A stretch of 49,739 bases of DNA. Source: an uncultured Rubrobacteraceae bacterium (GTDB lineage: Bacteria; Actinomycetota; Rubrobacteria; Rubrobacterales; Rubrobacteraceae). The stretch covers positions 1-49,739 of the forward strand of contig CADCVE010000018.1 in the NCBI GenBank assembly GCA_902806065.1, written 5' to 3'. Below, piece by piece: positions 1-49,739 of this stretch. The position numbers and the translations under genes were made by a program. How positions within the stretch are numbered: the stretch's first letter is position 1; each line of letters begins with the position of its first letter. The notes under the pieces were generated by a model that had not been told where the DNA came from, did no database searches, and saw only the letters and a program-made list of their open reading frames with translations.

Positions 1-411
1 CAGCAGGCGACGGAGAACCTGCAGCAGCAGGGCCAGCAGCAGCGTGAGGCCCTCGAGACGCTGAGCCAGGAGGCGACGAACGCCTACTCCGACTTCCTCA
101 ACTCGGCTCTCTCGTTCTACCAGGAGACGTTGAACACGGCCTCCCAGGTTGCCCAGAACAACATGCAGCAGGCCGCACAGGCCACGCAGCAGGGCATGCA
201 GGCGGGCGTACAGGCCGCTAGCCAGGCCGGGCAGCAGGCCATGGAGGCCGCGAACCAGTCCGGCCAGCAGGCCGCACAGGCTGGTAGCCAGGCTGCAGAG
301 CAGGGCGCAGAGGCTGCAAACCAGTCTGCCAAGCAGGGCGCACGGGGTGCAGAGCAGACCGGGGATGCTGCTGCCCGGAGTGGCAGGCAGGCTAGCCGGT
401 CCAACAGCTAG
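1..411 (+). CDS. Phasin-like Ala/Gln-rich protein, 5' end missing
   Basis: The frame is open from the first base, so the start lies outside the window; 136 codons are visible. The visible part begins Gln-rich, has a short helical stretch with aromatic residues (SDFLNSALSFYQETLN), then becomes an Ala/Gln/Gly-rich region with recurring QQA, QAG and AANQS units and a basic tail. It has no cysteine or tryptophan, as expected for an amphipathic helical surface protein. The call as a phasin (PHA granule coat protein) rests on composition and on the neighbouring phaC and phaE. A strong terminator follows at once. It could instead be another long-helix stress protein. Confidence 0.6.
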   Translation, partial: QQATENLQQQGQQQREALETLSQEATNAYSDFLNSALSFYQETLNTASQVAQNNMQQAAQATQQGMQAGVQAASQAGQQAMEAANQSGQQAAQAGSQAAEQGAEAANQSAKQGARGAEQTGDAAARSGRQASRSNS

Positions 412-434
412 ACTACAAACCAACAACTTTTTGG

Positions 435-473
435 GAGAGGCCGGATCTACATAGATCCGGCCTCTCTTTTTTT
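435..473 (+). terminator. Intrinsic terminator of the phasin-like gene
   Basis: Perfect 14-bp inverted repeat (435-448 with 453-466, loop ACAT) followed by a run of seven T. It lies 24 bases after the stop codon. Confidence 0.85.
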
Positions 474-580
474 GTTTTCTTGTCTTTATGTTACGGGCTT
501 TGTTGGTGGCGATTTTCCCACCCTCAAGAGGGGTAGAAGGCGAAATATCTAGCTTTCTGGAGTAAGGAGTAAAAAGCGCA

Positions 581-1684
581 ATGAGTTTTGGAGATAACCC
601 TGGTCGCGGCGAGAACCTCCAAGGGGAGGGACAGCAACAAGCCCTTCAGAAGATGACTCGGGGTTCAGCGGATACTTATGCGAGTATGTTTGACGTGGCG
701 CTCTTCCCTTTCCTTCTCTACCAGCAGAGTCTGGCTATGGCTACCCGGTTTGCCCTAGGTAGCCTGCGAGCCGCTACCGGGGTTGCTCAGCAGGGCATGC
801 TGGGGGCCAGTCAGCCCGCTCGACAGAGCGCCGAGGCTGCCGAAGGGGCCAAGCGGGGTAACATGCAGCCTGCTCAGCAAAGCACCACCACGGATGTTGC
901 CACGGATCGAACCTTACAGCATGGTATTGAGGTGGGCGACGAGACCGCCTGGCAAGATATGGAAGCCATCAATCGAGCCGCCCAGGATAAGATGAGGACG
1001 GCAAGCCGGGCGGCTCTTCAACAGGATGCTGGGGCAACAGAAGAAACCACCCGGGAGGGCTACGCGGAGACGGCCGACCGGCCCCCCACAGAGGTGGACG
1101 AGGTTGCCTCCGGCCCATCGAAGCCGGCACCGACTCCTTCCCTGGAGGCACCGAACGCTATGGGAGAGCTGCCTCCTTCACCAGCTGCGGAGGCTACGGT
1201 CAGACCTGTCGCCGAGGCTGGCGTCGACGAGACTAATGAGGGCAGTACGGAGACGAGCAGCGGGGCCGAGAGGGCGGCGGGCGACGAGACTACCTCTCCA
1301 TCGGCTTCGGTACCTACGGTTCAGGAGGAGTCCCTGATTGCCGAAGAACCCTCTCCAACCCGAGAAGAATCCCCTACCGACGAAGGAACTAACACTATCG
1401 AGGAACTACCTCCACCCCCCGAAGTGTCAGAGGTAGATTTACCTCCTCCACCCCCGGTACCATCGAACATCCTTGAGGAGCTACCTCAGTCGCAGGACAA
1501 GTTGCCCACCGCCCAAAGCGCGCGTGGAGAGAAGCCGCGGATACACGTGAGGAAGGGCACGGCAGCGGCCCGGCGTACGGCCGAGGAGCTAAACGTGAAC
1601 CTCGATGAGGTCGAGGGAACGGGCCGGAACGGTCAGATCACAGTCGGGGACGTACGCAAGAAAGCCGCGGACAGAAAGCCCTGA
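581..1684 (+). CDS. PHA-locus protein with C-terminal E3-binding-like domain
   Basis: 367 residues; the ATG has AAGGAG 11 bases upstream. Residues about 30-75 are hydrophobic/amphipathic (FDVALFPFLLYQQSLAM), resembling the granule-binding helix of phasins. The middle (about 80-315) is acidic, Pro/Glu/Ser/Thr-rich and probably disordered, with two Pro-rich runs (ELPPPPEVSEVDLPPPPPVP). The last 45 residues fit the peripheral subunit-binding (E3-binding) fold: AARRTAEELNVNLDEVEGTG, then NGQITVGDVRKKA. That fold normally holds E1 or E3 on the E2 core of 2-oxoacid dehydrogenases, but there is no lipoyl or acyltransferase domain here. PhaE across the convergent boundary ends with the same domain. 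Function is inferred: a granule-surface adaptor. Confidence 0.65.
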   Translation: MSFGDNPGRGENLQGEGQQQALQKMTRGSADTYASMFDVALFPFLLYQQSLAMATRFALGSLRAATGVAQQGMLGASQPARQSAEAAEGAKRGNMQPAQQSTTTDVATDRTLQHGIEVGDETAWQDMEAINRAAQDKMRTASRAALQQDAGATEETTREGYAETADRPPTEVDEVASGPSKPAPTPSLEAPNAMGELPPSPAAEATVRPVAEAGVDETNEGSTETSSGAERAAGDETTSPSASVPTVQEESLIAEEPSPTREESPTDEGTNTIEELPPPPEVSEVDLPPPPPVPSNILEELPQSQDKLPTAQSARGEKPRIHVRKGTAAARRTAEELNVNLDEVEGTGRNGQITVGDVRKKAADRKP

Positions 1685-1733
1685 CCGCACCGCCGATTCC
1701 GGTATCCTCTTTGTTCGCGGGGGCCGGGTAAGT

Positions 1734-1773
1734 TAAAGGGGACGGGAGCCGTTTGTGGCTCCCGTCCCCTTTA
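1734..1773. terminator. Shared hairpin between convergent genes
   Basis: Perfect 17-bp inverted repeat (1734-1750 with 1757-1773, loop GTTTGT) between two convergent stop codons. The arm ends in TTTA, so it may act in both directions. There is no long T run. Confidence 0.6.
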
Positions 1774-1793
1774 CGCTGCTTGTAGAACCTTCC

Positions 1794-2876
1794 TTAGGCG
1801 CCGGAGCGGGTTTCGAGCCAGGTGTCGATCTTTGGCCAGAGACCTTTCTTGGCTCCACGTCCGGTCATGAGGCCGACGTGGCCGGCGTCGAGGACGAAGA
1901 ACTCCTTGTCCTCGCTGGAGATGAGATCCATAAGTGCCTCGGCCTGCGGCAGGAGGCAGATGTGATCCTTTCTGCCGGCGATAGAGAGGAGGGGGACCTC
2001 TATCTTCGAGAGGTCCACCTGGCGGCCGCGCAAGCGGAACTCACCCTTTACCAGCTTGTTCTGCTGGTAGAACTCCTTGATCCAGGTCTTGAACGCGGCG
2101 CCCGGGAAGGGCGGGCCGTCGTTGACCCACTTGTTCATCGCTAGCCAGCTCTCCATCGGCTTGTCCTCGAAGATGCGCTCCCACATGTTGACGTAGGTGC
2201 CGACGTAGTTGGTGACCGGTTTCAACATCCGGTTACCCGTGTCGATAATCTCACCGGGTATGTTGCCGAAAGAGTCGGCGAGCAGGTCTGGGTCGAGGTA
2301 CTTCTCGTCGGTGAAGAGGCTGTAGGCGCCCATCGCCTCCCGCGGGAAGTGAACGGGCGTAGTAACCATCACGAGGTTCTTGAGCTTCTCCGGGAAGAGC
2401 GAGGCGTACATCGCGCTCATCGTACCGCCCATGCAGTAGCCGAGGAGCGTAAACTCGTCGGCGCCGGAGGTCTTGAGGACCTTCTTTACCGCGCGGGGCA
2501 GGTAGTCTAGGACGAGGTGCTCAAAGTCGATATCCTTGTCCTCGTCACCAGGGATGCCCCAGTCGAGCAGGTAGACGTCGAAGCCCTGGCTGGTGAGGTA
2601 CTCGACGAAGCTATTACCCGGCAGAAGGTCGAGGACGTAGGGCCGGTTGATGAGGGCGTAGACCATGAGGATCGGGACGGGAAACTTCTTCTCCGCGGCG
2701 GGCTGGTAACGATAGAGCTTCGCCTTGTTCTTGGTCCAAACTACCTCTTTGGGGGTCCGGCCGGTGTCGGCCTGGGCGCCTTCGAGAAGGACCCGCATGC
2801 CCGCGCTGTACTTGTCGAAGAAGCTCTGAGCCTCCAGGGTAGCCGAGCCGCCGTTGGTGCCTGCGCGTTCAACCAT
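1794..2876 (-). CDS. phaC: Class III poly(R)-hydroxyalkanoate synthase, subunit PhaC
   Basis: 360 residues, the usual length for class III PhaC. It polymerises (R)-3-hydroxyacyl-CoA into PHA at the granule surface, in complex with PhaE. The alpha/beta-hydrolase core has the PHA-synthase box GYCMGG with nucleophile Cys148. The other triad members are Asp304 (GRKDHI) and His333 (DAGHVG). The ATG follows the TAG of phaE with no gap, so the two subunits are probably translationally coupled. Family and class are clear; side-chain length preference cannot be read from the sequence, although class III enzymes normally prefer short-chain monomers. Confidence 0.95.
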   Translation of the reverse strand: MVERAGTNGGSATLEAQSFFDKYSAGMRVLLEGAQADTGRTPKEVVWTKNKAKLYRYQPAAEKKFPVPILMVYALINRPYVLDLLPGNSFVEYLTSQGFDVYLLDWGIPGDEDKDIDFEHLVLDYLPRAVKKVLKTSGADEFTLLGYCMGGTMSAMYASLFPEKLKNLVMVTTPVHFPREAMGAYSLFTDEKYLDPDLLADSFGNIPGEIIDTGNRMLKPVTNYVGTYVNMWERIFEDKPMESWLAMNKWVNDGPPFPGAAFKTWIKEFYQQNKLVKGEFRLRGRQVDLSKIEVPLLSIAGRKDHICLLPQAEALMDLISSEDKEFFVLDAGHVGLMTGRGAKKGLWPKIDTWLETRSGA

Positions 2877-4100
2877 CTAGCTTGCTCCCTTCCTACGCAC
2901 GTCGTCTACGGTAATCTGACCGCCAGTTCCCGTTCCGTCCACGCCGGACAGATTCAGGCCAAGCTCCTGCGCCTTGCGCCGTGCCGCCGCGGTCGCATTT
3001 ACCTCCGAAGCACCTTCCTGTGAGGTCTCCGCCTGCGAGGCTTCTGCCTGCGAGTTTGCGTCCTCTTGCTGAGCTTCCGTCCGGGCGGTGCCATTCTGGC
3101 TGGACCTTTCGAGGGCGGCGAGGATCTGATCGATCTTGCCCTCGACGTTGTCGAGCCTCTTCTCGAGACTGCCTACCGCGTCGGCGGTGGCGGCTTCCGG
3201 GGAGGCGTCCGCCGAGTTGGAGATGCTTTCGAGCTTGTTCTCCAGGCCGGTGAGGTGCTCTTCGATGGAAGCAAGGGACTCGGCGTTGCCGGAGGTGGCC
3301 TGCTCGGAGGCGGCCTGACTATCCTCGAAGCCTTCGAAGGTGTCTTCGAGGTCCTCGATCTTATCCTCCAGAGCTAGTACGAGTTCAGCGACCCGCGTGA
3401 TGTCCGAGCGCACGGGGATGGAGAGGTTCTTGAGGTACTCCTCGGAGTTGCGCCGGAAGACCTTGGAGAAGCTGGCATAGTTCTGGAGAAACTGACTGGA
3501 GATGTCCAGTATGTCCTCGCGCTCTAAAAGGTCCGAGAGGAAGTCGGAGATGGGACCGTTCGTCGCGTTGTACAGGCGTGTGGAGAGTTGCAGCGGATCG
3601 CTCGGGAACCCGTCAGCACTCAGAAGATTGTTCCGGATTTGGTCTAGCGCCGCGATCCAACGCGGGGTCAACTCGACTGCTTCTTGTGTAAGCGCGATGC
3701 TCTTACGCCAGGATTCCTGAGTCTCCTGGGACCACTGGTTCCACAGGTTCCGCACTTCGGCTGCCTGGCCCGCCGCCGCGTCACTCGCAGGCTTGAGCGC
3801 CGCGCCCGGATTCTGTGCCGCCGGCTCGGTCGCTGGGTTTGCCGCCGTCGGCGGGTGGCCGTTGCTTACCGCCGTCAGACTATTGTTGCCCGCCATCATC
3901 GATGGCCAACCTATCGCCCCAAACATCTGCTGGAAGCCCTCCAGACCGTCGAACCACTGCTGATAGACCTTATTAGGGTCCGCGTAGTTCTTCCGCCCGG
4001 CCTCGAATACGCTCGACCACATCGCGGCGCTCGTCTCGTACCACTGCCTCCAGAGCTCCGTCGGGTCCATCATGCCCCGTCCGCTCCTCGTTTTGCTCAC
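2877..4100 (-). CDS. phaE: Class III PHA synthase subunit PhaE with C-terminal E3-binding-like domain
   Basis: GTG start at 4100, chosen because AAAGGAG lies 9 bases upstream; an in-frame TTG at 4106 is too close to that site. 407 residues. The N-terminus (DPTELWRQWYETSAAMW) and the LYNATNGP region match PhaE, the non-catalytic activator of PhaC. Residues about 230-340 form acidic, coiled-coil-like heptads (LEDKIEDLEDTFEGFED; LEKRLDNVEGKIDQI). The last 40 residues are an E3-binding-like domain (TAAARRKAQELGLNLSGVDG, then GGQITVDDVRRK), which is not part of the classical PhaE. It heads the phaE-phaC operon, with a good promoter upstream. Confidence 0.88.
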   Translation of the reverse strand: MSKTRSGRGMMDPTELWRQWYETSAAMWSSVFEAGRKNYADPNKVYQQWFDGLEGFQQMFGAIGWPSMMAGNNSLTAVSNGHPPTAANPATEPAAQNPGAALKPASDAAAGQAAEVRNLWNQWSQETQESWRKSIALTQEAVELTPRWIAALDQIRNNLLSADGFPSDPLQLSTRLYNATNGPISDFLSDLLEREDILDISSQFLQNYASFSKVFRRNSEEYLKNLSIPVRSDITRVAELVLALEDKIEDLEDTFEGFEDSQAASEQATSGNAESLASIEEHLTGLENKLESISNSADASPEAATADAVGSLEKRLDNVEGKIDQILAALERSSQNGTARTEAQQEDANSQAEASQAETSQEGASEVNATAAARRKAQELGLNLSGVDGTGTGGQITVDDVRRKGAS

Positions 4101-4176
4101 CTGCAAAAACTCCTTTCCGAACGCCGAACGGGCGCCGTACGCAGCCTACACAAAAATCGATCCGCTTGTGCGTCTT

Positions 4177-4207
4177 ATTATACTAGCGAATGTGTACTTT
4201 TTGTAAA
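4177..4207 (-). promoter_or_regulatory. Likely phaEC promoter
   Basis: On the minus strand a perfect TATAAT (4182-4177) lies 19 bases after TTTACA (4207-4202) in an AT-rich stretch. This would give a 5' leader of about 70 bases before the phaE GTG. The spacer is slightly long. Confidence 0.45.
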
Positions 4208-4533
4208 CTGCATATAGCAGCCTAATGCACATACTGTGAGGTACAAGTCTACACGGTTTTATAGGCGATAAGAAGAGCCAGAGGTCGAGGAGCCGTAGCC
4301 GGACCAGGTGATCATACGTGAAGGTGTAGGCGTTGGATCTATCCAGCGTACCATGGTCGAGAAGAGGCCGTGAGGAGCAGTCAGCACCTAGTGATCTCAC
4401 CGTTTTTACATGCGCTATGTCGGCGGTTTGCAACTCGACGGCCTCGTTCGTGGCGGGCGCTCTGACGAGTAGCCCCGTGTTCATACCCGCGGCTCAGCCC
4501 TGAGCTGTTGTTAGGTCTCCGGAGTCAAAGACC
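4208..4533. other. Intergenic stretch without a supported gene
   Basis: A 112-codon frame exists on the minus strand (4146-4484), but it has no ribosome site, no recognisable domain and runs into the phaEC promoter. Near 4513-4532 there is only a small imperfect hairpin (GGTCT with AGACC). Confidence 0.4.
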
Positions 4534-4739
4534 TCATCCTAGCGGAGCGCTATATCTGGTATCAGTGGCGTAGATGGCTCTGGTGGATCCCTCCGCGCCC
4601 TCGAAGCCGTAGGAGTCGGCGTTGCACCGATACGCTACTCCCGGTGCCTCTCCACCTCGACTAGCTCGGGCGGCTTCGGGAGGTCACCCGAGGTAAAGAT
4701 CTCAACGTAGCCGTGGTAGACCTGCTCGTTCTCCGGCAT
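4534..4739 (-). pseudogene. Small frameshifted ORF (or 34-residue peptide)
   Basis: From ATG 4739, with AGGAAGG upstream, the frame reads MPENEQVYHGYVEIFTSGDL and continues for 34 codons to TAG at 4637-4635. The next frame then carries protein-like sequence (YRCNADSYGFEGAEGSTRAI) to a TGA at 4536-4534. The simplest reading is one gene of about 67 codons with a single frameshift near the first stop. A real 34-residue peptide is the alternative. I recognise no family. It lies downstream of the acyl-CoA ligase/isomerase pair on the same strand. Confidence 0.35.
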
Positions 4740-4835
4740 AGAGCCTTCCTGTCTCTCATGCTAATCGCTGTGGTCGACTCCGGAGAACCCGGTGGTCTCG
4801 GCCCACGAGGGGAAGGGTTTCGACCGCCGGGCGCA

Positions 4836-4889
4836 AAGCCAGCAAAGCTTCCGGGGCGGGGACGCGTGGCGGCGTCCATTTGCTGGCTT
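4836..4889. repeat. 11-bp inverted repeat
   Basis: AAGCCAGCAAA (4836-4846) and TTTGCTGGCTT (4879-4889) are perfect inverted copies with 32 bases between. They lie between the small broken ORF and the isomerase-like gene. No T run follows, so this is not an obvious terminator. Confidence 0.4.
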
Positions 4890-4911
4890 CGCAGGCACTG
4901 CCAGGCTCTTG

Positions 4912-5232
4912 TCAGGAGGTCGTCGTGTTCCAACGGTTGCGGACGTCTTCGGCAAAGGCGGCGTACTCGCGCACGGGGAGGACCTGCTCGAACTCCAGGT
5001 AGTGAGCCATCGGGAGACCGGCCATGATGATCTGGTCCAGTTCGTCGGTGGACTCGACGTCGAAGACGGCCAGCACGCGCCGCTGTCCGGAGACTTTATA
5101 GAGCGCCACGAGCTTGCCTGCTTCCAGTGCTCCTAGCGCGGCCTTCGTCTCCTCTTCCCAGACCTCCCAGAGTTGGTCGAGCGAAGAGAGTTCCCTCTCG
5201 GGGTCCACCTTTATGTCCGTAAAGATCAGCAC
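4912..5232 (-). CDS. Muconolactone delta-isomerase-like protein
   Basis: 106 residues from a GTG with AAGGAGGAG upstream. The pattern LVALYKVSGQRRVLAVFDVE, then DELDQIIMAGLPM, matches the small ferredoxin-like muconolactone isomerase family (about 90-100 residues), whose classical member acts in the beta-ketoadipate pathway. The gene starts 13 bases after the acyl-CoA ligase stop, so the two form an operon. No other aromatic-degradation gene is present, so the name describes the fold rather than a proven substrate. Confidence 0.7.
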   Translation of the reverse strand: MLIFTDIKVDPERELSSLDQLWEVWEEETKAALGALEAGKLVALYKVSGQRRVLAVFDVESTDELDQIIMAGLPMAHYLEFEQVLPVREYAAFAEDVRNRWNTTTS

Positions 5233-5245
5233 GTTATTCTCCTCC

Positions 5246-6931
5246 TTATGCTTCGGTCCGTGCCTGGTCCCTGAGCTCGCGCCTCAGGAACTTACCGGTC
5301 GCGGTCTTTGGCAATTCGTCCATAAACTCGATCTCGCGCGGGTACTTGTAATCGGCCAGCCTCTCCTTGCAATACGCGACCAAATCCTCCGCCGCGACTC
5401 CGTCCCCGTCTTTGAGGGCGACGAAGGCCTTTACCGTCTCGCCGCGGTAATCGTCCGGGACGCCGACCACGGCGGCCTCTTTGATTTGCGGGTGAGTGTA
5501 GAGGGTGTCTTCGACCTCGCGCGGCCAGACCTTGTAGCCGGAGACGTTGATCATGTCCTTTTTGCGGTCCACGATGTAGAACCAGCCATCCTTATCCATG
5601 ACCGCCACGTCGCCGGTCAGGAAGTAGCCGTCCTGGAAAGCATCTTCGGTCTCCTCGGGCTTGTTCCAATAACTGGAGAAGATCATCGGTCCTTTGGCCG
5701 CGAACTCACCGGACTCACCGGCCGGGACCTCCTCGGAGGGGTCTTCCACGCTGACCAGTCGAGCCTCGCAGTTTGGTACCGGTACGCCAATGGAGAGGGC
5801 GCCGCTCCCCTCGTCTACCGGGGCGCGCCCTCCGAGAGGTACGAAGTGGGTCGGGGAGTTGCTCTCGGTAAGGCCATAGGCGTTGTGGATGTAGATGCCG
5901 AACTTCTCCTCGAACTGCTCGGCGATGCTTGGGGCTATCGGGGCGCCACCGCTATAGCATTTCTTTAGAGAGGAGAGATCCCGGCCCCCGGAGTCCGGCG
6001 CGTTCATCAGCGCGATAAAGACCGTTATGGAACCGATGGTCATCGTCGGCCTCCACTTCTCGATCAGGCGCAGAGCCTCTTCGACGTCGAAGCGGTGGAA
6101 CAGGATAAGCGGGACCCCGGCGATTCCGGCGAGCGCCGTATGGCCGATGAGGCCGGTTATGTGAAAGAGCGGCGCGACCCCATAGATGCTGTCCTCATCG
6201 CCGATCCGCATCCAGGTGCGGTAGACCTCGGCGTTGAACGCGACGTTGGAGTGCGTCTCTATTGCCCCTTTGGGCTTCCCCGTGGTCCCGGACGTGTACA
6301 CGATGTAGGCTATGTCCTCCGGCGAGACTCGTGCACGCGCCTCCGCCGGGTCCGGCTCGGTCTCGCGTAACGTCTCCAGGAGGTCGTCTGTCTCCTCGAA
6401 ACGCCGCCTCTCGACACCCGCCAGGATGCCTGTCTCGCCAGCGCCGTCCGGTAGAAAGTCCAACTCGCTGGTGGTGAAGACGTGCTCGACGGCGGTGCCC
6501 GGTACGACCGCCCTGGCAACGGTTTCGTAGAGGCTTTCCAGGCAAACGAGCATCTTCGCGCCGGAGTCGTTGAGGTGATAGTCGAGCTCCTTCTCCTTGA
6601 GCATCGGGTTGATCGGGACTACCACGGCGCCACGCTTCCAGGAGCCGTACTGGGCGACGAGGAACTGCGGGTTGTTCTGAGTGTAGATGGCTACTCTATC
6701 GCCCTTCTCGACTCCCCGCGCAGCTAGCAGCGTCGCGAAGCGGTTGGCGAGATCGTTCAGTTCCCCGTAGGAGATGCTCTCGTCGAAGTAACGGACGGCG
6801 TCACGCTCGGGGATGCGCTCTACCGACTCCTCGAAGAGATCGATCATGCTCCTCTCCGGTAGAGGTAACTCCCTGGGTACGTGATCGGCATACCTCCCCA
6901 GCCACGGCTTGCTCTCGTATACAGAGGACAC
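5246..6931 (-). CDS. Long-chain fatty acid/AMP-dependent acyl-CoA ligase
   Basis: GTG start at 6931, supported by AAGGAG 6 bases upstream; a longer frame begins at 6976. 561 residues, typical of FadD-like enzymes that adenylate a carboxylic acid and form its CoA thioester. The ATP loop YTSGTTGKPKG is at residues 212-222. Further on are YGLTE, the YFLTGDVAVMD hinge motif and the C-terminal catalytic lysine in LPKTATGKFLRREL. It is co-transcribed with the isomerase-like gene and divergent from the alcohol dehydrogenase. Substrate is not readable. Confidence 0.85.
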   Translation of the reverse strand: MSSVYESKPWLGRYADHVPRELPLPERSMIDLFEESVERIPERDAVRYFDESISYGELNDLANRFATLLAARGVEKGDRVAIYTQNNPQFLVAQYGSWKRGAVVVPINPMLKEKELDYHLNDSGAKMLVCLESLYETVARAVVPGTAVEHVFTTSELDFLPDGAGETGILAGVERRRFEETDDLLETLRETEPDPAEARARVSPEDIAYIVYTSGTTGKPKGAIETHSNVAFNAEVYRTWMRIGDEDSIYGVAPLFHITGLIGHTALAGIAGVPLILFHRFDVEEALRLIEKWRPTMTIGSITVFIALMNAPDSGGRDLSSLKKCYSGGAPIAPSIAEQFEEKFGIYIHNAYGLTESNSPTHFVPLGGRAPVDEGSGALSIGVPVPNCEARLVSVEDPSEEVPAGESGEFAAKGPMIFSSYWNKPEETEDAFQDGYFLTGDVAVMDKDGWFYIVDRKKDMINVSGYKVWPREVEDTLYTHPQIKEAAVVGVPDDYRGETVKAFVALKDGDGVAAEDLVAYCKERLADYKYPREIEFMDELPKTATGKFLRRELRDQARTEA

Positions 6932-7199
6932 GTTAGTCTCCTTCTCGCTTTTGGCGTTCCCCTTGCCCAATTGCATTATTTCTTGCTACCGCGTCCGTGT
7001 CAATCTCGTGCGCTTTGCCGCGCATCGTGCCGCGTATCCCGTTCGGCGAGTGCCGTGAGGGCGTCAGCGACGAGGATGATCGCGGAGAGTACCCTTGCAT
7101 CGCCGCCTGCCGGGGGTATGGGTTGCCGCGAATTTTCGGCGCGGGTATATTGCCGGGCATAGTCATAGCGCGGGGAGCCGCGTCCGGGAGAGGAGAGGC

Positions 7200-8477
7200 A
7201 TGGCGACGAATGGCAACGAGACCATCTTTACGATGGAGGCGACGCCTATAAAGTATGGATCCGGGGCCTCCGAAGAGGTCGGCTGGGAGGTCAAACGTAT
7301 GGGCTTGAAGCGGGTGATGCTCGTCTCGGACCCGGGCGTAGTGAAGGCGAACATCGCGCCCCGTATCCAGGAGCTTATAGAGGCCGAGGGAATAGAGGTC
7401 GAGGTCTGGGACAGCTCGAGGGTGGAACCTACGGCGGACTCGTTTCAGGCGGCGGCGGACTTCGCGGCCGAGGGTGGGTTCGACGGCTTCGTGGCGGTTG
7501 GTGGCGGGTCGAGCATAGATACGGCCAAGGTGTGCGACTTGATCTCCACTCACTCCGGGGAGATCCTGGATTACGTCAACCCGCCCATCGGCGGCGGTAA
7601 GAAGCCGCCCGCGCCGCTTAAGCCGCTGCTGGCGGTGCCCACGACTGCCGGCACGGGCGCCGAGGCGACTACGGTGGCTATTTTGGACATCCCGGATCAG
7701 AGGGTGAAGACGGGCATCTCGCACGCTTACATGCGCCCTAATCGCGGCATTGTGGACCCGAACCTTACCAGGACCATGCCCTCCGAGGTGACCTCTTCCT
7801 GTGGCCTCGACGTGGTGTGTCACGCGGCCGAGTCTTATCTGACAAAGCCCTACAACGAGCGGCCCAAGGTAGAGAACCCGGATGAGAGACCACCGTACCA
7901 GGGGGCGAACCCGATCGCGGACATGTGGAGCGCGAAGGCCCTGGAGTACGGCGGGAATTACCTGAGGCGCGCCGTGAAGGACGGCGAGGACGTCGAGGCG
8001 CGGGGGGCGATGATGCTCGGGGCTTCGCTCGCGGGTATTGGCTTCGGCTCCGCTGGCGTCCATATCCCGCATGCCTGCGCTTATCCCATAGCCGGTCTCA
8101 AGCACGAGTATCAGCCGCCCGGTTATCCTGAGGACCACCCGTTCGTGCCGCATGGATGGTCTGTGATCGTGACCGCGCCCGCCGCGTTCAGGTTTACGTA
8201 CGACGCGATGCCGGAGCGGCACCGTCAGGTCGCGGAACTGCTCGCCGGTGAGAGAATCGAGAAGGCCGACGAGAACACGCTGCCGGAGATCATCATCCAG
8301 TTGATGAAGGACGTGGGGGCTCCTAAAGGCGTCCGGGAGCTCGGGTACGACGAGGAGGATATAGACGACCTCGTGGCCGGAGCGATGAAGCAGGAACGGC
8401 TGCTCGTGGGCGCCCCGAAGGAGGTCTCGGAGGAGGACCTGGCTAATATTTTACGAGAGTCCATGGAGAACTGGTAA
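7200..8477 (+). CDS. Iron-containing alcohol dehydrogenase, hydroxyacid-oxoacid transhydrogenase type
   Basis: ATG at 7200 with GGAGAGGA just upstream; the frame is open further 5' but without a better start. 425 residues. The opening (KYGSGASEEVGWEVKRMGLK, VSDPGVVK) is typical of the HOT/ADHFE1 branch of group III alcohol dehydrogenases. That branch moves a hydride between 4-hydroxybutyrate-type substrates and 2-oxoglutarate, making D-2-hydroxyglutarate. NAD loop VGGGSSIDTAK is at residues 100-110. Metal ligands are Asp204 and His208 (GLDVVCH), with further histidines in HIPHACAYPIAG. If the family call holds, the D-2-hydroxyacid dehydrogenase at 17.7 kb could reoxidise its product, and 4-hydroxybutyrate could link to PHA turnover (inference). 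Confidence 0.8.
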   Translation: MATNGNETIFTMEATPIKYGSGASEEVGWEVKRMGLKRVMLVSDPGVVKANIAPRIQELIEAEGIEVEVWDSSRVEPTADSFQAAADFAAEGGFDGFVAVGGGSSIDTAKVCDLISTHSGEILDYVNPPIGGGKKPPAPLKPLLAVPTTAGTGAEATTVAILDIPDQRVKTGISHAYMRPNRGIVDPNLTRTMPSEVTSSCGLDVVCHAAESYLTKPYNERPKVENPDERPPYQGANPIADMWSAKALEYGGNYLRRAVKDGEDVEARGAMMLGASLAGIGFGSAGVHIPHACAYPIAGLKHEYQPPGYPEDHPFVPHGWSVIVTAPAAFRFTYDAMPERHRQVAELLAGERIEKADENTLPEIIIQLMKDVGAPKGVRELGYDEEDIDDLVAGAMKQERLLVGAPKEVSEEDLANILRESMENW

Positions 8478-8555
8478 GGAGAGCTATAAGTCGTCAGCGG
8501 TCCGGCCGGCTGACTATCGGCAACTGAAGACCACCTACTAACAAAGGAGAGAAAA

Positions 8556-9350
8556 GTGGCGGATGACCTTCGGCTGTACTTCTTTGAGTGCGGCAGCCTG
8601 CAGACTCAGGTGCAGTTGATCAAGATGAACCAGGGGCTCGGGGACCCGTATGAGGTGCCGGTCCCGTTCTTCCTGATCACGCACCCGAGAGGCAACGTCC
8701 TTTACGACGGCGGCAACGCCCTGGAGGTCGCCCAGGACCCCAACGCTCACTGGGGAGAGGCCGTGGTGGAAGCCTACACGCCGGTGATGACGGAGGATGA
8801 CTTCGTCGTGAACCAGCTACAAGCGATGGATATAGACCCGGCCTCGGTGCGCTACGTCGTGCAGTCGCATCTGCATCTCGACCACTCAGGCGCTATCGGC
8901 CACTTCCCCAATGCCGAGTACGTCGTGCAGCGCCGCGAACTGGAGTACGCTTATACCCCGGACTGGTTCCAGAAGCCGGCGTACATCCGCCCGGACTTTG
9001 ACCAGGACGTGACCTGGCTCTTCCTAGACGGCGAGCACGATGACGGTTACGACCTCTTCGGGGACGGCACGATGAAGACGCTCTTTACGCCCGGCCACGC
9101 GCCGGGCCACACCTCCCTAATTGTTACTTTAGAGGAGTCCGGGCCGATGATGCTCACCGCCGACGCCTGCTACACGATGGACCACTACAACAACACCGCG
9201 CTACCCGGCCTGATCCACTCGGCCTCCGATTGCGCGAGCTCGGTCCAGAAGGTACACCGCGCCGTCGACGCCCTGGGCGCGACCGTTGTCACCGGCCACG
9301 ACCCCGACGAATGGCCGAAGTTCAAGCAGGCCCCAGAGTACTACGCGTAA
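8556..9350 (+). CDS. Metallo-beta-lactamase-fold N-acyl homoserine lactonase family protein
   Basis: 264 residues; GTG start with AAGGAGA 7 bases upstream. Two-zinc site visible: HLHLDH at 105-110, GHAPGH at 180-185, and Asp203 (LTADACY). The layout and the N-terminal Tyr/Phe-rich strand resemble AiiA/AhlD-type lactonases, which open the lactone ring of quorum-sensing signals. The same family includes other lactonases, so AHL specificity is likely but unproven. It follows the transhydrogenase gene after 78 bases holding a GTCAGC/GCTGAC inverted pair. A 34-bp palindrome lies just downstream. Confidence 0.75.
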   Translation: MADDLRLYFFECGSLQTQVQLIKMNQGLGDPYEVPVPFFLITHPRGNVLYDGGNALEVAQDPNAHWGEAVVEAYTPVMTEDDFVVNQLQAMDIDPASVRYVVQSHLHLDHSGAIGHFPNAEYVVQRRELEYAYTPDWFQKPAYIRPDFDQDVTWLFLDGEHDDGYDLFGDGTMKTLFTPGHAPGHTSLIVTLEESGPMMLTADACYTMDHYNNTALPGLIHSASDCASSVQKVHRAVDALGATVVTGHDPDEWPKFKQAPEYYA

Positions 9351-9360
9351 CCTATAGCAC

Positions 9361-9394
9361 CCGTCCGGAGCGTTCGATCGAACGCTCCGGACGG
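9361..9394. repeat. Perfect 34-bp palindrome after the lactonase gene
   Basis: Two 17-base arms meet with no loop (centre TTCGATCGAA). The stop codon is 10 bases upstream. No T run follows on either strand, so it could be a rho-assisted terminator, a protein-binding site or a recombination target. Confidence 0.6.
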
Positions 9395-9674
9395 CCAACG
9401 CGAAGCGGAGCCGGAACACCTCTCAACAAACGCTCTCGAAGTGCCTCCACCTCTCTCCAGACGCAGAGTTCGTCCCCGTGCAACATGTATTTAACGTTGT
9501 GTTTACATAGATGAAACAAAAAAGCGGTCGCAAATACTCTATACTGCAACGCTTGAGGATGCTGGGCTAGATACCGCGAAGCCTGAGGGTTCACGGCTGA
9601 TGGTTGGTCCAGTCTAGCGAAAGATAGGGGGTTTGGTGGGCTCGTGTACTCTGAACTGTAAATACTGGTGTTTT
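9395..9674. other. Intergenic stretch without a supported gene
   Basis: Only short unsupported frames. The base composition is lower in GC than the surrounding genes, especially 9480-9540. Promoter elements for the methyltransferase are expected toward the 3' end, but I could not pick a convincing pair. Confidence 0.35.
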
Positions 9675-9773
9675 CCCGGGCTTAGCCTTGGGAGGATGCG
9701 GCTGCGGTGGAGAGGGACGCAAGCGACGAGGGTAACGGAGAGGGCTAAGAGAGACGTTCTGGTCTGTCCCGGG
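9675..9773 (+). promoter_or_regulatory. Possible structured 5' leader of the methyltransferase gene
   Basis: Nested complementary blocks: CCCGGG (9675-9680) with CCCGGG (9768-9773), and CTTAGCC (9681-9687) with GGCTAAG (9743-9749). They enclose a purine-rich core with GNRA-like GCAA and GTAA loops. The element ends about 60 bases before the start codon. I recognise no riboswitch class. It could be a novel leader RNA or chance pairing. Confidence 0.35.
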
Positions 9774-9834
9774 GGGATATGATGCATGGTGAACCTTTAC
9801 CGTTGTTTAATCTCTTGCTAAGGAGGCACCAAAC

Positions 9835-10722
9835 ATGCATAACCGTGAGACGCTGCACCAGAAGTCCGGCAAGGCCGACTTCGAGCTTATCTACGACCTC
9901 GAAGACCCGAGGGAGTACTTCAACGTCCTGGGACAGTTCGGCTACTGCATCCCTCAGCATGGCTACCGCGTATTCTCCGCGCTCATCGAGGCGCGGCGTA
10001 AGGCGGGGAGCGAGGGGTTCGGGAATGGACGGCCTCGTGTAGTGGACGTTTGCTGCTCGTATGGGGTAAACGGCGCTCTCCTCAAGTACGAGACGTCTCT
10101 CGACGAGCTCTACGCGCGCTACCGTTCCGAGGAGCTCGCGAACCTCTCCAGTGAGGAGTTGGCGGAAGTCGACGCCGCTTTCTATAGAGAGCGCCGGAGG
10201 GAGGCAGCGCCAGAGGTTGTTGGAGTGGATGTGGCAAGTAACGCAGTCTCTTATGGCGTTCGCTCCGGGGTCCTCGACGCGGGTTTCGCCGAGAACCTGG
10301 AGGAGAACGAGCCTACGGAGGCGCTCGCGCGGGCTGTCTCCAGCGCCGATCTCCTAACCGTCACGGGCGGCGTTGGGTACATCTCCGAGCGTACCTTCGA
10401 GCGCCTGATCGACTGTGCCGTAGAGGGATCGGGTGGACGGGTACCGTGGGTAGCGGCCTTCGCGCTGCGCTGGGTCTCTTTCGAGCGGATCTCCGAGGTA
10501 CTCTCGGGCTACGGCCTCGTCACCGAGAAGCTCGACGGCCATACGTTCACCCAGCGCCGTTTTACGGGCGACGTCGAGCGTGAGTACGTGCTGGAAGAAC
10601 TCGCTGAAATGGATGTAGACTCGACCGGCAAGGAGGACACTGGTTGGTACCACGCCGACTTCTACCTCGCCCGTCCCGCCAATGAGGCGAACGTTCCGCT
10701 CGAGATGCTACTCGCACTTTAG
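9835..10722 (+). CDS. SAM-dependent methyltransferase-like protein of unknown target
   Basis: 295 residues; ATG with AAGGAGG 8 bases upstream. The glycine-rich motif I of Rossmann methyltransferases is seen as PRVVDVCCSYGVNGALL (about 67-83), with the acidic end of the second strand at VVGVDVASNAVSYG and a later strand in SADLLTVTGGVGYI. The motif has CCSYG in place of the usual GxGxG, so cofactor binding is likely but not certain. The N-terminal 60 residues and a charged insert at about 85-120 are not familiar. It is convergent with the asparagine synthase gene. Substrate unknown. Confidence 0.6.
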   Translation: MHNRETLHQKSGKADFELIYDLEDPREYFNVLGQFGYCIPQHGYRVFSALIEARRKAGSEGFGNGRPRVVDVCCSYGVNGALLKYETSLDELYARYRSEELANLSSEELAEVDAAFYRERRREAAPEVVGVDVASNAVSYGVRSGVLDAGFAENLEENEPTEALARAVSSADLLTVTGGVGYISERTFERLIDCAVEGSGGRVPWVAAFALRWVSFERISEVLSGYGLVTEKLDGHTFTQRRFTGDVEREYVLEELAEMDVDSTGKEDTGWYHADFYLARPANEANVPLEMLLAL

Positions 10723-10766
10723 CGATCCACCTGGCAGCCACTGGCTGTCAGCTAAGGGCTGTAACG

Positions 10767-10807
10767 ACGGACCCACCTCGCGCCATAACCGCGCGAGGTG
10801 GGTCCGT
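10767..10807. terminator. Hairpin between convergent methyltransferase and asparagine synthase genes
   Basis: Perfect 17-bp inverted repeat (10767-10783 with 10791-10807, loop CATAACC). It is GC-rich, has no long T tract, and probably serves both strands. Confidence 0.65.
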
Positions 10808-10862
10808 TACTTTGGATCGATGAGCGGCTAGGGAAGCCCGGAGCCGGATTCGGTGCCGACTG

Positions 10863-12395
10863 CTAGGCCGTTGCGAAGCGTCCCATGACCTGGCTGGGAC
10901 GTACTTCTTCAAAGCAATCGCGGAAGATACGGTAGTAAGCGACCTCCTCGCGAGTGCGTAGGGGAGGATCGACCTCGTTACGCTCGCGTTCGAACTCCTC
11001 GTCGCTAACGGTCTCTTCCATCTTCTCTTGCAGGACCGAAGACGCGCCGGAGCCGTCACCGAACTGGGCCTTCTTGCGCCACAGGAAGTCCTCGGGGAGC
11101 CAGCCGTCGAAGGCCTGGCGGAGGAGACGCTTCTCGGGTTGATCCTCGCCGGCGAGCTTCCACCCGGCGGGGAGGGAGAGACCAAGCTCGATCATACCGA
11201 GCTCCAGGAACGGCACGCGGGCTTCGAGGCCGTGGGCCATCGTTACCCTATCGCCCCGCTGGAGGTTGAGGTTGTGCAGGCCCTCGATGGTGCGGATCAG
11301 CTCGGTGTGCAGGTCCTCCTCGGTCTCGAAGTCCTCGAAGTACTCGTAGCCGGCGAAGATCTCATCGGCCCCTTCGCCAGTGAGCACCACCTTGACGTAC
11401 TGCGCAGCGAACTTCGCGAGTATGTAGTTCGGCACCGCGCTCCTGACGAGCGAAGGGTCGAAGTTCTCGATGACCCGCACGACCTCGGGCAGAATCCGCA
11501 GGGCGTCCTCCGAGGTATAAATACTCTCGTAGTGCTCCGTCCCGAGATACTCTGCGACGGCCCGGGCGGCCTTGAGGTCCGGGGAATCTTCGAGCCCGAC
11601 CGCGAAGGTCTTTAGCTTCTCGCCGCGCTTCTCGTACCAGCGTTGGGCGATGGCGGCGATAAGGTTGGAGTCGAGGCCGCCGGAGAGGAACACGCCCACC
11701 GGCACGTCACCCATCATCTGGCCTTCGACAGTCTCTATTAGTTGATCACGCACCCTCTTCAGGATGCTGTCAGGGATCGGAGCGCCGGGCTCGGAGGGGC
11801 CTTCGAACTGCTCTAGCTCCTCCATGTCGCGGGGGACGGCGGTGGCGAAGCATACCAGGCCGCTCTCCGGAGTCCAGTAGTGGCCGGGGGGGAAGGCCTC
11901 CACGTGAGGCTGCCAGTCCTCGTCGTAGGCCCTGAGCTCCGAGGCGAAGCGTACGTTGCCGTTCCAGCGTGCCCAGTACAGCGGTTTGATGCCCACCGGG
12001 TCGCGGGCGGCCACGAAGCGGCCGTCCTCACCGGCGATAATGAAGGCGAACATGCCATGCATCTCTGAGAAGGCGTCCGGTCCCTTAGTGTCGAAGAGGT
12101 GCAGGGCGACCTCGTTGTCGGACCTCGTTAAAAAGCGGTCTCGCGGGAAGTTCTCCCGGATCTCTTCGTGGTTGTAGATCTCACCGTTTCCGACCATAAC
12201 CAGGTCGCCCGACTTCGTCTTTAGCGGTTGTTTGCCACCCTCGACATCCACAATGGAGAGACGCCGGTGGCCGAGCCAGTTGCCGGCGATCTCGATGCTT
12301 CCCTCACCATCGGGGCCACGATGGACCAGGCGATCCAGCATCCGTTCCGCGACGTCGGGTTCGATACCACCATAGTCTCCAGCGATTCCACACAT
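10863..12395 (-). CDS. asnB: Glutamine-hydrolysing asparagine synthase family protein
   Basis: 510 residues, starting MCGIAGDYGG, so the N-terminal nucleophile cysteine of the glutaminase domain becomes residue 1 after Met removal. HRGPDGEG (25-32) and RSDNEVAL (91-98) are glutaminase signatures. The ATP-PPi loop SGGLDS is at 238-243 and a second conserved stretch is EGADEIFAGYEYF. The enzyme makes an amide from a carboxylate using glutamine and ATP, and AsnB itself makes asparagine. GAGAGGAG precedes the ATG. Divergent from a nitrilase-family gene and convergent with a methyltransferase, so a modified substrate other than aspartate is possible. Confidence 0.85.
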   Translation of the reverse strand: MCGIAGDYGGIEPDVAERMLDRLVHRGPDGEGSIEIAGNWLGHRRLSIVDVEGGKQPLKTKSGDLVMVGNGEIYNHEEIRENFPRDRFLTRSDNEVALHLFDTKGPDAFSEMHGMFAFIIAGEDGRFVAARDPVGIKPLYWARWNGNVRFASELRAYDEDWQPHVEAFPPGHYWTPESGLVCFATAVPRDMEELEQFEGPSEPGAPIPDSILKRVRDQLIETVEGQMMGDVPVGVFLSGGLDSNLIAAIAQRWYEKRGEKLKTFAVGLEDSPDLKAARAVAEYLGTEHYESIYTSEDALRILPEVVRVIENFDPSLVRSAVPNYILAKFAAQYVKVVLTGEGADEIFAGYEYFEDFETEEDLHTELIRTIEGLHNLNLQRGDRVTMAHGLEARVPFLELGMIELGLSLPAGWKLAGEDQPEKRLLRQAFDGWLPEDFLWRKKAQFGDGSGASSVLQEKMEETVSDEEFERERNEVDPPLRTREEVAYYRIFRDCFEEVRPSQVMGRFATA

Positions 12396-12810
12396 GACGT
12401 CTTACGCTCCTCTCGGATTAATCTCGGTAGCCCGTTCGTCCTATTACCCTATTGCGCCGGCGTTAATCGCGGCGCGGGCCCCGATGGATGGGTGTGCGTG
12501 AGCGGCATGCTGGGCTTCTATCTCTATCTCCGGCGCGCCAGCCCTTTGATCCAAATGCGACCTGTGGAAGCATATAAACATACCATACCATGTTGCCCGT
12601 ACACGGGTAGCCTGTCAATTCTACTTTTGTACAATTAAGTCCGAGTTAACCTGCTAGATACTCATCCTCTGGGCCATTCCAGCACCCGTCCGAAACGCTT
12701 AGACTACGGCCGAGTTCTTGTAGAGCGAGGTTTTTACCTCCCGCGATAGGGGTTTACAGAGCGGGGAGTTGCAAGGCTCGGATGATGTGGATTTTAGGGG
12801 AGGAGTGAGT
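12396..12810. other. Divergent intergenic region between asnB and the nitrilase gene
   Basis: No gene supported. On the minus strand TTGACA (12618-12613) could be a -35 element for asnB, but a clear -10 is lacking. Beside it is a small hairpin, CCCGT with ACGGG (12596-12607), which could be an operator. The centre (12570-12650) is AT-rich. Confidence 0.3.
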
Positions 12811-13692
12811 GTGAGGCAGGTAATTCACGGTGAATTCGGACCAGCCAACGTTGAGTTCGCGGATGCGGCCGCGCTCTTACGAACTTACTCCGCCGTGTCT
12901 CTGAACCTGAGCCCCGAGCCCGGAGACGTAAAGGCAAACCTCCGTTTGGCAGCGAAGGAGATCACCGCCGCAAAGCTCGCGCAACCGGACCTCGGGTGGG
13001 TCGTTCTACCGGAGCTCTTTACCTGCGCGTACTCCAACCTCGCTTCGGTTCACCACTACGCCGAGGACGCCGAGCTGGGGGAGAGCGCCCGCTTCTTCAC
13101 CTCCCTCGCCCGCGACCTCGGGTTGTACATTGCCTACGGCTTCCCCGAGCGGCTCCCGGGTACGGCGGGAGCCTCCGGCGTCTGTGACAGTGCGAACCTC
13201 GTCGGACCGGAGGGTGTGATGCTCACCTACCGCAAGCGGCACCTGGTGTGTACGACCGGGGAGAACCTCGTCTTCGTTCCGGGGATGGAGCTTCCGGTCG
13301 TGGAGGCGGGTGGGATGAAGGTGGCGCTCGTCATCTGTTGGGACCTTGGTTTCCCTGAGGTGGCCCGCGAAGCCGCGCTCTTGGGGGCCGACCTGATCCT
13401 GGCCCCCGCTGGATGGCGGGAGCCGTGGGGAGCCCAGTACGAGCTTTCGTGCGCCGCCCGCGCCCTGGACAACGCCGTCTACCTTGTAAGCGCCAACCAA
13501 CTCGGTGTCTACCCCGAGGCTCACTTCGAGACTCCGGGCCACGCCTACGGCCCCGATGGGCTGCGCGTCTCGGAGAGCGTAGGTGAACGGAGCGTCTGCG
13601 GCGTGGACCCCCGAATCCCCATGCAGTGGAGAGGTTTCTACGGCAACACGCTGCTTGACGACGAAGCCGTCGCTTTGGAGGTCTGCTCGTAG
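12811..13692 (+). CDS. Nitrilase-superfamily carbon-nitrogen hydrolase
   Basis: GTG start at 12811, with GGGGAGGAG 6 bases upstream; an earlier in-frame start at 12769 lacks such a site. 293 residues. The Glu-Lys-Cys triad is visible: Glu68 (LPELF), Lys142 (TYRKRHL) and Cys176 (VICWDLGFPE). The Cys context (CWD, FPE) suits aliphatic amidase or carbamoylase-like branches that hydrolyse amides, rather than true nitrilases. The N-terminus has an extra 25 residues before the first strand. Its position next to an amide-forming asparagine synthase is noteworthy. Confidence 0.75.
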   Translation: MRQVIHGEFGPANVEFADAAALLRTYSAVSLNLSPEPGDVKANLRLAAKEITAAKLAQPDLGWVVLPELFTCAYSNLASVHHYAEDAELGESARFFTSLARDLGLYIAYGFPERLPGTAGASGVCDSANLVGPEGVMLTYRKRHLVCTTGENLVFVPGMELPVVEAGGMKVALVICWDLGFPEVAREAALLGADLILAPAGWREPWGAQYELSCAARALDNAVYLVSANQLGVYPEAHFETPGHAYGPDGLRVSESVGERSVCGVDPRIPMQWRGFYGNTLLDDEAVALEVCS

Positions 13693-13812
13693 AGGTCGTT
13701 GGAGAGAGACGTTCCACGCACGACAGCGCCTGCATCCATAAGACGATGTGGGCGCTACGTATCAATCGGGGCGAATTTCGGAGGGCTCGCGGAGCGCAGT
13801 AGATAAGTGACT

Positions 13813-13850
13813 TTGATTGCACGCAAGTGTTTCTGTATACTTGTGCGTGC
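13813..13850 (+). promoter_or_regulatory. Promoter of the osmoprotectant transporter operon with overlapping inverted repeat
   Basis: TTGATT (13813-13818), 17-base spacer, TATACT (13836-13841). An imperfect inverted repeat, GCACGCAAGT (13819-13828) with ACTTGTGCGTGC (13839-13850), covers the spacer and -10 element, as expected for a repressor operator. Confidence 0.55.
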
Positions 13851-13910
13851 TGGGTAGAGGACTTTGTAGCGCTTTTGTACCAGCAACGTATCAGAGAAGG
13901 AGTTGGTTGC

Positions 13911-13958
13911 ATGGTTATGTGTGAGCAGGGTTGGCGAGGAGAGCATGGGGTTTCTTAG
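13911..13958 (+). CDS. Possible 15-codon leader peptide before the permease gene
   Basis: ATG with AAGGAG 8 bases upstream reads MVMCEQGWRGEHGVS and stops 11 bases inside the permease gene, whose own ribosome site (GAGGAG) is only 3 bases from its ATG. This arrangement suggests translational coupling. A TTG at 13903 could instead start the permease frame directly; the leader is uncertain. Confidence 0.3.
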   Translation: MVMCEQGWRGEHGVS

Positions 13959-14595
13959 ATACTTAGCTAGTCGTTGGGAACACTTACTGGAGTTGGCTAT
14001 TGCGCATGCTCAGGTCGTGTTCCTTTCGTTGCTGATCGCCACGGTGATCGGGGTGACGGCTGGTGTGCTGGTGTATCGCAGGGAGCGTAGCGCGGAGGTC
14101 GTATTGGCCGTTACGAGTACCTTTTTGACGATACCGTCCTTCGCTTTGTTTGGGTTGTTGCTTCCTGTATTCGGGCTTGGTTGGACGCCGACCGTCTTCG
14201 CGCTGGTGGTCTACGCGCTGTTGCCGATAGTGCGCAATACGGTCGTGGGGTTGCGGAGTGTGGATCCGGCGATAACCGAGAGCGCGCAGGGCATGGGCAT
14301 GAGCCGCTGGCGGCGGCTGTTCGAGATCGAGCTGCCGCTGGCGTGGCCGGTGATCCTCACCGGCGTGCGGGTCTCGACTTTGATCATCGTCGGTATCGCC
14401 GCGATCGCCGCTTACGTAAACGGTCCCGGATTGGGAGAGGATATCTTCCAGGGCATCTCCCGTATCGGTAGCGCCACGGCCCTCAACCTGGTTCTCGGGG
14501 CGGTGCTGGCCATCGTCTTGCTTGCCCTCATTTTCGACGGTTTCTTTGCTTTATTGGGAAAACTTACTACCTCGCGAGGTTTATATGACCGATAA
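13945..14595 (+). CDS. Glycine betaine/choline-type ABC transporter permease
   Basis: ATG at 13945, giving 216 residues, the usual size of OpuCB/OpuCD/ProW-like inner-membrane subunits. Five or six membrane segments are visible, and the EAA-type loop reads ITESAQGMGMSRWRRLFEIE with ELPLAWPVILTGVR after it, the site that docks to the ATPase. First of a four-gene set for compatible-solute uptake. Its stop overlaps the ATPase start. Substrate (betaine, choline, carnitine) cannot be told apart. Confidence 0.88.
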   Translation: MGFLRYLASRWEHLLELAIAHAQVVFLSLLIATVIGVTAGVLVYRRERSAEVVLAVTSTFLTIPSFALFGLLLPVFGLGWTPTVFALVVYALLPIVRNTVVGLRSVDPAITESAQGMGMSRWRRLFEIELPLAWPVILTGVRVSTLIIVGIAAIAAYVNGPGLGEDIFQGISRIGSATALNLVLGAVLAIVLLALIFDGFFALLGKLTTSRGLYDR

Positions 14596-15799
14596 CGGTT
14601 CGAGAAACGTTGGCATTGCAAAGGACGCGCCGGAGACCATGATCCGGCTGGAGAACCTGTCCAAGATCTTCCCCGGACAGACGGAACCGGCGGTCGACAA
14701 CCTTTCAATGGAGATACCGGAGGGTGAGATCGTGGTGTTCGTCGGGCCTTCCGGGTGCGGCAAGACCACGACGATGAAGATGATCAACCGCATCATCGAA
14801 CCAAGCTCCGGTAGGATATTCTTGCAGGGCGAGGACGTGACGAAGGTGAACGCGGACAAGCTACGGCGGCGCATTGGTTACGTTATTCAGCAGATCGGGC
14901 TCTTCCCACATATGACTATCGCGGAGAACATCGCGACGGTTCCGAAGATGCTCGGATGGGAGAAGAAGCGTATCTCCGACAGAGTGGACGAGTTGCTTGA
15001 GACCGTAAGCATGGACCTGTCTTACAGGAACCGCTACCCGAAGGAGCTGTCGGGTGGACAGCGCCAGCGCATCGGAGTGGCGCGCGCAATGGCGGCCGAC
15101 CCGCCGGTACTGCTCATGGACGAGCCGTTCGGGGCGATAGACCCGATCACGCGAGAGAGGTTGCAGAACGAGTTTCTACGACTGCAGGCCGAGATCAAGA
15201 AGACCATCGTGTTCGTTACCCACGATATAGACGAAGCGATAAAGATGGGCGACCGGATCGCGATCCTTCAAACAAAGTCCAGGATCGCCCAATTCGACAC
15301 CCCGGAGCGCATCCTGACCGACCCGGCCAACGAGTTTGTCGAGGACTTTATCGGGGCCGGAGCATCCATAAAGCGCCTGAGCCTCAGCCAGGTGCGGGAT
15401 ATAAAGACGGCTAGCTGGCCGGTCGCCAAGCTCTCCGAGGAGCGCGAGGCGGTGCGCGAGCTAATGAGGAAGTCCGGCAAGGAGCATGTGCTGCTGCTCG
15501 ACGACCGCCGCCGCCCGAAGCGGTGGGTGAGCGCGGACGACCTCGCATACGGAGGCAGGTTGGAGGAGGCCGGGTGGCCGGCCGTCGCCGTGGTCGAGGA
15601 AGGGTCCAGTTTGTACAACGTGCTGGATACCATGATCACCTCCTACAAAGGCTCGGCAATCGTCGTGGACGGCGAGGGCCGCTACGAGGGGGTGGTGGAC
15701 TTCGACACGGTACTCGGGGCGATCAACGAGATGCGCCCCCTGGAGCAGCAGCGCCCGGAGCTAGCCGAAGACGCTGCCGAGCAGAGGAACCGATCCTAG
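14585..15799 (+). CDS. Betaine-type ABC transporter ATP-binding protein with CBS-like tail
   Basis: ATG at 14585 overlaps the permease by 11 bases. 404 residues. Walker A GPSGCGKTT (54-62), signature LSGGQRQR (155-162), Walker B LLMDEP (176-181). The family-typical IQQIGLFPHMT identifies the OpuA/OpuC/ProV group. Residues about 280-385 form a degenerate CBS pair (KEHVLLLDDRRRPKRWVSAD; GSAIVVDGEGRYEGVVDFDT), which in OpuA senses ionic strength. It stops immediately before the next ATG (zero gap). Confidence 0.92.
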   Translation: MTDNGSRNVGIAKDAPETMIRLENLSKIFPGQTEPAVDNLSMEIPEGEIVVFVGPSGCGKTTTMKMINRIIEPSSGRIFLQGEDVTKVNADKLRRRIGYVIQQIGLFPHMTIAENIATVPKMLGWEKKRISDRVDELLETVSMDLSYRNRYPKELSGGQRQRIGVARAMAADPPVLLMDEPFGAIDPITRERLQNEFLRLQAEIKKTIVFVTHDIDEAIKMGDRIAILQTKSRIAQFDTPERILTDPANEFVEDFIGAGASIKRLSLSQVRDIKTASWPVAKLSEEREAVRELMRKSGKEHVLLLDDRRRPKRWVSADDLAYGGRLEEAGWPAVAVVEEGSSLYNVLDTMITSYKGSAIVVDGEGRYEGVVDFDTVLGAINEMRPLEQQRPELAEDAAEQRNRS

Positions 15800-16555
15800 A
15801 TGACGGTCGTACCGGCCAAGACGGGAGGCGCCCTTCCCCGCTGGGTGGGCTATCTGACGAAGCCCGTTTTACTCGGGCTGGCGTGTCTGGCGCTGTACTT
15901 GTGGGTTAGCGGCCTGGAGCTCGACAGCATAGAGCAGCGCGAGTTGAACGCGGCAAACATCACCCAGCGCTTTATCGAGCACCTTCAGCTTACGGCCGCG
16001 GCCACTGCGGCGGTCGTCGTGCTGGCAGTCTCCGCCGGCGTGCTGCTCACCCGGCCGTTCGCGAGCCGGGTCTCGTCCGTGCTGGTCAACGTGGCGAATA
16101 TCGGCCAGGGCTTGCCGTCCGTTGGGGTGCTCGCGTTGCTGGCGATATTCTTCGGGCTGGGTTTTCGGTACGCTCTAATAGGCTTGATCGCCTACGCCTT
16201 CCTGCCGGTATTGCGGAACACGATGGTCGGGCTGCGGCAGGTGGACCGCTCCGTTATCGAGGCCGGGCGAGGGATGGGGATGTCCAAGAACGCGGTTCTG
16301 TTCCGCATCGAGCTACCGCTGGCCGTCCCGATTATGCTAGCTGGCATCCGAACCGCGCTGGTCATTACCATCGGTACGGCGACGCTGGCGACGTTCATCG
16401 GGGCCGGAGGACTTGGCGCCCTCATAGAGACCGGTATCTCCCTGAACCGCACGCCCGTCCTGGTTACCGGCGCCGTCCTGACCTCGGTTCTGGCCCTGTT
16501 CGTGGACTGGCTGGCGGGCGTGGCGGAGGATATTTTGCGGCCGAAGGGGTTGTAG
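15800..16555 (+). CDS. Second betaine-type ABC transporter permease
   Basis: 251 residues; ATG adjoins the TAG of the ATPase. It is a paralogue of the first permease: VIEAGRGMGMSKNAVLFRIE then ELPLAVPIMLAGIR repeats the ATPase-docking loop. It has an extra N-terminal membrane helix (LLGLACLALYLWVSGL) and an external segment before the core. The two permeases probably form a heterodimer, as in OpuC/OsmU-type systems. Confidence 0.9.
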   Translation: MTVVPAKTGGALPRWVGYLTKPVLLGLACLALYLWVSGLELDSIEQRELNAANITQRFIEHLQLTAAATAAVVVLAVSAGVLLTRPFASRVSSVLVNVANIGQGLPSVGVLALLAIFFGLGFRYALIGLIAYAFLPVLRNTMVGLRQVDRSVIEAGRGMGMSKNAVLFRIELPLAVPIMLAGIRTALVITIGTATLATFIGAGGLGALIETGISLNRTPVLVTGAVLTSVLALFVDWLAGVAEDILRPKGL

Positions 16556-16611
16556 CCGGTCACCCCGAGGCAAGTGGTATTGCAACCAACCTTAGAAGGA
16601 GGAGTAAAGTC

Positions 16612-17574
16612 TTGTTAGCGAAACCCTTGAACCTGGTGCGTTTGTTGGGGATCGTCGCGGTAGCGGCGATGATGGCCGTGGGCTGTGGTGGCGGCGGTGG
16701 TGGTGGAGGCGGTGGTGGTGGCAGTATCACCGAGAACTACGATTTCGCCGGCCAGGAGTACATCGTCGGGTCCAAGGAGTTCACCGAGCAGCTCGTCCTC
16801 GGGAATATAACCCTGCTGGCGTTGGAGAATGCTGGGGCAACGGTGGAAGACCAGATCGGGCTGGCCGGTTCGGATGCCGTTCGGACGGCCCTGACTTCGG
16901 GCGAGGTCGACATGTACTGGGAGTATCTGGGTACGGGTTGGATCAACATCCTCGGTGAGACCGGTACCATCCCCGAGCCAGCCTACGAGACTGTACGCGA
17001 CCGCGACCTCGAAGAGAACAACATACAATGGCTGGAGCCCGCGCCGGAGGAGAACAGCTACGCTATAGCCACGAACCGGGAGACCGCTGACCAGTACGGG
17101 TTGAGCACGCTCTCAGACCTCGAATCGTTTATAGCGGAGAACCCGGATGAGGCTGGGCTCTGCGTGGGCAGCGAGTTCGCGGTGCGCGACGACGGGTTGC
17201 CTGGTCTGCAAGAGGCTTACGGCTACGAGTTCCCTGATGTTCAGCGCATCCAGGACGGGCTCGTCTACGATCAGGTCGCCAACGGCGACGGGTGTAACTT
17301 CGGCTCGGTATTCACGACGGACGGACGTATCGCCAACCTGGACCTCGTGATCCTCGAAGACGACCAGGAGTTCTTCCCCGCGTTCAACGGGGCACTAACC
17401 ATGCGCCAGGAGGTGTTCGAGGAGAACGAGCAGATCGCGGATCTGTTCGGGGAGATCTCCCCGCTCCTCACCACCGAGCAGATGCAGCAACTCAACCTGG
17501 AAGTCGACGTGAATGGCATCCCACCCGAGGAGGTCGCCGAAACGTTCCTGCGCGACAACGGCTTTATCGGCTAG
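16612..17574 (+). CDS. Osmoprotectant-binding lipoprotein of the ABC transporter
   Basis: TTG start with AAGGAGGAG upstream. 320 residues. Lipobox MAVGC with Cys25, then twelve consecutive glycines, probably a flexible tether from the membrane lipid. The mature part begins with IVGSKEFTEQLVLGNI, the hallmark of OpuAC/ProX-like glycine betaine/choline binding proteins; MYWEYLGTGW is the usual aromatic ligand-site segment. Last gene of the operon; a hairpin follows. Confidence 0.9.
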   Translation: MLAKPLNLVRLLGIVAVAAMMAVGCGGGGGGGGGGGGSITENYDFAGQEYIVGSKEFTEQLVLGNITLLALENAGATVEDQIGLAGSDAVRTALTSGEVDMYWEYLGTGWINILGETGTIPEPAYETVRDRDLEENNIQWLEPAPEENSYAIATNRETADQYGLSTLSDLESFIAENPDEAGLCVGSEFAVRDDGLPGLQEAYGYEFPDVQRIQDGLVYDQVANGDGCNFGSVFTTDGRIANLDLVILEDDQEFFPAFNGALTMRQEVFEENEQIADLFGEISPLLTTEQMQQLNLEVDVNGIPPEEVAETFLRDNGFIG

Positions 17575-17601
17575 CCTGCAACACGAGCTTCGCTCGATGA
17601 C

Positions 17602-17638
17602 CGAGGGGGGTGAGGGCTATCGGCCCTCACCCCCCTCG
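17602..17638 (+). terminator. Hairpin after the transporter operon
   Basis: Perfect 16-bp inverted repeat (17602-17617 with 17623-17638, loop TATCG). GC-rich stem without a T run. Confidence 0.55.
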
Positions 17639-17740
17639 CTGCGGGCCGGGACTCTTAGCGCGAGCGCCGAAACCGGGTAAACTTTGCGATGATTCAGGCT
17701 TTCGGAATGACATGGATTCTACGAGAATCAGGGGCTGGCG

Positions 17741-20608
17741 ATGATACACGAAAGGTCTACCTCCCAAGCACAGCGTCTGTGTGACGCCCTCGACGGCAGG
17801 CTCGACGGATACTTGCGCACTGACCCCGCCTCCCGTGCCCTGTGGTCCACGGACGGCTCTATATATCTGAGGAAGCCGGCCGGGGTGGTCGTCGCACGCT
17901 CGGAGGAGGACGTGAGGCGCTCACTCGCGGCGGCGCGTGACGTGGGGCTCTCTATCACCCCGCGTGGGACTGGGACCTCTCTCGCCGGGCAGGCCACCGC
18001 GCCGGGCCTCACCCTGGATACCACCCTGATGCAGGAGATATTCGAGGTGGATCTGCGGAACAAACGCTGCTCCGTGGAGCCGGGGGTGATACAGGCGGAG
18101 TTGAATGCTCGCGTCGAGCCGGGCGGTTTCGTATTCGGGGCGGATACCTCGACCTCCGACGTGGCGACTCTGGGCGGCATGATCGGCAACAACTCCGCTG
18201 GGATGCGCTCGCTTGTCTACGGGACGACGGCGGACCAGATCCTCTCGTTGCGCTGCGTCCTCGCGAGCGGCGAGACCGTCGAGATAAAACCCCTCCCCAG
18301 AGGCGAAGCCGAGCGGCGCGCCAGAGAGAAAGGCCCCGAAGCCCGGCTCCTGAAGAACGCCCTCGATATAGGAGAGCGATACGGCGGCGAGATAAAGCGC
18401 CGCTTCCCGAAGCTCATACGCCGGGTCTCCGGCTACGGCCTCGACGCCCTAGTGGACCCCGATTACCTCGACCTGACGCGCCTGGTCTGCGGCTCGGAGG
18501 GCACCCTGGCGGTCGTGACCCGGGCGGAGCTTCGCCTGCAACATCTACCTCCGGTACGCGCTCTGGCTTCCTTCCAGTTCGACTCTCTGGCGGCATCGGC
18601 GCGGGCGACGGTCGCGCTACTCGATGAGAGCCCTTCCGCGATAGAGCTTCTGGACGACGTAGCCATAGGCCGTGCTCGAAACACACCAGCTTATTCAGGC
18701 TCGACTCGTTTCGTGCGGGGGGCACCGAAGGCTTTACTGCTCGTGGAGTGGAGCGGTACTCAGGAGGAGATCGACGAACGCTTCGCGAAGCTGGACGAGC
18801 TGGCGGAGAAGGTTGGGGCGCGGGAGGCGGTACCGCTTCGCACGAACGACGAGATGACCCAGACTGTCAGGCTGCGTAAGTCCATCCTGCCGCTGTTGTT
18901 GGGGACGGCGGAGAAGGAGAAGCCGGTCGCCTTCGTGGAGGACGCGGCTGTTCCGCCGGAGCGGCTGGAGGAGTTTGTGGTGCGCTTCGAGGAGATCGTG
19001 GAGGAGCACGGGACCTGGGCTTGCTTCTACGGACACGCGAGTGTAGGCACCCTGCACGTCCGTCCGGCGTTGGATACCTCGGACCCGGAGGGTGTGAAGA
19101 GGATGCGCGGGATCGCCGAGGAGGTAGCTGGGCTCGTGGATGAGCTAGGAGGGTCTATCTCCGGGGAGCATGGCGACGGTCTATCCCGCTCGGAGTTCCT
19201 GGAGCAGATGTACGGGAAGGAGATCCTGCGCGCGTTCGGCGAGGTCAAGCGGGCGTGGGACCCCAAGGGGATGTTGAACCCCGGTGTGATCGTGGACCCG
19301 GCGCCGATGGACAGCCAACTGCGTATCGGCCCGGGTCGCAAACGGCTGCCCCTGGGTACGAACCTGGACTTCACGAACCAGGGTGGGTTCGCGGCGGCGG
19401 TGGAGTTGTGCAATGGGTCGGGGATATGCCGCAAGAAGAACGGCGGCACGATGTGCCCCTCATTTATGGTCACCCTGGATGAGCAGGACACGACGCGCGC
19501 GCGGGCGAATATGCTCCGCTCTGTTCTGGAGGGTACGTTGCCCCCCGAGGAGATGACCGGCGAGAAGATGAAAGAGGTCATGGACCTGTGCGTGCAGTGC
19601 AAGGCGTGCAAGAGCGAGTGCCCCTCACAGGTTGACGTAGGAAGCATGAAGATCGAGGTGCTCTCGCAGATGGGCCAGAAGCACGGCTTCAGCCTGCGCC
19701 AGAAGGTCACCGGCTATATCCGCCCGCAACTCGCCCTCGCCTCCCTCGCCCCGTCCCTCTTCAACGCCGTTGCAAGCACCAGGCTCGCCCGCGAGGCCGC
19801 CGCCCTAATAGGCATAGACCCGCGCCGCAACCTGCCAAAGGTGGCAAAAGAGGCGTTCTCCAGGCGCTTCCCCCACCTGCCGCAGGGCCCGGGGCCGGTA
19901 GAGGTGGCGTTGTTCAACGATACCTGGACGGAGTATCAGTGGCCGGAGATCGGGACCGGGGCCGTGCGTCTCTTCGCTGCCGCCGGTGCGAAGGTGCATC
20001 TGCCGGAGGTCGTGTGCTGCGGCCGTCCGATGCTCTCGGAGGGGCTGGTGGATGCCGCTCGGGAGAATGCCAGGCGCAACCTGGACCTGCTCACGCCGCT
20101 CGTGGAGCGTGGGGTGCCGCTCGTTGGGCTGGAGCCGAGTTGTATCCTTACCATGCGCGATGACTACCGGAAGCTACTTCCGGGAGACGAGCGGGTGGAG
20201 AAGCTCGCGGAGGCTACCCGGCTCTTCGAGGAGGCGTTGCTGGAACTTGATGCCGAGCTTCCGCTGCGGGGTGGTGCGCCGGTGCTGCTGCATGGGCACT
20301 GTCACCAGAAGGCTTTGGTCGGAACGGGGCCGACGGAGGAGGTGTTGGCGCTCGCTCCGGGCACGGAGGTTACGGTGGTGGACTCTGGGTGTTGCGGGAT
20401 GGCGGGTCTCTTTGGGTATGAGAAGGGGCATTATGAGGTGTCGATGAAGATGGGGGAGAGGAGGCTGTTTCCGGCGGTGCGGGAGGCCAGTGAGAGCGTG
20501 GTCATAGCTCCGGGGACTTCTTGCCGGGAGCAGATCCAGGGCGGCGTCGGCCGCCGCGCCCAGCATCCGGCCGAGTACCTCGCGGCCCGCCTCGACGGGC
20601 ACACCTAG
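17741..20608 (+). CDS. FAD-linked D-2-hydroxyacid (2-hydroxyglutarate/lactate) dehydrogenase fused to Fe-S oxidoreductase
   Basis: 955 residues, a YdiJ-like fusion. Residues about 35-215 are the FAD-binding PCMH fold (PRGTGTSLAGQ; GGMIGNNSAGMRSL). About 230-520 is the FAD-oxidase C-terminal domain (SGEHGDGLSRSEF). A first cysteine set (CNGSGICRKK, then MCPSF) precedes the ferredoxin motif CVQCKACKSECP at 617-628. Two CCG-type heterodisulfide-reductase-like domains follow (HGHCHQKAL; VDSGCCGMAG). It would oxidise a D-2-hydroxyacid and pass electrons through Fe-S clusters to the membrane chain. It matches functionally with the transhydrogenase at 7.2 kb, which makes D-2-hydroxyglutarate in known homologues. 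Confidence 0.87.
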   Translation: MIHERSTSQAQRLCDALDGRLDGYLRTDPASRALWSTDGSIYLRKPAGVVVARSEEDVRRSLAAARDVGLSITPRGTGTSLAGQATAPGLTLDTTLMQEIFEVDLRNKRCSVEPGVIQAELNARVEPGGFVFGADTSTSDVATLGGMIGNNSAGMRSLVYGTTADQILSLRCVLASGETVEIKPLPRGEAERRAREKGPEARLLKNALDIGERYGGEIKRRFPKLIRRVSGYGLDALVDPDYLDLTRLVCGSEGTLAVVTRAELRLQHLPPVRALASFQFDSLAASARATVALLDESPSAIELLDDVAIGRARNTPAYSGSTRFVRGAPKALLLVEWSGTQEEIDERFAKLDELAEKVGAREAVPLRTNDEMTQTVRLRKSILPLLLGTAEKEKPVAFVEDAAVPPERLEEFVVRFEEIVEEHGTWACFYGHASVGTLHVRPALDTSDPEGVKRMRGIAEEVAGLVDELGGSISGEHGDGLSRSEFLEQMYGKEILRAFGEVKRAWDPKGMLNPGVIVDPAPMDSQLRIGPGRKRLPLGTNLDFTNQGGFAAAVELCNGSGICRKKNGGTMCPSFMVTLDEQDTTRARANMLRSVLEGTLPPEEMTGEKMKEVMDLCVQCKACKSECPSQVDVGSMKIEVLSQMGQKHGFSLRQKVTGYIRPQLALASLAPSLFNAVASTRLAREAAALIGIDPRRNLPKVAKEAFSRRFPHLPQGPGPVEVALFNDTWTEYQWPEIGTGAVRLFAAAGAKVHLPEVVCCGRPMLSEGLVDAARENARRNLDLLTPLVERGVPLVGLEPSCILTMRDDYRKLLPGDERVEKLAEATRLFEEALLELDAELPLRGGAPVLLHGHCHQKALVGTGPTEEVLALAPGTEVTVVDSGCCGMAGLFGYEKGHYEVSMKMGERRLFPAVREASESVVIAPGTSCREQIQGGVGRRAQHPAEYLAARLDGHT

Positions 20609-20612
20609 CTCG

Positions 20613-21422
20613 TTGACGAACACGGAGGCGGTCCTGTGGTTCGCTTTGCGCGAGGAACAGCTACTCGTGAGGGACGAGGAGCCCGTTGGCGTACCGTCGG
20701 CGGTTTCCGTGGAAGACCTCGGGTTGAGTGTTACCTTCGAGCAAGAGGTCGGGGTTGTGGATGGGCGTCGTTGTTTGGCGGTGGACCTGCCGACGGATGC
20801 GGAGGCGCCCGAGGGGATGGTGTTTCGGGACCTGCGCGGTCTGTGGGGTGTCGATGACGAGGCTTTCTTCAAGATGGCGGGGCGGGCGAAGCAGATCGTG
20901 GAGTGGAACCGGACGAACCGGTTCTGTGGCAGGGATGGGACCGAGACGGTGCCGGTACCGATGGAACTGGCGAAGAAGTGTCCGCGGTGCGGGATGGTCT
21001 TCTATCCACGGTTGAGCCCGGCGGCGATCGTGCTGGTCAGCCGGGGAGATGAGATCCTCATGGCCCGTTCGCCTGGTTTCCCGCCAGGGATGTACAGTGT
21101 GCTGGCGGGCTTCGTCGAGCCGGGAGAGTCCATCGAGGAGACGATAAAGCGGGAGATACGCGAGGAGGTCGGGGTAGAGGTCGAGAACCTCCGGTACTTC
21201 GGGAGCCAGCCGTGGCCGTTCCCGAACTCGCTCATGATCGGCTTTATCGTTGACTACGCCGGCGGAGAGTTGAGGATCGACCCGTCGGAGATAGAGGACG
21301 CCGGTTGGTACAGGATAGACGACCTCCCGCAGCTTCCACCGAGAGTAAGCATCGCGCGGGCCATGATCGATGAGTTCGTGGCGCGAAGAGGCCGTGGTCG
21401 ACAGGCTTCCGAGGCATCGTGA
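20613..21422 (+). CDS. nudC: NADH pyrophosphatase NudC-like Nudix hydrolase
   Basis: 269 residues; TTG start 4 bases after the preceding stop, probably coupled because no strong ribosome site is seen. The Nudix box (GFVEPGESIEETIKREIREE, from residue 166) is followed by SQPWPFPNS (198-206), the NudC-specific motif. The enzyme cleaves NAD(H) and can remove NAD caps from RNA. The zinc ribbon normally has four cysteines; here Cys105, Cys123 and Cys126 remain, but the second position is Asp108 (FCGRDG instead of CGxCG). The 3' end overlaps the next gene by four bases (GTGA). Confidence 0.88.
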   Translation: MTNTEAVLWFALREEQLLVRDEEPVGVPSAVSVEDLGLSVTFEQEVGVVDGRRCLAVDLPTDAEAPEGMVFRDLRGLWGVDDEAFFKMAGRAKQIVEWNRTNRFCGRDGTETVPVPMELAKKCPRCGMVFYPRLSPAAIVLVSRGDEILMARSPGFPPGMYSVLAGFVEPGESIEETIKREIREEVGVEVENLRYFGSQPWPFPNSLMIGFIVDYAGGELRIDPSEIEDAGWYRIDDLPQLPPRVSIARAMIDEFVARRGRGRQASEAS

Positions 21423-22273
21423 TAGGTCCACCCGGGATCGGAACGCAGAGGAGGAGCGCGCGGCTGGAGAGTGCTGGCCTGGATGGCGTAACTGTGAACT
21501 GGGAGGAAGAAGGGGAGGGCCTCCCCGTCGTGCTCGTGCATGGTCTCCCAACCTCGTCCCGGCTCTGGCGGCACGTCATTCCACTGGTCTCGGGCGGGCG
21601 GTGCCTTGCCTGGGAGATGCTCGGGTACGGTTCCTCCATCCCCGAGGGTATAGGGCGCGACATCTCCGTGTCCCGCCAGGCGGACTACCTGCTAGCCTGG
21701 ATGGACTCTGTAAATATCAGGCGGGCAATCTTCGTCGGCCACGATCTCGGCGGGGGAGTGGTGCAGATAGCGGCGGTCCGCAGACCTGGCGCGTGCGCGG
21801 GGCTGGTCCTTACCAACTCCATCTGCTACGACTCCTGGCCGGTGCCCATAGTGAGAGCCGTGAGGGCCGCTGGCCCGCTCCTCGAACGGCTCCCGAACCC
21901 GGTGTTCAAGCCCACCTTCTTCCCGGTCTTCTACTTTACCCACGACAACGGGCGCCGGGCGGCGGAGTCGGCCCGCGTCCACTGGAATGGATATGCTACC
22001 CACCATGCTGCCGCTGCCTTTGTGCGGCAGATCCGCTCTCTGGATGTCCGGGATACGATCGCCGTCGCGCACGAACTCCCGCACCTGAACTTACCGGCGC
22101 GTGTGGTGTGGGGTGCGGCGGATGGGTTCCTGAAAGTCGGCTACGGCGAGCGCCTCGCGCGTGACCTCGGCACGACGCTGGAGAGGATCGAGGGAGGGAA
22201 GCACTTCACGCCGGAGGACCACCCGGAGAGGATTGCCGCCGCAGTGAACGACCTGCTGCGAGAGGCCGGCTGA
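21419..22273 (+). CDS. Alpha/beta hydrolase, haloalkane dehalogenase/epoxide hydrolase-like
   Basis: 284 residues; GTG start overlaps the nudC TGA. Oxyanion segment VLVHGLPTSSRLW (38-50), nucleophile elbow VGHDLGGG with Asp109 instead of serine, and a late histidine in EGGKHFTPEDHP. An aspartate nucleophile points to haloalkane or haloacid dehalogenases and epoxide hydrolases rather than esterases. The cap region (about 135-215) is not diagnostic. Function unproven. Confidence 0.78.
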   Translation: MIGPPGIGTQRRSARLESAGLDGVTVNWEEEGEGLPVVLVHGLPTSSRLWRHVIPLVSGGRCLAWEMLGYGSSIPEGIGRDISVSRQADYLLAWMDSVNIRRAIFVGHDLGGGVVQIAAVRRPGACAGLVLTNSICYDSWPVPIVRAVRAAGPLLERLPNPVFKPTFFPVFYFTHDNGRRAAESARVHWNGYATHHAAAAFVRQIRSLDVRDTIAVAHELPHLNLPARVVWGAADGFLKVGYGERLARDLGTTLERIEGGKHFTPEDHPERIAAAVNDLLREAG

Positions 22274-22400
22274 ACGAGGAAGCACGGCGCTCGCGCCGCT
22301 CCGCCGATGGCCGGTCTCGGGGATGATAGATCACCATCGAAAAGGCCGACAGGACCCTATATAGGAGCGGTTGTACAGGCACGGAGGGAGGCTAGAGAAG

Positions 22401-22712
22401 GTGGCAGCGCAACCGGAGAGGGAAGGAGTAAGGATTCTACGTACAACTCCCGCAAACGGCTGGTGGGCCGCTTACGCGGTTCGCAGAGAAGGTGACGGGC
22501 CTAAGATCGAGCAGGAGCGCATAAGCTCGTTCGCGCTCTGCGAGGACGCGAAGGGGGACCGTTTCGTCAGCGGCGTACGCGAGGGTGGCGAGCTCTGCGT
22601 GGTGCGCGACGACTTCGTCGGGCATTTCTCATCGAAGAACCGGTGGAAGATTCGGGCTGCAGCCGAGAGGTTCGTGCGCGCCAGGGCGCAGGAGAGAGGA
22701 GAGATAATATAG
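22401..22712 (+). CDS. Hypothetical protein, 103 residues
   Basis: GTG at 22401, with GGAGGGAGG 9 bases upstream; the frame is open a little further 5'. No family recognised. Features: TTPANGWWAAYAVRREGDG near the N-terminus, a central strand-like part (FALCEDAKGDRFVSGVREGG), and a basic helical tail (KIRAAAERFVRARAQERGE). No membrane segment. It lies between the hydrolase and RidA genes, same strand. Confidence 0.6.
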   Translation: MAAQPEREGVRILRTTPANGWWAAYAVRREGDGPKIEQERISSFALCEDAKGDRFVSGVREGGELCVVRDDFVGHFSSKNRWKIRAAAERFVRARAQERGEII

Positions 22713-22758
22713 AGACCATCCGAAACCGCCGAGTGGCGAAGATGCGGAGGAGGCGAGG

Positions 22759-23157
22759 GTGCGGCGCGAAAACGTGAGTAGCGGGACCTGCTGGGAGACT
22801 ACCGTGGGCTATTCGCGGGTGGTACGCGTTGGGCCGTTCGTCTACGTCTCGGGGACGACCGCGACCGACGAAAGCGGGAACATAGTGGGCGCGGGCGATC
22901 CTTACGCGCAGGCGAATCGGGCGCTGGGAAATGTCGAGGCGGCTTTGCAGAGGGTAGGGGCGGGGCTTTCGGACGTGGTGCGGACCAGGATCTACGTGAC
23001 GGATATAGAGAATTGGGATGAGGTGGGGCGGGCGCATAACGAGTTTTTTAAGGAGATGCGGCCGGCTACCAGTATGGTCGAGGTGCGGCGGCTCATCTTG
23101 CCGGAGATGCTGGTGGAGATCGAGGCCGACGCGGTGGTTGAGGATGCGACGGACTGA
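22759..23157 (+). CDS. RidA/YjgF/UK114 family enamine/imine deaminase
   Basis: 132 residues; GTG with GGAGGAGG upstream. The family pattern is clear: VGPFVYVSGTTATDESGNIV, DVVRTRIYVTDIENW with the conserved arginine that binds the carboxylate, and a C-terminal VEIEADAV. RidA proteins hydrolyse reactive 2-aminoacrylate and related imines made by PLP enzymes. pdxH (PLP synthesis) lies 0.8 kb downstream, which suits that role. Confidence 0.88.
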   Translation: MRRENVSSGTCWETTVGYSRVVRVGPFVYVSGTTATDESGNIVGAGDPYAQANRALGNVEAALQRVGAGLSDVVRTRIYVTDIENWDEVGRAHNEFFKEMRPATSMVEVRRLILPEMLVEIEADAVVEDATD

Positions 23158-23482
23158 TTCCTGTGCGCGGAGGGTTTTAGTTGGTGGATAGTTGAGCGCT
23201 CTCGGGTGTCCCTCAGCAGGTTTCGCCGACTACGCTCGCGACCACGAAGATACTTGGCGCATGATGGAGCCTTCGCCCCAAAGAGCCCCATACTCGGGCC
23301 TATCGCCCACCCTGTATCCTCCGTTGTCGAGGTACTGCTCTCGGTAGCGGGGGAACTCACCGGAGGCAAGAAGGGTGCGACGACCTTGCGCGCGAGTGTG
23401 GCGCTCCCGATACTGTGAACGGGTGGATAGTGGGAAATCGCTTCTCTTCATATAATCTTCGGGGAACGTCGAGGAGGTTTTT
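23158..23482. other. Intergenic stretch, possibly with an eroded minus-strand ORF
   Basis: A minus-strand frame (23230-23451) contains protein-like sequence (EFPRYREQYLDNGGYRVGD) but no start signal and no family I know. It may be a gene remnant. Promoter elements for the DUF427 gene are expected near 23440. Confidence 0.3.
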
Positions 23483-23977
23483 GTGAGTCGCCAACAGATA
23501 CAGCCAGGCCCGGGTCAGGAATCAGTCTGGGACTACCCACGTCCGCCGAGGCTTGAGGACGTGAATAAGAAGGTAAAGGTCGTCTTCGGCGGGGTAACGC
23601 TAGCGTACACCACCCGCGCGAAGAGGGTTCTGGAGACCAGCCATCCGCCGGTCTATTACGTCCCGCCGGAGGACATCCGTATGGAGCACCTGAAGGCCGC
23701 CGGTGGCCGGTCCTTTTGCGAATGGAAGGGCGTGGCAAGCTACTACGATATCGTCACCGACGAGCGGAGTGAGCCTCGGGCCGCTTGGTTCTACCCGGAC
23801 CCGGTACCTGCCTACGCGAGCCTGAAGAACTACGTTGCCTTTTACCCGTCGTTGATGGACGGGTGTTGGGTAGGCGGGGAGAAGGTCGAGGCGCAGGAGG
23901 GGGACTTTTATGGAGGCTGGATCACCTCGGAGATTGTCGGTCCTTTCAAGGGCGCCCCGGGTACCCGGGGCTGGTAG
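23483..23977 (+). CDS. DUF427 domain protein
   Basis: 164 residues; GTG with GAGGAGG upstream. The DUF427 pattern is visible: VVFGGVTLAYTTRAKRVLET, HPPVYYVPPEDI, then SFCEWKGVASYYDIV and a run to DGCWVGGEKVEAQEGDFYGG. The fold is a small beta-structure found widely in actinobacteria with no settled reaction. It precedes pdxH by 12 bases. Confidence 0.8.
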   Translation: MSRQQIQPGPGQESVWDYPRPPRLEDVNKKVKVVFGGVTLAYTTRAKRVLETSHPPVYYVPPEDIRMEHLKAAGGRSFCEWKGVASYYDIVTDERSEPRAAWFYPDPVPAYASLKNYVAFYPSLMDGCWVGGEKVEAQEGDFYGGWITSEIVGPFKGAPGTRGW

Positions 23978-23989
23978 CTAGTCTCCTCC

Positions 23990-24634
23990 GTGGTTGACCT
24001 TCAGAGGCTTCGCAAGGAGTACACTCACGCGGGCTTGCGCGAGACTGACGCCAACCCGGACCCGATCAAGCAGTTCCGCAAGTGGTTCGATGAGGCCCTG
24101 GCCGCAAACCTGCACGAACCAAATGCCATGACCATCGCCACGGCGACGCCCAGCGGCCGTCCCTCTGCCCGTATCGTGCTTCTCAAGGGCTTCGACGAGA
24201 GAGGTTTCGTCTTCTATACTAACTACGAGGGGCGCAAGGGCCGGGAGTTGGAGGAGAACCCGTACTGTGCGCTCGTGTTCTACTGGGGCGAGTTGGAGCG
24301 GCAGGTGAGGATAGAAGGGTGGGCCAGCCGTGTCCTGGAGGAGGAGTCCGACGCTTACTACGTCGGCCGTCCGCGAGGGAGCCGGCTCGGGGCGTGGGCC
24401 AGCGCGCAGAGTAATCCCGTCGAGGACCGGGGTGTTCTGGAGGAGCGGTTGCGGGGGCTGGAGAAAGAGTATGAGGGGCGGGAGGCGCCGCGTCCGCCTT
24501 TCTGGGGTGGGTACCGGGTCGAGCCCGCGGAGATCGAGTTCTGGCAGGGGCGTGAGAACCGGCTGCACGACCGGCTCGTATACCGGCGCGGGAGCGGAAC
24601 TGGTGGGTGGAACGTGGTGCGCCTCCAGCCTTAG
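23990..24634 (+). CDS. pdxH: Pyridoxamine 5'-phosphate oxidase
   Basis: 214 residues, the normal length. It oxidises PNP/PMP to PLP with FMN. Signatures: MTIATATPSGRPSARIVLLK (FMN site), FVFYTNYEGRKGRELEENP, WASAQSN, and the C-terminal WGGYRVEPAEIEFWQGRENR, LHDR, which is the PdxH signature. GTG start with no clear ribosome site, so coupled to the DUF427 gene. Confidence 0.95.
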   Translation: MVDLQRLRKEYTHAGLRETDANPDPIKQFRKWFDEALAANLHEPNAMTIATATPSGRPSARIVLLKGFDERGFVFYTNYEGRKGRELEENPYCALVFYWGELERQVRIEGWASRVLEEESDAYYVGRPRGSRLGAWASAQSNPVEDRGVLEERLRGLEKEYEGREAPRPPFWGGYRVEPAEIEFWQGRENRLHDRLVYRRGSGTGGWNVVRLQP

Positions 24635-24710
24635 CTTCGCTAGCGGCGAGTGGCCCTCGTCTGCTGCTAAGATGGTGCGGGTTTTGGAGAATCGCGGGAG
24701 AGGAGAGGTT

Positions 24711-25535
24711 TTGAAGCTGGTGTCGTATTCGACCGACGGCGGGGCGCCGCACGTGGGTTATATCGAGGGAGATGAGGTTCATCCGCTTGGTGGGACGAGC
24801 ATGATGGAGTATATCGAGCATGGCCGGAGTGCTGATAGGCAACCTGGCGGCGGGAGCGTACCGCTTTCGGAGGTGCGGCTGCACGCGCCGGTAGCACGTC
24901 CCGGAAAGATCATCGGGATTGGCCTCAACTACGAGGACCACGCTAGCGAGACGGGGGCCGAGGCCCCGGAGAAGCCCATAGTGTTCGCCAAGTACCCGAA
25001 TACAATTGCTGGTCCGGGCGAGGTCATACGTATACCCTCGATCACCGAACAGGCCGATTACGAGGCGGAGCTTGCGGTCGTGATCGGTCGTCCCGCGAAG
25101 AACGTCTCAGAGTCCGAGGCGCTGGAGTACGTCTTCGGATACACCAACTGCAATGATGTCTCCAGCCGCGACCTGCAGTTCTCCGAGGGGGGGCAGTGGG
25201 TGAGGAGCAAGTCCATAGACACCTTCGCTCCGATAGGCCCTTATATAGCGAGCCGCGACGAGGTCCCTGACCCGCAGAGCCTCTCCGTCAGGTGCATACT
25301 AAATGGGGAGGTCATGCAGGACGGTACGACGGAGAAGATGATCTTCCCGGTCGCCGAGCTGATCTCGTTCCTCTCCACCGGAATGACCCTGATGCCTGGC
25401 GACCTGATCCTGACCGGCACCCCGGCTGGGGTAGGATTCGTCCGCGACCCGAAGGTCTTTCTGAAGGCGGGCGACGAGGTGACCATCGAGGTCGAAGGGC
25501 TCGGCTCCCTCACGAACCCCGTTGAGGCGGAGTAG
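24711..25535 (+). CDS. Fumarylacetoacetate hydrolase family protein
   Basis: TTG at 24711 chosen: GGAGAGGAG sits 5 bases upstream and the protein then starts MKLVSYSTDGGAPHVGYIEG, typical of this family; the upstream ATG at 24672 lacks support. 274 residues. GIGLNYEDHASETG, the metal-binding Glu pair in ADYEAELAVVIG, and the loop MPGDLILTGTPAGVGF match 2-hydroxyhepta-2,4-diene-1,7-dioate isomerase/acylpyruvase-type members. Substrate not readable. Confidence 0.87.
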   Translation: MKLVSYSTDGGAPHVGYIEGDEVHPLGGTSMMEYIEHGRSADRQPGGGSVPLSEVRLHAPVARPGKIIGIGLNYEDHASETGAEAPEKPIVFAKYPNTIAGPGEVIRIPSITEQADYEAELAVVIGRPAKNVSESEALEYVFGYTNCNDVSSRDLQFSEGGQWVRSKSIDTFAPIGPYIASRDEVPDPQSLSVRCILNGEVMQDGTTEKMIFPVAELISFLSTGMTLMPGDLILTGTPAGVGFVRDPKVFLKAGDEVTIEVEGLGSLTNPVEAE

Positions 25536-25565
25536 CCGCGAGAGCTCGTCAGTCAAAGAGGTACG

Positions 25566-25590
25566 AAAAAGCGGAGGCCGCAGCCTCCGC
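25566..25590 (-). terminator. Minus-strand intrinsic terminator without an annotated minus gene
   Basis: On the minus strand an 8-bp perfect stem (GCGGAGGC with GCCTCCGC, loop TGCG) is followed by five T. The T run is only on the minus side, so it terminates leftward transcription. The only candidate unit is the tiny ORF at 25624-25671. Confidence 0.7.
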
Positions 25591-25598
25591 TACCCTTG

Positions 25599-25637
25599 CC
25601 ATCTTCGTGTAAGCCTTACATCCTTACACGAAGATGG
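25599..25637. repeat. 15-bp perfect inverted repeat
   Basis: Arms 25599-25613 and 25623-25637 with a 9-base loop. On the minus strand the first arm covers the last four codons and stop of the tiny ORF, so the stop codon would lie in a hairpin. On the plus strand it follows the fumarylacetoacetase-family gene. Confidence 0.65.
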
Positions 25638-25671
25638 AGAAGATGATATTGAACAGGTTGAATACGAACAC
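25624..25671 (-). CDS. Possible 15-residue hydrophobic peptide
   Basis: GTG start with GGGAGGG 6 bases upstream. The peptide reads (M)FVFNLFNIIFSIFV: five Phe, three Ile, otherwise Val, Leu, Asn, Ser. A 15-bp hairpin overlaps the stop, and a minus-strand terminator follows 34 bases later. This resembles the design of type I toxins or membrane microproteins, but the start codon and expression are unproven. Confidence 0.35.
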   Translation of the reverse strand: MFVFNLFNIIFSIFV

Positions 25672-25915
25672 CGCCTACCCTCCCTTCGTAGATAATCCTT
25701 GAAATTCGACGTGCTTGTGCGAGCAAAGCTACCATCCCTACCCTACCCCTTCAAGACCCGCGTGGAGCTGTTCCGAAAGCCTTGTTCCCAAATTCTGGCA
25801 ATAGTCACTCGACCGGCGTATCTCCGTTGTGTGGATCATCGAGGGGAAATCGGGTATATGCTAGAGTTCGCACATTGATCTGGGGAAATTACCGGAGCAG
25901 GAGGAGGCGATCGTT

Positions 25916-27559
25916 TTGGATACGAAAAAGAATGCTCGGGATCGGTGGGAGGAAGCGTACGCGAAGAAGGAAGAGCGGGACATCGAGTTTTCGACGATGT
26001 CCGGCGTGCCTATAAAGCCGCTGTATACGCCGGAGGATGTAGAAGGGGACTTCGAGGAGAAGATCGGCTACCCCGGTGAGTACCCTTACACTCGCGGGGT
26101 CTACCCGAACATGTATCGCGGTCGGTTGTGGACCGTGCGACAGTTCGCCGGGTTCGGCTCCGCCACCGAGACCAACGAGCGGTTCAAGTACCTTATCGAG
26201 AACGGCCAGAACGGTCTCTCCATCGCCTTCGATATGCCTACCCTCATGGGCCTCGACTCCGACTCGCCGCTGTCTCTGGGCGAGGTCGGAACCGAAGGGG
26301 TCGCGGTGGACTCCTTGGAGGACATGGAGCGGTTGTTCGAGGGGATACCGATGGGGGAGATCTCCACCTCCATGACGATCAACGCTCCGGCCCACGTCCT
26401 GCTCGCCATGTACGTGGTGGCCGCCGAGAAACAGGGCGTCAAGCCGGAAGAGCTTACCGGCACCAACCAGAACGACATCCTCAAGGAGTACATCGCCCAG
26501 AAAGAATGGCTCTTCCCACCCGAGCCGAGCATGCAGGTCTTCAAGGACATGCTCGTCTACGCTACCGAGCACATGCCGAGGTGGAACACCATCTCCATAA
26601 GTGGCTACCATATCCGCGAGGCGGGCAGTACGGCGGCGCAGGAGCTCGCGTTTACCCTGTCCGATGGATTCGCCTACGTGGAGGCGGGGATAGAGGCGGG
26701 CCTGGACGTAGACGACTTCGCACCGCGTTTCTCGTTCTTCTTCAACTCGCACGTGGACTTCTTCGAGGAGGTCGCCAAATTCCGCGCGGCGAGACGTATC
26801 TGGGCCACGGTGATGAAGAACAAGTACGGCGCGAAGGATGAGAAGAGCCTCCTTATGCGCTTCCATACCCAGACCGCCGGCGTCTCCCTTACAGCCCAGG
26901 AACCGTTGAACAACATAGCGCGCACAGCGTTCGAGGCGCTGGCCGCCATCCTTGGCGGGACGCAAAGCCTGCACACCAACTCCTTCGACGAGGCGCTGGC
27001 CCTCCCGACCGAGCAGGCCGTGCGCATCGCCGTACGCACCCAGCAGATAGCGGCCCTGGAGACGGGCGCCGCCAACACCGTGGACCCTCTTGGAGGCTCG
27101 TACTTCGTCGAGGCCTTGACCGATGAGATGGAACGCCAGGCGTACGACTACTTCAAGCAGATAGACGATATGGGCGGGGTTGTAAAGGCTATAGAGAACG
27201 GTTTCCAGATGCATGAGATCGCCGAAGCGAGCGCCCGTTACCAGCGTGAGATCGAGGAAGAGAAGCGCTACATAGTCAACGTCAACATCCACGAGCCACA
27301 AGAAGAGGCCGACGTAGAGACACACCGCGTCTCCCAGGAAGTAAGCGACGAACAAATAAAGCGTCTCAAAGAGCTGAAACAAAGACGCGACAACGAGCAG
27401 GTCGAGAATTGTTTGAAGGCTATAAAAAAGGCCGCCGAAGAGGGCGAGAACACGATGTACCCGACCATCGAGGCGGTGCGCGCTTATGCCACGGTACAGG
27501 AGATCTGCGACGCCATGAAGGAAGTCTACGGCACCTACCGCGAGACGCCGGTAATATAG
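25916..27559 (+). CDS. icmA: B12-dependent acyl-CoA mutase large subunit, isobutyryl-CoA mutase type
   Basis: TTG start with GGAGCAGGAGG upstream; 547 residues with no C-terminal B12 domain, which is encoded separately downstream. The TIM-barrel signatures are present (RLWTVRQFAGFG; ISISGYHIREAG; RFHTQTAGVSLTAQ; LHTNSFDEALALP). Two residues separate the family branches: methylmalonyl-CoA mutase has Tyr89 and Arg207, and isobutyryl-CoA mutase has Phe and Gln. Aligning by RxWTxRQ and by QNDILKE, this protein has Phe77 and Gln195, with a constant offset of 12, so isobutyryl/n-butyryl-CoA interconversion is likely. It would connect valine catabolism to butyryl-CoA. Confidence 0.85.
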   Translation: MDTKKNARDRWEEAYAKKEERDIEFSTMSGVPIKPLYTPEDVEGDFEEKIGYPGEYPYTRGVYPNMYRGRLWTVRQFAGFGSATETNERFKYLIENGQNGLSIAFDMPTLMGLDSDSPLSLGEVGTEGVAVDSLEDMERLFEGIPMGEISTSMTINAPAHVLLAMYVVAAEKQGVKPEELTGTNQNDILKEYIAQKEWLFPPEPSMQVFKDMLVYATEHMPRWNTISISGYHIREAGSTAAQELAFTLSDGFAYVEAGIEAGLDVDDFAPRFSFFFNSHVDFFEEVAKFRAARRIWATVMKNKYGAKDEKSLLMRFHTQTAGVSLTAQEPLNNIARTAFEALAAILGGTQSLHTNSFDEALALPTEQAVRIAVRTQQIAALETGAANTVDPLGGSYFVEALTDEMERQAYDYFKQIDDMGGVVKAIENGFQMHEIAEASARYQREIEEEKRYIVNVNIHEPQEEADVETHRVSQEVSDEQIKRLKELKQRRDNEQVENCLKAIKKAAEEGENTMYPTIEAVRAYATVQEICDAMKEVYGTYRETPVI

Positions 27560-27631
27560 AGCGGTCAGCAAAACGAATAAGGTGACGGCTGAAGGCCGAA
27601 ACGTTGGTAGCTGCCGACCGGAGGGAAGCTA

Positions 27632-28030
27632 ATGGCGGAGACGATACGGGTTGTGGTTGCGAAGGTTGGTTTGGATGGTCACGATAGGGGGGCCAAAATT
27701 ATCGCGCGTGCGTTGCGGGACGCGGGGATGGAGGTGATCTACACTGGCTTGCACCAGACCCCGGAGCAGGTCGTCGAGGCGAGCATCCAGGAGGACGCCG
27801 ATGCAATAGGAATATCGATACTCTCCGGCGCCCACATGACGCTCCTGCCCCGCATAATAGACCTGCTCAAAGAGAACGAGGCTGAGGACGTCCTGGTCTT
27901 CTGCGGCGGCACCATCCCCAAAGAGGACATCTCCAAACTCAAGGAGGCTGGCGTCGGCGAGGTCTTTACCCCAGGAACCCCGACTAAAAAAGCTGTAGAG
28001 TATATCCGTGAAGCACTAGTTAGAAGCTAG
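27632..28030 (+). CDS. icmB: B12-binding small subunit of acyl-CoA mutase
   Basis: 132 residues, ATG. The base-off/His-on B12 motif reads DGHDRG with lower-ligand His17, then SILSGAHM and FCGGTIP, the conserved nucleotide-tail pocket. It pairs with the large subunit 72 bases upstream. The gap holds GTCAGC/GCTGCC-type repeat sequence rather than a gene. Confidence 0.92.
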
Positions 28031-28117
28031 TCAGCCGCTAGCTATCAGCCGTCAGCAAAAACAGAAAAAGCTGAACGTGGATTGCTGGAAGCTGACTGCT
28101 ACATTAAGGAGCGTGGC

Positions 28118-28894
28118 ATGGATTTCGTAAAGGTAGAGCGTGGGGATGATGGGGTCGCGGTCCTTACTATTGATAGGCAGGACAAGCTCAATTCGTTGAA
28201 CCCGCAGGTGATCGAGGAGATAGGACAGTCGCTCCTTGACCTGGAGAGTGACCAGCCGCGGGTGACTATAGTAACCGGTGCGGGTGAGAAGTCCTTTGTC
28301 GCCGGGGCGGACATCTCGGTGATGAACGAGATGAGCCCGCTGGAGGCCAAGCGCTTCGCCGAGCTAGGCCACGCGGCAACGGCGCTCCTGGACCGTAGCC
28401 CCGTCCCGACCATCGCGGCGGTTAATGGCTACGCTCTGGGTGGCGGGTGCGAGTTGGCGCTGGCCTGCGACATCCGCATAGCGGCGGAGAACGCGCTGTT
28501 CGGCTTCCCGGAGGTCACGTTGGGCATACTTCCTGGTTTGGGGGGGACGCAGCGGTTGCCGCGTCTCGTTGGGCCGGGGATAGCGAAGGAGATGATCTTC
28601 TCTGGCCGCCGCATAAAGGCCGAGGAGGCCCGCATGATCAACCTCGTCAACCGCGTCGTACCTCAGGGTGAAGCCCTGAACACGGCCCACGAGCTTGCCG
28701 CACAGATAGCGGCCAACGGTCCCGTCGCGGTGCGGCATGCCAAGGCCGCTGCGAACAAGGCGCAGGATCTGGACCTCATAAGCGGCCTGGAGTACGAGGC
28801 GGATCAATTCGCCCTCCTCTTCTCCACCGAGGACGCCAGAGAAGGCATGGGCGCTTTTGTCGAGAAGCGCAAGGCCGAGTTTAAGGGGCGTTAG
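28118..28894 (+). CDS. Enoyl-CoA hydratase/crotonase family protein
   Basis: ATG at 28118 with AAGGAG 6 bases upstream. 258 residues, the standard length. The CoA oxyanion segments are KSFVAGADISVM and NGYALGGGCELALACD; both catalytic glutamates are in place (GGCELA and GFPEVTLG). It hydrates trans-2-enoyl-CoA in beta-oxidation or branched-chain amino acid breakdown. Operon with the mutase genes upstream and the thioesterase downstream. Confidence 0.9.
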   Translation: MDFVKVERGDDGVAVLTIDRQDKLNSLNPQVIEEIGQSLLDLESDQPRVTIVTGAGEKSFVAGADISVMNEMSPLEAKRFAELGHAATALLDRSPVPTIAAVNGYALGGGCELALACDIRIAAENALFGFPEVTLGILPGLGGTQRLPRLVGPGIAKEMIFSGRRIKAEEARMINLVNRVVPQGEALNTAHELAAQIAANGPVAVRHAKAAANKAQDLDLISGLEYEADQFALLFSTEDAREGMGAFVEKRKAEFKGR

Positions 28895-29321
28895 GACGGC
28901 GGAGCGGGGCGAAGCCCGGCTGATACACGAGACGAAGCTCCGCGTCCGCTACTCCGAGACCGACGCGCAAGGGATAGTCAACAACGCCAACTACCTCTCT
29001 TACTTCGAGGTCGGCCGCGTGGAGTGGCTACGCGCCGCCGGGCTCTCTTACAAGGAGTTGGAGAGACAGGGATACGGCTTCGTGGTAGCGGAGGTAAGCG
29101 CCTTCTACAAGAAGCCCGCCTTTTTCGACGACGAGTTGACGCTTTCTACGGAGATTGTCGAGTCGAAGCGTGCCTCGTTCTCGTTCGGGTACCGGCTCTT
29201 CCGCAACGGGGAGGTCATCGCCACGGGCAGCACCCGTCATGCATGCGTGGAGCTTGCAACCGGGAAGCCCCGCCGCGTCCCCGAAGAGTTGGGCGCTCGC
29301 GTCTTCGGGGGCCAGCCGTAG
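28857..29321 (+). CDS. Acyl-CoA thioesterase, 4HBT/YbgC type
   Basis: Hotdog-fold protein. The motif RVRYSETDAQGIVNNANYLS has the catalytic aspartate (ETDAQG) of the 4-hydroxybenzoyl-CoA/YbgC thioesterases. The start is uncertain: the frame opens at a TTG (28857) inside the hydratase gene, giving 154 residues, but the domain itself begins near 28920 (LIHETKLRVRY) where only a CTG is available. Coupled translation from the hydratase gene is likely. Confidence 0.78.
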   Translation: MSRSARPSLRGVRTAERGEARLIHETKLRVRYSETDAQGIVNNANYLSYFEVGRVEWLRAAGLSYKELERQGYGFVVAEVSAFYKKPAFFDDELTLSTEIVESKRASFSFGYRLFRNGEVIATGSTRHACVELATGKPRRVPEELGARVFGGQP

Positions 29322-29640
29322 AGAAGATCTCACGGGCCTTGCTGACGTAGCGGCGTCGGGCGAGGCTGCCGAGGTGTCCGAGAGGGATGGCGGTCAGGGT
29401 GGCCAGGGCGAAGAGTAAGGGGAAGCGACCGGCCTCGGCGAGGGGGGCCGCGGCGCCGCACTCGCCCGAGCCGGTACGAGAGCATTCCCCACACCGGCTG
29501 CATGCAGCCGTAGAGCAAAAAGTACAGGCTCGCCGCTACCGAAACCTCCTCCAACGAGACCGCAAGGCCCGCCGCGATGAACACCACTATCGGAGCTATG
29601 GCGAACCGGTCGAACGTGCTGAGGAAAGCCGCAGCCTACT
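29322..29640 (-). pseudogene. MFS transporter remnant with internal deletion
   Basis: One minus frame carries an N-terminal transporter helix pair (AAFLSTFDRFAIAPIVVFIA; FLLYGCMQPVWGMLSYRLGR). After LGRV the frame shifts, and a second frame carries a C-terminal part (EAGRFPLLFALATLTAIPLG; then SLARRRY). The middle of a normal 400-residue transporter is missing, and a TAG lies just upstream of the first part. The remnant abuts the thioesterase gene. Confidence 0.6.
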
Positions 29641-29826
29641 CGTCAGACCCGCATCGTCCGGCTTCACCGGCTACCAGTGGTGTCAGGAGCGGATGTAGGA
29701 GAGGGTTACCCGGGTAATCCTACGGCAGCTGTTCTCCGGATGCCGTAGAGTGTGCTTCTATCCACCGAACCGTACCCGCTTGCCAGGGGTCAGCTCTGCA
29801 ATTCTTTTGTTTACCTTCGCCGGTGT

Positions 29827-30573
29827 TCAGCGTGCCGTCATTCGGATCGCCCCATCGAGCCGGATAACCTCACCGTTTAGCATCTCGTTCTCGATGATAT
29901 GCCGCACGAGTGCAGCGTATTCTTCCGGCTTGCCGAGGCGGGAGGGGAAAGGGACCTGGTTGCCAAGAGACTCTCTGGCTTCCTCCGGGAGGCCGGCTAG
30001 CATCGGAGTGTCGAAGGTGCCGGGGGCGATAGACATCACCCGGATGCCGTGATCCGCTAGCTCGCGTGCCAGGGGGAGGGTCATGGCGACGACGCCGCCC
30101 TTGGAGGCGGAGTAGGCTGCCTGCCCGATCTGCCCGTCGAACGCCGCGACCGAGGCGGTGTTGAGGATCACGCCGCGTTCCCCGGCTTCGCCGCCCGAAG
30201 GCTCATTCTCTTTCATCGCCGCCGCCGCGAGCCGGATGACGTTGAAGGTGCCGATCAAGTTGACCTGGACGACCTTTGTGAACGAGTCCAGAGAGTGCGG
30301 CCCATTCTTGCCGAGCACCTTCTCCGCCGTCGCAATGCCCGCGCAGTTGATGGCGCCATGCAAACCGCCAAGCTCCAGAGCGGCGTCAACGGCTACCTGC
30401 ACGTTCTCTTCGCTCGTAACGTCTGTCTCTACAAAGCGGATGTTCTCGCTCTCTTCGCCTTCGAGGTCTGCAACAACGACGTTGGCGCTGGCTTTGGCGA
30501 GCATCTTCGTGACAGCGGCGCCGAGGCCGGATCCGCCACCGGTTACAAGGAAGGTGTGCTCTCTTATCTGCAT
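29827..30573 (-). CDS. Short-chain dehydrogenase, 3-hydroxyacyl-CoA dehydrogenase type 2-like
   Basis: ATG at 30573 overlaps the thiolase stop by one base (TAATG), so the start is firm although the frame is open further. 248 residues. NAD site [12 protein letters not shown] strand, and catalytic YSASK. The family resemblance ([37 protein letters not shown]) is to the HSD10/2-methyl-3-hydroxybutyryl-CoA dehydrogenases of isoleucine and fatty acid breakdown. It forms an operon with the thiolase, which performs the next step. Confidence 0.87.
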
Positions 30574-31742
30574 TAGATGCGCTCGATGATCGTGGCGGTG
30601 GACATACCATGGCCGATACACATAACCTGCAGGCCAAGATGGCCGTCGGTCGCTTCGAGGCCGGCGAGCATCTTGGCCATAAGGCCTGCGCCGGTGGCGC
30701 CGAGCGGGTGGCCGTGGGCTATGGCGCCGCCCCAGGGGTTGACCTTGTCCATGTCCGGTTTCAGCTCGTCGGCCCAGGAGAGAACGACGGTGGCGAAGGC
30801 TTCGTTTATCTCGATCCAATCAAGGTCGTTTATGCTTATGTCGGCCTTTTTCAGCGCCAGGCGCGTAGCGGGGATTACGCCGGTAAGCTGCATGGTCGGG
30901 TCGTCGCCGACCACGACGCGGGCGCGGAAACGGGCGCGGGGGGTGAATCCATCGGCCTCGGAACGCTCTCTCTCGCCGATAAAAACGGCGGAGGCTCCGT
31001 CCGAGAGTTGGGAGGAGTTGCCCGCTGTTACCACCCCGTCGCCGCCGGGTCTGAAGACGGTCTTGAGGTTCGCCATCTTGTCCGGGTCCACCACGCCGCG
31101 GATACCTTCGTCGCTAGTAAGCTCTATGATGTTTCCCTCGGGGTCCAGGCCAGGCGTGGGGAGTATCTCGGCATTCTTGTTTTCGAGTGCAGCTTCGCTT
31201 GCTCTGCGGTGGCTTTCGGCGGAGAGAGCATCGACATCCTTGCGGGTGATGCTCCACTGCTCCGCTATACGCTCGGCGCTCTCACCCTGGTGGATGAGGT
31301 CCTGTCTCTGGACGAGGTCCGGGTTCAGCGCACCGTAGCCCGAGCCGGACTCCCCGCCTATGTCGCTGAACATCGGCACGCGGGTCATGCTCTCCACCCC
31401 GGAGCCGATGACGTAGGACATGTCGCCCGCGGCGATGGCCTGCGAGGCGAAGTGGACAGCCTGCTGGCTGGAGCCGCACATCCTGTTCAACGTGATGGCC
31501 GGTACGCTCGTGGGAAAGCCGGCTAGCATTACCGCGAGCCTGCCGACGTTTGCACCCTGCTCCCCGGCCTGCGTCACGGCACCGGTGATCACATCCTCCA
31601 CCTGCCCGGGGTTAACCCCGGTGCGTTCGATGAGCCCTACGAGGACGTGCGCGAGCAGGGCATCGGGACGCGCGTCGCGAAAGGCGCCACCGCGCCTGGC
31701 GAAGGGGGTGCGAATAGCTTCGAGGATGACGGGCTCTTTCAT
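30573..31742 (-). CDS. Thiolase, acetyl-CoA C-acyltransferase
   Basis: ATG at 31742 with AGGAGA upstream; 389 residues. Nucleophile Cys89 ([14 protein letters not shown]), catalytic histidine in [11 protein letters not shown], and the C-terminal [10 protein letters not shown] with the proton-donor cysteine. It cleaves 3-ketoacyl-CoA or, in reverse, condenses acetyl-CoA for PHA precursor supply. The downstream dehydrogenase completes the pair. Confidence 0.92.
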
Positions 31743-31804
31743 AGCGCTGATCTCCTGACAAAGACTTCCTGCGACCTTACGGCGCTCCCCACGCCGCCTT
31801 GTAG

Positions 31805-32098
31805 ACCGCCATGATACTCTACCCAATGGTGATGTTTCAGAGCGTATGGGAAGGAGAGTACGCTGCGGCCTGCTCCGAGATCTTCACCGCAAGGTGCGGT
31901 ACGACCTCTCGTCTCTAGGGCACCGTGTCTCGGTCTTCACCTTCGGGGGATAACGCCCCTAATCTTCACCTACCTGCTCCATAGGATCGGCAACCCTATC
32001 TCGCCCGCCTTCTACGTGGCGCTCTCGTCGCGCTCGTTTCCCTGATCGCCACCCTCACGGAAGGGGAAGCCACCTGGAAACCATTGCTGGACACGTAG
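31805..32098 (+). pseudogene. Eroded C-terminal end of an MFS (metabolite:H+ symporter-like) transporter
   Basis: Reading with frameshifts and an internal stop gives [27 protein letters not shown], then FTYLLHRIGNPISPAFYVA and ALVALVSLIATLTE before a TAG at 32098. This matches the last helices of sugar/metabolite proton symporters (where the sequence is typically EIFPxRVRY). At least one internal TAG and two frameshifts mean no function. Confidence 0.55.
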
Positions 32099-32110
32099 GT
32101 CTCGGATGTG

Positions 32111-32593
32111 TTAAGCCAACAGGTCCCGATCCGCGACGAGAATCCCGTCCGCGTCGGCATAGAGGTAGTGTCCGGGAGTAAACGCAATACCGGCAAAATT
32201 CACCGTCACGTCGCGCTCTCCGGTTCCTTCCTTGCCGCTCCTTTTTGGGACGGTATGCAGAGCCTTGACCCCGACTGAGATGCCGGAGATCTCCTCCGAA
32301 TCTCGGATGCACCCGTTGACGACGATCCCCGCCCAACCATTCTCATAGGCGAACCGCGCAAGCTTGTCACCCAACAGGGCGCACCGCGTCGATGCTCCGC
32401 CATCCACGACCAGCACCCGTCCCTGTCCATCAGTCTCCAACGTCTCTCGCACGATCACGTTGTCCTCGAACACCCTGACGGTCACGATTGCCCCATGAAA
32501 GGACGCTGCACCACCATAGTCGCGAAGCAGCGGCTCGGCCACCCACACCGACTGCTCGAACTCATCACAAAGATCTGCTGTTTGGAAGCTCAT
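32111..32593 (-). CDS. rraA: RraA-family protein (RNase E regulator/HMG-aldolase-like)
   Basis: ATG at 32593 gives 160 residues, the usual size. The family signature is VVDGGASTRCALLGDKLARF then GIVVNGCIRDSEEI, with the G-x20-R-D metal/oxyanion site. Members either bind RNase E or act as 4-hydroxy-4-methyl-2-oxoglutarate/oxaloacetate lyases; the sequence has the catalytic Arg-Asp, so an enzyme is possible. The ribosome site is weak. Confidence 0.85.
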   Translation of the reverse strand: MSFQTADLCDEFEQSVWVAEPLLRDYGGAASFHGAIVTVRVFEDNVIVRETLETDGQGRVLVVDGGASTRCALLGDKLARFAYENGWAGIVVNGCIRDSEEISGISVGVKALHTVPKRSGKEGTGERDVTVNFAGIAFTPGHYLYADADGILVADRDLLA

Positions 32594-32625
32594 AGTTCTT
32601 GGACTCTTACCACGTTGCGCTCCAT

Positions 32626-33045
32626 CTAGTCTTCGACGGTGAGACCAACGTCTACGTTGCCGCGCGTCGCGCGCGAGTATGGGCACACCTGATGGGCTTC
32701 GGCCATGAGTGCCTCGGCCTCCTCTCTCGGCAGGTTCGGCGTGCGGCCGACCAACTCTACCGCGAGGCCGAAGTTGCCGCTGGAATCGCGGCTCAGACCT
32801 ACGTTTGCCGTGATCGAGGCGTCCCCGAGATCTTTCTCTTGATTTCCGGCGACCAGGCGCAGCGCGCTCTCGAAGCAGGCGGCGTACCCGGCGGCGAAGA
32901 GTTGCTCCGGGTTGGTGCCCGTCCCGCCGTCGCCACCCATCTCCTTCGGCACGGAGAGGTCCAGCTCCAGCACGCCGTCCGAAGACTCGACCTTTCCGGC
33001 CCTTCCTCCATGCGCGATCGCCGATGCGGTATACAGCGTCTTCAT
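32626..33045 (-). CDS. ohr: Organic hydroperoxide resistance protein Ohr
   Basis: 139 residues. Redox cysteines Cys57 (GYAACFESAL) and Cys121 (HQVCPYSRATRGNVDV), Arg15 and Glu47 of the Ohr active site are all present. It is a thiol peroxidase that reduces organic hydroperoxides. Located between rraA and a CocE-type hydrolase, same strand, 9 bases after the latter's stop. Confidence 0.93.
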   Translation of the reverse strand: MKTLYTASAIAHGGRAGKVESSDGVLELDLSVPKEMGGDGGTGTNPEQLFAAGYAACFESALRLVAGNQEKDLGDASITANVGLSRDSSGNFGLAVELVGRTPNLPREEAEALMAEAHQVCPYSRATRGNVDVGLTVED

Positions 33046-33054
33046 TACCGTCTC

Positions 33055-34818
33055 CTAGCTGTCGATAACAGTCAGCGTAATGCTACTAGGATGTTCGGGG
33101 TCGTGGAATATTTGCTGGTGAGCTATCTCCGAGTGGATCGAGTCCCTCGTATCCTCGCCGGTGTTCAAGTTGCGGTCCCAGCGCGGGAAGCAGCTAGAGG
33201 TCACCTCCACCCGGATACGGTGACCGGCCCCGAAGGAGATCCCGGTAGCCCACAGGTCTATCGTATACTCGTAAACCTCGCCGGGCGTTATGGACGATGG
33301 TTGTTTGGGCTCTATAACGCCCGGAGCCGGGTAGCTCTCTCTCGCGCTGGCCCGGATGATTCCGTCAGTCACCCCAATGGCTCGCCCGTCCGGGTATACG
33401 TCCACGAGCCGCGCCACGAAGTCCGTGTCCGGCGCCGAAGTGGCTGCAAAGAGTGTCGCGTAGACGTTCCCTATTACGGTGTAATCTTCCGTCAGCTCCT
33501 CGCTCGTGTACACGAGCACGTCCGGCCGCTCTTCGTTGGGCCGCTGGTCTCTAGCTCCCGCCCGGTAGATCCGGGGCATGAGAAGCGCCCCGCCGATGGT
33601 CGGTACGGGGTCTCGCGGGTCATAATCGTATTCGTCAGGTGTGTTAGCTGCTTTATTCGGCTCTTCGCGCGAAAGGACGCCGCCCGCGTGCAAATACCAC
33701 TTCTCCTCGCGGGAGCCGGGGATAGGCCATTCTTCGTAGCTGCGCCAGTGGTTTTCGCCCATTACGAAGACTTCGACGTTGGGGTGACTATCGAGGGCCT
33801 CCTCTCTGCCCTTGAGGGTGGCATCGAACCAGCGGAGGTGGTAGTCGGTCATATCGCCCTTGTAGTTCAGGAAGTAGCCGGAGGCGGCGAGGCCAAAGTC
33901 GAGGTCTCCTACCGTGCTCGGGAAGGTGGTGCCGTGGATCCAGGGTCCGATCAGGAGCCGTGGAGGCATAGTGCTTCTTCGTGCCGCGACCTGCTTCATG
34001 GCTTCATACTGGCGCAGGGTCTCCCCGAGGAAGACGTCGTACCAGCAGCCGATGTGGAAGGTCGGCGCCTCGACGCTCTCGTAGCGGCCGTCTATGTTCA
34101 GGTAGGACCAGACTTCGGCGTCGATTTCCAGGTCCATAGCGTCGAACATGTACGGCATGACGCCACCGGGGTTCGGCAGGTTCTTTAGAGGGAGCGTTTC
34201 GTATTCGTCGGGGATGTGGTCTATGGCGTTTACGAGGTCGGGCAGTAGCTCTCTTCGCTTCTCCGGGTCTTCGCGGTACTTGCGGAAGAAGGAGTTGGGA
34301 GAGAGGGACGCCATCCACCAGTAAAAACGAAGGCCGATCTCGCGCACTCCGCCGCGGAACTGGGCGCCGTTTAGGTAGTTGCCCCAGGTAATGCCAGGCG
34401 CCATGCTCTTCAAGGACGGCGGTTGCATGACGGCGGCCTGCCACTGGGTCATCCCGAAGTATGACGCCCCGTACATCCCGACGTCTCCGTTCGAGCCGGA
34501 GAGTGAGGCAGCCCATTCGACCGAGTCGTAGCCGTCCTCGAACTCGTAGACGGAGGGGTTCCATTCGCCCTCGGAGTCGAAGCGTCCTCTTACGTCCTGG
34601 ATCACGACTATGTAGCCGCGTCCGGCCGCCTTGATCGCGTCCATGTAGTCCGTGGCGATGGGCAGTTCCTTGCCGTACGGTTGCCGCGTCAGGAGGACCG
34701 GGTAAGGTCCGTCCGCTGCCTCACCTCCCGGCCGGTAGATGTCAGCCCGGAGGGTCGTGCCGTCTCGCATCTCGGCGGGGACGTTCTTCTGGATCGTGAT
34801 CTCTTGTATACGAGCCAT
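33055..34818 (-). CDS. CocE/NonD (X-Pro dipeptidyl-peptidase S15) family hydrolase
   Basis: ATG at 34818 with AAAGGAAG upstream; 587 residues. The nucleophile elbow is MYGASYFGMTQ with Ser119, inside an S15 alpha/beta-hydrolase (VLLTRQPYGK; QDVRGRFDSEGEW). The C-terminal half is the jelly-roll typical of cocaine esterase and glutaryl-7-ACA acylase. It hydrolyses esters or amides; substrate unknown. No signal peptide, so cytoplasmic. Confidence 0.85.
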   Translation of the reverse strand: MARIQEITIQKNVPAEMRDGTTLRADIYRPGGEAADGPYPVLLTRQPYGKELPIATDYMDAIKAAGRGYIVVIQDVRGRFDSEGEWNPSVYEFEDGYDSVEWAASLSGSNGDVGMYGASYFGMTQWQAAVMQPPSLKSMAPGITWGNYLNGAQFRGGVREIGLRFYWWMASLSPNSFFRKYREDPEKRRELLPDLVNAIDHIPDEYETLPLKNLPNPGGVMPYMFDAMDLEIDAEVWSYLNIDGRYESVEAPTFHIGCWYDVFLGETLRQYEAMKQVAARRSTMPPRLLIGPWIHGTTFPSTVGDLDFGLAASGYFLNYKGDMTDYHLRWFDATLKGREEALDSHPNVEVFVMGENHWRSYEEWPIPGSREEKWYLHAGGVLSREEPNKAANTPDEYDYDPRDPVPTIGGALLMPRIYRAGARDQRPNEERPDVLVYTSEELTEDYTVIGNVYATLFAATSAPDTDFVARLVDVYPDGRAIGVTDGIIRASARESYPAPGVIEPKQPSSITPGEVYEYTIDLWATGISFGAGHRIRVEVTSSCFPRWDRNLNTGEDTRDSIHSEIAHQQIFHDPEHPSSITLTVIDS

Positions 34819-35234
34819 CGCTTCCTTTCGGGGTCTGCGCTGTTTAGTGCACGATCTCGTGACTGCCGGGCACGCCTCTGCTGATCCCGTAGCTTCCACT
34901 CGAACCTCTGCTATGAGCGCCTCATGCGTGAGAAGAGGAAGCTACGGAGCGTATCGAGGAAAAACAAGAGACTACGGCATAGAAAAATTGGTACCCGAAG
35001 ATCTCACTGTTCAGGATCACGGAGAGGTTCAACACGTCCCGATGGTTGCTGCAACGAAACCGACCAACCCTACTAGAACGGCCTCAGTGCGCCCGGTGGC
35101 TTTATTCTCGCGCACACTGAAGCTTCGGGTCGGGCCCGGCGGGGGCGTTGCGGCGGAGGCCGCGCTCCAGGTAGCGGGCGCGGCCTCTGTTGGTCTCGGG
35201 TACGGTGGAGAAGAAGTTTGCTACGATCCTGGCC
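34819..35234. other. Intergenic stretch with a possible eroded membrane ORF
   Basis: On the minus strand a 28-codon frame (35115-35029) encodes a short hydrophobic segment (TEAVLVGLVGFVAATIGT), and the next frame continues NLSVILNSEIFGYQFFYAVV. Together they look like a frameshifted membrane protein fragment. No ribosome site or family supports a working gene. Confidence 0.25.
35156..35187 (-). terminator. Possible hairpin after the CoA-transferase/acyl-CoA ligase operon
   Basis: 10-bp inverted repeat (35156-35165 with 35178-35187) located 48 bases past the ligase stop, GC-rich, 12-base loop, no T run. Confidence 0.35.
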
Positions 35235-36857
35235 CTATGCGAGTTGGTAGTCCTTGAACTGCTCGCGCAGTTTCAGCTTGAGGAATTTGCCGGTGGCGGT
35301 CTGCGGGAGCTCTTCGACGAACTCGTAGGCGTCGGGGAGCCAGAACTTGGCGAAGTCACCCTCCAGGTGCTGTTTGAGGTCGTCTCCGGTCGCGCTCTCG
35401 CCTTCTTTTAGGACTATGACGGCGAGGGGGCGTTCGTCCCATTTCTCGTGCGGGACGGCGATCACGGCGGCCTGGGAGACGGCCGGATGGGACATCAGGG
35501 CGTTCTCTAGCTCGACCGAGGAGATCCACTCTCCCCCCGATTTGACGAGGTCCTTGTCGCGGTCGGTGATCTTGATGAACCCGTACTGATCTATGGTGAC
35601 GATGTCGCCGGTCCTGAACCAGCCACCCTCGGAGAACTTGTCGTCGCCCTCTTCGGTGTTGAAGTAGCTCTTGATAATCGAAGGTCCCCTGACCTCCAGC
35701 TCTCCCATGGTCTCCCCGTCCCACGGCACCGGACCATCATCACCATGCGCCCTTATCTCGACGAACGGCGTCGGGTAACCTTGCTTGGCCCTGTACTCTA
35801 GCTGCTCCTCCTCGGAGAGTTCCAGTATCTCGGGTGTAACGTGGGCGACGCTGCCTATGGGAGCCATCTCGGTCATCCCCCAGGCGTGGACTACAGTAAT
35901 GCCGTGGCGCTCTTCGTAGGCTTCGATCATACCCTTGGGCGCCGCCGCCCCGCCAATGACCATGGAGCGCAAGCTAGAGAGGTCGTGCTTACCCGGCTCC
36001 TTGTCGAGCGCCTGCAGCATCGCGAGGAAGACCGTGGGCACCCCGGCAGTGAAGGTGACCTTCTCCTGCTCGTACTCCTCGATCAGGCTCTCCGGGTCGA
36101 GGTGCTGCCCCGGCAAGACCTGTTTGGACCCCGCGAGCGTAGCGGTGTACGGCAAACCCCAGGCATTGACGTGGAACATCGGCACCACCGGCAAGACACA
36201 ATCGTTGTCCGAGAGAGCGAAGGCGTTCCCCGTCGCCGACATCAGGGAGTGCAGCACGACTCCGCGGTGCGAGTACAGCGCCCCCTTGGGACGCCCCGTG
36301 GTCCCGGAGGTGTAACACAACGCCGCCGCCTGCCTCTCGTCGAGCTCCGGGTACTCGAAATCCCCCTCGTCCGCCCCTGAGAGTAGCTCCTCGTAGGAGA
36401 GCATCCCTTCCGGTACGTTCTCCCCGCTCTCGGAGACGAGGATGACGTGCTCGACATTTACCTTCTCCCGGAACTTCTCGAAGACGTCCAGGAGGACTTC
36501 GTCGATGAGCAGCGCCCTGTCCCCGGCGTGGTCCACGATATAAGCGAGGTCGTCTTCGAAGAGGCGCGGGTTGATAGTGTGCAGCACCGCCTCCGAAGAC
36601 GGGACACCGAAGTACGCCTCTAGGTGCTGGTAGTTGTTCCAGCACAGCGTCCCGACCATGTCACCGCTCTCCAGCCCCAGCCCTTTGAGTACCACGGCGA
36701 GCTTCTTGGTGCGCGAGACGAAGTCGGCGTAGGTGTAGCGGTGGAAGGTCTTGTCTGGTCTTCTCGTAACGATCTCCCGCTTGCCGTAGAGCTGATCCGC
36801 ACGCTTCAAGATAGCGGGTATCGTTAGCTGGTAGTCCTGGGTAAGTCCTTCTAACAT
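35235..36857 (-). CDS. Fatty-acid/medium-chain AMP-dependent acyl-CoA ligase
   Basis: 540 residues. P-loop LCYTSGTTGRPKGALYSHRG, VHAWGMTEMAP, FRTGDIVTIDQYGFIKITDR, and the C-terminal lysine in LPQTATGKFLKLKL. The N-terminus (YQLTIPAILKRADQLYGKRE) is typical of the actinobacterial medium/long-chain ligases. Its ATG overlaps the CoA-transferase stop by one base (TAATG), so both are made together. Confidence 0.88.
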   Translation of the reverse strand: MLEGLTQDYQLTIPAILKRADQLYGKREIVTRRPDKTFHRYTYADFVSRTKKLAVVLKGLGLESGDMVGTLCWNNYQHLEAYFGVPSSEAVLHTINPRLFEDDLAYIVDHAGDRALLIDEVLLDVFEKFREKVNVEHVILVSESGENVPEGMLSYEELLSGADEGDFEYPELDERQAAALCYTSGTTGRPKGALYSHRGVVLHSLMSATGNAFALSDNDCVLPVVPMFHVNAWGLPYTATLAGSKQVLPGQHLDPESLIEEYEQEKVTFTAGVPTVFLAMLQALDKEPGKHDLSSLRSMVIGGAAAPKGMIEAYEERHGITVVHAWGMTEMAPIGSVAHVTPEILELSEEEQLEYRAKQGYPTPFVEIRAHGDDGPVPWDGETMGELEVRGPSIIKSYFNTEEGDDKFSEGGWFRTGDIVTIDQYGFIKITDRDKDLVKSGGEWISSVELENALMSHPAVSQAAVIAVPHEKWDERPLAVIVLKEGESATGDDLKQHLEGDFAKFWLPDAYEFVEELPQTATGKFLKLKLREQFKDYQLA

Positions 36858-37750
36858 TACTCCTCCTCGTTCGAGTGTGTTCCGGGGGTACCGCCGAGTG
36901 CGGCTATGGGCAGGTCACGCTCCGCTGCCCATTCCTCCCAGTGCTTCGCTGTCTCGCGGCCGAAGATCTCTTGCAGCTCCTCCCGGCTCGGGTCTTCGAG
37001 CCCGAGCTCTCGCTGGAGCTTTTGCCAGAAGTGTTCTTCGAGGGCGGCGACGGCGATCCAGGCATCCACGGCCCGGTAGAGGTTGTAGCCGGGGAGCCCA
37101 CCTCCAAGCTCCGCTCCGGGTTGCGTGATCCCAAACCGCCACGGCTCCCCAAAGAACGCCGCCGCCTCGGAGAGCGGAACCACCGCATGGCCCGCACCGT
37201 TTCCGCCTCTACGCTCGCGCTCCAGTAGCAGGGCTAGCGCCGCCGTAACGGCCCGCTCGGCGCCGGCGAGGTCGGCGAGCAGGGTGCGTGGCATCTCCGG
37301 CGGGGAGAGCAGGCCGAAGCTTGCCATGTACGTGAGGTCGTGGCCCGGCTCGTCCTCGCGCGGGGCAGGATAACCGACTATGGCGACCCCGCGTAGGTTC
37401 GAGTACTCGCGGCGCAGATTCTCCGGGGCCAGTCCCAGCCTCGCCAGAGCGCCGGAGCGGCTGGAGGTGAGCAGGAGGTCCGCCCGAGCGAGATAGTCGT
37501 TCAACGAGGCCCGATCAGTGGGGTCCTTGAGGTCGAGCCGGACGACCTCCTGCCCGGAGGCGAGTGCCCGGTACCAGGCGGGGTTGGAGCGGGACAGGGG
37601 ATCGCCGCCCGGCGGCTCCACCTTTACGACCGAGGCCCCCAGGCTCCGCAGGCGGGCCGCCGCTGCCGGACCCGGCACGTTGACGGCAAGGGTGACGACC
37701 GTCATGCCCGCGAGCGGTCCTAGCGCGGTGCTAACGGGGGTATCGGTCAC
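36857..37750 (-). CDS. Family III CoA-transferase (CaiB/BaiF), short form
   Basis: GTG at 37750 (GGAGG 7 bases upstream; another GTG at 37753); 297 residues, shorter than the usual 380-400. The N-terminal family features are present (LAGMTVVTLAVNVPGPAAAA; SLGASVVKVEPPGGDPL; VRLDLKDP), with YMASFGLLS near the middle. The length and lack of the GGG-type loop after the central helix match the compact alpha-methylacyl-CoA racemase-like members, so racemase or CoA-transfer are both possible. Operon with the ligase. Confidence 0.8.
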   Translation of the reverse strand: MTDTPVSTALGPLAGMTVVTLAVNVPGPAAAARLRSLGASVVKVEPPGGDPLSRSNPAWYRALASGQEVVRLDLKDPTDRASLNDYLARADLLLTSSRSGALARLGLAPENLRREYSNLRGVAIVGYPAPREDEPGHDLTYMASFGLLSPPEMPRTLLADLAGAERAVTAALALLLERERRGGNGAGHAVVPLSEAAAFFGEPWRFGITQPGAELGGGLPGYNLYRAVDAWIAVAALEEHFWQKLQRELGLEDPSREELQEIFGRETAKHWEEWAAERDLPIAALGGTPGTHSNEEE

Positions 37751-37878
37751 CACACGCCTCCGGACACAGCTGCGGCCCCGAGAGGTGGGGACTTCCCGGC
37801 CTTTGCGTACACAGTAACTCCCTTTCCCTGGGACGTTGTGAGAGTTGATGTTAGCAGGCACAATGAATCTGGGTCAAG

Positions 37879-38073
37879 ATGGGAGTTCTCGTGGGAGATG
37901 CGGGCTACAAGGTGGTCGTGGTGATGTTCTTCGGGGAGAAGGAGGTTGGGCGCTTCCCGACGCGAGAACAGGCCGAGTGGCGCGCCAGGGAGATGAAAGA
38001 GTGGGCGGAGAGGAACCCGCGCGGGTATCTGCAATATCTCGTGAGGCCGGTGGATAAACCGGCCGACGGCTAG
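37879..38073 (+). CDS. Small hypothetical protein, 64 residues
   Basis: ATG at 37879; a GTG at 37891 with GGGAG 5 bases upstream may be the true start. Reads YKVVVVMFFGEKEVGRFPTR, then a charged helix (EQAEWRAREMKEWAERNPRG) and a final strand. The beta-beta-alpha-beta layout with codon use like the neighbours supports a real gene. No family recognised. Divergent from the CoA-transferase operon. Confidence 0.5.
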   Translation: MGVLVGDAGYKVVVVMFFGEKEVGRFPTREQAEWRAREMKEWAERNPRGYLQYLVRPVDKPADG

Positions 38074-38094
38074 ATCAGCGACAGAGGAGGGGTA

Positions 38095-38223
38095 ATGGCG
38101 CGGAGGTTCGGAGAGATGACGCAGCGAAGCACCCTGAGGAGTTCTTGACCGGGGATCTAACGACGAAAGATGTGAGCTACACAAGCGCTATTGAGCGGGC
38201 GAAGATTAGCCTGGCGAATACAT
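38095..38223 (+). other. Short stretch with a strong ribosome site but no clear gene
   Basis: GAGGAGGGG precedes an ATG at 38095, but the frame ends after 17 codons. The neighbouring frame continues with protein-like sequence (HPEEFLTGDLTTKDVSYTSA) to TAA at 38223. This may be a frameshifted small gene. Confidence 0.25.
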
Positions 38224-38262
38224 AAAAAAGTACGGGGTCTCTCCTCAAGGAGAGACCCCGTA
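38224..38262 (-). terminator. Intrinsic terminator of the Asp/Phe-repeat gene
   Basis: 14-bp perfect stem (38231-38244 with 38249-38262, tetraloop) followed on the minus strand by a C and six T. Confidence 0.85.
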
Positions 38263-38303
38263 TAAGATCTGCGGTCGGAGATTAAGCCGCCCGAACCCTC
38301 GTG

Positions 38304-38645
38304 TTACTCCTCGATGAAGAAGAAGCCGTCCTCGAACTCTATCTCGTCATCATCGAAGTCGATCTCACCGATGAAGAAGAAGCCGTCCTCGAAGTCGAAG
38401 TCATCATCGTCCTCGAAGTCGAAGTCATCACCGAGGAAGAAGAAGCTGTCATCGAAGTCGAAGTCATCATCGAAGTCGAAGTCATCCTCGAAGTCCCTGT
38501 CGTTCCCAACAGTGATGAAGGAGTCTACGTCCGAAACGTTCCCCTCATTGGACGACTCCTCAGCCATGGCGGGTCCGGCCGAGACCGTCAGTAGCATAGT
38601 AGCCGCCGCAAACCCTGCCAGCAAACGCGCCTTCAAATTACTCAT
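38304..38645 (-). CDS. Secreted Asp/Phe-repeat miniprotein of unknown function
   Basis: 113 residues. Signal peptide at 1-28 (RLLAGFAAATMLLTVSAGPA, then MA before EE). After a short linker, residues 51-113 contain 33 acidic residues, 20 phenylalanines and no basic residue. Three imperfect repeats of about 20 residues each end in an FFF triplet (68-70, 89-91, 108-110), as in DSFFFLGDD, DGFFFIGEI and DGFFFIEE. A perfect AGGAGG lies 6 bases before the ATG and is part of a small hairpin. A strong terminator follows. I know no matching family. Alternating D-F pairs suggest calcium-dependent assembly or amyloid-like strands (inference). Confidence 0.8.
   Translation of the reverse strand: MSNLKARLLAGFAAATMLLTVSAGPAMAEESSNEGNVSDVDSFITVGNDRDFEDDFDFDDDFDFDDSFFFLGDDFDFEDDDDFDFEDGFFFIGEIDFDDDEIEFEDGFFFIEE
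38307..38495 (-). repeat. Tandem coding repeat of the Asp/Phe protein
   Basis: Repeating GAC/GAG-TTC codons giving DFDF, FEDD and FFF units. Three units of roughly 60 bases are recognisable from the spacing of the FFF triplets (21 and 19 codons). Such DNA is prone to slippage. Confidence 0.65.
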
Positions 38646-38649
38646 CGAT

Positions 38650-38666
38650 CTACCTCCTATAGGTAG
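38650..38666 (-). promoter_or_regulatory. Hairpin over the ribosome site of the Asp/Phe-repeat gene
   Basis: On the mRNA CTACCT pairs with AGGTAG across a 5-base loop, and the Shine-Dalgarno AGGAGG is partly inside the stem. Weak (6 bp), so it could melt with temperature. Confidence 0.35.
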
Positions 38667-38887
38667 TTGCTTTTAAGACACACTAGATGATACCGCTCAG
38701 GCAGATATGTGCAATGTGAATATAGATGTAGGGTGAGGATCTTCATGGAGACTCGCATTTGTTTAGGTCGGACATCCTGCCGGACGATGCGGCGCCGAAC
38801 ACGAGGAGCGCGGCCTTCTGCGGGCCGTATATGATCTGGAAGGGTTAGGCTGGCGCTGAATGATCGCGAATCGTGTATCTTGTGCCT

Positions 38888-39220
38888 CTACTTCAGGGGA
38901 TCATGGCCCCAATTCATGAGGGAGTAGCGCCATTTGGTATCTCTTGTATCGCCCTTGGGCTCCTGGGCCTGGTGGCGGTGAACGTAGCTTACGATGTCCC
39001 TCATGTGAGAGATGTCGTCCTTGGAGTAGTCGGACTCGTCCTTTTTAAGGATCTCGACGATCCTGCGACCCGACTCATGACCTCTGGACTCGCCACCGCC
39101 GTCCTTCTGGCCGACGGACTTAGACTCGTCGGTTTTCAGCCACTCCTCCAGTTCACCGGCGCCCATATTTACCGCTTCTTGAAACTCCTCCACCACTTGC
39201 TCGTCGCTTTTCTTGGCCAT
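38888..39220 (-). CDS. DUF3140 domain protein
   Basis: 110 residues. The family signature is visible: ELEEWLKTDESKSVGQKDGG, SRGHESGRRIVEILKK, DDISHMRDIVSYVHRHQAQE and the C-terminal RYSLMNWGHDPLK. Soluble, highly charged, often found near DUF2945 proteins in actinobacteria and proteobacteria, as here. Biochemical role unknown; a DNA-associated or stress role is often assumed. Confidence 0.85.
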   Translation of the reverse strand: MAKKSDEQVVEEFQEAVNMGAGELEEWLKTDESKSVGQKDGGGESRGHESGRRIVEILKKDESDYSKDDISHMRDIVSYVHRHQAQEPKGDTRDTKWRYSLMNWGHDPLK

Positions 39221-39249
39221 GCTCCGCGAGCCTCCCTCTCGTGCTTTTG

Positions 39250-39459
39250 TTAAGCCTTCTCCAAAGCGTCGGGCTTGTGGGCAGCTTCTTTGCCGCTCTT
39301 CTCGCTCTCGACGAGGTACCGAGGGTCGTCCTCGGAGGCGGCGACCGTCTGGCCGCCAACTTCAGTGCGGGAGGTGAGCTTTTTCTTGATCTTGCCGCTG
39401 GTCTTGCCCTGCGGAGTGTTCCACTCTACTCTGTCGCCTTCTTCGAAATCCCGGGCCAT
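39250..39459 (-). CDS. DUF2945 (HVA1/Tudor-like) small protein
   Basis: 69 residues; AGGAGG lies before the ATG. The pattern FEEGDRVEWNTPQGKTSGKI, KKKLTSRTEVGGQTVAAS, DDPRYLVESEKSGKEAAHKP matches DUF2945, a small beta-barrel. 29 bases upstream of the DUF3140 gene, so one operon. Role unknown. Confidence 0.88.
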   Translation of the reverse strand: MARDFEEGDRVEWNTPQGKTSGKIKKKLTSRTEVGGQTVAASEDDPRYLVESEKSGKEAAHKPDALEKA

Positions 39460-39584
39460 CGTACGCCTCCTTTTAGGCTGGGTTTTCGGGAATCTTATTC
39501 GATTTCCCGCTGATCGAAGTAAGCGTACTCACCACATTTCGGGGAATGTCCGACGCAGGACGTGTCGGGAACATCGCGCCACAG

Positions 39585-39624
39585 CGAGAGAGGGGCCAGC
39601 CTGTGCGTACCGGCCCCTCTCTCG
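39585..39624 (-). terminator. Terminator of the LPVTG surface-protein gene
   Basis: 13-bp perfect stem (39585-39597 with 39612-39624) 15 bases past the stop of the leftward gene. Confidence 0.65.
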
Positions 39625-39638
39625 TTTGTAGAAGAAGT

Positions 39639-40598
39639 TTAGCGGTGGTTGATGCGCCGGATCAGGAGTCCTCCGACCAGTAGCAACCCGGCGGACGCGG
39701 CGAAGAGGCTGAGAGGCGCCATGCCGCCGGTGACCGGAAGGGTGCGCTCGCCGGTCTTCTCGGTGGCCTCGCGCGCGGCTTCGCTGACGGAGGCAGCGAC
39801 CTCGCCATCGGTTGCGTCTATCGAGCCGTCCCCGTTGACGTCCTCGCCGCTCTCGGGAGAGGTGGGCTCCGACGTGCCGCCGGAGCCTCCGCTACCGGAG
39901 CCGCCGTTGTTGGGGGTGGGGGTCGTGGTGTCTCCCCGGTCCCTTTTGAAGTTGATTCTGGCCTCGAAGGTCCTGTCCTCTTCGAGCGGCACCAACCCGA
40001 AGTCCCGGATCACCTCTAGGTTACCGCCGTTCTCCTGGACTATCCGAACCGACAGCGAGACCGGCTCGGCACCCGGCGGCACTGGCCTCGGCCCCGGTGG
40101 GAACCTGGGTACGGTTACGCTGCCCGTGAAGACGCCGTCGCCGTCGGGGTCCGTGAGCGGTGTACCGGGGCCTCCCTCGCCGACCGCGGAACCAAAGAAC
40201 CTCGTGCCCGCGGGCGGTGTGCCCTTGACGGTCAGCTCGAACGAGAGCGTGACCGTATCCTCGCCCGGCGGAGGACCGGGTGGATCGTCCGCTGGCGTTA
40301 CCTGAGTGACATCCACGGCGAGGGGGCCGTCCGGTGTACCGGGGCCGGGTGCCTGCGTCCCGCTAATTGTGACCCTCTCGCCCACGTAGGCTTCCAGTTC
40401 CGCGCCGGCGTCGAAGAGCTCGTAGGAGGTGTCCGACTCTTCGTCGGTTATCGCGTAGCGGGGGGTAGGGTCCGGGCTTTCTCTCGTGGACCTCTCCAGT
40501 ACCCCGGTCGCCGTGACCTGCCCTTGCGCCAGCACCGGGACCGCGGCGACTAGCAACGCCGCCAGCATCCCGATCAGGATTACCAGCCTCTTTTTCAT
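39639..40598 (-). CDS. LPxTG-type sortase-anchored surface protein (LPVTG)
   Basis: ATG at 40598 with AAGGGGGA upstream; 319 residues. Signal peptide 1-24 (KKRLVILIGMLAALLVAAVP, then VLAQ). Residues about 28-95 form an OB-like module (TATGVLERSTR; YAITDEESDTSYELFDAGAE; GERVTISG). About 110-225 is a beta-sandwich module (VTLSFELTVKGTPPAGTRFF; LTDPDGDGVFTGSVTVPRFP) shared with the two other surface proteins upstream. A Gly/Ser/Thr linker with an EF-hand-like DVNGDGSIDATDGE leads to the anchor: LPVTGG, a membrane helix and a basic end RRINHR. It sits next to the class E sortase gene. Confidence 0.85.
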   Translation of the reverse strand: MKKRLVILIGMLAALLVAAVPVLAQGQVTATGVLERSTRESPDPTPRYAITDEESDTSYELFDAGAELEAYVGERVTISGTQAPGPGTPDGPLAVDVTQVTPADDPPGPPPGEDTVTLSFELTVKGTPPAGTRFFGSAVGEGGPGTPLTDPDGDGVFTGSVTVPRFPPGPRPVPPGAEPVSLSVRIVQENGGNLEVIRDFGLVPLEEDRTFEARINFKRDRGDTTTPTPNNGGSGSGGSGGTSEPTSPESGEDVNGDGSIDATDGEVAASVSEAAREATEKTGERTLPVTGGMAPLSLFAASAGLLLVGGLLIRRINHR

Positions 40599-40708
40599 AA
40601 TTCCCCCTTTACGAAACCTAACAACTACGCGTAAATTCTCTCGTTTTTCTCCCGAGCCTGCAACCTTGAAAAGCACAACCCCAACGCTTCGACATACAAG
40701 AACATACT

Positions 40709-41275
40709 CTAGGCGAGCAGCTCTCCCCGGACGACTAGGCGGTCAGCGTAGTCCGGCAGGGTGCAGGTCTGTAGCGAGACAATACTCTTGCCGGGCACGG
40801 GGTCCAGTACTTGCGTGTCTTCCGGCCCCACAACCAGCGACTCCGTAACCCGGTAGACGTACCTGTCTCCGGCTTCGTCTTCAAGAATTATCTCGTCACC
40901 GGGTCCCAGTTCGTTCAGCCGGAAGAAGACCAGGAAGGAGTCAGTGCCGAAGAAGCCCATGCGGTGCCCCGCGAGGTACGTGTTCGCGCCGGGCTGCCAG
41001 GGGAAGCCGGTCTCGGGCAGGTGGATAGCCGAATCGTCGAGGTCCTCTTCGGAGGAAGAGTTGTGTATTTCCAGGTCTTGTATTCCGACCTCGGGTACCG
41101 TCAAGTAGAGGGTCCCGTCGGCGGGAGACTCCGCCTCTGCGGGCGAGGTCTTGGCCCCGGTCGGGATGCTGCCCGCCGTGCCACCCGGAGGACCGACGAA
41201 GAACAGGGCTACGAGCCCCAACCCCACCAGGATCATCACCGTCCCGAGCATCCTCACGAACCCTCTCAACATCAC
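40709..41275 (-). CDS. Class E sortase
   Basis: 188 residues; ATGATG after AGGAAGG. One N-terminal membrane helix (GTVMILVGLGLVALFFVG) and an extracellular catalytic domain. Triad: His104 (LAGHRMGFFGT), Cys171 (SLQTCTLPDYADR) and Arg179. Class E sortases of high-GC Gram-positives usually cut LAxTG-type signals; here the neighbours carry LPxTG forms. An LPETG string occurs inside the enzyme itself at 86-90 (HLPETGFPWQPG), just before the active-site histidine. Located between two genes for likely substrates. Confidence 0.9.
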   Translation of the reverse strand: MMLRGFVRMLGTVMILVGLGLVALFFVGPPGGTAGSIPTGAKTSPAEAESPADGTLYLTVPEVGIQDLEIHNSSSEEDLDDSAIHLPETGFPWQPGANTYLAGHRMGFFGTDSFLVFFRLNELGPGDEIILEDEAGDRYVYRVTESLVVGPEDTQVLDPVPGKSIVSLQTCTLPDYADRLVVRGELLA

Positions 41276-41321
41276 ACCTTCCTACGCTTTGCTCCGGCCT
41301 CTAGCGACGGGTGTACCTCAC

Positions 41322-41360
41322 CCGAATGCTCCCGGTGAGAAGTTCGCCGGGAGCATTCGG
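41322..41360 (-). terminator. Terminator of the LPSTG surface-protein gene
   Basis: 14-bp perfect inverted repeat (41322-41335 with 41347-41360, loop 11) located 35 bases past the stop of the leftward gene and before the sortase ATG. Confidence 0.65.
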
Positions 41361-41394
41361 TGGTCAGCTTCTTCTTCCGGCGTGTCTGCCGGTG

Positions 41395-43056
41395 CTACCT
41401 GGTAAGCCTACGTACTGTGAGACCACCGCCGATCAGGAGGATACCAGCGCCGAGCGCCGTAAGGGCCATGCCGCCGCCCGTGCTGGGGAGGAAATCCCTG
41501 ATCCCACCATCGACACTACCGGAACTATCGCTACCGGAGCCGCCGTTGCCGGAGCCAGTGCCGTTACCATCCTCGAAGGAGACGCTGGCCGAAAGGGTCG
41601 TGTCCTCTTCGAACGTGACCTCGCCGAAGTCCTTTATGGTGGTTACGGGATCTCCGGGGGAGGTGCCCACGACCTGACTCTCTCGCGTCCCCGTACCCTG
41701 CACTATCAAGGCGGGTTGCGTGTCTCCGGTGGTCACCAGGTTGGGGGGCGTGCTGCCGGTATAGACACCGTCGCCGTCCGGGTCAGATAGCTGGAATGGA
41801 GCCGGCTCGTAGCCGAGGTAGCCGAAGAAAGTCGCGTTCGTGGGAGGCTTGCCCTCGACGTTCAACTCGAACGCAACCGCGACCTTTTCTTCGCCGGGAT
41901 CTTCCGCCGCATCGACCTTGTGTACGTCGATCAAGGGCGGGCCACCCTCGACCTGCCCGGCCTCGTACCCGGGCACCAGGGCACCGTACAGGGTAACCCG
42001 CTCACCCAGGTAATCGTCGAGGTCCACGACGTTACTCCGCAGCGCATAGAAGGTGTCAGACGCATCGTCCGTGATGGCATGGGTGCCGTACTGATAAGTC
42101 GTGGCGCCCGGTTTTTCGAGCGTACCCGTCGCCTCGACGACCGTGATCTCGTTGTCGGGGTCACCGACGCGGTAGGTTGCGCTCACGGTCTCGTCCTCGG
42201 TAAACGTCCGGGTGTCGGCGGCGAAGCTTTCGACGACGCCACCGTAATCGTAGTCCACGACGGTGTACTCGTAGGAGAGGGGTTTGTTCGCCGGCACCTC
42301 GAAGGTGTCGCTGTAGGTCTCGCCGTCTTCGCAGAACGGCAGGTCGCCGAAGTCCGCGGTGGTGCAGAAGACCGGATGGGCGATGTCCTGTAGGCCCGTG
42401 CTCACGCCTATACTTCTCCCCTCGGGCACCTGGCCGTCGATGGTCAGCTCGAACGTTACCGTGACCTCATCGTCGGGGGTGCCTGGGTCAGGATCGACGG
42501 GGCCAGGGCCGCCGGGAAACGAGGCGCTGGCCGAGAAGGTCTGGTCGTTCATCGGCACCGCGCCGAAGTCCCTAATAACCTTGATCGGCGCGCCGGGGAT
42601 GCTCCCCTGGGTCCCCGTACCCTGCACTATCCGGACCCCGAACGCCAGCGGCTCCACGCCCGGCGGTACCGGCCTCGGCCCCGGCCCGAACCTGGGCGTG
42701 GTCGTCGTGCCGGTATAGACACCGTCACCGTCCGGATCCGTGAGCGGCGTGAAAGACCCGGGGCCACCCTCGCCAGTCTGCAAGTTGCCAAAGAAGGTCG
42801 CGTCTGCGGGAGGCTCGCCCTCGACGGTAAGCTCGAACGAAAGCGTGGCGGTCTCCTCGCCCGGTGGTGGCCCGGGGGGAACGTCGTCCTCCGGCTCTTC
42901 CTTGGGGGCGCTGACCTGCCTGGGGGTCCCTTCTTGCGCCGGGGAGGGAGCGTCCTTCGGTCCGGCTTCCGGGGCCGCTCCCTGAGCCAGGGCCGGGATC
43001 GCGGCCACCAACGACACCGCCAGAATCCCTACCAGTACCATTAACCTCTTCGCCAT
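41395..43056 (-). CDS. Multi-module LPxTG-type sortase-anchored surface protein (LPSTG)
   Basis: 553 residues; ATG with GGAGACGG upstream. Signal peptide 1-24. Three beta-sandwich modules: about 55-180 (ATLSFELTVEGEPPADATFF), 195-305 (VTVTFELTIDGQVPEGRSIG; two Cys, VFCTTADFGDLPFCED), and 385-495 (VAVAFELNVEGKPPTNATFF). One OB-like module lies at about 310-375 (VEATGTLEKPGATTYQYGTH; YLGERVTLYG). The recurring DPDGDGVYTG loop could bind calcium. Anchor: LPSTGGG, hydrophobic helix, RRLTR. Domain shuffling with its neighbours is obvious. Ligand unknown; carbohydrate-binding or adhesive role is inferred. Confidence 0.85.
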   Translation of the reverse strand: MAKRLMVLVGILAVSLVAAIPALAQGAAPEAGPKDAPSPAQEGTPRQVSAPKEEPEDDVPPGPPPGEETATLSFELTVEGEPPADATFFGNLQTGEGGPGSFTPLTDPDGDGVYTGTTTTPRFGPGPRPVPPGVEPLAFGVRIVQGTGTQGSIPGAPIKVIRDFGAVPMNDQTFSASASFPGGPGPVDPDPGTPDDEVTVTFELTIDGQVPEGRSIGVSTGLQDIAHPVFCTTADFGDLPFCEDGETYSDTFEVPANKPLSYEYTVVDYDYGGVVESFAADTRTFTEDETVSATYRVGDPDNEITVVEATGTLEKPGATTYQYGTHAITDDASDTFYALRSNVVDLDDYLGERVTLYGALVPGYEAGQVEGGPPLIDVHKVDAAEDPGEEKVAVAFELNVEGKPPTNATFFGYLGYEPAPFQLSDPDGDGVYTGSTPPNLVTTGDTQPALIVQGTGTRESQVVGTSPGDPVTTIKDFGEVTFEEDTTLSASVSFEDGNGTGSGNGGSGSDSSGSVDGGIRDFLPSTGGGMALTALGAGILLIGGGLTVRRLTR

Positions 43057-43131
43057 AACCGTCTCCTTCTACTTCACCTTAACAAACCTGAATAGATACT
43101 ATCGCCCTGGCCCAGGGGCTCGCATCGTCCG

Positions 43132-43164
43132 AAAGTATGATCGTGCAGCCCTAAAAGTATGATC
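43132..43164 (-). promoter_or_regulatory. Direct repeats upstream of the LPSTG gene
   Basis: Two copies of GATCATACTTT (minus strand), 22 bases apart start to start, about 75-110 bases before the start codon. One clear and one degenerate copy occur at the same place upstream of the LPRTG gene. Spacing of two helical turns suits a regulator dimer. Confidence 0.5.
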
Positions 43165-43329
43165 AACGCTCCCGAGTCACCCCCGCTTTAGTAAGCAACC
43201 TCTCTTCGATATTAATAAAAATTAAGGCGCGGAGACGACACGGTTACGGCGAGGACGTACTTCGGTAACGGTTTGGGGGCCGCAGGGCCTGAAGAGCCGG
43301 TGGCAAGTGAAGGCTGGCCGCTGCCAACG

Positions 43330-43356
43330 AAAAGAGCCGGCCCAAGAGACCGGCTC
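43330..43356 (-). terminator. Terminator of the LPRTG surface-protein gene
   Basis: 7-bp stem (GAGCCGG with CCGGCTC, 9-base loop) followed on the minus strand by TTTTCG, 25 bases past the stop. Confidence 0.65.
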
Positions 43357-43380
43357 ATCGTCTTGGTTAGGGTAGAAGTC

Positions 43381-44391
43381 TTAGCGGGTGGCGCGCCGGA
43401 TCAGGAGGCCGCCGCCGACTAGCAGGGCGCCCACCAGGCCCAGCGCCGGAATAGCGCCACCCGTCCTGGGCAACTCCTTCGTCTCGCCGCCCGAAGACTT
43501 ACCGCTGGCCTTGATCTCGCCGCCGCCGGAGCCACTGCCGCTGACAGAAGCACTGCTTCCAGAGCCGCTGCCGGAATCGCTGCTGCCGGAACCGCTGCTG
43601 CCAGAACCGCCGGGACCGACATAAGCTTCGCACTCCTCGGGGTTGGGGCTCAACGCCAGGCACTCATCCGTGGGCTCCTCGGGGATCACGGAGCCTTTCT
43701 TGAAGTTGACCTTGGCCTTGAACGCCTTATCCCCGTCGAGCGGAACCACACCGAAGTCCTTTATCACGCTTGGCTCGCCTGGACCGAACGGACCCTGCTC
43801 CACCTGCACTATCCGGACCGACAATGCTACCGGAGGCGTCCCTGGCGGCACCGGCCTCAGCCCTGGCGGGAACCTGGGTACGGTCACGCTGCCGGTGAAG
43901 ATGCCGTCGTTGTCTGGATCTGTGAGTGGCACCCCGGGGCCTCCCTCGCCGACCGCGGAACCAAAGAACCTCGTGCCCGCAGGGGGCGTGCCCTTGACGG
44001 TCAGCTCGAACGACAGCGTGACCGTATCCTCGCCCGGCGGCGGGCCGGGGGAGGGGCTGTCCGTCGGCTCTACCCGGGTCACGAACAGAACGTCGAAGTC
44101 GCCTTCGAGCATTTGTGGGGTCCCCTGGAGAGTGACTTGCTCGCCCACGTGGTCCCTGAGATCCACTCCCCCGCCCGGGTGGGCTGGGTCGCTCAATAGC
44201 TCGTATGTGGTGCCCGACGCCTCGTCGGTTATGATGTGGTGCGCGCACTCGTTGCAATCACGTACGAGGTCCCTTATAGTTCCCGTCACGGTAATTTCCC
44301 CCGGCGGCAGAACCCCCTGTGCCATCGCCGGCACCGCCGTCACGAGCAACGCTATCAGCATACCAACCAGTACCATTAACCTCTTTGCCAC
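43381..44391 (-). CDS. LPxTG-type sortase-anchored surface protein (LPRTG)
   Basis: GTG at 44391 with AAGGAGG 5 bases upstream (the frame is open to 44424); 336 residues. Signal peptide about 1-25 (KRLMVLVGMLIALLVTAVPA). OB-like module about 30-105 with two Cys (RDCNECAHHI; GEQVTLQG), then one beta-sandwich module (VTLSFELTVKGTPPAGTRFF; LTDPDNDGIFTGSVTVPRFP) almost identical to that of the LPVTG protein. A Ser/Gly linker of about 50 residues leads to LPRTGG, a membrane helix and RRATR. Recent duplication among the three surface genes is likely. Confidence 0.85.
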   Translation of the reverse strand: MAKRLMVLVGMLIALLVTAVPAMAQGVLPPGEITVTGTIRDLVRDCNECAHHIITDEASGTTYELLSDPAHPGGGVDLRDHVGEQVTLQGTPQMLEGDFDVLFVTRVEPTDSPSPGPPPGEDTVTLSFELTVKGTPPAGTRFFGSAVGEGGPGVPLTDPDNDGIFTGSVTVPRFPPGLRPVPPGTPPVALSVRIVQVEQGPFGPGEPSVIKDFGVVPLDGDKAFKAKVNFKKGSVIPEEPTDECLALSPNPEECEAYVGPGGSGSSGSGSSDSGSGSGSSASVSGSGSGGGEIKASGKSSGGETKELPRTGGAIPALGLVGALLVGGGLLIRRATR

Positions 44392-44470
44392 GACCGCCTC
44401 CTTCTGACTCTCTGTAGTTAACAAACCTGAATAAACTCTATCGCTCTACTCATTAAGTCCGCATCCGTCA

Positions 44471-44502
44471 AAAGAATGATTCTGAAGCCCGAAAGTATGA
44501 TC
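44471..44502 (-). promoter_or_regulatory. Direct-repeat region upstream of the LPRTG gene
   Basis: One exact GATCATACTTT (44502-44492) and a degenerate second copy 21 bases away (44481-44471), matching the pair before the LPSTG gene. Further conserved blocks are TTCAGGTTTGTTAA nearer the gene and AACCGTTACCGAA further away. Confidence 0.45.
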
Positions 44503-44619
44503 CTAGCTCTACCAGGGAACATGCTTCTCATCCTGAGTCTTCTAGTCTTGTTAAGCAAGTTTAAGTAGCCGAGGTGATTACACAATTACGATGGAGACGA
44601 TTTTCGGTAACGGTTTTGA

Positions 44620-44937
44620 GGTTCTGTGTTTCTTCGCGAGGCGTTGCACCAAAATTCGCCTCTGAACCAAAATTACAAAGGGTTGCAAGCCTTGCACGAA
44701 GTCTTTGTTTGCGCATCGTTGCACACCTTCTATCCTTACCTACGAAGGGCAAGGAATGAGACAACGCCGCTCCGACGAGCAGCGATAGGATGGGGAAGAG
44801 ATGTAAGACATACGCACTGAGCGAGAGGGGTATTACTCGCGGGGTTCGTACAACACCTTCAACGAGCTCGGCAGCACCAGGACGAGGCTGCTATTCCCGC
44901 CTCACTGATAACCATTACCCGGGTTCCAGCGCGAGGT
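44620..44937. other. Intergenic stretch without a supported gene
   Basis: Lower GC than neighbours. Short frames on both strands have no family signal. Some fragments (YYSRGSYNTFNELGST) look protein-like, but no start or continuous frame exists. Confidence 0.3.
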
Positions 44938-45185
44938 CTACCTCCTACGAATTATGAAGATAACGTCCGCCTCGCCGGGTAGCATCTCCTCGCCGATCCT
45001 GCAAATACGCGGGATGTAGTACCACTTCCTCACCACTCGTCAGTCGGCCCGTTGTCGTAGCCCTTGTCTAAGCACAGGTGTTGGAGAGCGTCTTCGGTCG
45101 CTTGACCACGATGGCGTCGAGTGTGGAAGCCAGCAGCTTCTCGTCGCACACCTTCGTAGTGGCAACCCTCCTCGCCAGCGGTCTC
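44938..45185 (-). mobile_element. IS5-family transposase remnant
   Basis: Minus-strand pieces in different frames resemble the DDE transposase core: KLLASTLDAIVVKRPK, then QHLCLDKGYDNGPTDEW (the second catalytic Asp lies in LDKGYD), then WYYIPRICRIGEE. At least two frameshifts and no flanking ends make it inactive. Confidence 0.55.
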
Positions 45186-45221
45186 TTTGATCAGTAGCAC
45201 AGATGGTAGCGTATCTAGGTA

Positions 45222-45250
45222 TTGACACTATATGTAGGGAATGGCAGAAT
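45222..45250 (+). promoter_or_regulatory. Promoter of the secreted two-cysteine protein
   Basis: Perfect TTGACA (45222-45227), 17-base spacer, then CAGAAT (45245-45250) as a -10, 40 bases before the start codon. Confidence 0.5.
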
Positions 45251-45289
45251 ACTCAGGGTAGTGTTAATCGTTTTGACGGAGGGGTAAAG

Positions 45290-45628
45290 TTGAAGAAAAT
45301 AATGATGTTGGCGGCGCTTCTGGCTATGTTGGTCGTTGCGGCCGTTCCGGCCATAGCGCAGGTCGGGCAGGACTTCGAGCAGGAGACCGAAAGCGGCGAG
45401 GTCGAGCAGACGTTCGAGGTTTCCGGTTCTGGTAGCAACGGCAACCAGTGTGTCAACGTCAATGGCACTGCGAACACCGGTAACCTGCAGAACCAGAGCG
45501 GCTCCATCCAGTACGCTTCGGACATCGAGGAGTTCGAGCAGGAGGACATCGGCTCTGACCTTTCGGTCAGCGGCAACGGCACGGTTACTTGCGACCAGCA
45601 GGTCAACCAGGCTGCGGCGGCTGGCTAA
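45290..45628 (+). CDS. Secreted 112-residue protein with two cysteines
   Basis: TTG at 45290 with GGAGGGG upstream. Signal peptide 1-23 (MMLAALLAMLVVAAVPAIA). The mature 89 residues are acidic and rich in Asn, Gln, Ser and Gly, with only Cys54 and Cys101, which could form one disulfide. A loose internal repeat is visible: FEQE (29-32, 82-85) is each followed by a VSGxG stretch, a cysteine and a QVN- or VNVN-type segment. No family recognised; composition recalls surface assembly proteins such as chaplins but the pattern is not theirs. A hairpin terminator follows. Confidence 0.7.
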   Translation: MKKIMMLAALLAMLVVAAVPAIAQVGQDFEQETESGEVEQTFEVSGSGSNGNQCVNVNGTANTGNLQNQSGSIQYASDIEEFEQEDIGSDLSVSGNGTVTCDQQVNQAAAAG

Positions 45629-45658
45629 AGACCAAGGCCTAGCCTAGCGTTGTACAAG

Positions 45659-45684
45659 GCGGGTCCCTTTTGGTAGGGGCCCGC
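45659..45684 (+). terminator. Hairpin after the two-cysteine protein gene
   Basis: 9-bp stem (45659-45667 with 45676-45684, one G-T pair). The core GCGGGTCCC/GGGGCCCGC is repeated in the terminator of the next gene. Confidence 0.55.
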
Positions 45685-45721
45685 TCCGGTAAAAACCACT
45701 TACTAATCAAGGAGGAAGAAG

Positions 45722-46225
<504 letters not shown>

Positions 46226-46257
46226 CACCAAGCGGCTCTGACGCCAGAACCGCTGAG

Positions 46258-46294
46258 AAGAGGCGGGTCCCTATGGGGGCCCGCCTCTTGCTTT
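46258..46294 (+). terminator. Intrinsic terminator of the Pro-Ala-rich protein gene
   Basis: 14-bp stem (46258-46271 with 46276-46289, loop TATG, one G-T pair) followed by GCTTTT. Confidence 0.8.
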
Positions 46295-46935
46295 TGTTTA
46301 TCACTGCTCCTTCACGAGTCTCTCGGCAAGCTCTGAAGAGGTACATGTTACCCTCGCCGAACAGGTCGGTTGAACAGCAAGATCTTTTCATTGTCGTTGA
46401 GCTGAGAGGATATGTCTTCGATGGTGGGATAACGTCCCCCCTCAGGTACTGGCGAACCTGGGGCAGTCGACAAGCTTGTGGCCGCAGATAGCAGAACGCC
46501 ATTCCTGTATCCGATTTCGGCGTTGACCCCGTAAGTCCTGGCGCTTCTCTTCCCTGAGCGCATCTCTTCTTGCTGTTAATTGCTCGATGCGTCCTCGAAG
46601 TAGCGCCGTTTCTGACGAAGCCGCCAGGGATGAAGAGCCACCGTTTGCAGAACCCAACACGATTCTCAGCCTGCTCAACCAACGCCAGAAAACAGTAGTA
46701 AAAGCCCCGACGAACGGCACAACGGCCAGAATGCAGCAGACTTTAGGTAGTGTCAATGCGAGAAGAATACCCAGTCTGGTGGCCGTGATGCCCTGGAGGA
46801 TTCACACTTTGCCATGTTAGACGCCCAGCCTAGTTGCGGCAAGCCGAGCTAATCTTGATTCGGAAATCCCGGTCGAATTAAGATTACTCATCAAAACCGA
46901 ACTTTGGTGCAACGCCTACGGGTTATCCTTTGGTC
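46295..46935. other. Gene-poor stretch with a possible broken membrane/coiled-coil gene
   Basis: On the minus strand one frame (46756-46442) reads a membrane helix and a coiled coil (VCCILAVVPFVGAFTTVFW; LLRGRIEQLTARRDALREEK); the next frame (46563-46348) continues YGVNAEIGYRNGVLLSAATS. A single frameshift near 46550 would join them into one small gene. No start signal or family. GC is lower than the genes around it. Confidence 0.3.
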
Positions 46936-47691
46936 ATGAAACCGCAGCGCATAATTAGTCTGGTGCCGAGCCTTACGGAGGCTCTCTTCGCTTTTGGTGT
47001 GGGAAATCGGATCGTCGGGCGGACGCGGTACTGTACTCAGCCGCCCGGAGCGGTTGGGAGGGTTGCGAAGGTCGGGGGGACGAAGAAGGTGGATATAGAG
47101 CGAGTCCTGGGACTGGAGCCGGACCTGGTGATCTCGGTGAGAGAAGAGAACACCCGGGAGGATATAGAGGCTCTACAGGCGGCTGACGTGCCTGTCTTTG
47201 TAGGTGAGCCCGAGACCGTGTCGGACGCAGTGGAGATGCTCGGGGAGTTGGCCGAATGGGTCGGGGCTCCGAAGGCCACGGCGGTGATGGGTCCGATAAA
47301 GCGAGTGTACGCGAGGTTGTGCGGGGCGGAGCGCGTAGTTGAGCCGCGGCGGGTGTTCGTCCCGATCTGGAAGGGACCGTATATGGGCGTGGGTTCGGAT
47401 ACCTACGTGCATGACGTCATCCGCATCTGCGGTGGCGAGAACGTCTGCGGGGGCTACACACGATATCCGGTCGTCGACCTGGAAGAGGTAGAGGAGATGC
47501 AGCCAGATGTAGTGTTGCTACCGGACGAGCCCTACCCATTCTCGGCGGAGGATCTGGCGGAGTTTCATGCGCTGAATGTTCCGGCGGCGCGGGAGGATAG
47601 GGTCCACCTGGTCGACGGCAAACTGCTTACCTGGTATGGCCCGCGTATGGCGAGCAGCCTCACGCAGCTTGCGGCACTTCTAAGGTTCTAG
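46936..47691 (+). CDS. BtuF-like cobalamin/metal-chelate-binding protein without signal peptide
   Basis: ATG at 46936 (a TTG two codons upstream is possible); 251 residues. Helical-backbone binding-protein fold: RIISLVPSLTEALFAFGVGN, VGRTRYCTQPP, DIERVLGLEPDLVISVREEN, then EEMQPDVVLLPDEPYPF. These are the signatures of BtuF-type B12-binding proteins. The N-terminus starts directly with the first strand, so there is no export signal; cytoplasmic relatives are common in actinobacteria and proteobacteria. A link with the B12-dependent mutase at 26 kb is possible. Confidence 0.83.
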   Translation: MKPQRIISLVPSLTEALFAFGVGNRIVGRTRYCTQPPGAVGRVAKVGGTKKVDIERVLGLEPDLVISVREENTREDIEALQAADVPVFVGEPETVSDAVEMLGELAEWVGAPKATAVMGPIKRVYARLCGAERVVEPRRVFVPIWKGPYMGVGSDTYVHDVIRICGGENVCGGYTRYPVVDLEEVEEMQPDVVLLPDEPYPFSAEDLAEFHALNVPAAREDRVHLVDGKLLTWYGPRMASSLTQLAALLRF

Positions 47692-47813
47692 GCCTCTACT
47701 CGCTTTTCCAGGGCTGTCGCGGCGAAGAGAACCAGAGAGCAGCCGACGGGGAAGAGGAGCTCGTTTACGCCTTGGGAGAGGAGGCTCATAGTAGCTGGAG
47801 CCTCGGGGGACAT
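47688..47813 (-). CDS. Possible small membrane protein, 41 residues
   Basis: ATG at 47813 gives MSPEAPATMSLLSQGVNELL and a hydrophobic segment FPVGCSLVLFAATAL, ending EKRVEA. The frame is open upstream (KVREPESLTYW) to a TAA but has no start codon there, so the original start may be lost. No ribosome site. Its stop overlaps the convergent BtuF-like gene. Confidence 0.3.
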   Translation of the reverse strand: MSPEAPATMSLLSQGVNELLFPVGCSLVLFAATALEKRVEA

Positions 47814-47844
47814 CCAGTACGTAAGGCTCTCCGGCTCCCGGACC

Positions 47845-48013
47845 TTTGTGTACCCCTCCTCTCGCTGCTTGTTTTCTTAGTCCGCGAGAGGCAGCGGTCG
47901 CTGCAGTACACGGCCGACTCCTACTCGTGGCGCCACTTCTTGTGCCACCGGAAGGCTCTCCCAAATACCGGGCACACCTTCTCCGGCAAGTCTCGCTTCT
48001 CCACACTCCGCAT
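47845..48013 (-). pseudogene. DUF2256 protein gene with premature stop
   Basis: From ATG 48013 the frame reads EKRDLPEKVCPVFGRAFRWH, KKWRHE, then a TAG (47923-47921), and resumes ESAVYCSDRCLSRTKK. DUF2256 proteins have KVCPVCGRPFxWRKKW and YCSxRC, i.e. a four-cysteine zinc site of about 45 residues. Here the stop replaces the position after the WRKKW helix and the second cysteine is Phe, so the gene is probably dead. Confidence 0.6.
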
Positions 48014-48079
48014 TCCGGTAGGCTAGGCGACGCGGAGCGTTGATACTGCGCGCGGCGCATGATCGAGTGATCTCATCTT

Positions 48080-48439
48080 CTATGCCAACGTGAGGTCCAC
48101 AGCCACCGGGAGGGCGGTACGCCCCCAATTGGCCAGGATACCGGGGTCGCGCTCGTACTTCTCGACGAGCAGACGACGCGCCAGGGCATCCTCCTCCGCG
48201 TCCTCGACGACGCGAGCCCGGCCTTCGAAGTCCTCCCCGGTTAGCCACACCGTGACCTTGGGGTTGTGGCGGAGGTTCTTTACCCAGTCCGAGCGGCCGC
48301 AGGCGCCGGAGAGCATGTAGAGTGCGCTGTCGTTTATAGCGAACCAGATCTCGATCTCGTGTGGTTTGCCGCTTACCCTCCCTATGGTCGTCAGGTAGCA
48401 GAATTCTTCGGTGGAGAGGCTCTGTAAGTCCGTTGTCAC
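48080..48439 (-). CDS. Deazaflavin-dependent nitroreductase/PPOX-type family protein
   Basis: 119 residues from a GTG. Split-barrel signature: FCYLTTIGRVSGKPHEIEIW, FAINDSALYMLSGACGRSDW, VKNLRHNPKVTVWL, then ARRLLVEKYERDP. This matches the Ddn-like F420-dependent family. It is 10 bases downstream of the acyl-CoA ligase stop, same strand. Cofactor (F420 or FMN) cannot be settled from sequence. Confidence 0.8.
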   Translation of the reverse strand: MTTDLQSLSTEEFCYLTTIGRVSGKPHEIEIWFAINDSALYMLSGACGRSDWVKNLRHNPKVTVWLTGEDFEGRARVVEDAEEDALARRLLVEKYERDPGILANWGRTALPVAVDLTLA

Positions 48440-48449
48440 TAGCCTTGCG

Positions 48450-49739
48450 TCAGCCGGTAGCCTTGGCTTCCTCGCGTTGGCGGAGCTCTACGCGGCGGAT
48501 CTTGCCGCTCGCGGTCTTTGGCAGCTCTTCTATGAACTCTATCTGGCGTGGGTACTTGTACGGGGCGGTCTCGCTCTTGCAGTAGTCCTGGATCTCCTGG
48601 ACTAGCTCCTCGCTGGGCTCGTAGTCTTCGGTGAGGACTACGTACGCTTTCACCAGGCTGCCCCGGTCCTCGTCGGGCACGGGCACCACGGCGCTCTCGG
48701 CGACCGCCGGATGGCCTATGAGGACATCCTCGACCTCGAACGGGCCGATGCGATAGCCGGCGGAGAGGATCACGTCATCCGAGCGGCCGACGAACCAGAT
48801 GTAACCATCCTCGTCTAGTGTTCCCCTATCTTCGGTGAGGTAGTAGCCGTTCCTCATGACCTCTTCGGTCGCATCGGGTTGCTCCCAGTACCCCTTAAAG
48901 AGCGCGGGGTTGTCCCTGGAGAGGGCTATGTCCCCCGGCTCGCCCGGAGGAAGCTCCTTCCCGTCCTCGTCGATTATGCGGACGTCGCAGCCCGGCGAGG
49001 GTTTGCCCATAGAGCCGGGCCGGACCTCGATGCCGGGGAAGTTGCCGACGAGGAGGGTGTTCTCCGTCTGGCCGTAGCCGTCGTAGATCGTGAGCCCGTG
49101 CAGCTCCTTCCAGCGCTCTATTACGGGCGCGTTCAACGGCTCTCCGGCAGAAAGCGCGTGCCGGACGCTCGACAGATCCGCGTCTTCGAGCTCAGGGGCG
49201 TTGGTGAGGACCCGGTACTCGGTCGGGGCCTGGCAGAGGACGGTGATTCCGTAGCGCCCTATGAGGCTCAGGCGCTCTGCGGCGTCGAAGGCCCCCTCGT
49301 GCATAAAAAGCTCCGTCCCCCAACTCCAGGGCCCCAGAAAGACGTTCCACACGTTCTTGGCCCAGCCGCTAGCGGCGGTACACCAGAGCCTGTCTTCCTC
49401 CTGGAGATCCAACCAGTAGCGGGCCTGCACACGTTTGGCGTACGTGTAGCCGTGGGTGTGCAGGGCGCCCTTCGGGTGCTTTGTGGTCCCGGAGGTGTAC
49501 AGGATGAGAGCGCCCTCGTCCGAGGCTGTATCCTCGACGGTGAAACTCTCCGAAGCGCCTTCTACGAGCTTGTCGTACGACTCCCAGCCCTCTCGCTCCT
49601 CTCCCAGGAGCACGAGGTGTTGCAGGTCGGGGAGCTCGTCGCGTATCGTCTCGACCTCTTCCACGCTCTCGGGGCCGGAGATAAGGGCAACTGCCCCGGA
49701 GTGTTCGGTTCGGAACTTCAGGTCTCCCGCGCGGAGCAT
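48450..49739 (-). CDS. Acyl-CoA/acetyl-CoA synthetase-like AMP ligase, 5' end missing
   Basis: The frame runs off the right edge, so the N-terminal 100 or so residues are absent; 429 are visible. P-loop LILYTSGTTKHPKGALHTHG, DGYGQTENTLL, YYLTEDRGTLDEDGYIWFVG, SAGYRIGPFEVEDVL and the C-terminal lysine motif LPKTASGKIRRVEL. The tryptophan-rich LWCTAASGWAKNVWNVFLGP is characteristic of the medium-chain ACSM/acetyl-CoA synthetase branch. Confidence 0.87.
   Translation of the reverse strand: MLRAGDLKFRTEHSGAVALISGPESVEEVETIRDELPDLQHLVLLGEEREGWESYDKLVEGASESFTVEDTASDEGALILYTSGTTKHPKGALHTHGYTYAKRVQARYWLDLQEEDRLWCTAASGWAKNVWNVFLGPWSWGTELFMHEGAFDAAERLSLIGRYGITVLCQAPTEYRVLTNAPELEDADLSSVRHALSAGEPLNAPVIERWKELHGLTIYDGYGQTENTLLVGNFPGIEVRPGSMGKPSPGCDVRIIDEDGKELPPGEPGDIALSRDNPALFKGYWEQPDATEEVMRNGYYLTEDRGTLDEDGYIWFVGRSDDVILSAGYRIGPFEVEDVLIGHPAVAESAVVPVPDEDRGSLVKAYVVLTEDYEPSEELVQEIQDYCKSETAPYKYPRQIEFIEELPKTASGKIRRVELRQREEAKATG

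Follow-up and report, generated by a model that had tools for sequence, protein, structure and literature searches.

Standard searches mask secreted low-complexity proteins, which have rarely been studied in bacteria. Among the described systems closest to the locus considered here, the chaplins of Streptomyces (PF03777) are secreted surface proteins that have expanded within their lineage, the short ones free and the long ones anchored by sortase, and they set the precedent for this combination (PMC5618241). SspA of Actinoplanes missouriensis, a sortase-anchored putative disordered protein, is needed for matrix strength (PMC13293333). Designed Glu/Phe peptides such as p(eF), in which D-Glu alternates with L-Phe, have no order by themselves but give beta-sheet solids when combined with polycations that bear Phe, pi-interactions being important in these solids (PMC8271475). 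RTX and DDxP aspartate-rich repeat proteins are also secreted, and RTX binds calcium.

In this work, we describe a small gene for a repeat protein of acidic residues and Phe (P0001), located in a window of 49,739 nucleotides (the whole stretch of DNA analyzed, contig CADCVE010000018.1) from an uncultured Rubrobacteraceae bacterium. The gene belongs to a secreted low-complexity acidic-aromatic family of which clear paralogues exist; one domain is repeatedly fused to its members, some partners are anchored, and a short tag may serve in sorting or assembly. The genus itself shows a heavy expansion of secreted surface proteins.

A secreted repeat protein with its own expression signals

The initial annotation had recognized a secreted Asp/Phe-repeat miniprotein with its own ribosome-binding site and terminator, and both descriptions hold (Table 1). 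Behind the signal peptide and a linker, residues 51-113 form a tract of 63 residues with 24 Asp and 9 Glu (33 acidic) and 20 Phe, the rest being 4 Gly, 4 Ile, 1 Ser and 1 Leu, with neither Lys nor Arg. With cleavage judged by eye to fall between AMA and EE, the mature protein has 85 residues, a net charge of about -38 and a single Arg, R50, immediately N-terminal to the repeats. The tract consists of three 21-residue repeats, tandem at the DNA level too, the first two being identical at 12 of 21 positions; each contains FFF, as had been proposed, but L, I or IEE comes after the triplet, which is not strictly the repeat end. The C-terminus (...FFFIEE) lacks the LPXTG motif, hydrophobic stretch and basic tail of wall-anchored proteins. 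The terminator has a folding energy of -28.2 kcal/mol (z -6.5 vs shuffled sequences), and no sigma70-like promoter was found for the gene.

Table 1. Positions of the features of the window and of related loci elsewhere
Feature	Position	Strand	Remarks
P0001, D/F-repeat secreted protein, CDS	38304..38645	-	113 aa; from translation; paralogues elsewhere
P0001 signal peptide, residues 1-28	38562..38645	-	MSNLKARLLAGFAAATMLLTVSAGPAMA; by eye: K/R n-region, hydrophobic core, AxA site
P0001 linker, residues 29-50	38496..38561	-	EESSNEGNVSDVDSFITVGNDR; 22 aa
P0001 repeat 1	38433..38495	-	DFEDDFDFDDDFDFDDSFFFL
P0001 repeat 2	38370..38432	-	GDDFDFEDDDDFDFEDGFFFI
P0001 repeat 3	38307..38369	-	GEIDFDDDEIEFEDGFFFIEE
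Ribosome-binding site AGGAGG	38653-38658	-	by eye; 7 nt from P0001 ATG
Intrinsic terminator after P0001 stop	38225..38262	-	stem 38231-38262; 14-bp GC-rich stem, 4-nt loop, T6
DUF3140 gene	38888..39220	-	Pfam; upstream flank of P0001, synteny marker
Small ORF	37879..38073	+	downstream flank of P0001; conserved in G002, G006, G009
Sortase, neighbouring island (context only)	40709..41275	-	Pfam Sortase 2.5e-27; TIGR01076 above cut-off
Secreted protein, LPXTG-like C-terminus	39639-40676	-	flanks sortase
Secreted protein, LPXTG-like C-terminus	41395-43056	-	flanks sortase
Secreted protein, LPXTG-like C-terminus	43381-44424	-	flanks sortase
Partner domain alone	45290..45625	+	signal peptide + QDFEQETESGEVEQTFEVS...CDQQVNQAAAAG; domain elsewhere fused to D/F modules
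LPXTG wall-anchored Pro/Ala-rich protein	45722..46225	+	Pfam Gram_pos_anchor; tail type fused to partner domain in L084, L085
Partner-domain loci			L037, L056, L063, L066, L069, L072, L075, L078, L080-L086 and others
L051, diverged partner domain (G004)	1486-1950	-	pre-domain slot PFFFNNGVPNNGFFFNQPQPFNNG instead of acidic spacers
L058, diverged partner domain (G004)	1492-1914	-	same pre-domain slot
L012, tag	1423-1737	+
L092, tag	2327-3013	-
L093, tag	1528-2229	-
L094, tag	894-1562	+
L096, tag	1485-1631	-
L180, tag	1121-1621	+
L181, tag	near 2788-2847	+
L185, tag-bearing DUF11-like remnant	51000-54500	-	G000, C91
L061, acidic-aromatic secreted protein	2635-3027	+	low-complexity
L089, acidic-aromatic secreted protein	1448-1813	+	low-complexity
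L091, acidic-aromatic secreted protein	3062-3481	+	low-complexity
L095, acidic-aromatic secreted protein	1471-1812	+	low-complexity
L098, acidic-aromatic secreted protein	4803-5336	-	low-complexity

The tract is not a product of chance, since the highest count of D/E/F in any stop-free 63-residue stretch of the window is 53, reached by the P0001 tract, against 23 once the gene is removed and 18 at most among 60 first-order Markov resamples of the window. The opposite strand has open frames as well (38301-38594 and 38314-38676), and one of these, with a V/E or K/S repeat, could in principle be the true gene and the D/F reading its shadow. These frames mirror the same DNA without signal peptide, ribosome-binding site or terminator, whereas those signals and all paralogues agree with the minus frame, and we give the antisense reading practically no credence. 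On these features, the D/F-repeat ORF is a real gene, forming a single-gene transcription unit for a small, predicted exported protein.

P0001 matched nothing in Pfam or NCBIfam and no PDB sequence, and no known family matches it; EF-hand, RTX and dockerin signatures were not found in its Pfam scan. Scans of genome contigs and viral contigs gave no confirmed relative, a result weakened by low-complexity filtering, which was possibly on in the tblastn confirmation, and none was found in plasmids and phages with BLAST low-complexity filtering on, which weakens that result too. The literature search returned nothing matching an acidic/Phe-rich secreted bacterial repeat protein. The AlphaFold model (pLDDT 50, pTM 0.19) has no strands and very low confidence, and neither supports nor excludes calcium-bridged fibres or mineral binding.

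A genus-restricted family of D/F modules

Protein searches of the genome itself identified a stretch 75% identical to P0001 on contig C43 and a common leader on C8. Pattern and profile searches located D/F module members at L012 (C43), L037 (C1), L056 (C91), L066 (C96), L097 (C99) and L089 (C48), and at L016 in the congener G001, with related modules at L075 (C1) and L061 (G001). In the profile search, six other sequences of the own genome (C91, C96, C99, C43, C1 and C48) matched over almost the full length, with more matches in G001 and G004; as a lower bound, the own genome encodes at least six further secreted proteins of this kind besides P0001. In other genera, profile matches mainly cover the leader part, and across the family the DGFFF pattern is mostly background outside the genus.

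As composition alone can inflate scores, pairwise module scores were compared with residue-shuffled controls. P0001 exceeded these controls against L012 (z 7.0, 0/1000 shuffles) and L097 (z 3.9, 0/1000), and did not rise above composition directly against L037, L066 or L075. Further, the pairs L012-L037 (z 4.7), L037-L016, L037-L056 (z 7.0) and L016-L056 (z 7.0) fell within z 4.7-7.0, L056 reached z 4.0-4.5 with L075 and L061, and L075 and L061 scored z 19.7 with each other. The family is therefore connected stepwise, from P0001 to L012 and L097, from L012 to L037 and then to further members; judged by these controls, residue order is conserved in it, and not composition only. Across 39 aligned codons, differences between P0001 and L012 are far more frequent at silent than at replacement sites (pS 0.45, pN 0.105; Fisher p 0.0007 with counts rounded to whole numbers, a small sample and a D/E exchange bias), so the protein sequence is being kept and the module is, by this comparison, under purifying selection.

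The P0001 type of leader is also present in paralogues L014 and L243, and the 5' DNA from the ribosome-binding site into the leader is homologous to that of L014a (score 60 vs shuffle maximum 23). P0002, in L014, is a neighbouring family member that is even more acidic, with 80 acidic residues out of 177. Having both the leader and an acidic-aromatic module of conserved order, P0001 is, on sequence grounds, a member of a lineage-specific, genus-restricted family of secreted D/F+FFF modules; the earlier view of it as an orphan, with no family like it, gives way to paralogues in its own genome and a congener. More secreted low-complexity acidic-aromatic proteins were observed, some with Tyr or Trp replacing Phe (Table 1).

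A partner domain and a C-terminal tag

A hitherto undescribed secreted domain of ~85 residues, here called the partner domain, has the consensus FEQExESGDVDQSFxVSxxGDNxNQCxxVxGxANTGNxQ...CxQxVNQAA (in short, SGDVDQSF...NQC...NTGN...CDQQVNQAA); it is acidic and Asn/Gln-rich, usually with two Cys. There are ~19 intact copies in the own genome, ~11 in G001 and ~10 diverged ones in G004. In the own genome it occurs alone, with D/F modules, behind a Gly-rich linker, or with a Pro/Ala linker and LPXTG anchor (L084, L085 and L086). The D/F module lies between leader and partner domain in L037, L056, L066 and L075 (own genome) and in L016 and L061 (G001). The domain had no match in Pfam or NCBIfam and no significant PDB sequence match, and AlphaFold gave no usable fold (pLDDT 52, pTM 0.18). 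In the phylum sample, clear matches were confined to the genus, those in other genera being weak and mostly in the leader, and a domain-alignment scan of the genome contig collection returned the G001 record only.

The diverged G004 copies L051 and L058 keep FFF with Asn/Pro spacers in the slot between leader and partner domain, so the shared feature is the aromatic triplets and not acidity, and it is probably aromatic clustering that has been conserved. This bears on a different role, that of a cation sink or mineral binder whose disordered polyelectrolyte repeats would bind Ca2+, Mn2+, Fe or mineral, with Phe serving for adsorption only and no polymer being formed. The strong negative charge of P0001, the still more acidic P0002 and the disorder suggested by AlphaFold at low confidence agree with such a role; nevertheless, acidity is not invariant, FFF spacing and Phe content go beyond the needs of an ion sink, and EF-hand, RTX and dockerin signatures were not found in Pfam, and we regard this role as unlikely.

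The first ~21 residues of the partner domain are also the exact C-terminus of other secreted proteins, mostly ending ...DQSFEVS-stop. The nearest P0001 paralogue, L012, ends ...SQSFEQESESGDVDQSFDVS-stop, which is the 21-residue tag, and has no full partner domain; further bearers are L092, L093, L094, L096 and one protein on C24, with a slightly shorter tag on C90. The tag-bearing proteins otherwise differ, DUF11 being detected in L092, L093 and L180. That the tags are merely frameshifted domains was rejected, as no domain remnant lies downstream in any frame for L092, L093, L094, L096 and L012, the check for L094 covering short DNA only. At L185, a tag-bearing DUF11-like remnant comes immediately after an alpha/beta-hydrolase-like gene, and an apparent second partial copy of that hydrolase comes next, an arrangement that suggests recombination.

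The recurrence of the tag on different secreted proteins underlies a broader proposal, namely an undescribed modular surface-assembly system of the genus. The ~85-residue domain (free, wall-anchored or D/F-fused) would form polymers, the tag, taken as its first strand segment, would recruit unrelated secreted proteins by strand complementation, and the free D/F protein would cross-link through FFF clustering triggered by cations or drying. We advance this scheme tentatively and consider it doubtful as a whole.

Genomic context

In the near-complete congener G002, the genes for Hva1_TUDOR, DUF3140, the small ORF, CoA transferase and acyl-CoA synthetase stand in the same order without the D/F gene, and the distance from DUF3140 to the small ORF is ~430 bp vs ~815 bp here. 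In G006 and G009 the small ORF and CoA transferase are retained, the D/F gene being absent within the DNA examined. Apart from the syntenic absence in G002, all such absences should be taken as tentative, since the own genome is a 112-contig assembly and the others are MAGs of 75-95% completeness. As it is absent from a syntenic site with its flanks kept, the D/F gene is a single-gene unit that was gained or lost; for the same reason, its closeness to the sortase island, to which the initial annotation had attached meaning, is incidental, and a functional link to the island drawn from position was ruled out on synteny. Around the sortase lie three secreted proteins whose C-termini are LPXTG-like and which contain repeated similar segments (Table 1); genes like them adjoin Hva1/DUF3140 in G002 (L187) and a second DUF3140 copy in G000 (L189).

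Absence from close relatives together with frameshifts had been put forward as the evidence that would count against the gene. The absence is found at the syntenic site, but no frameshift was seen and the protein is conserved relative to silent sites. Another explanation is that of an evolutionary leftover, in which the domain was lost from a duplicated D/F-plus-domain gene and a slippage-prone GAC/TTC repeat persists without function. It agrees with the presence of the gene at this site only in the own genome, with the tandem DNA structure and with the C43 paralogue ending with only the first 21 partner-domain residues; the intact ribosome-binding site, leader and stop, the strong terminator, a pS well above pN against the closest paralogue and a leader common to family members at other loci make it rather improbable.

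A candidate surface-layer or matrix component

For P0001 as a Sec-exported acidic-aromatic low-complexity structural component of a cell-surface layer or matrix, we put the chances at about even. Fusion of the D/F module to a surface domain that also has a wall-anchored form suggests a sticky coat or matrix component. Asp/Glu repulsion would keep the chain soluble during export; outside the cell, FFF clusters and alternating D-F stretches would act as stickers, holding to one another and to the FFF modules on domain-bearing paralogues when the charge is screened by drying, acid or divalent cations. Such association would make or stiffen a surface layer. Anchored partner-domain proteins would tie this layer to the wall and the free D/F protein would fill or space it, a division of labour like that between the long chaplins, which are anchored, and the short ones, which are free, though the sequences are not akin. 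Calcium-bridged assembly of putative fibres is possible; the unordered state of p(eF) alone implies that a partner or counter-ion would be needed, which fits a protein so poor in positive charge.

Several results count against this structural role. P0001 lacks the partner domain, its 21-residue N-terminal segment and an anchor, being linked to the partner-domain system via paralogues only; with most individual domain-fused modules it scores no higher than composition would give, and L012 provides the connection; AlphaFold yields no confident structure for P0001 or for the partner domain; positive charge is so scarce in P0001 that it would self-assemble only with cations or at low pH; and the D/F gene is dispensable in the genus, given its absence from the syntenic site in congeners. 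A surfactant or hydrophobic coat would be another use for a small, secreted protein with several paralogues and a strongly amphipathic pattern of alternating D-F and FFF: it would adsorb at air-water or mineral interfaces and alter wetting, as chaplins and BslA do, without bulk matrix. The role of short chaplins is analogous (PMC5618241), but more than 40% of P0001 residues are charged, unlike chaplins, and the Pfam scans gave no hit to the chaplin domain, which leaves this use quite improbable. Should the D/F module assemble on cation binding or drying, as the structural role supposes, designed Glu/Phe peptides would have a counterpart in nature, and the switch of acid-rich, Phe-rich chains from soluble to solid outside the cell could be studied in a simple model.

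Comparison with known systems

The paralogues C43/L012, C1/L037, C91/L056, C96/L066, C1/L075 and C99/L097, and L016 and L061 of G001, resemble P0001 in Sec leader, FFF module and residue order; the majority have the partner domain or the 21 residues that begin it, whereas P0001 is the module alone. LPXTG wall-anchored proteins differ from it at the C-terminus. RTX and DDxP proteins share secretion and Asp-containing repeats with P0001; however, RTX proteins have glycine/aspartate nonapeptides, with no Pfam match in P0001, and use type I secretion, whereas P0001 has a Sec leader and a Phe-rich 21-residue repeat, and DDxP proteins have at least 900 residues compared with its 113.

The p(eF) peptides alternate an acidic residue with Phe as P0001 does, but they are synthetic, of mixed chirality and studied with polycations, and lend P0001 chemical plausibility only (PMC8271475). 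SspA is likewise an actinobacterial low-order surface protein, likened here by description and not by sequence, and is wall-anchored by its own signal, unlike P0001 (PMC13293333).

With respect to the chaplins, neither P0001 nor the partner-domain family matches PF03777 in Pfam, the partner domain differs in being ~85 residues long, acidic and Asn/Gln-rich, and D/F modules are not in the chaplins described in PMC5618241. Most chaplins, like the partner domain, have two Cys, and free and sortase-anchored members sharing one domain are found in the partner-domain family, though not in P0001; this parallel would be one of likeness in working, and not of membership.
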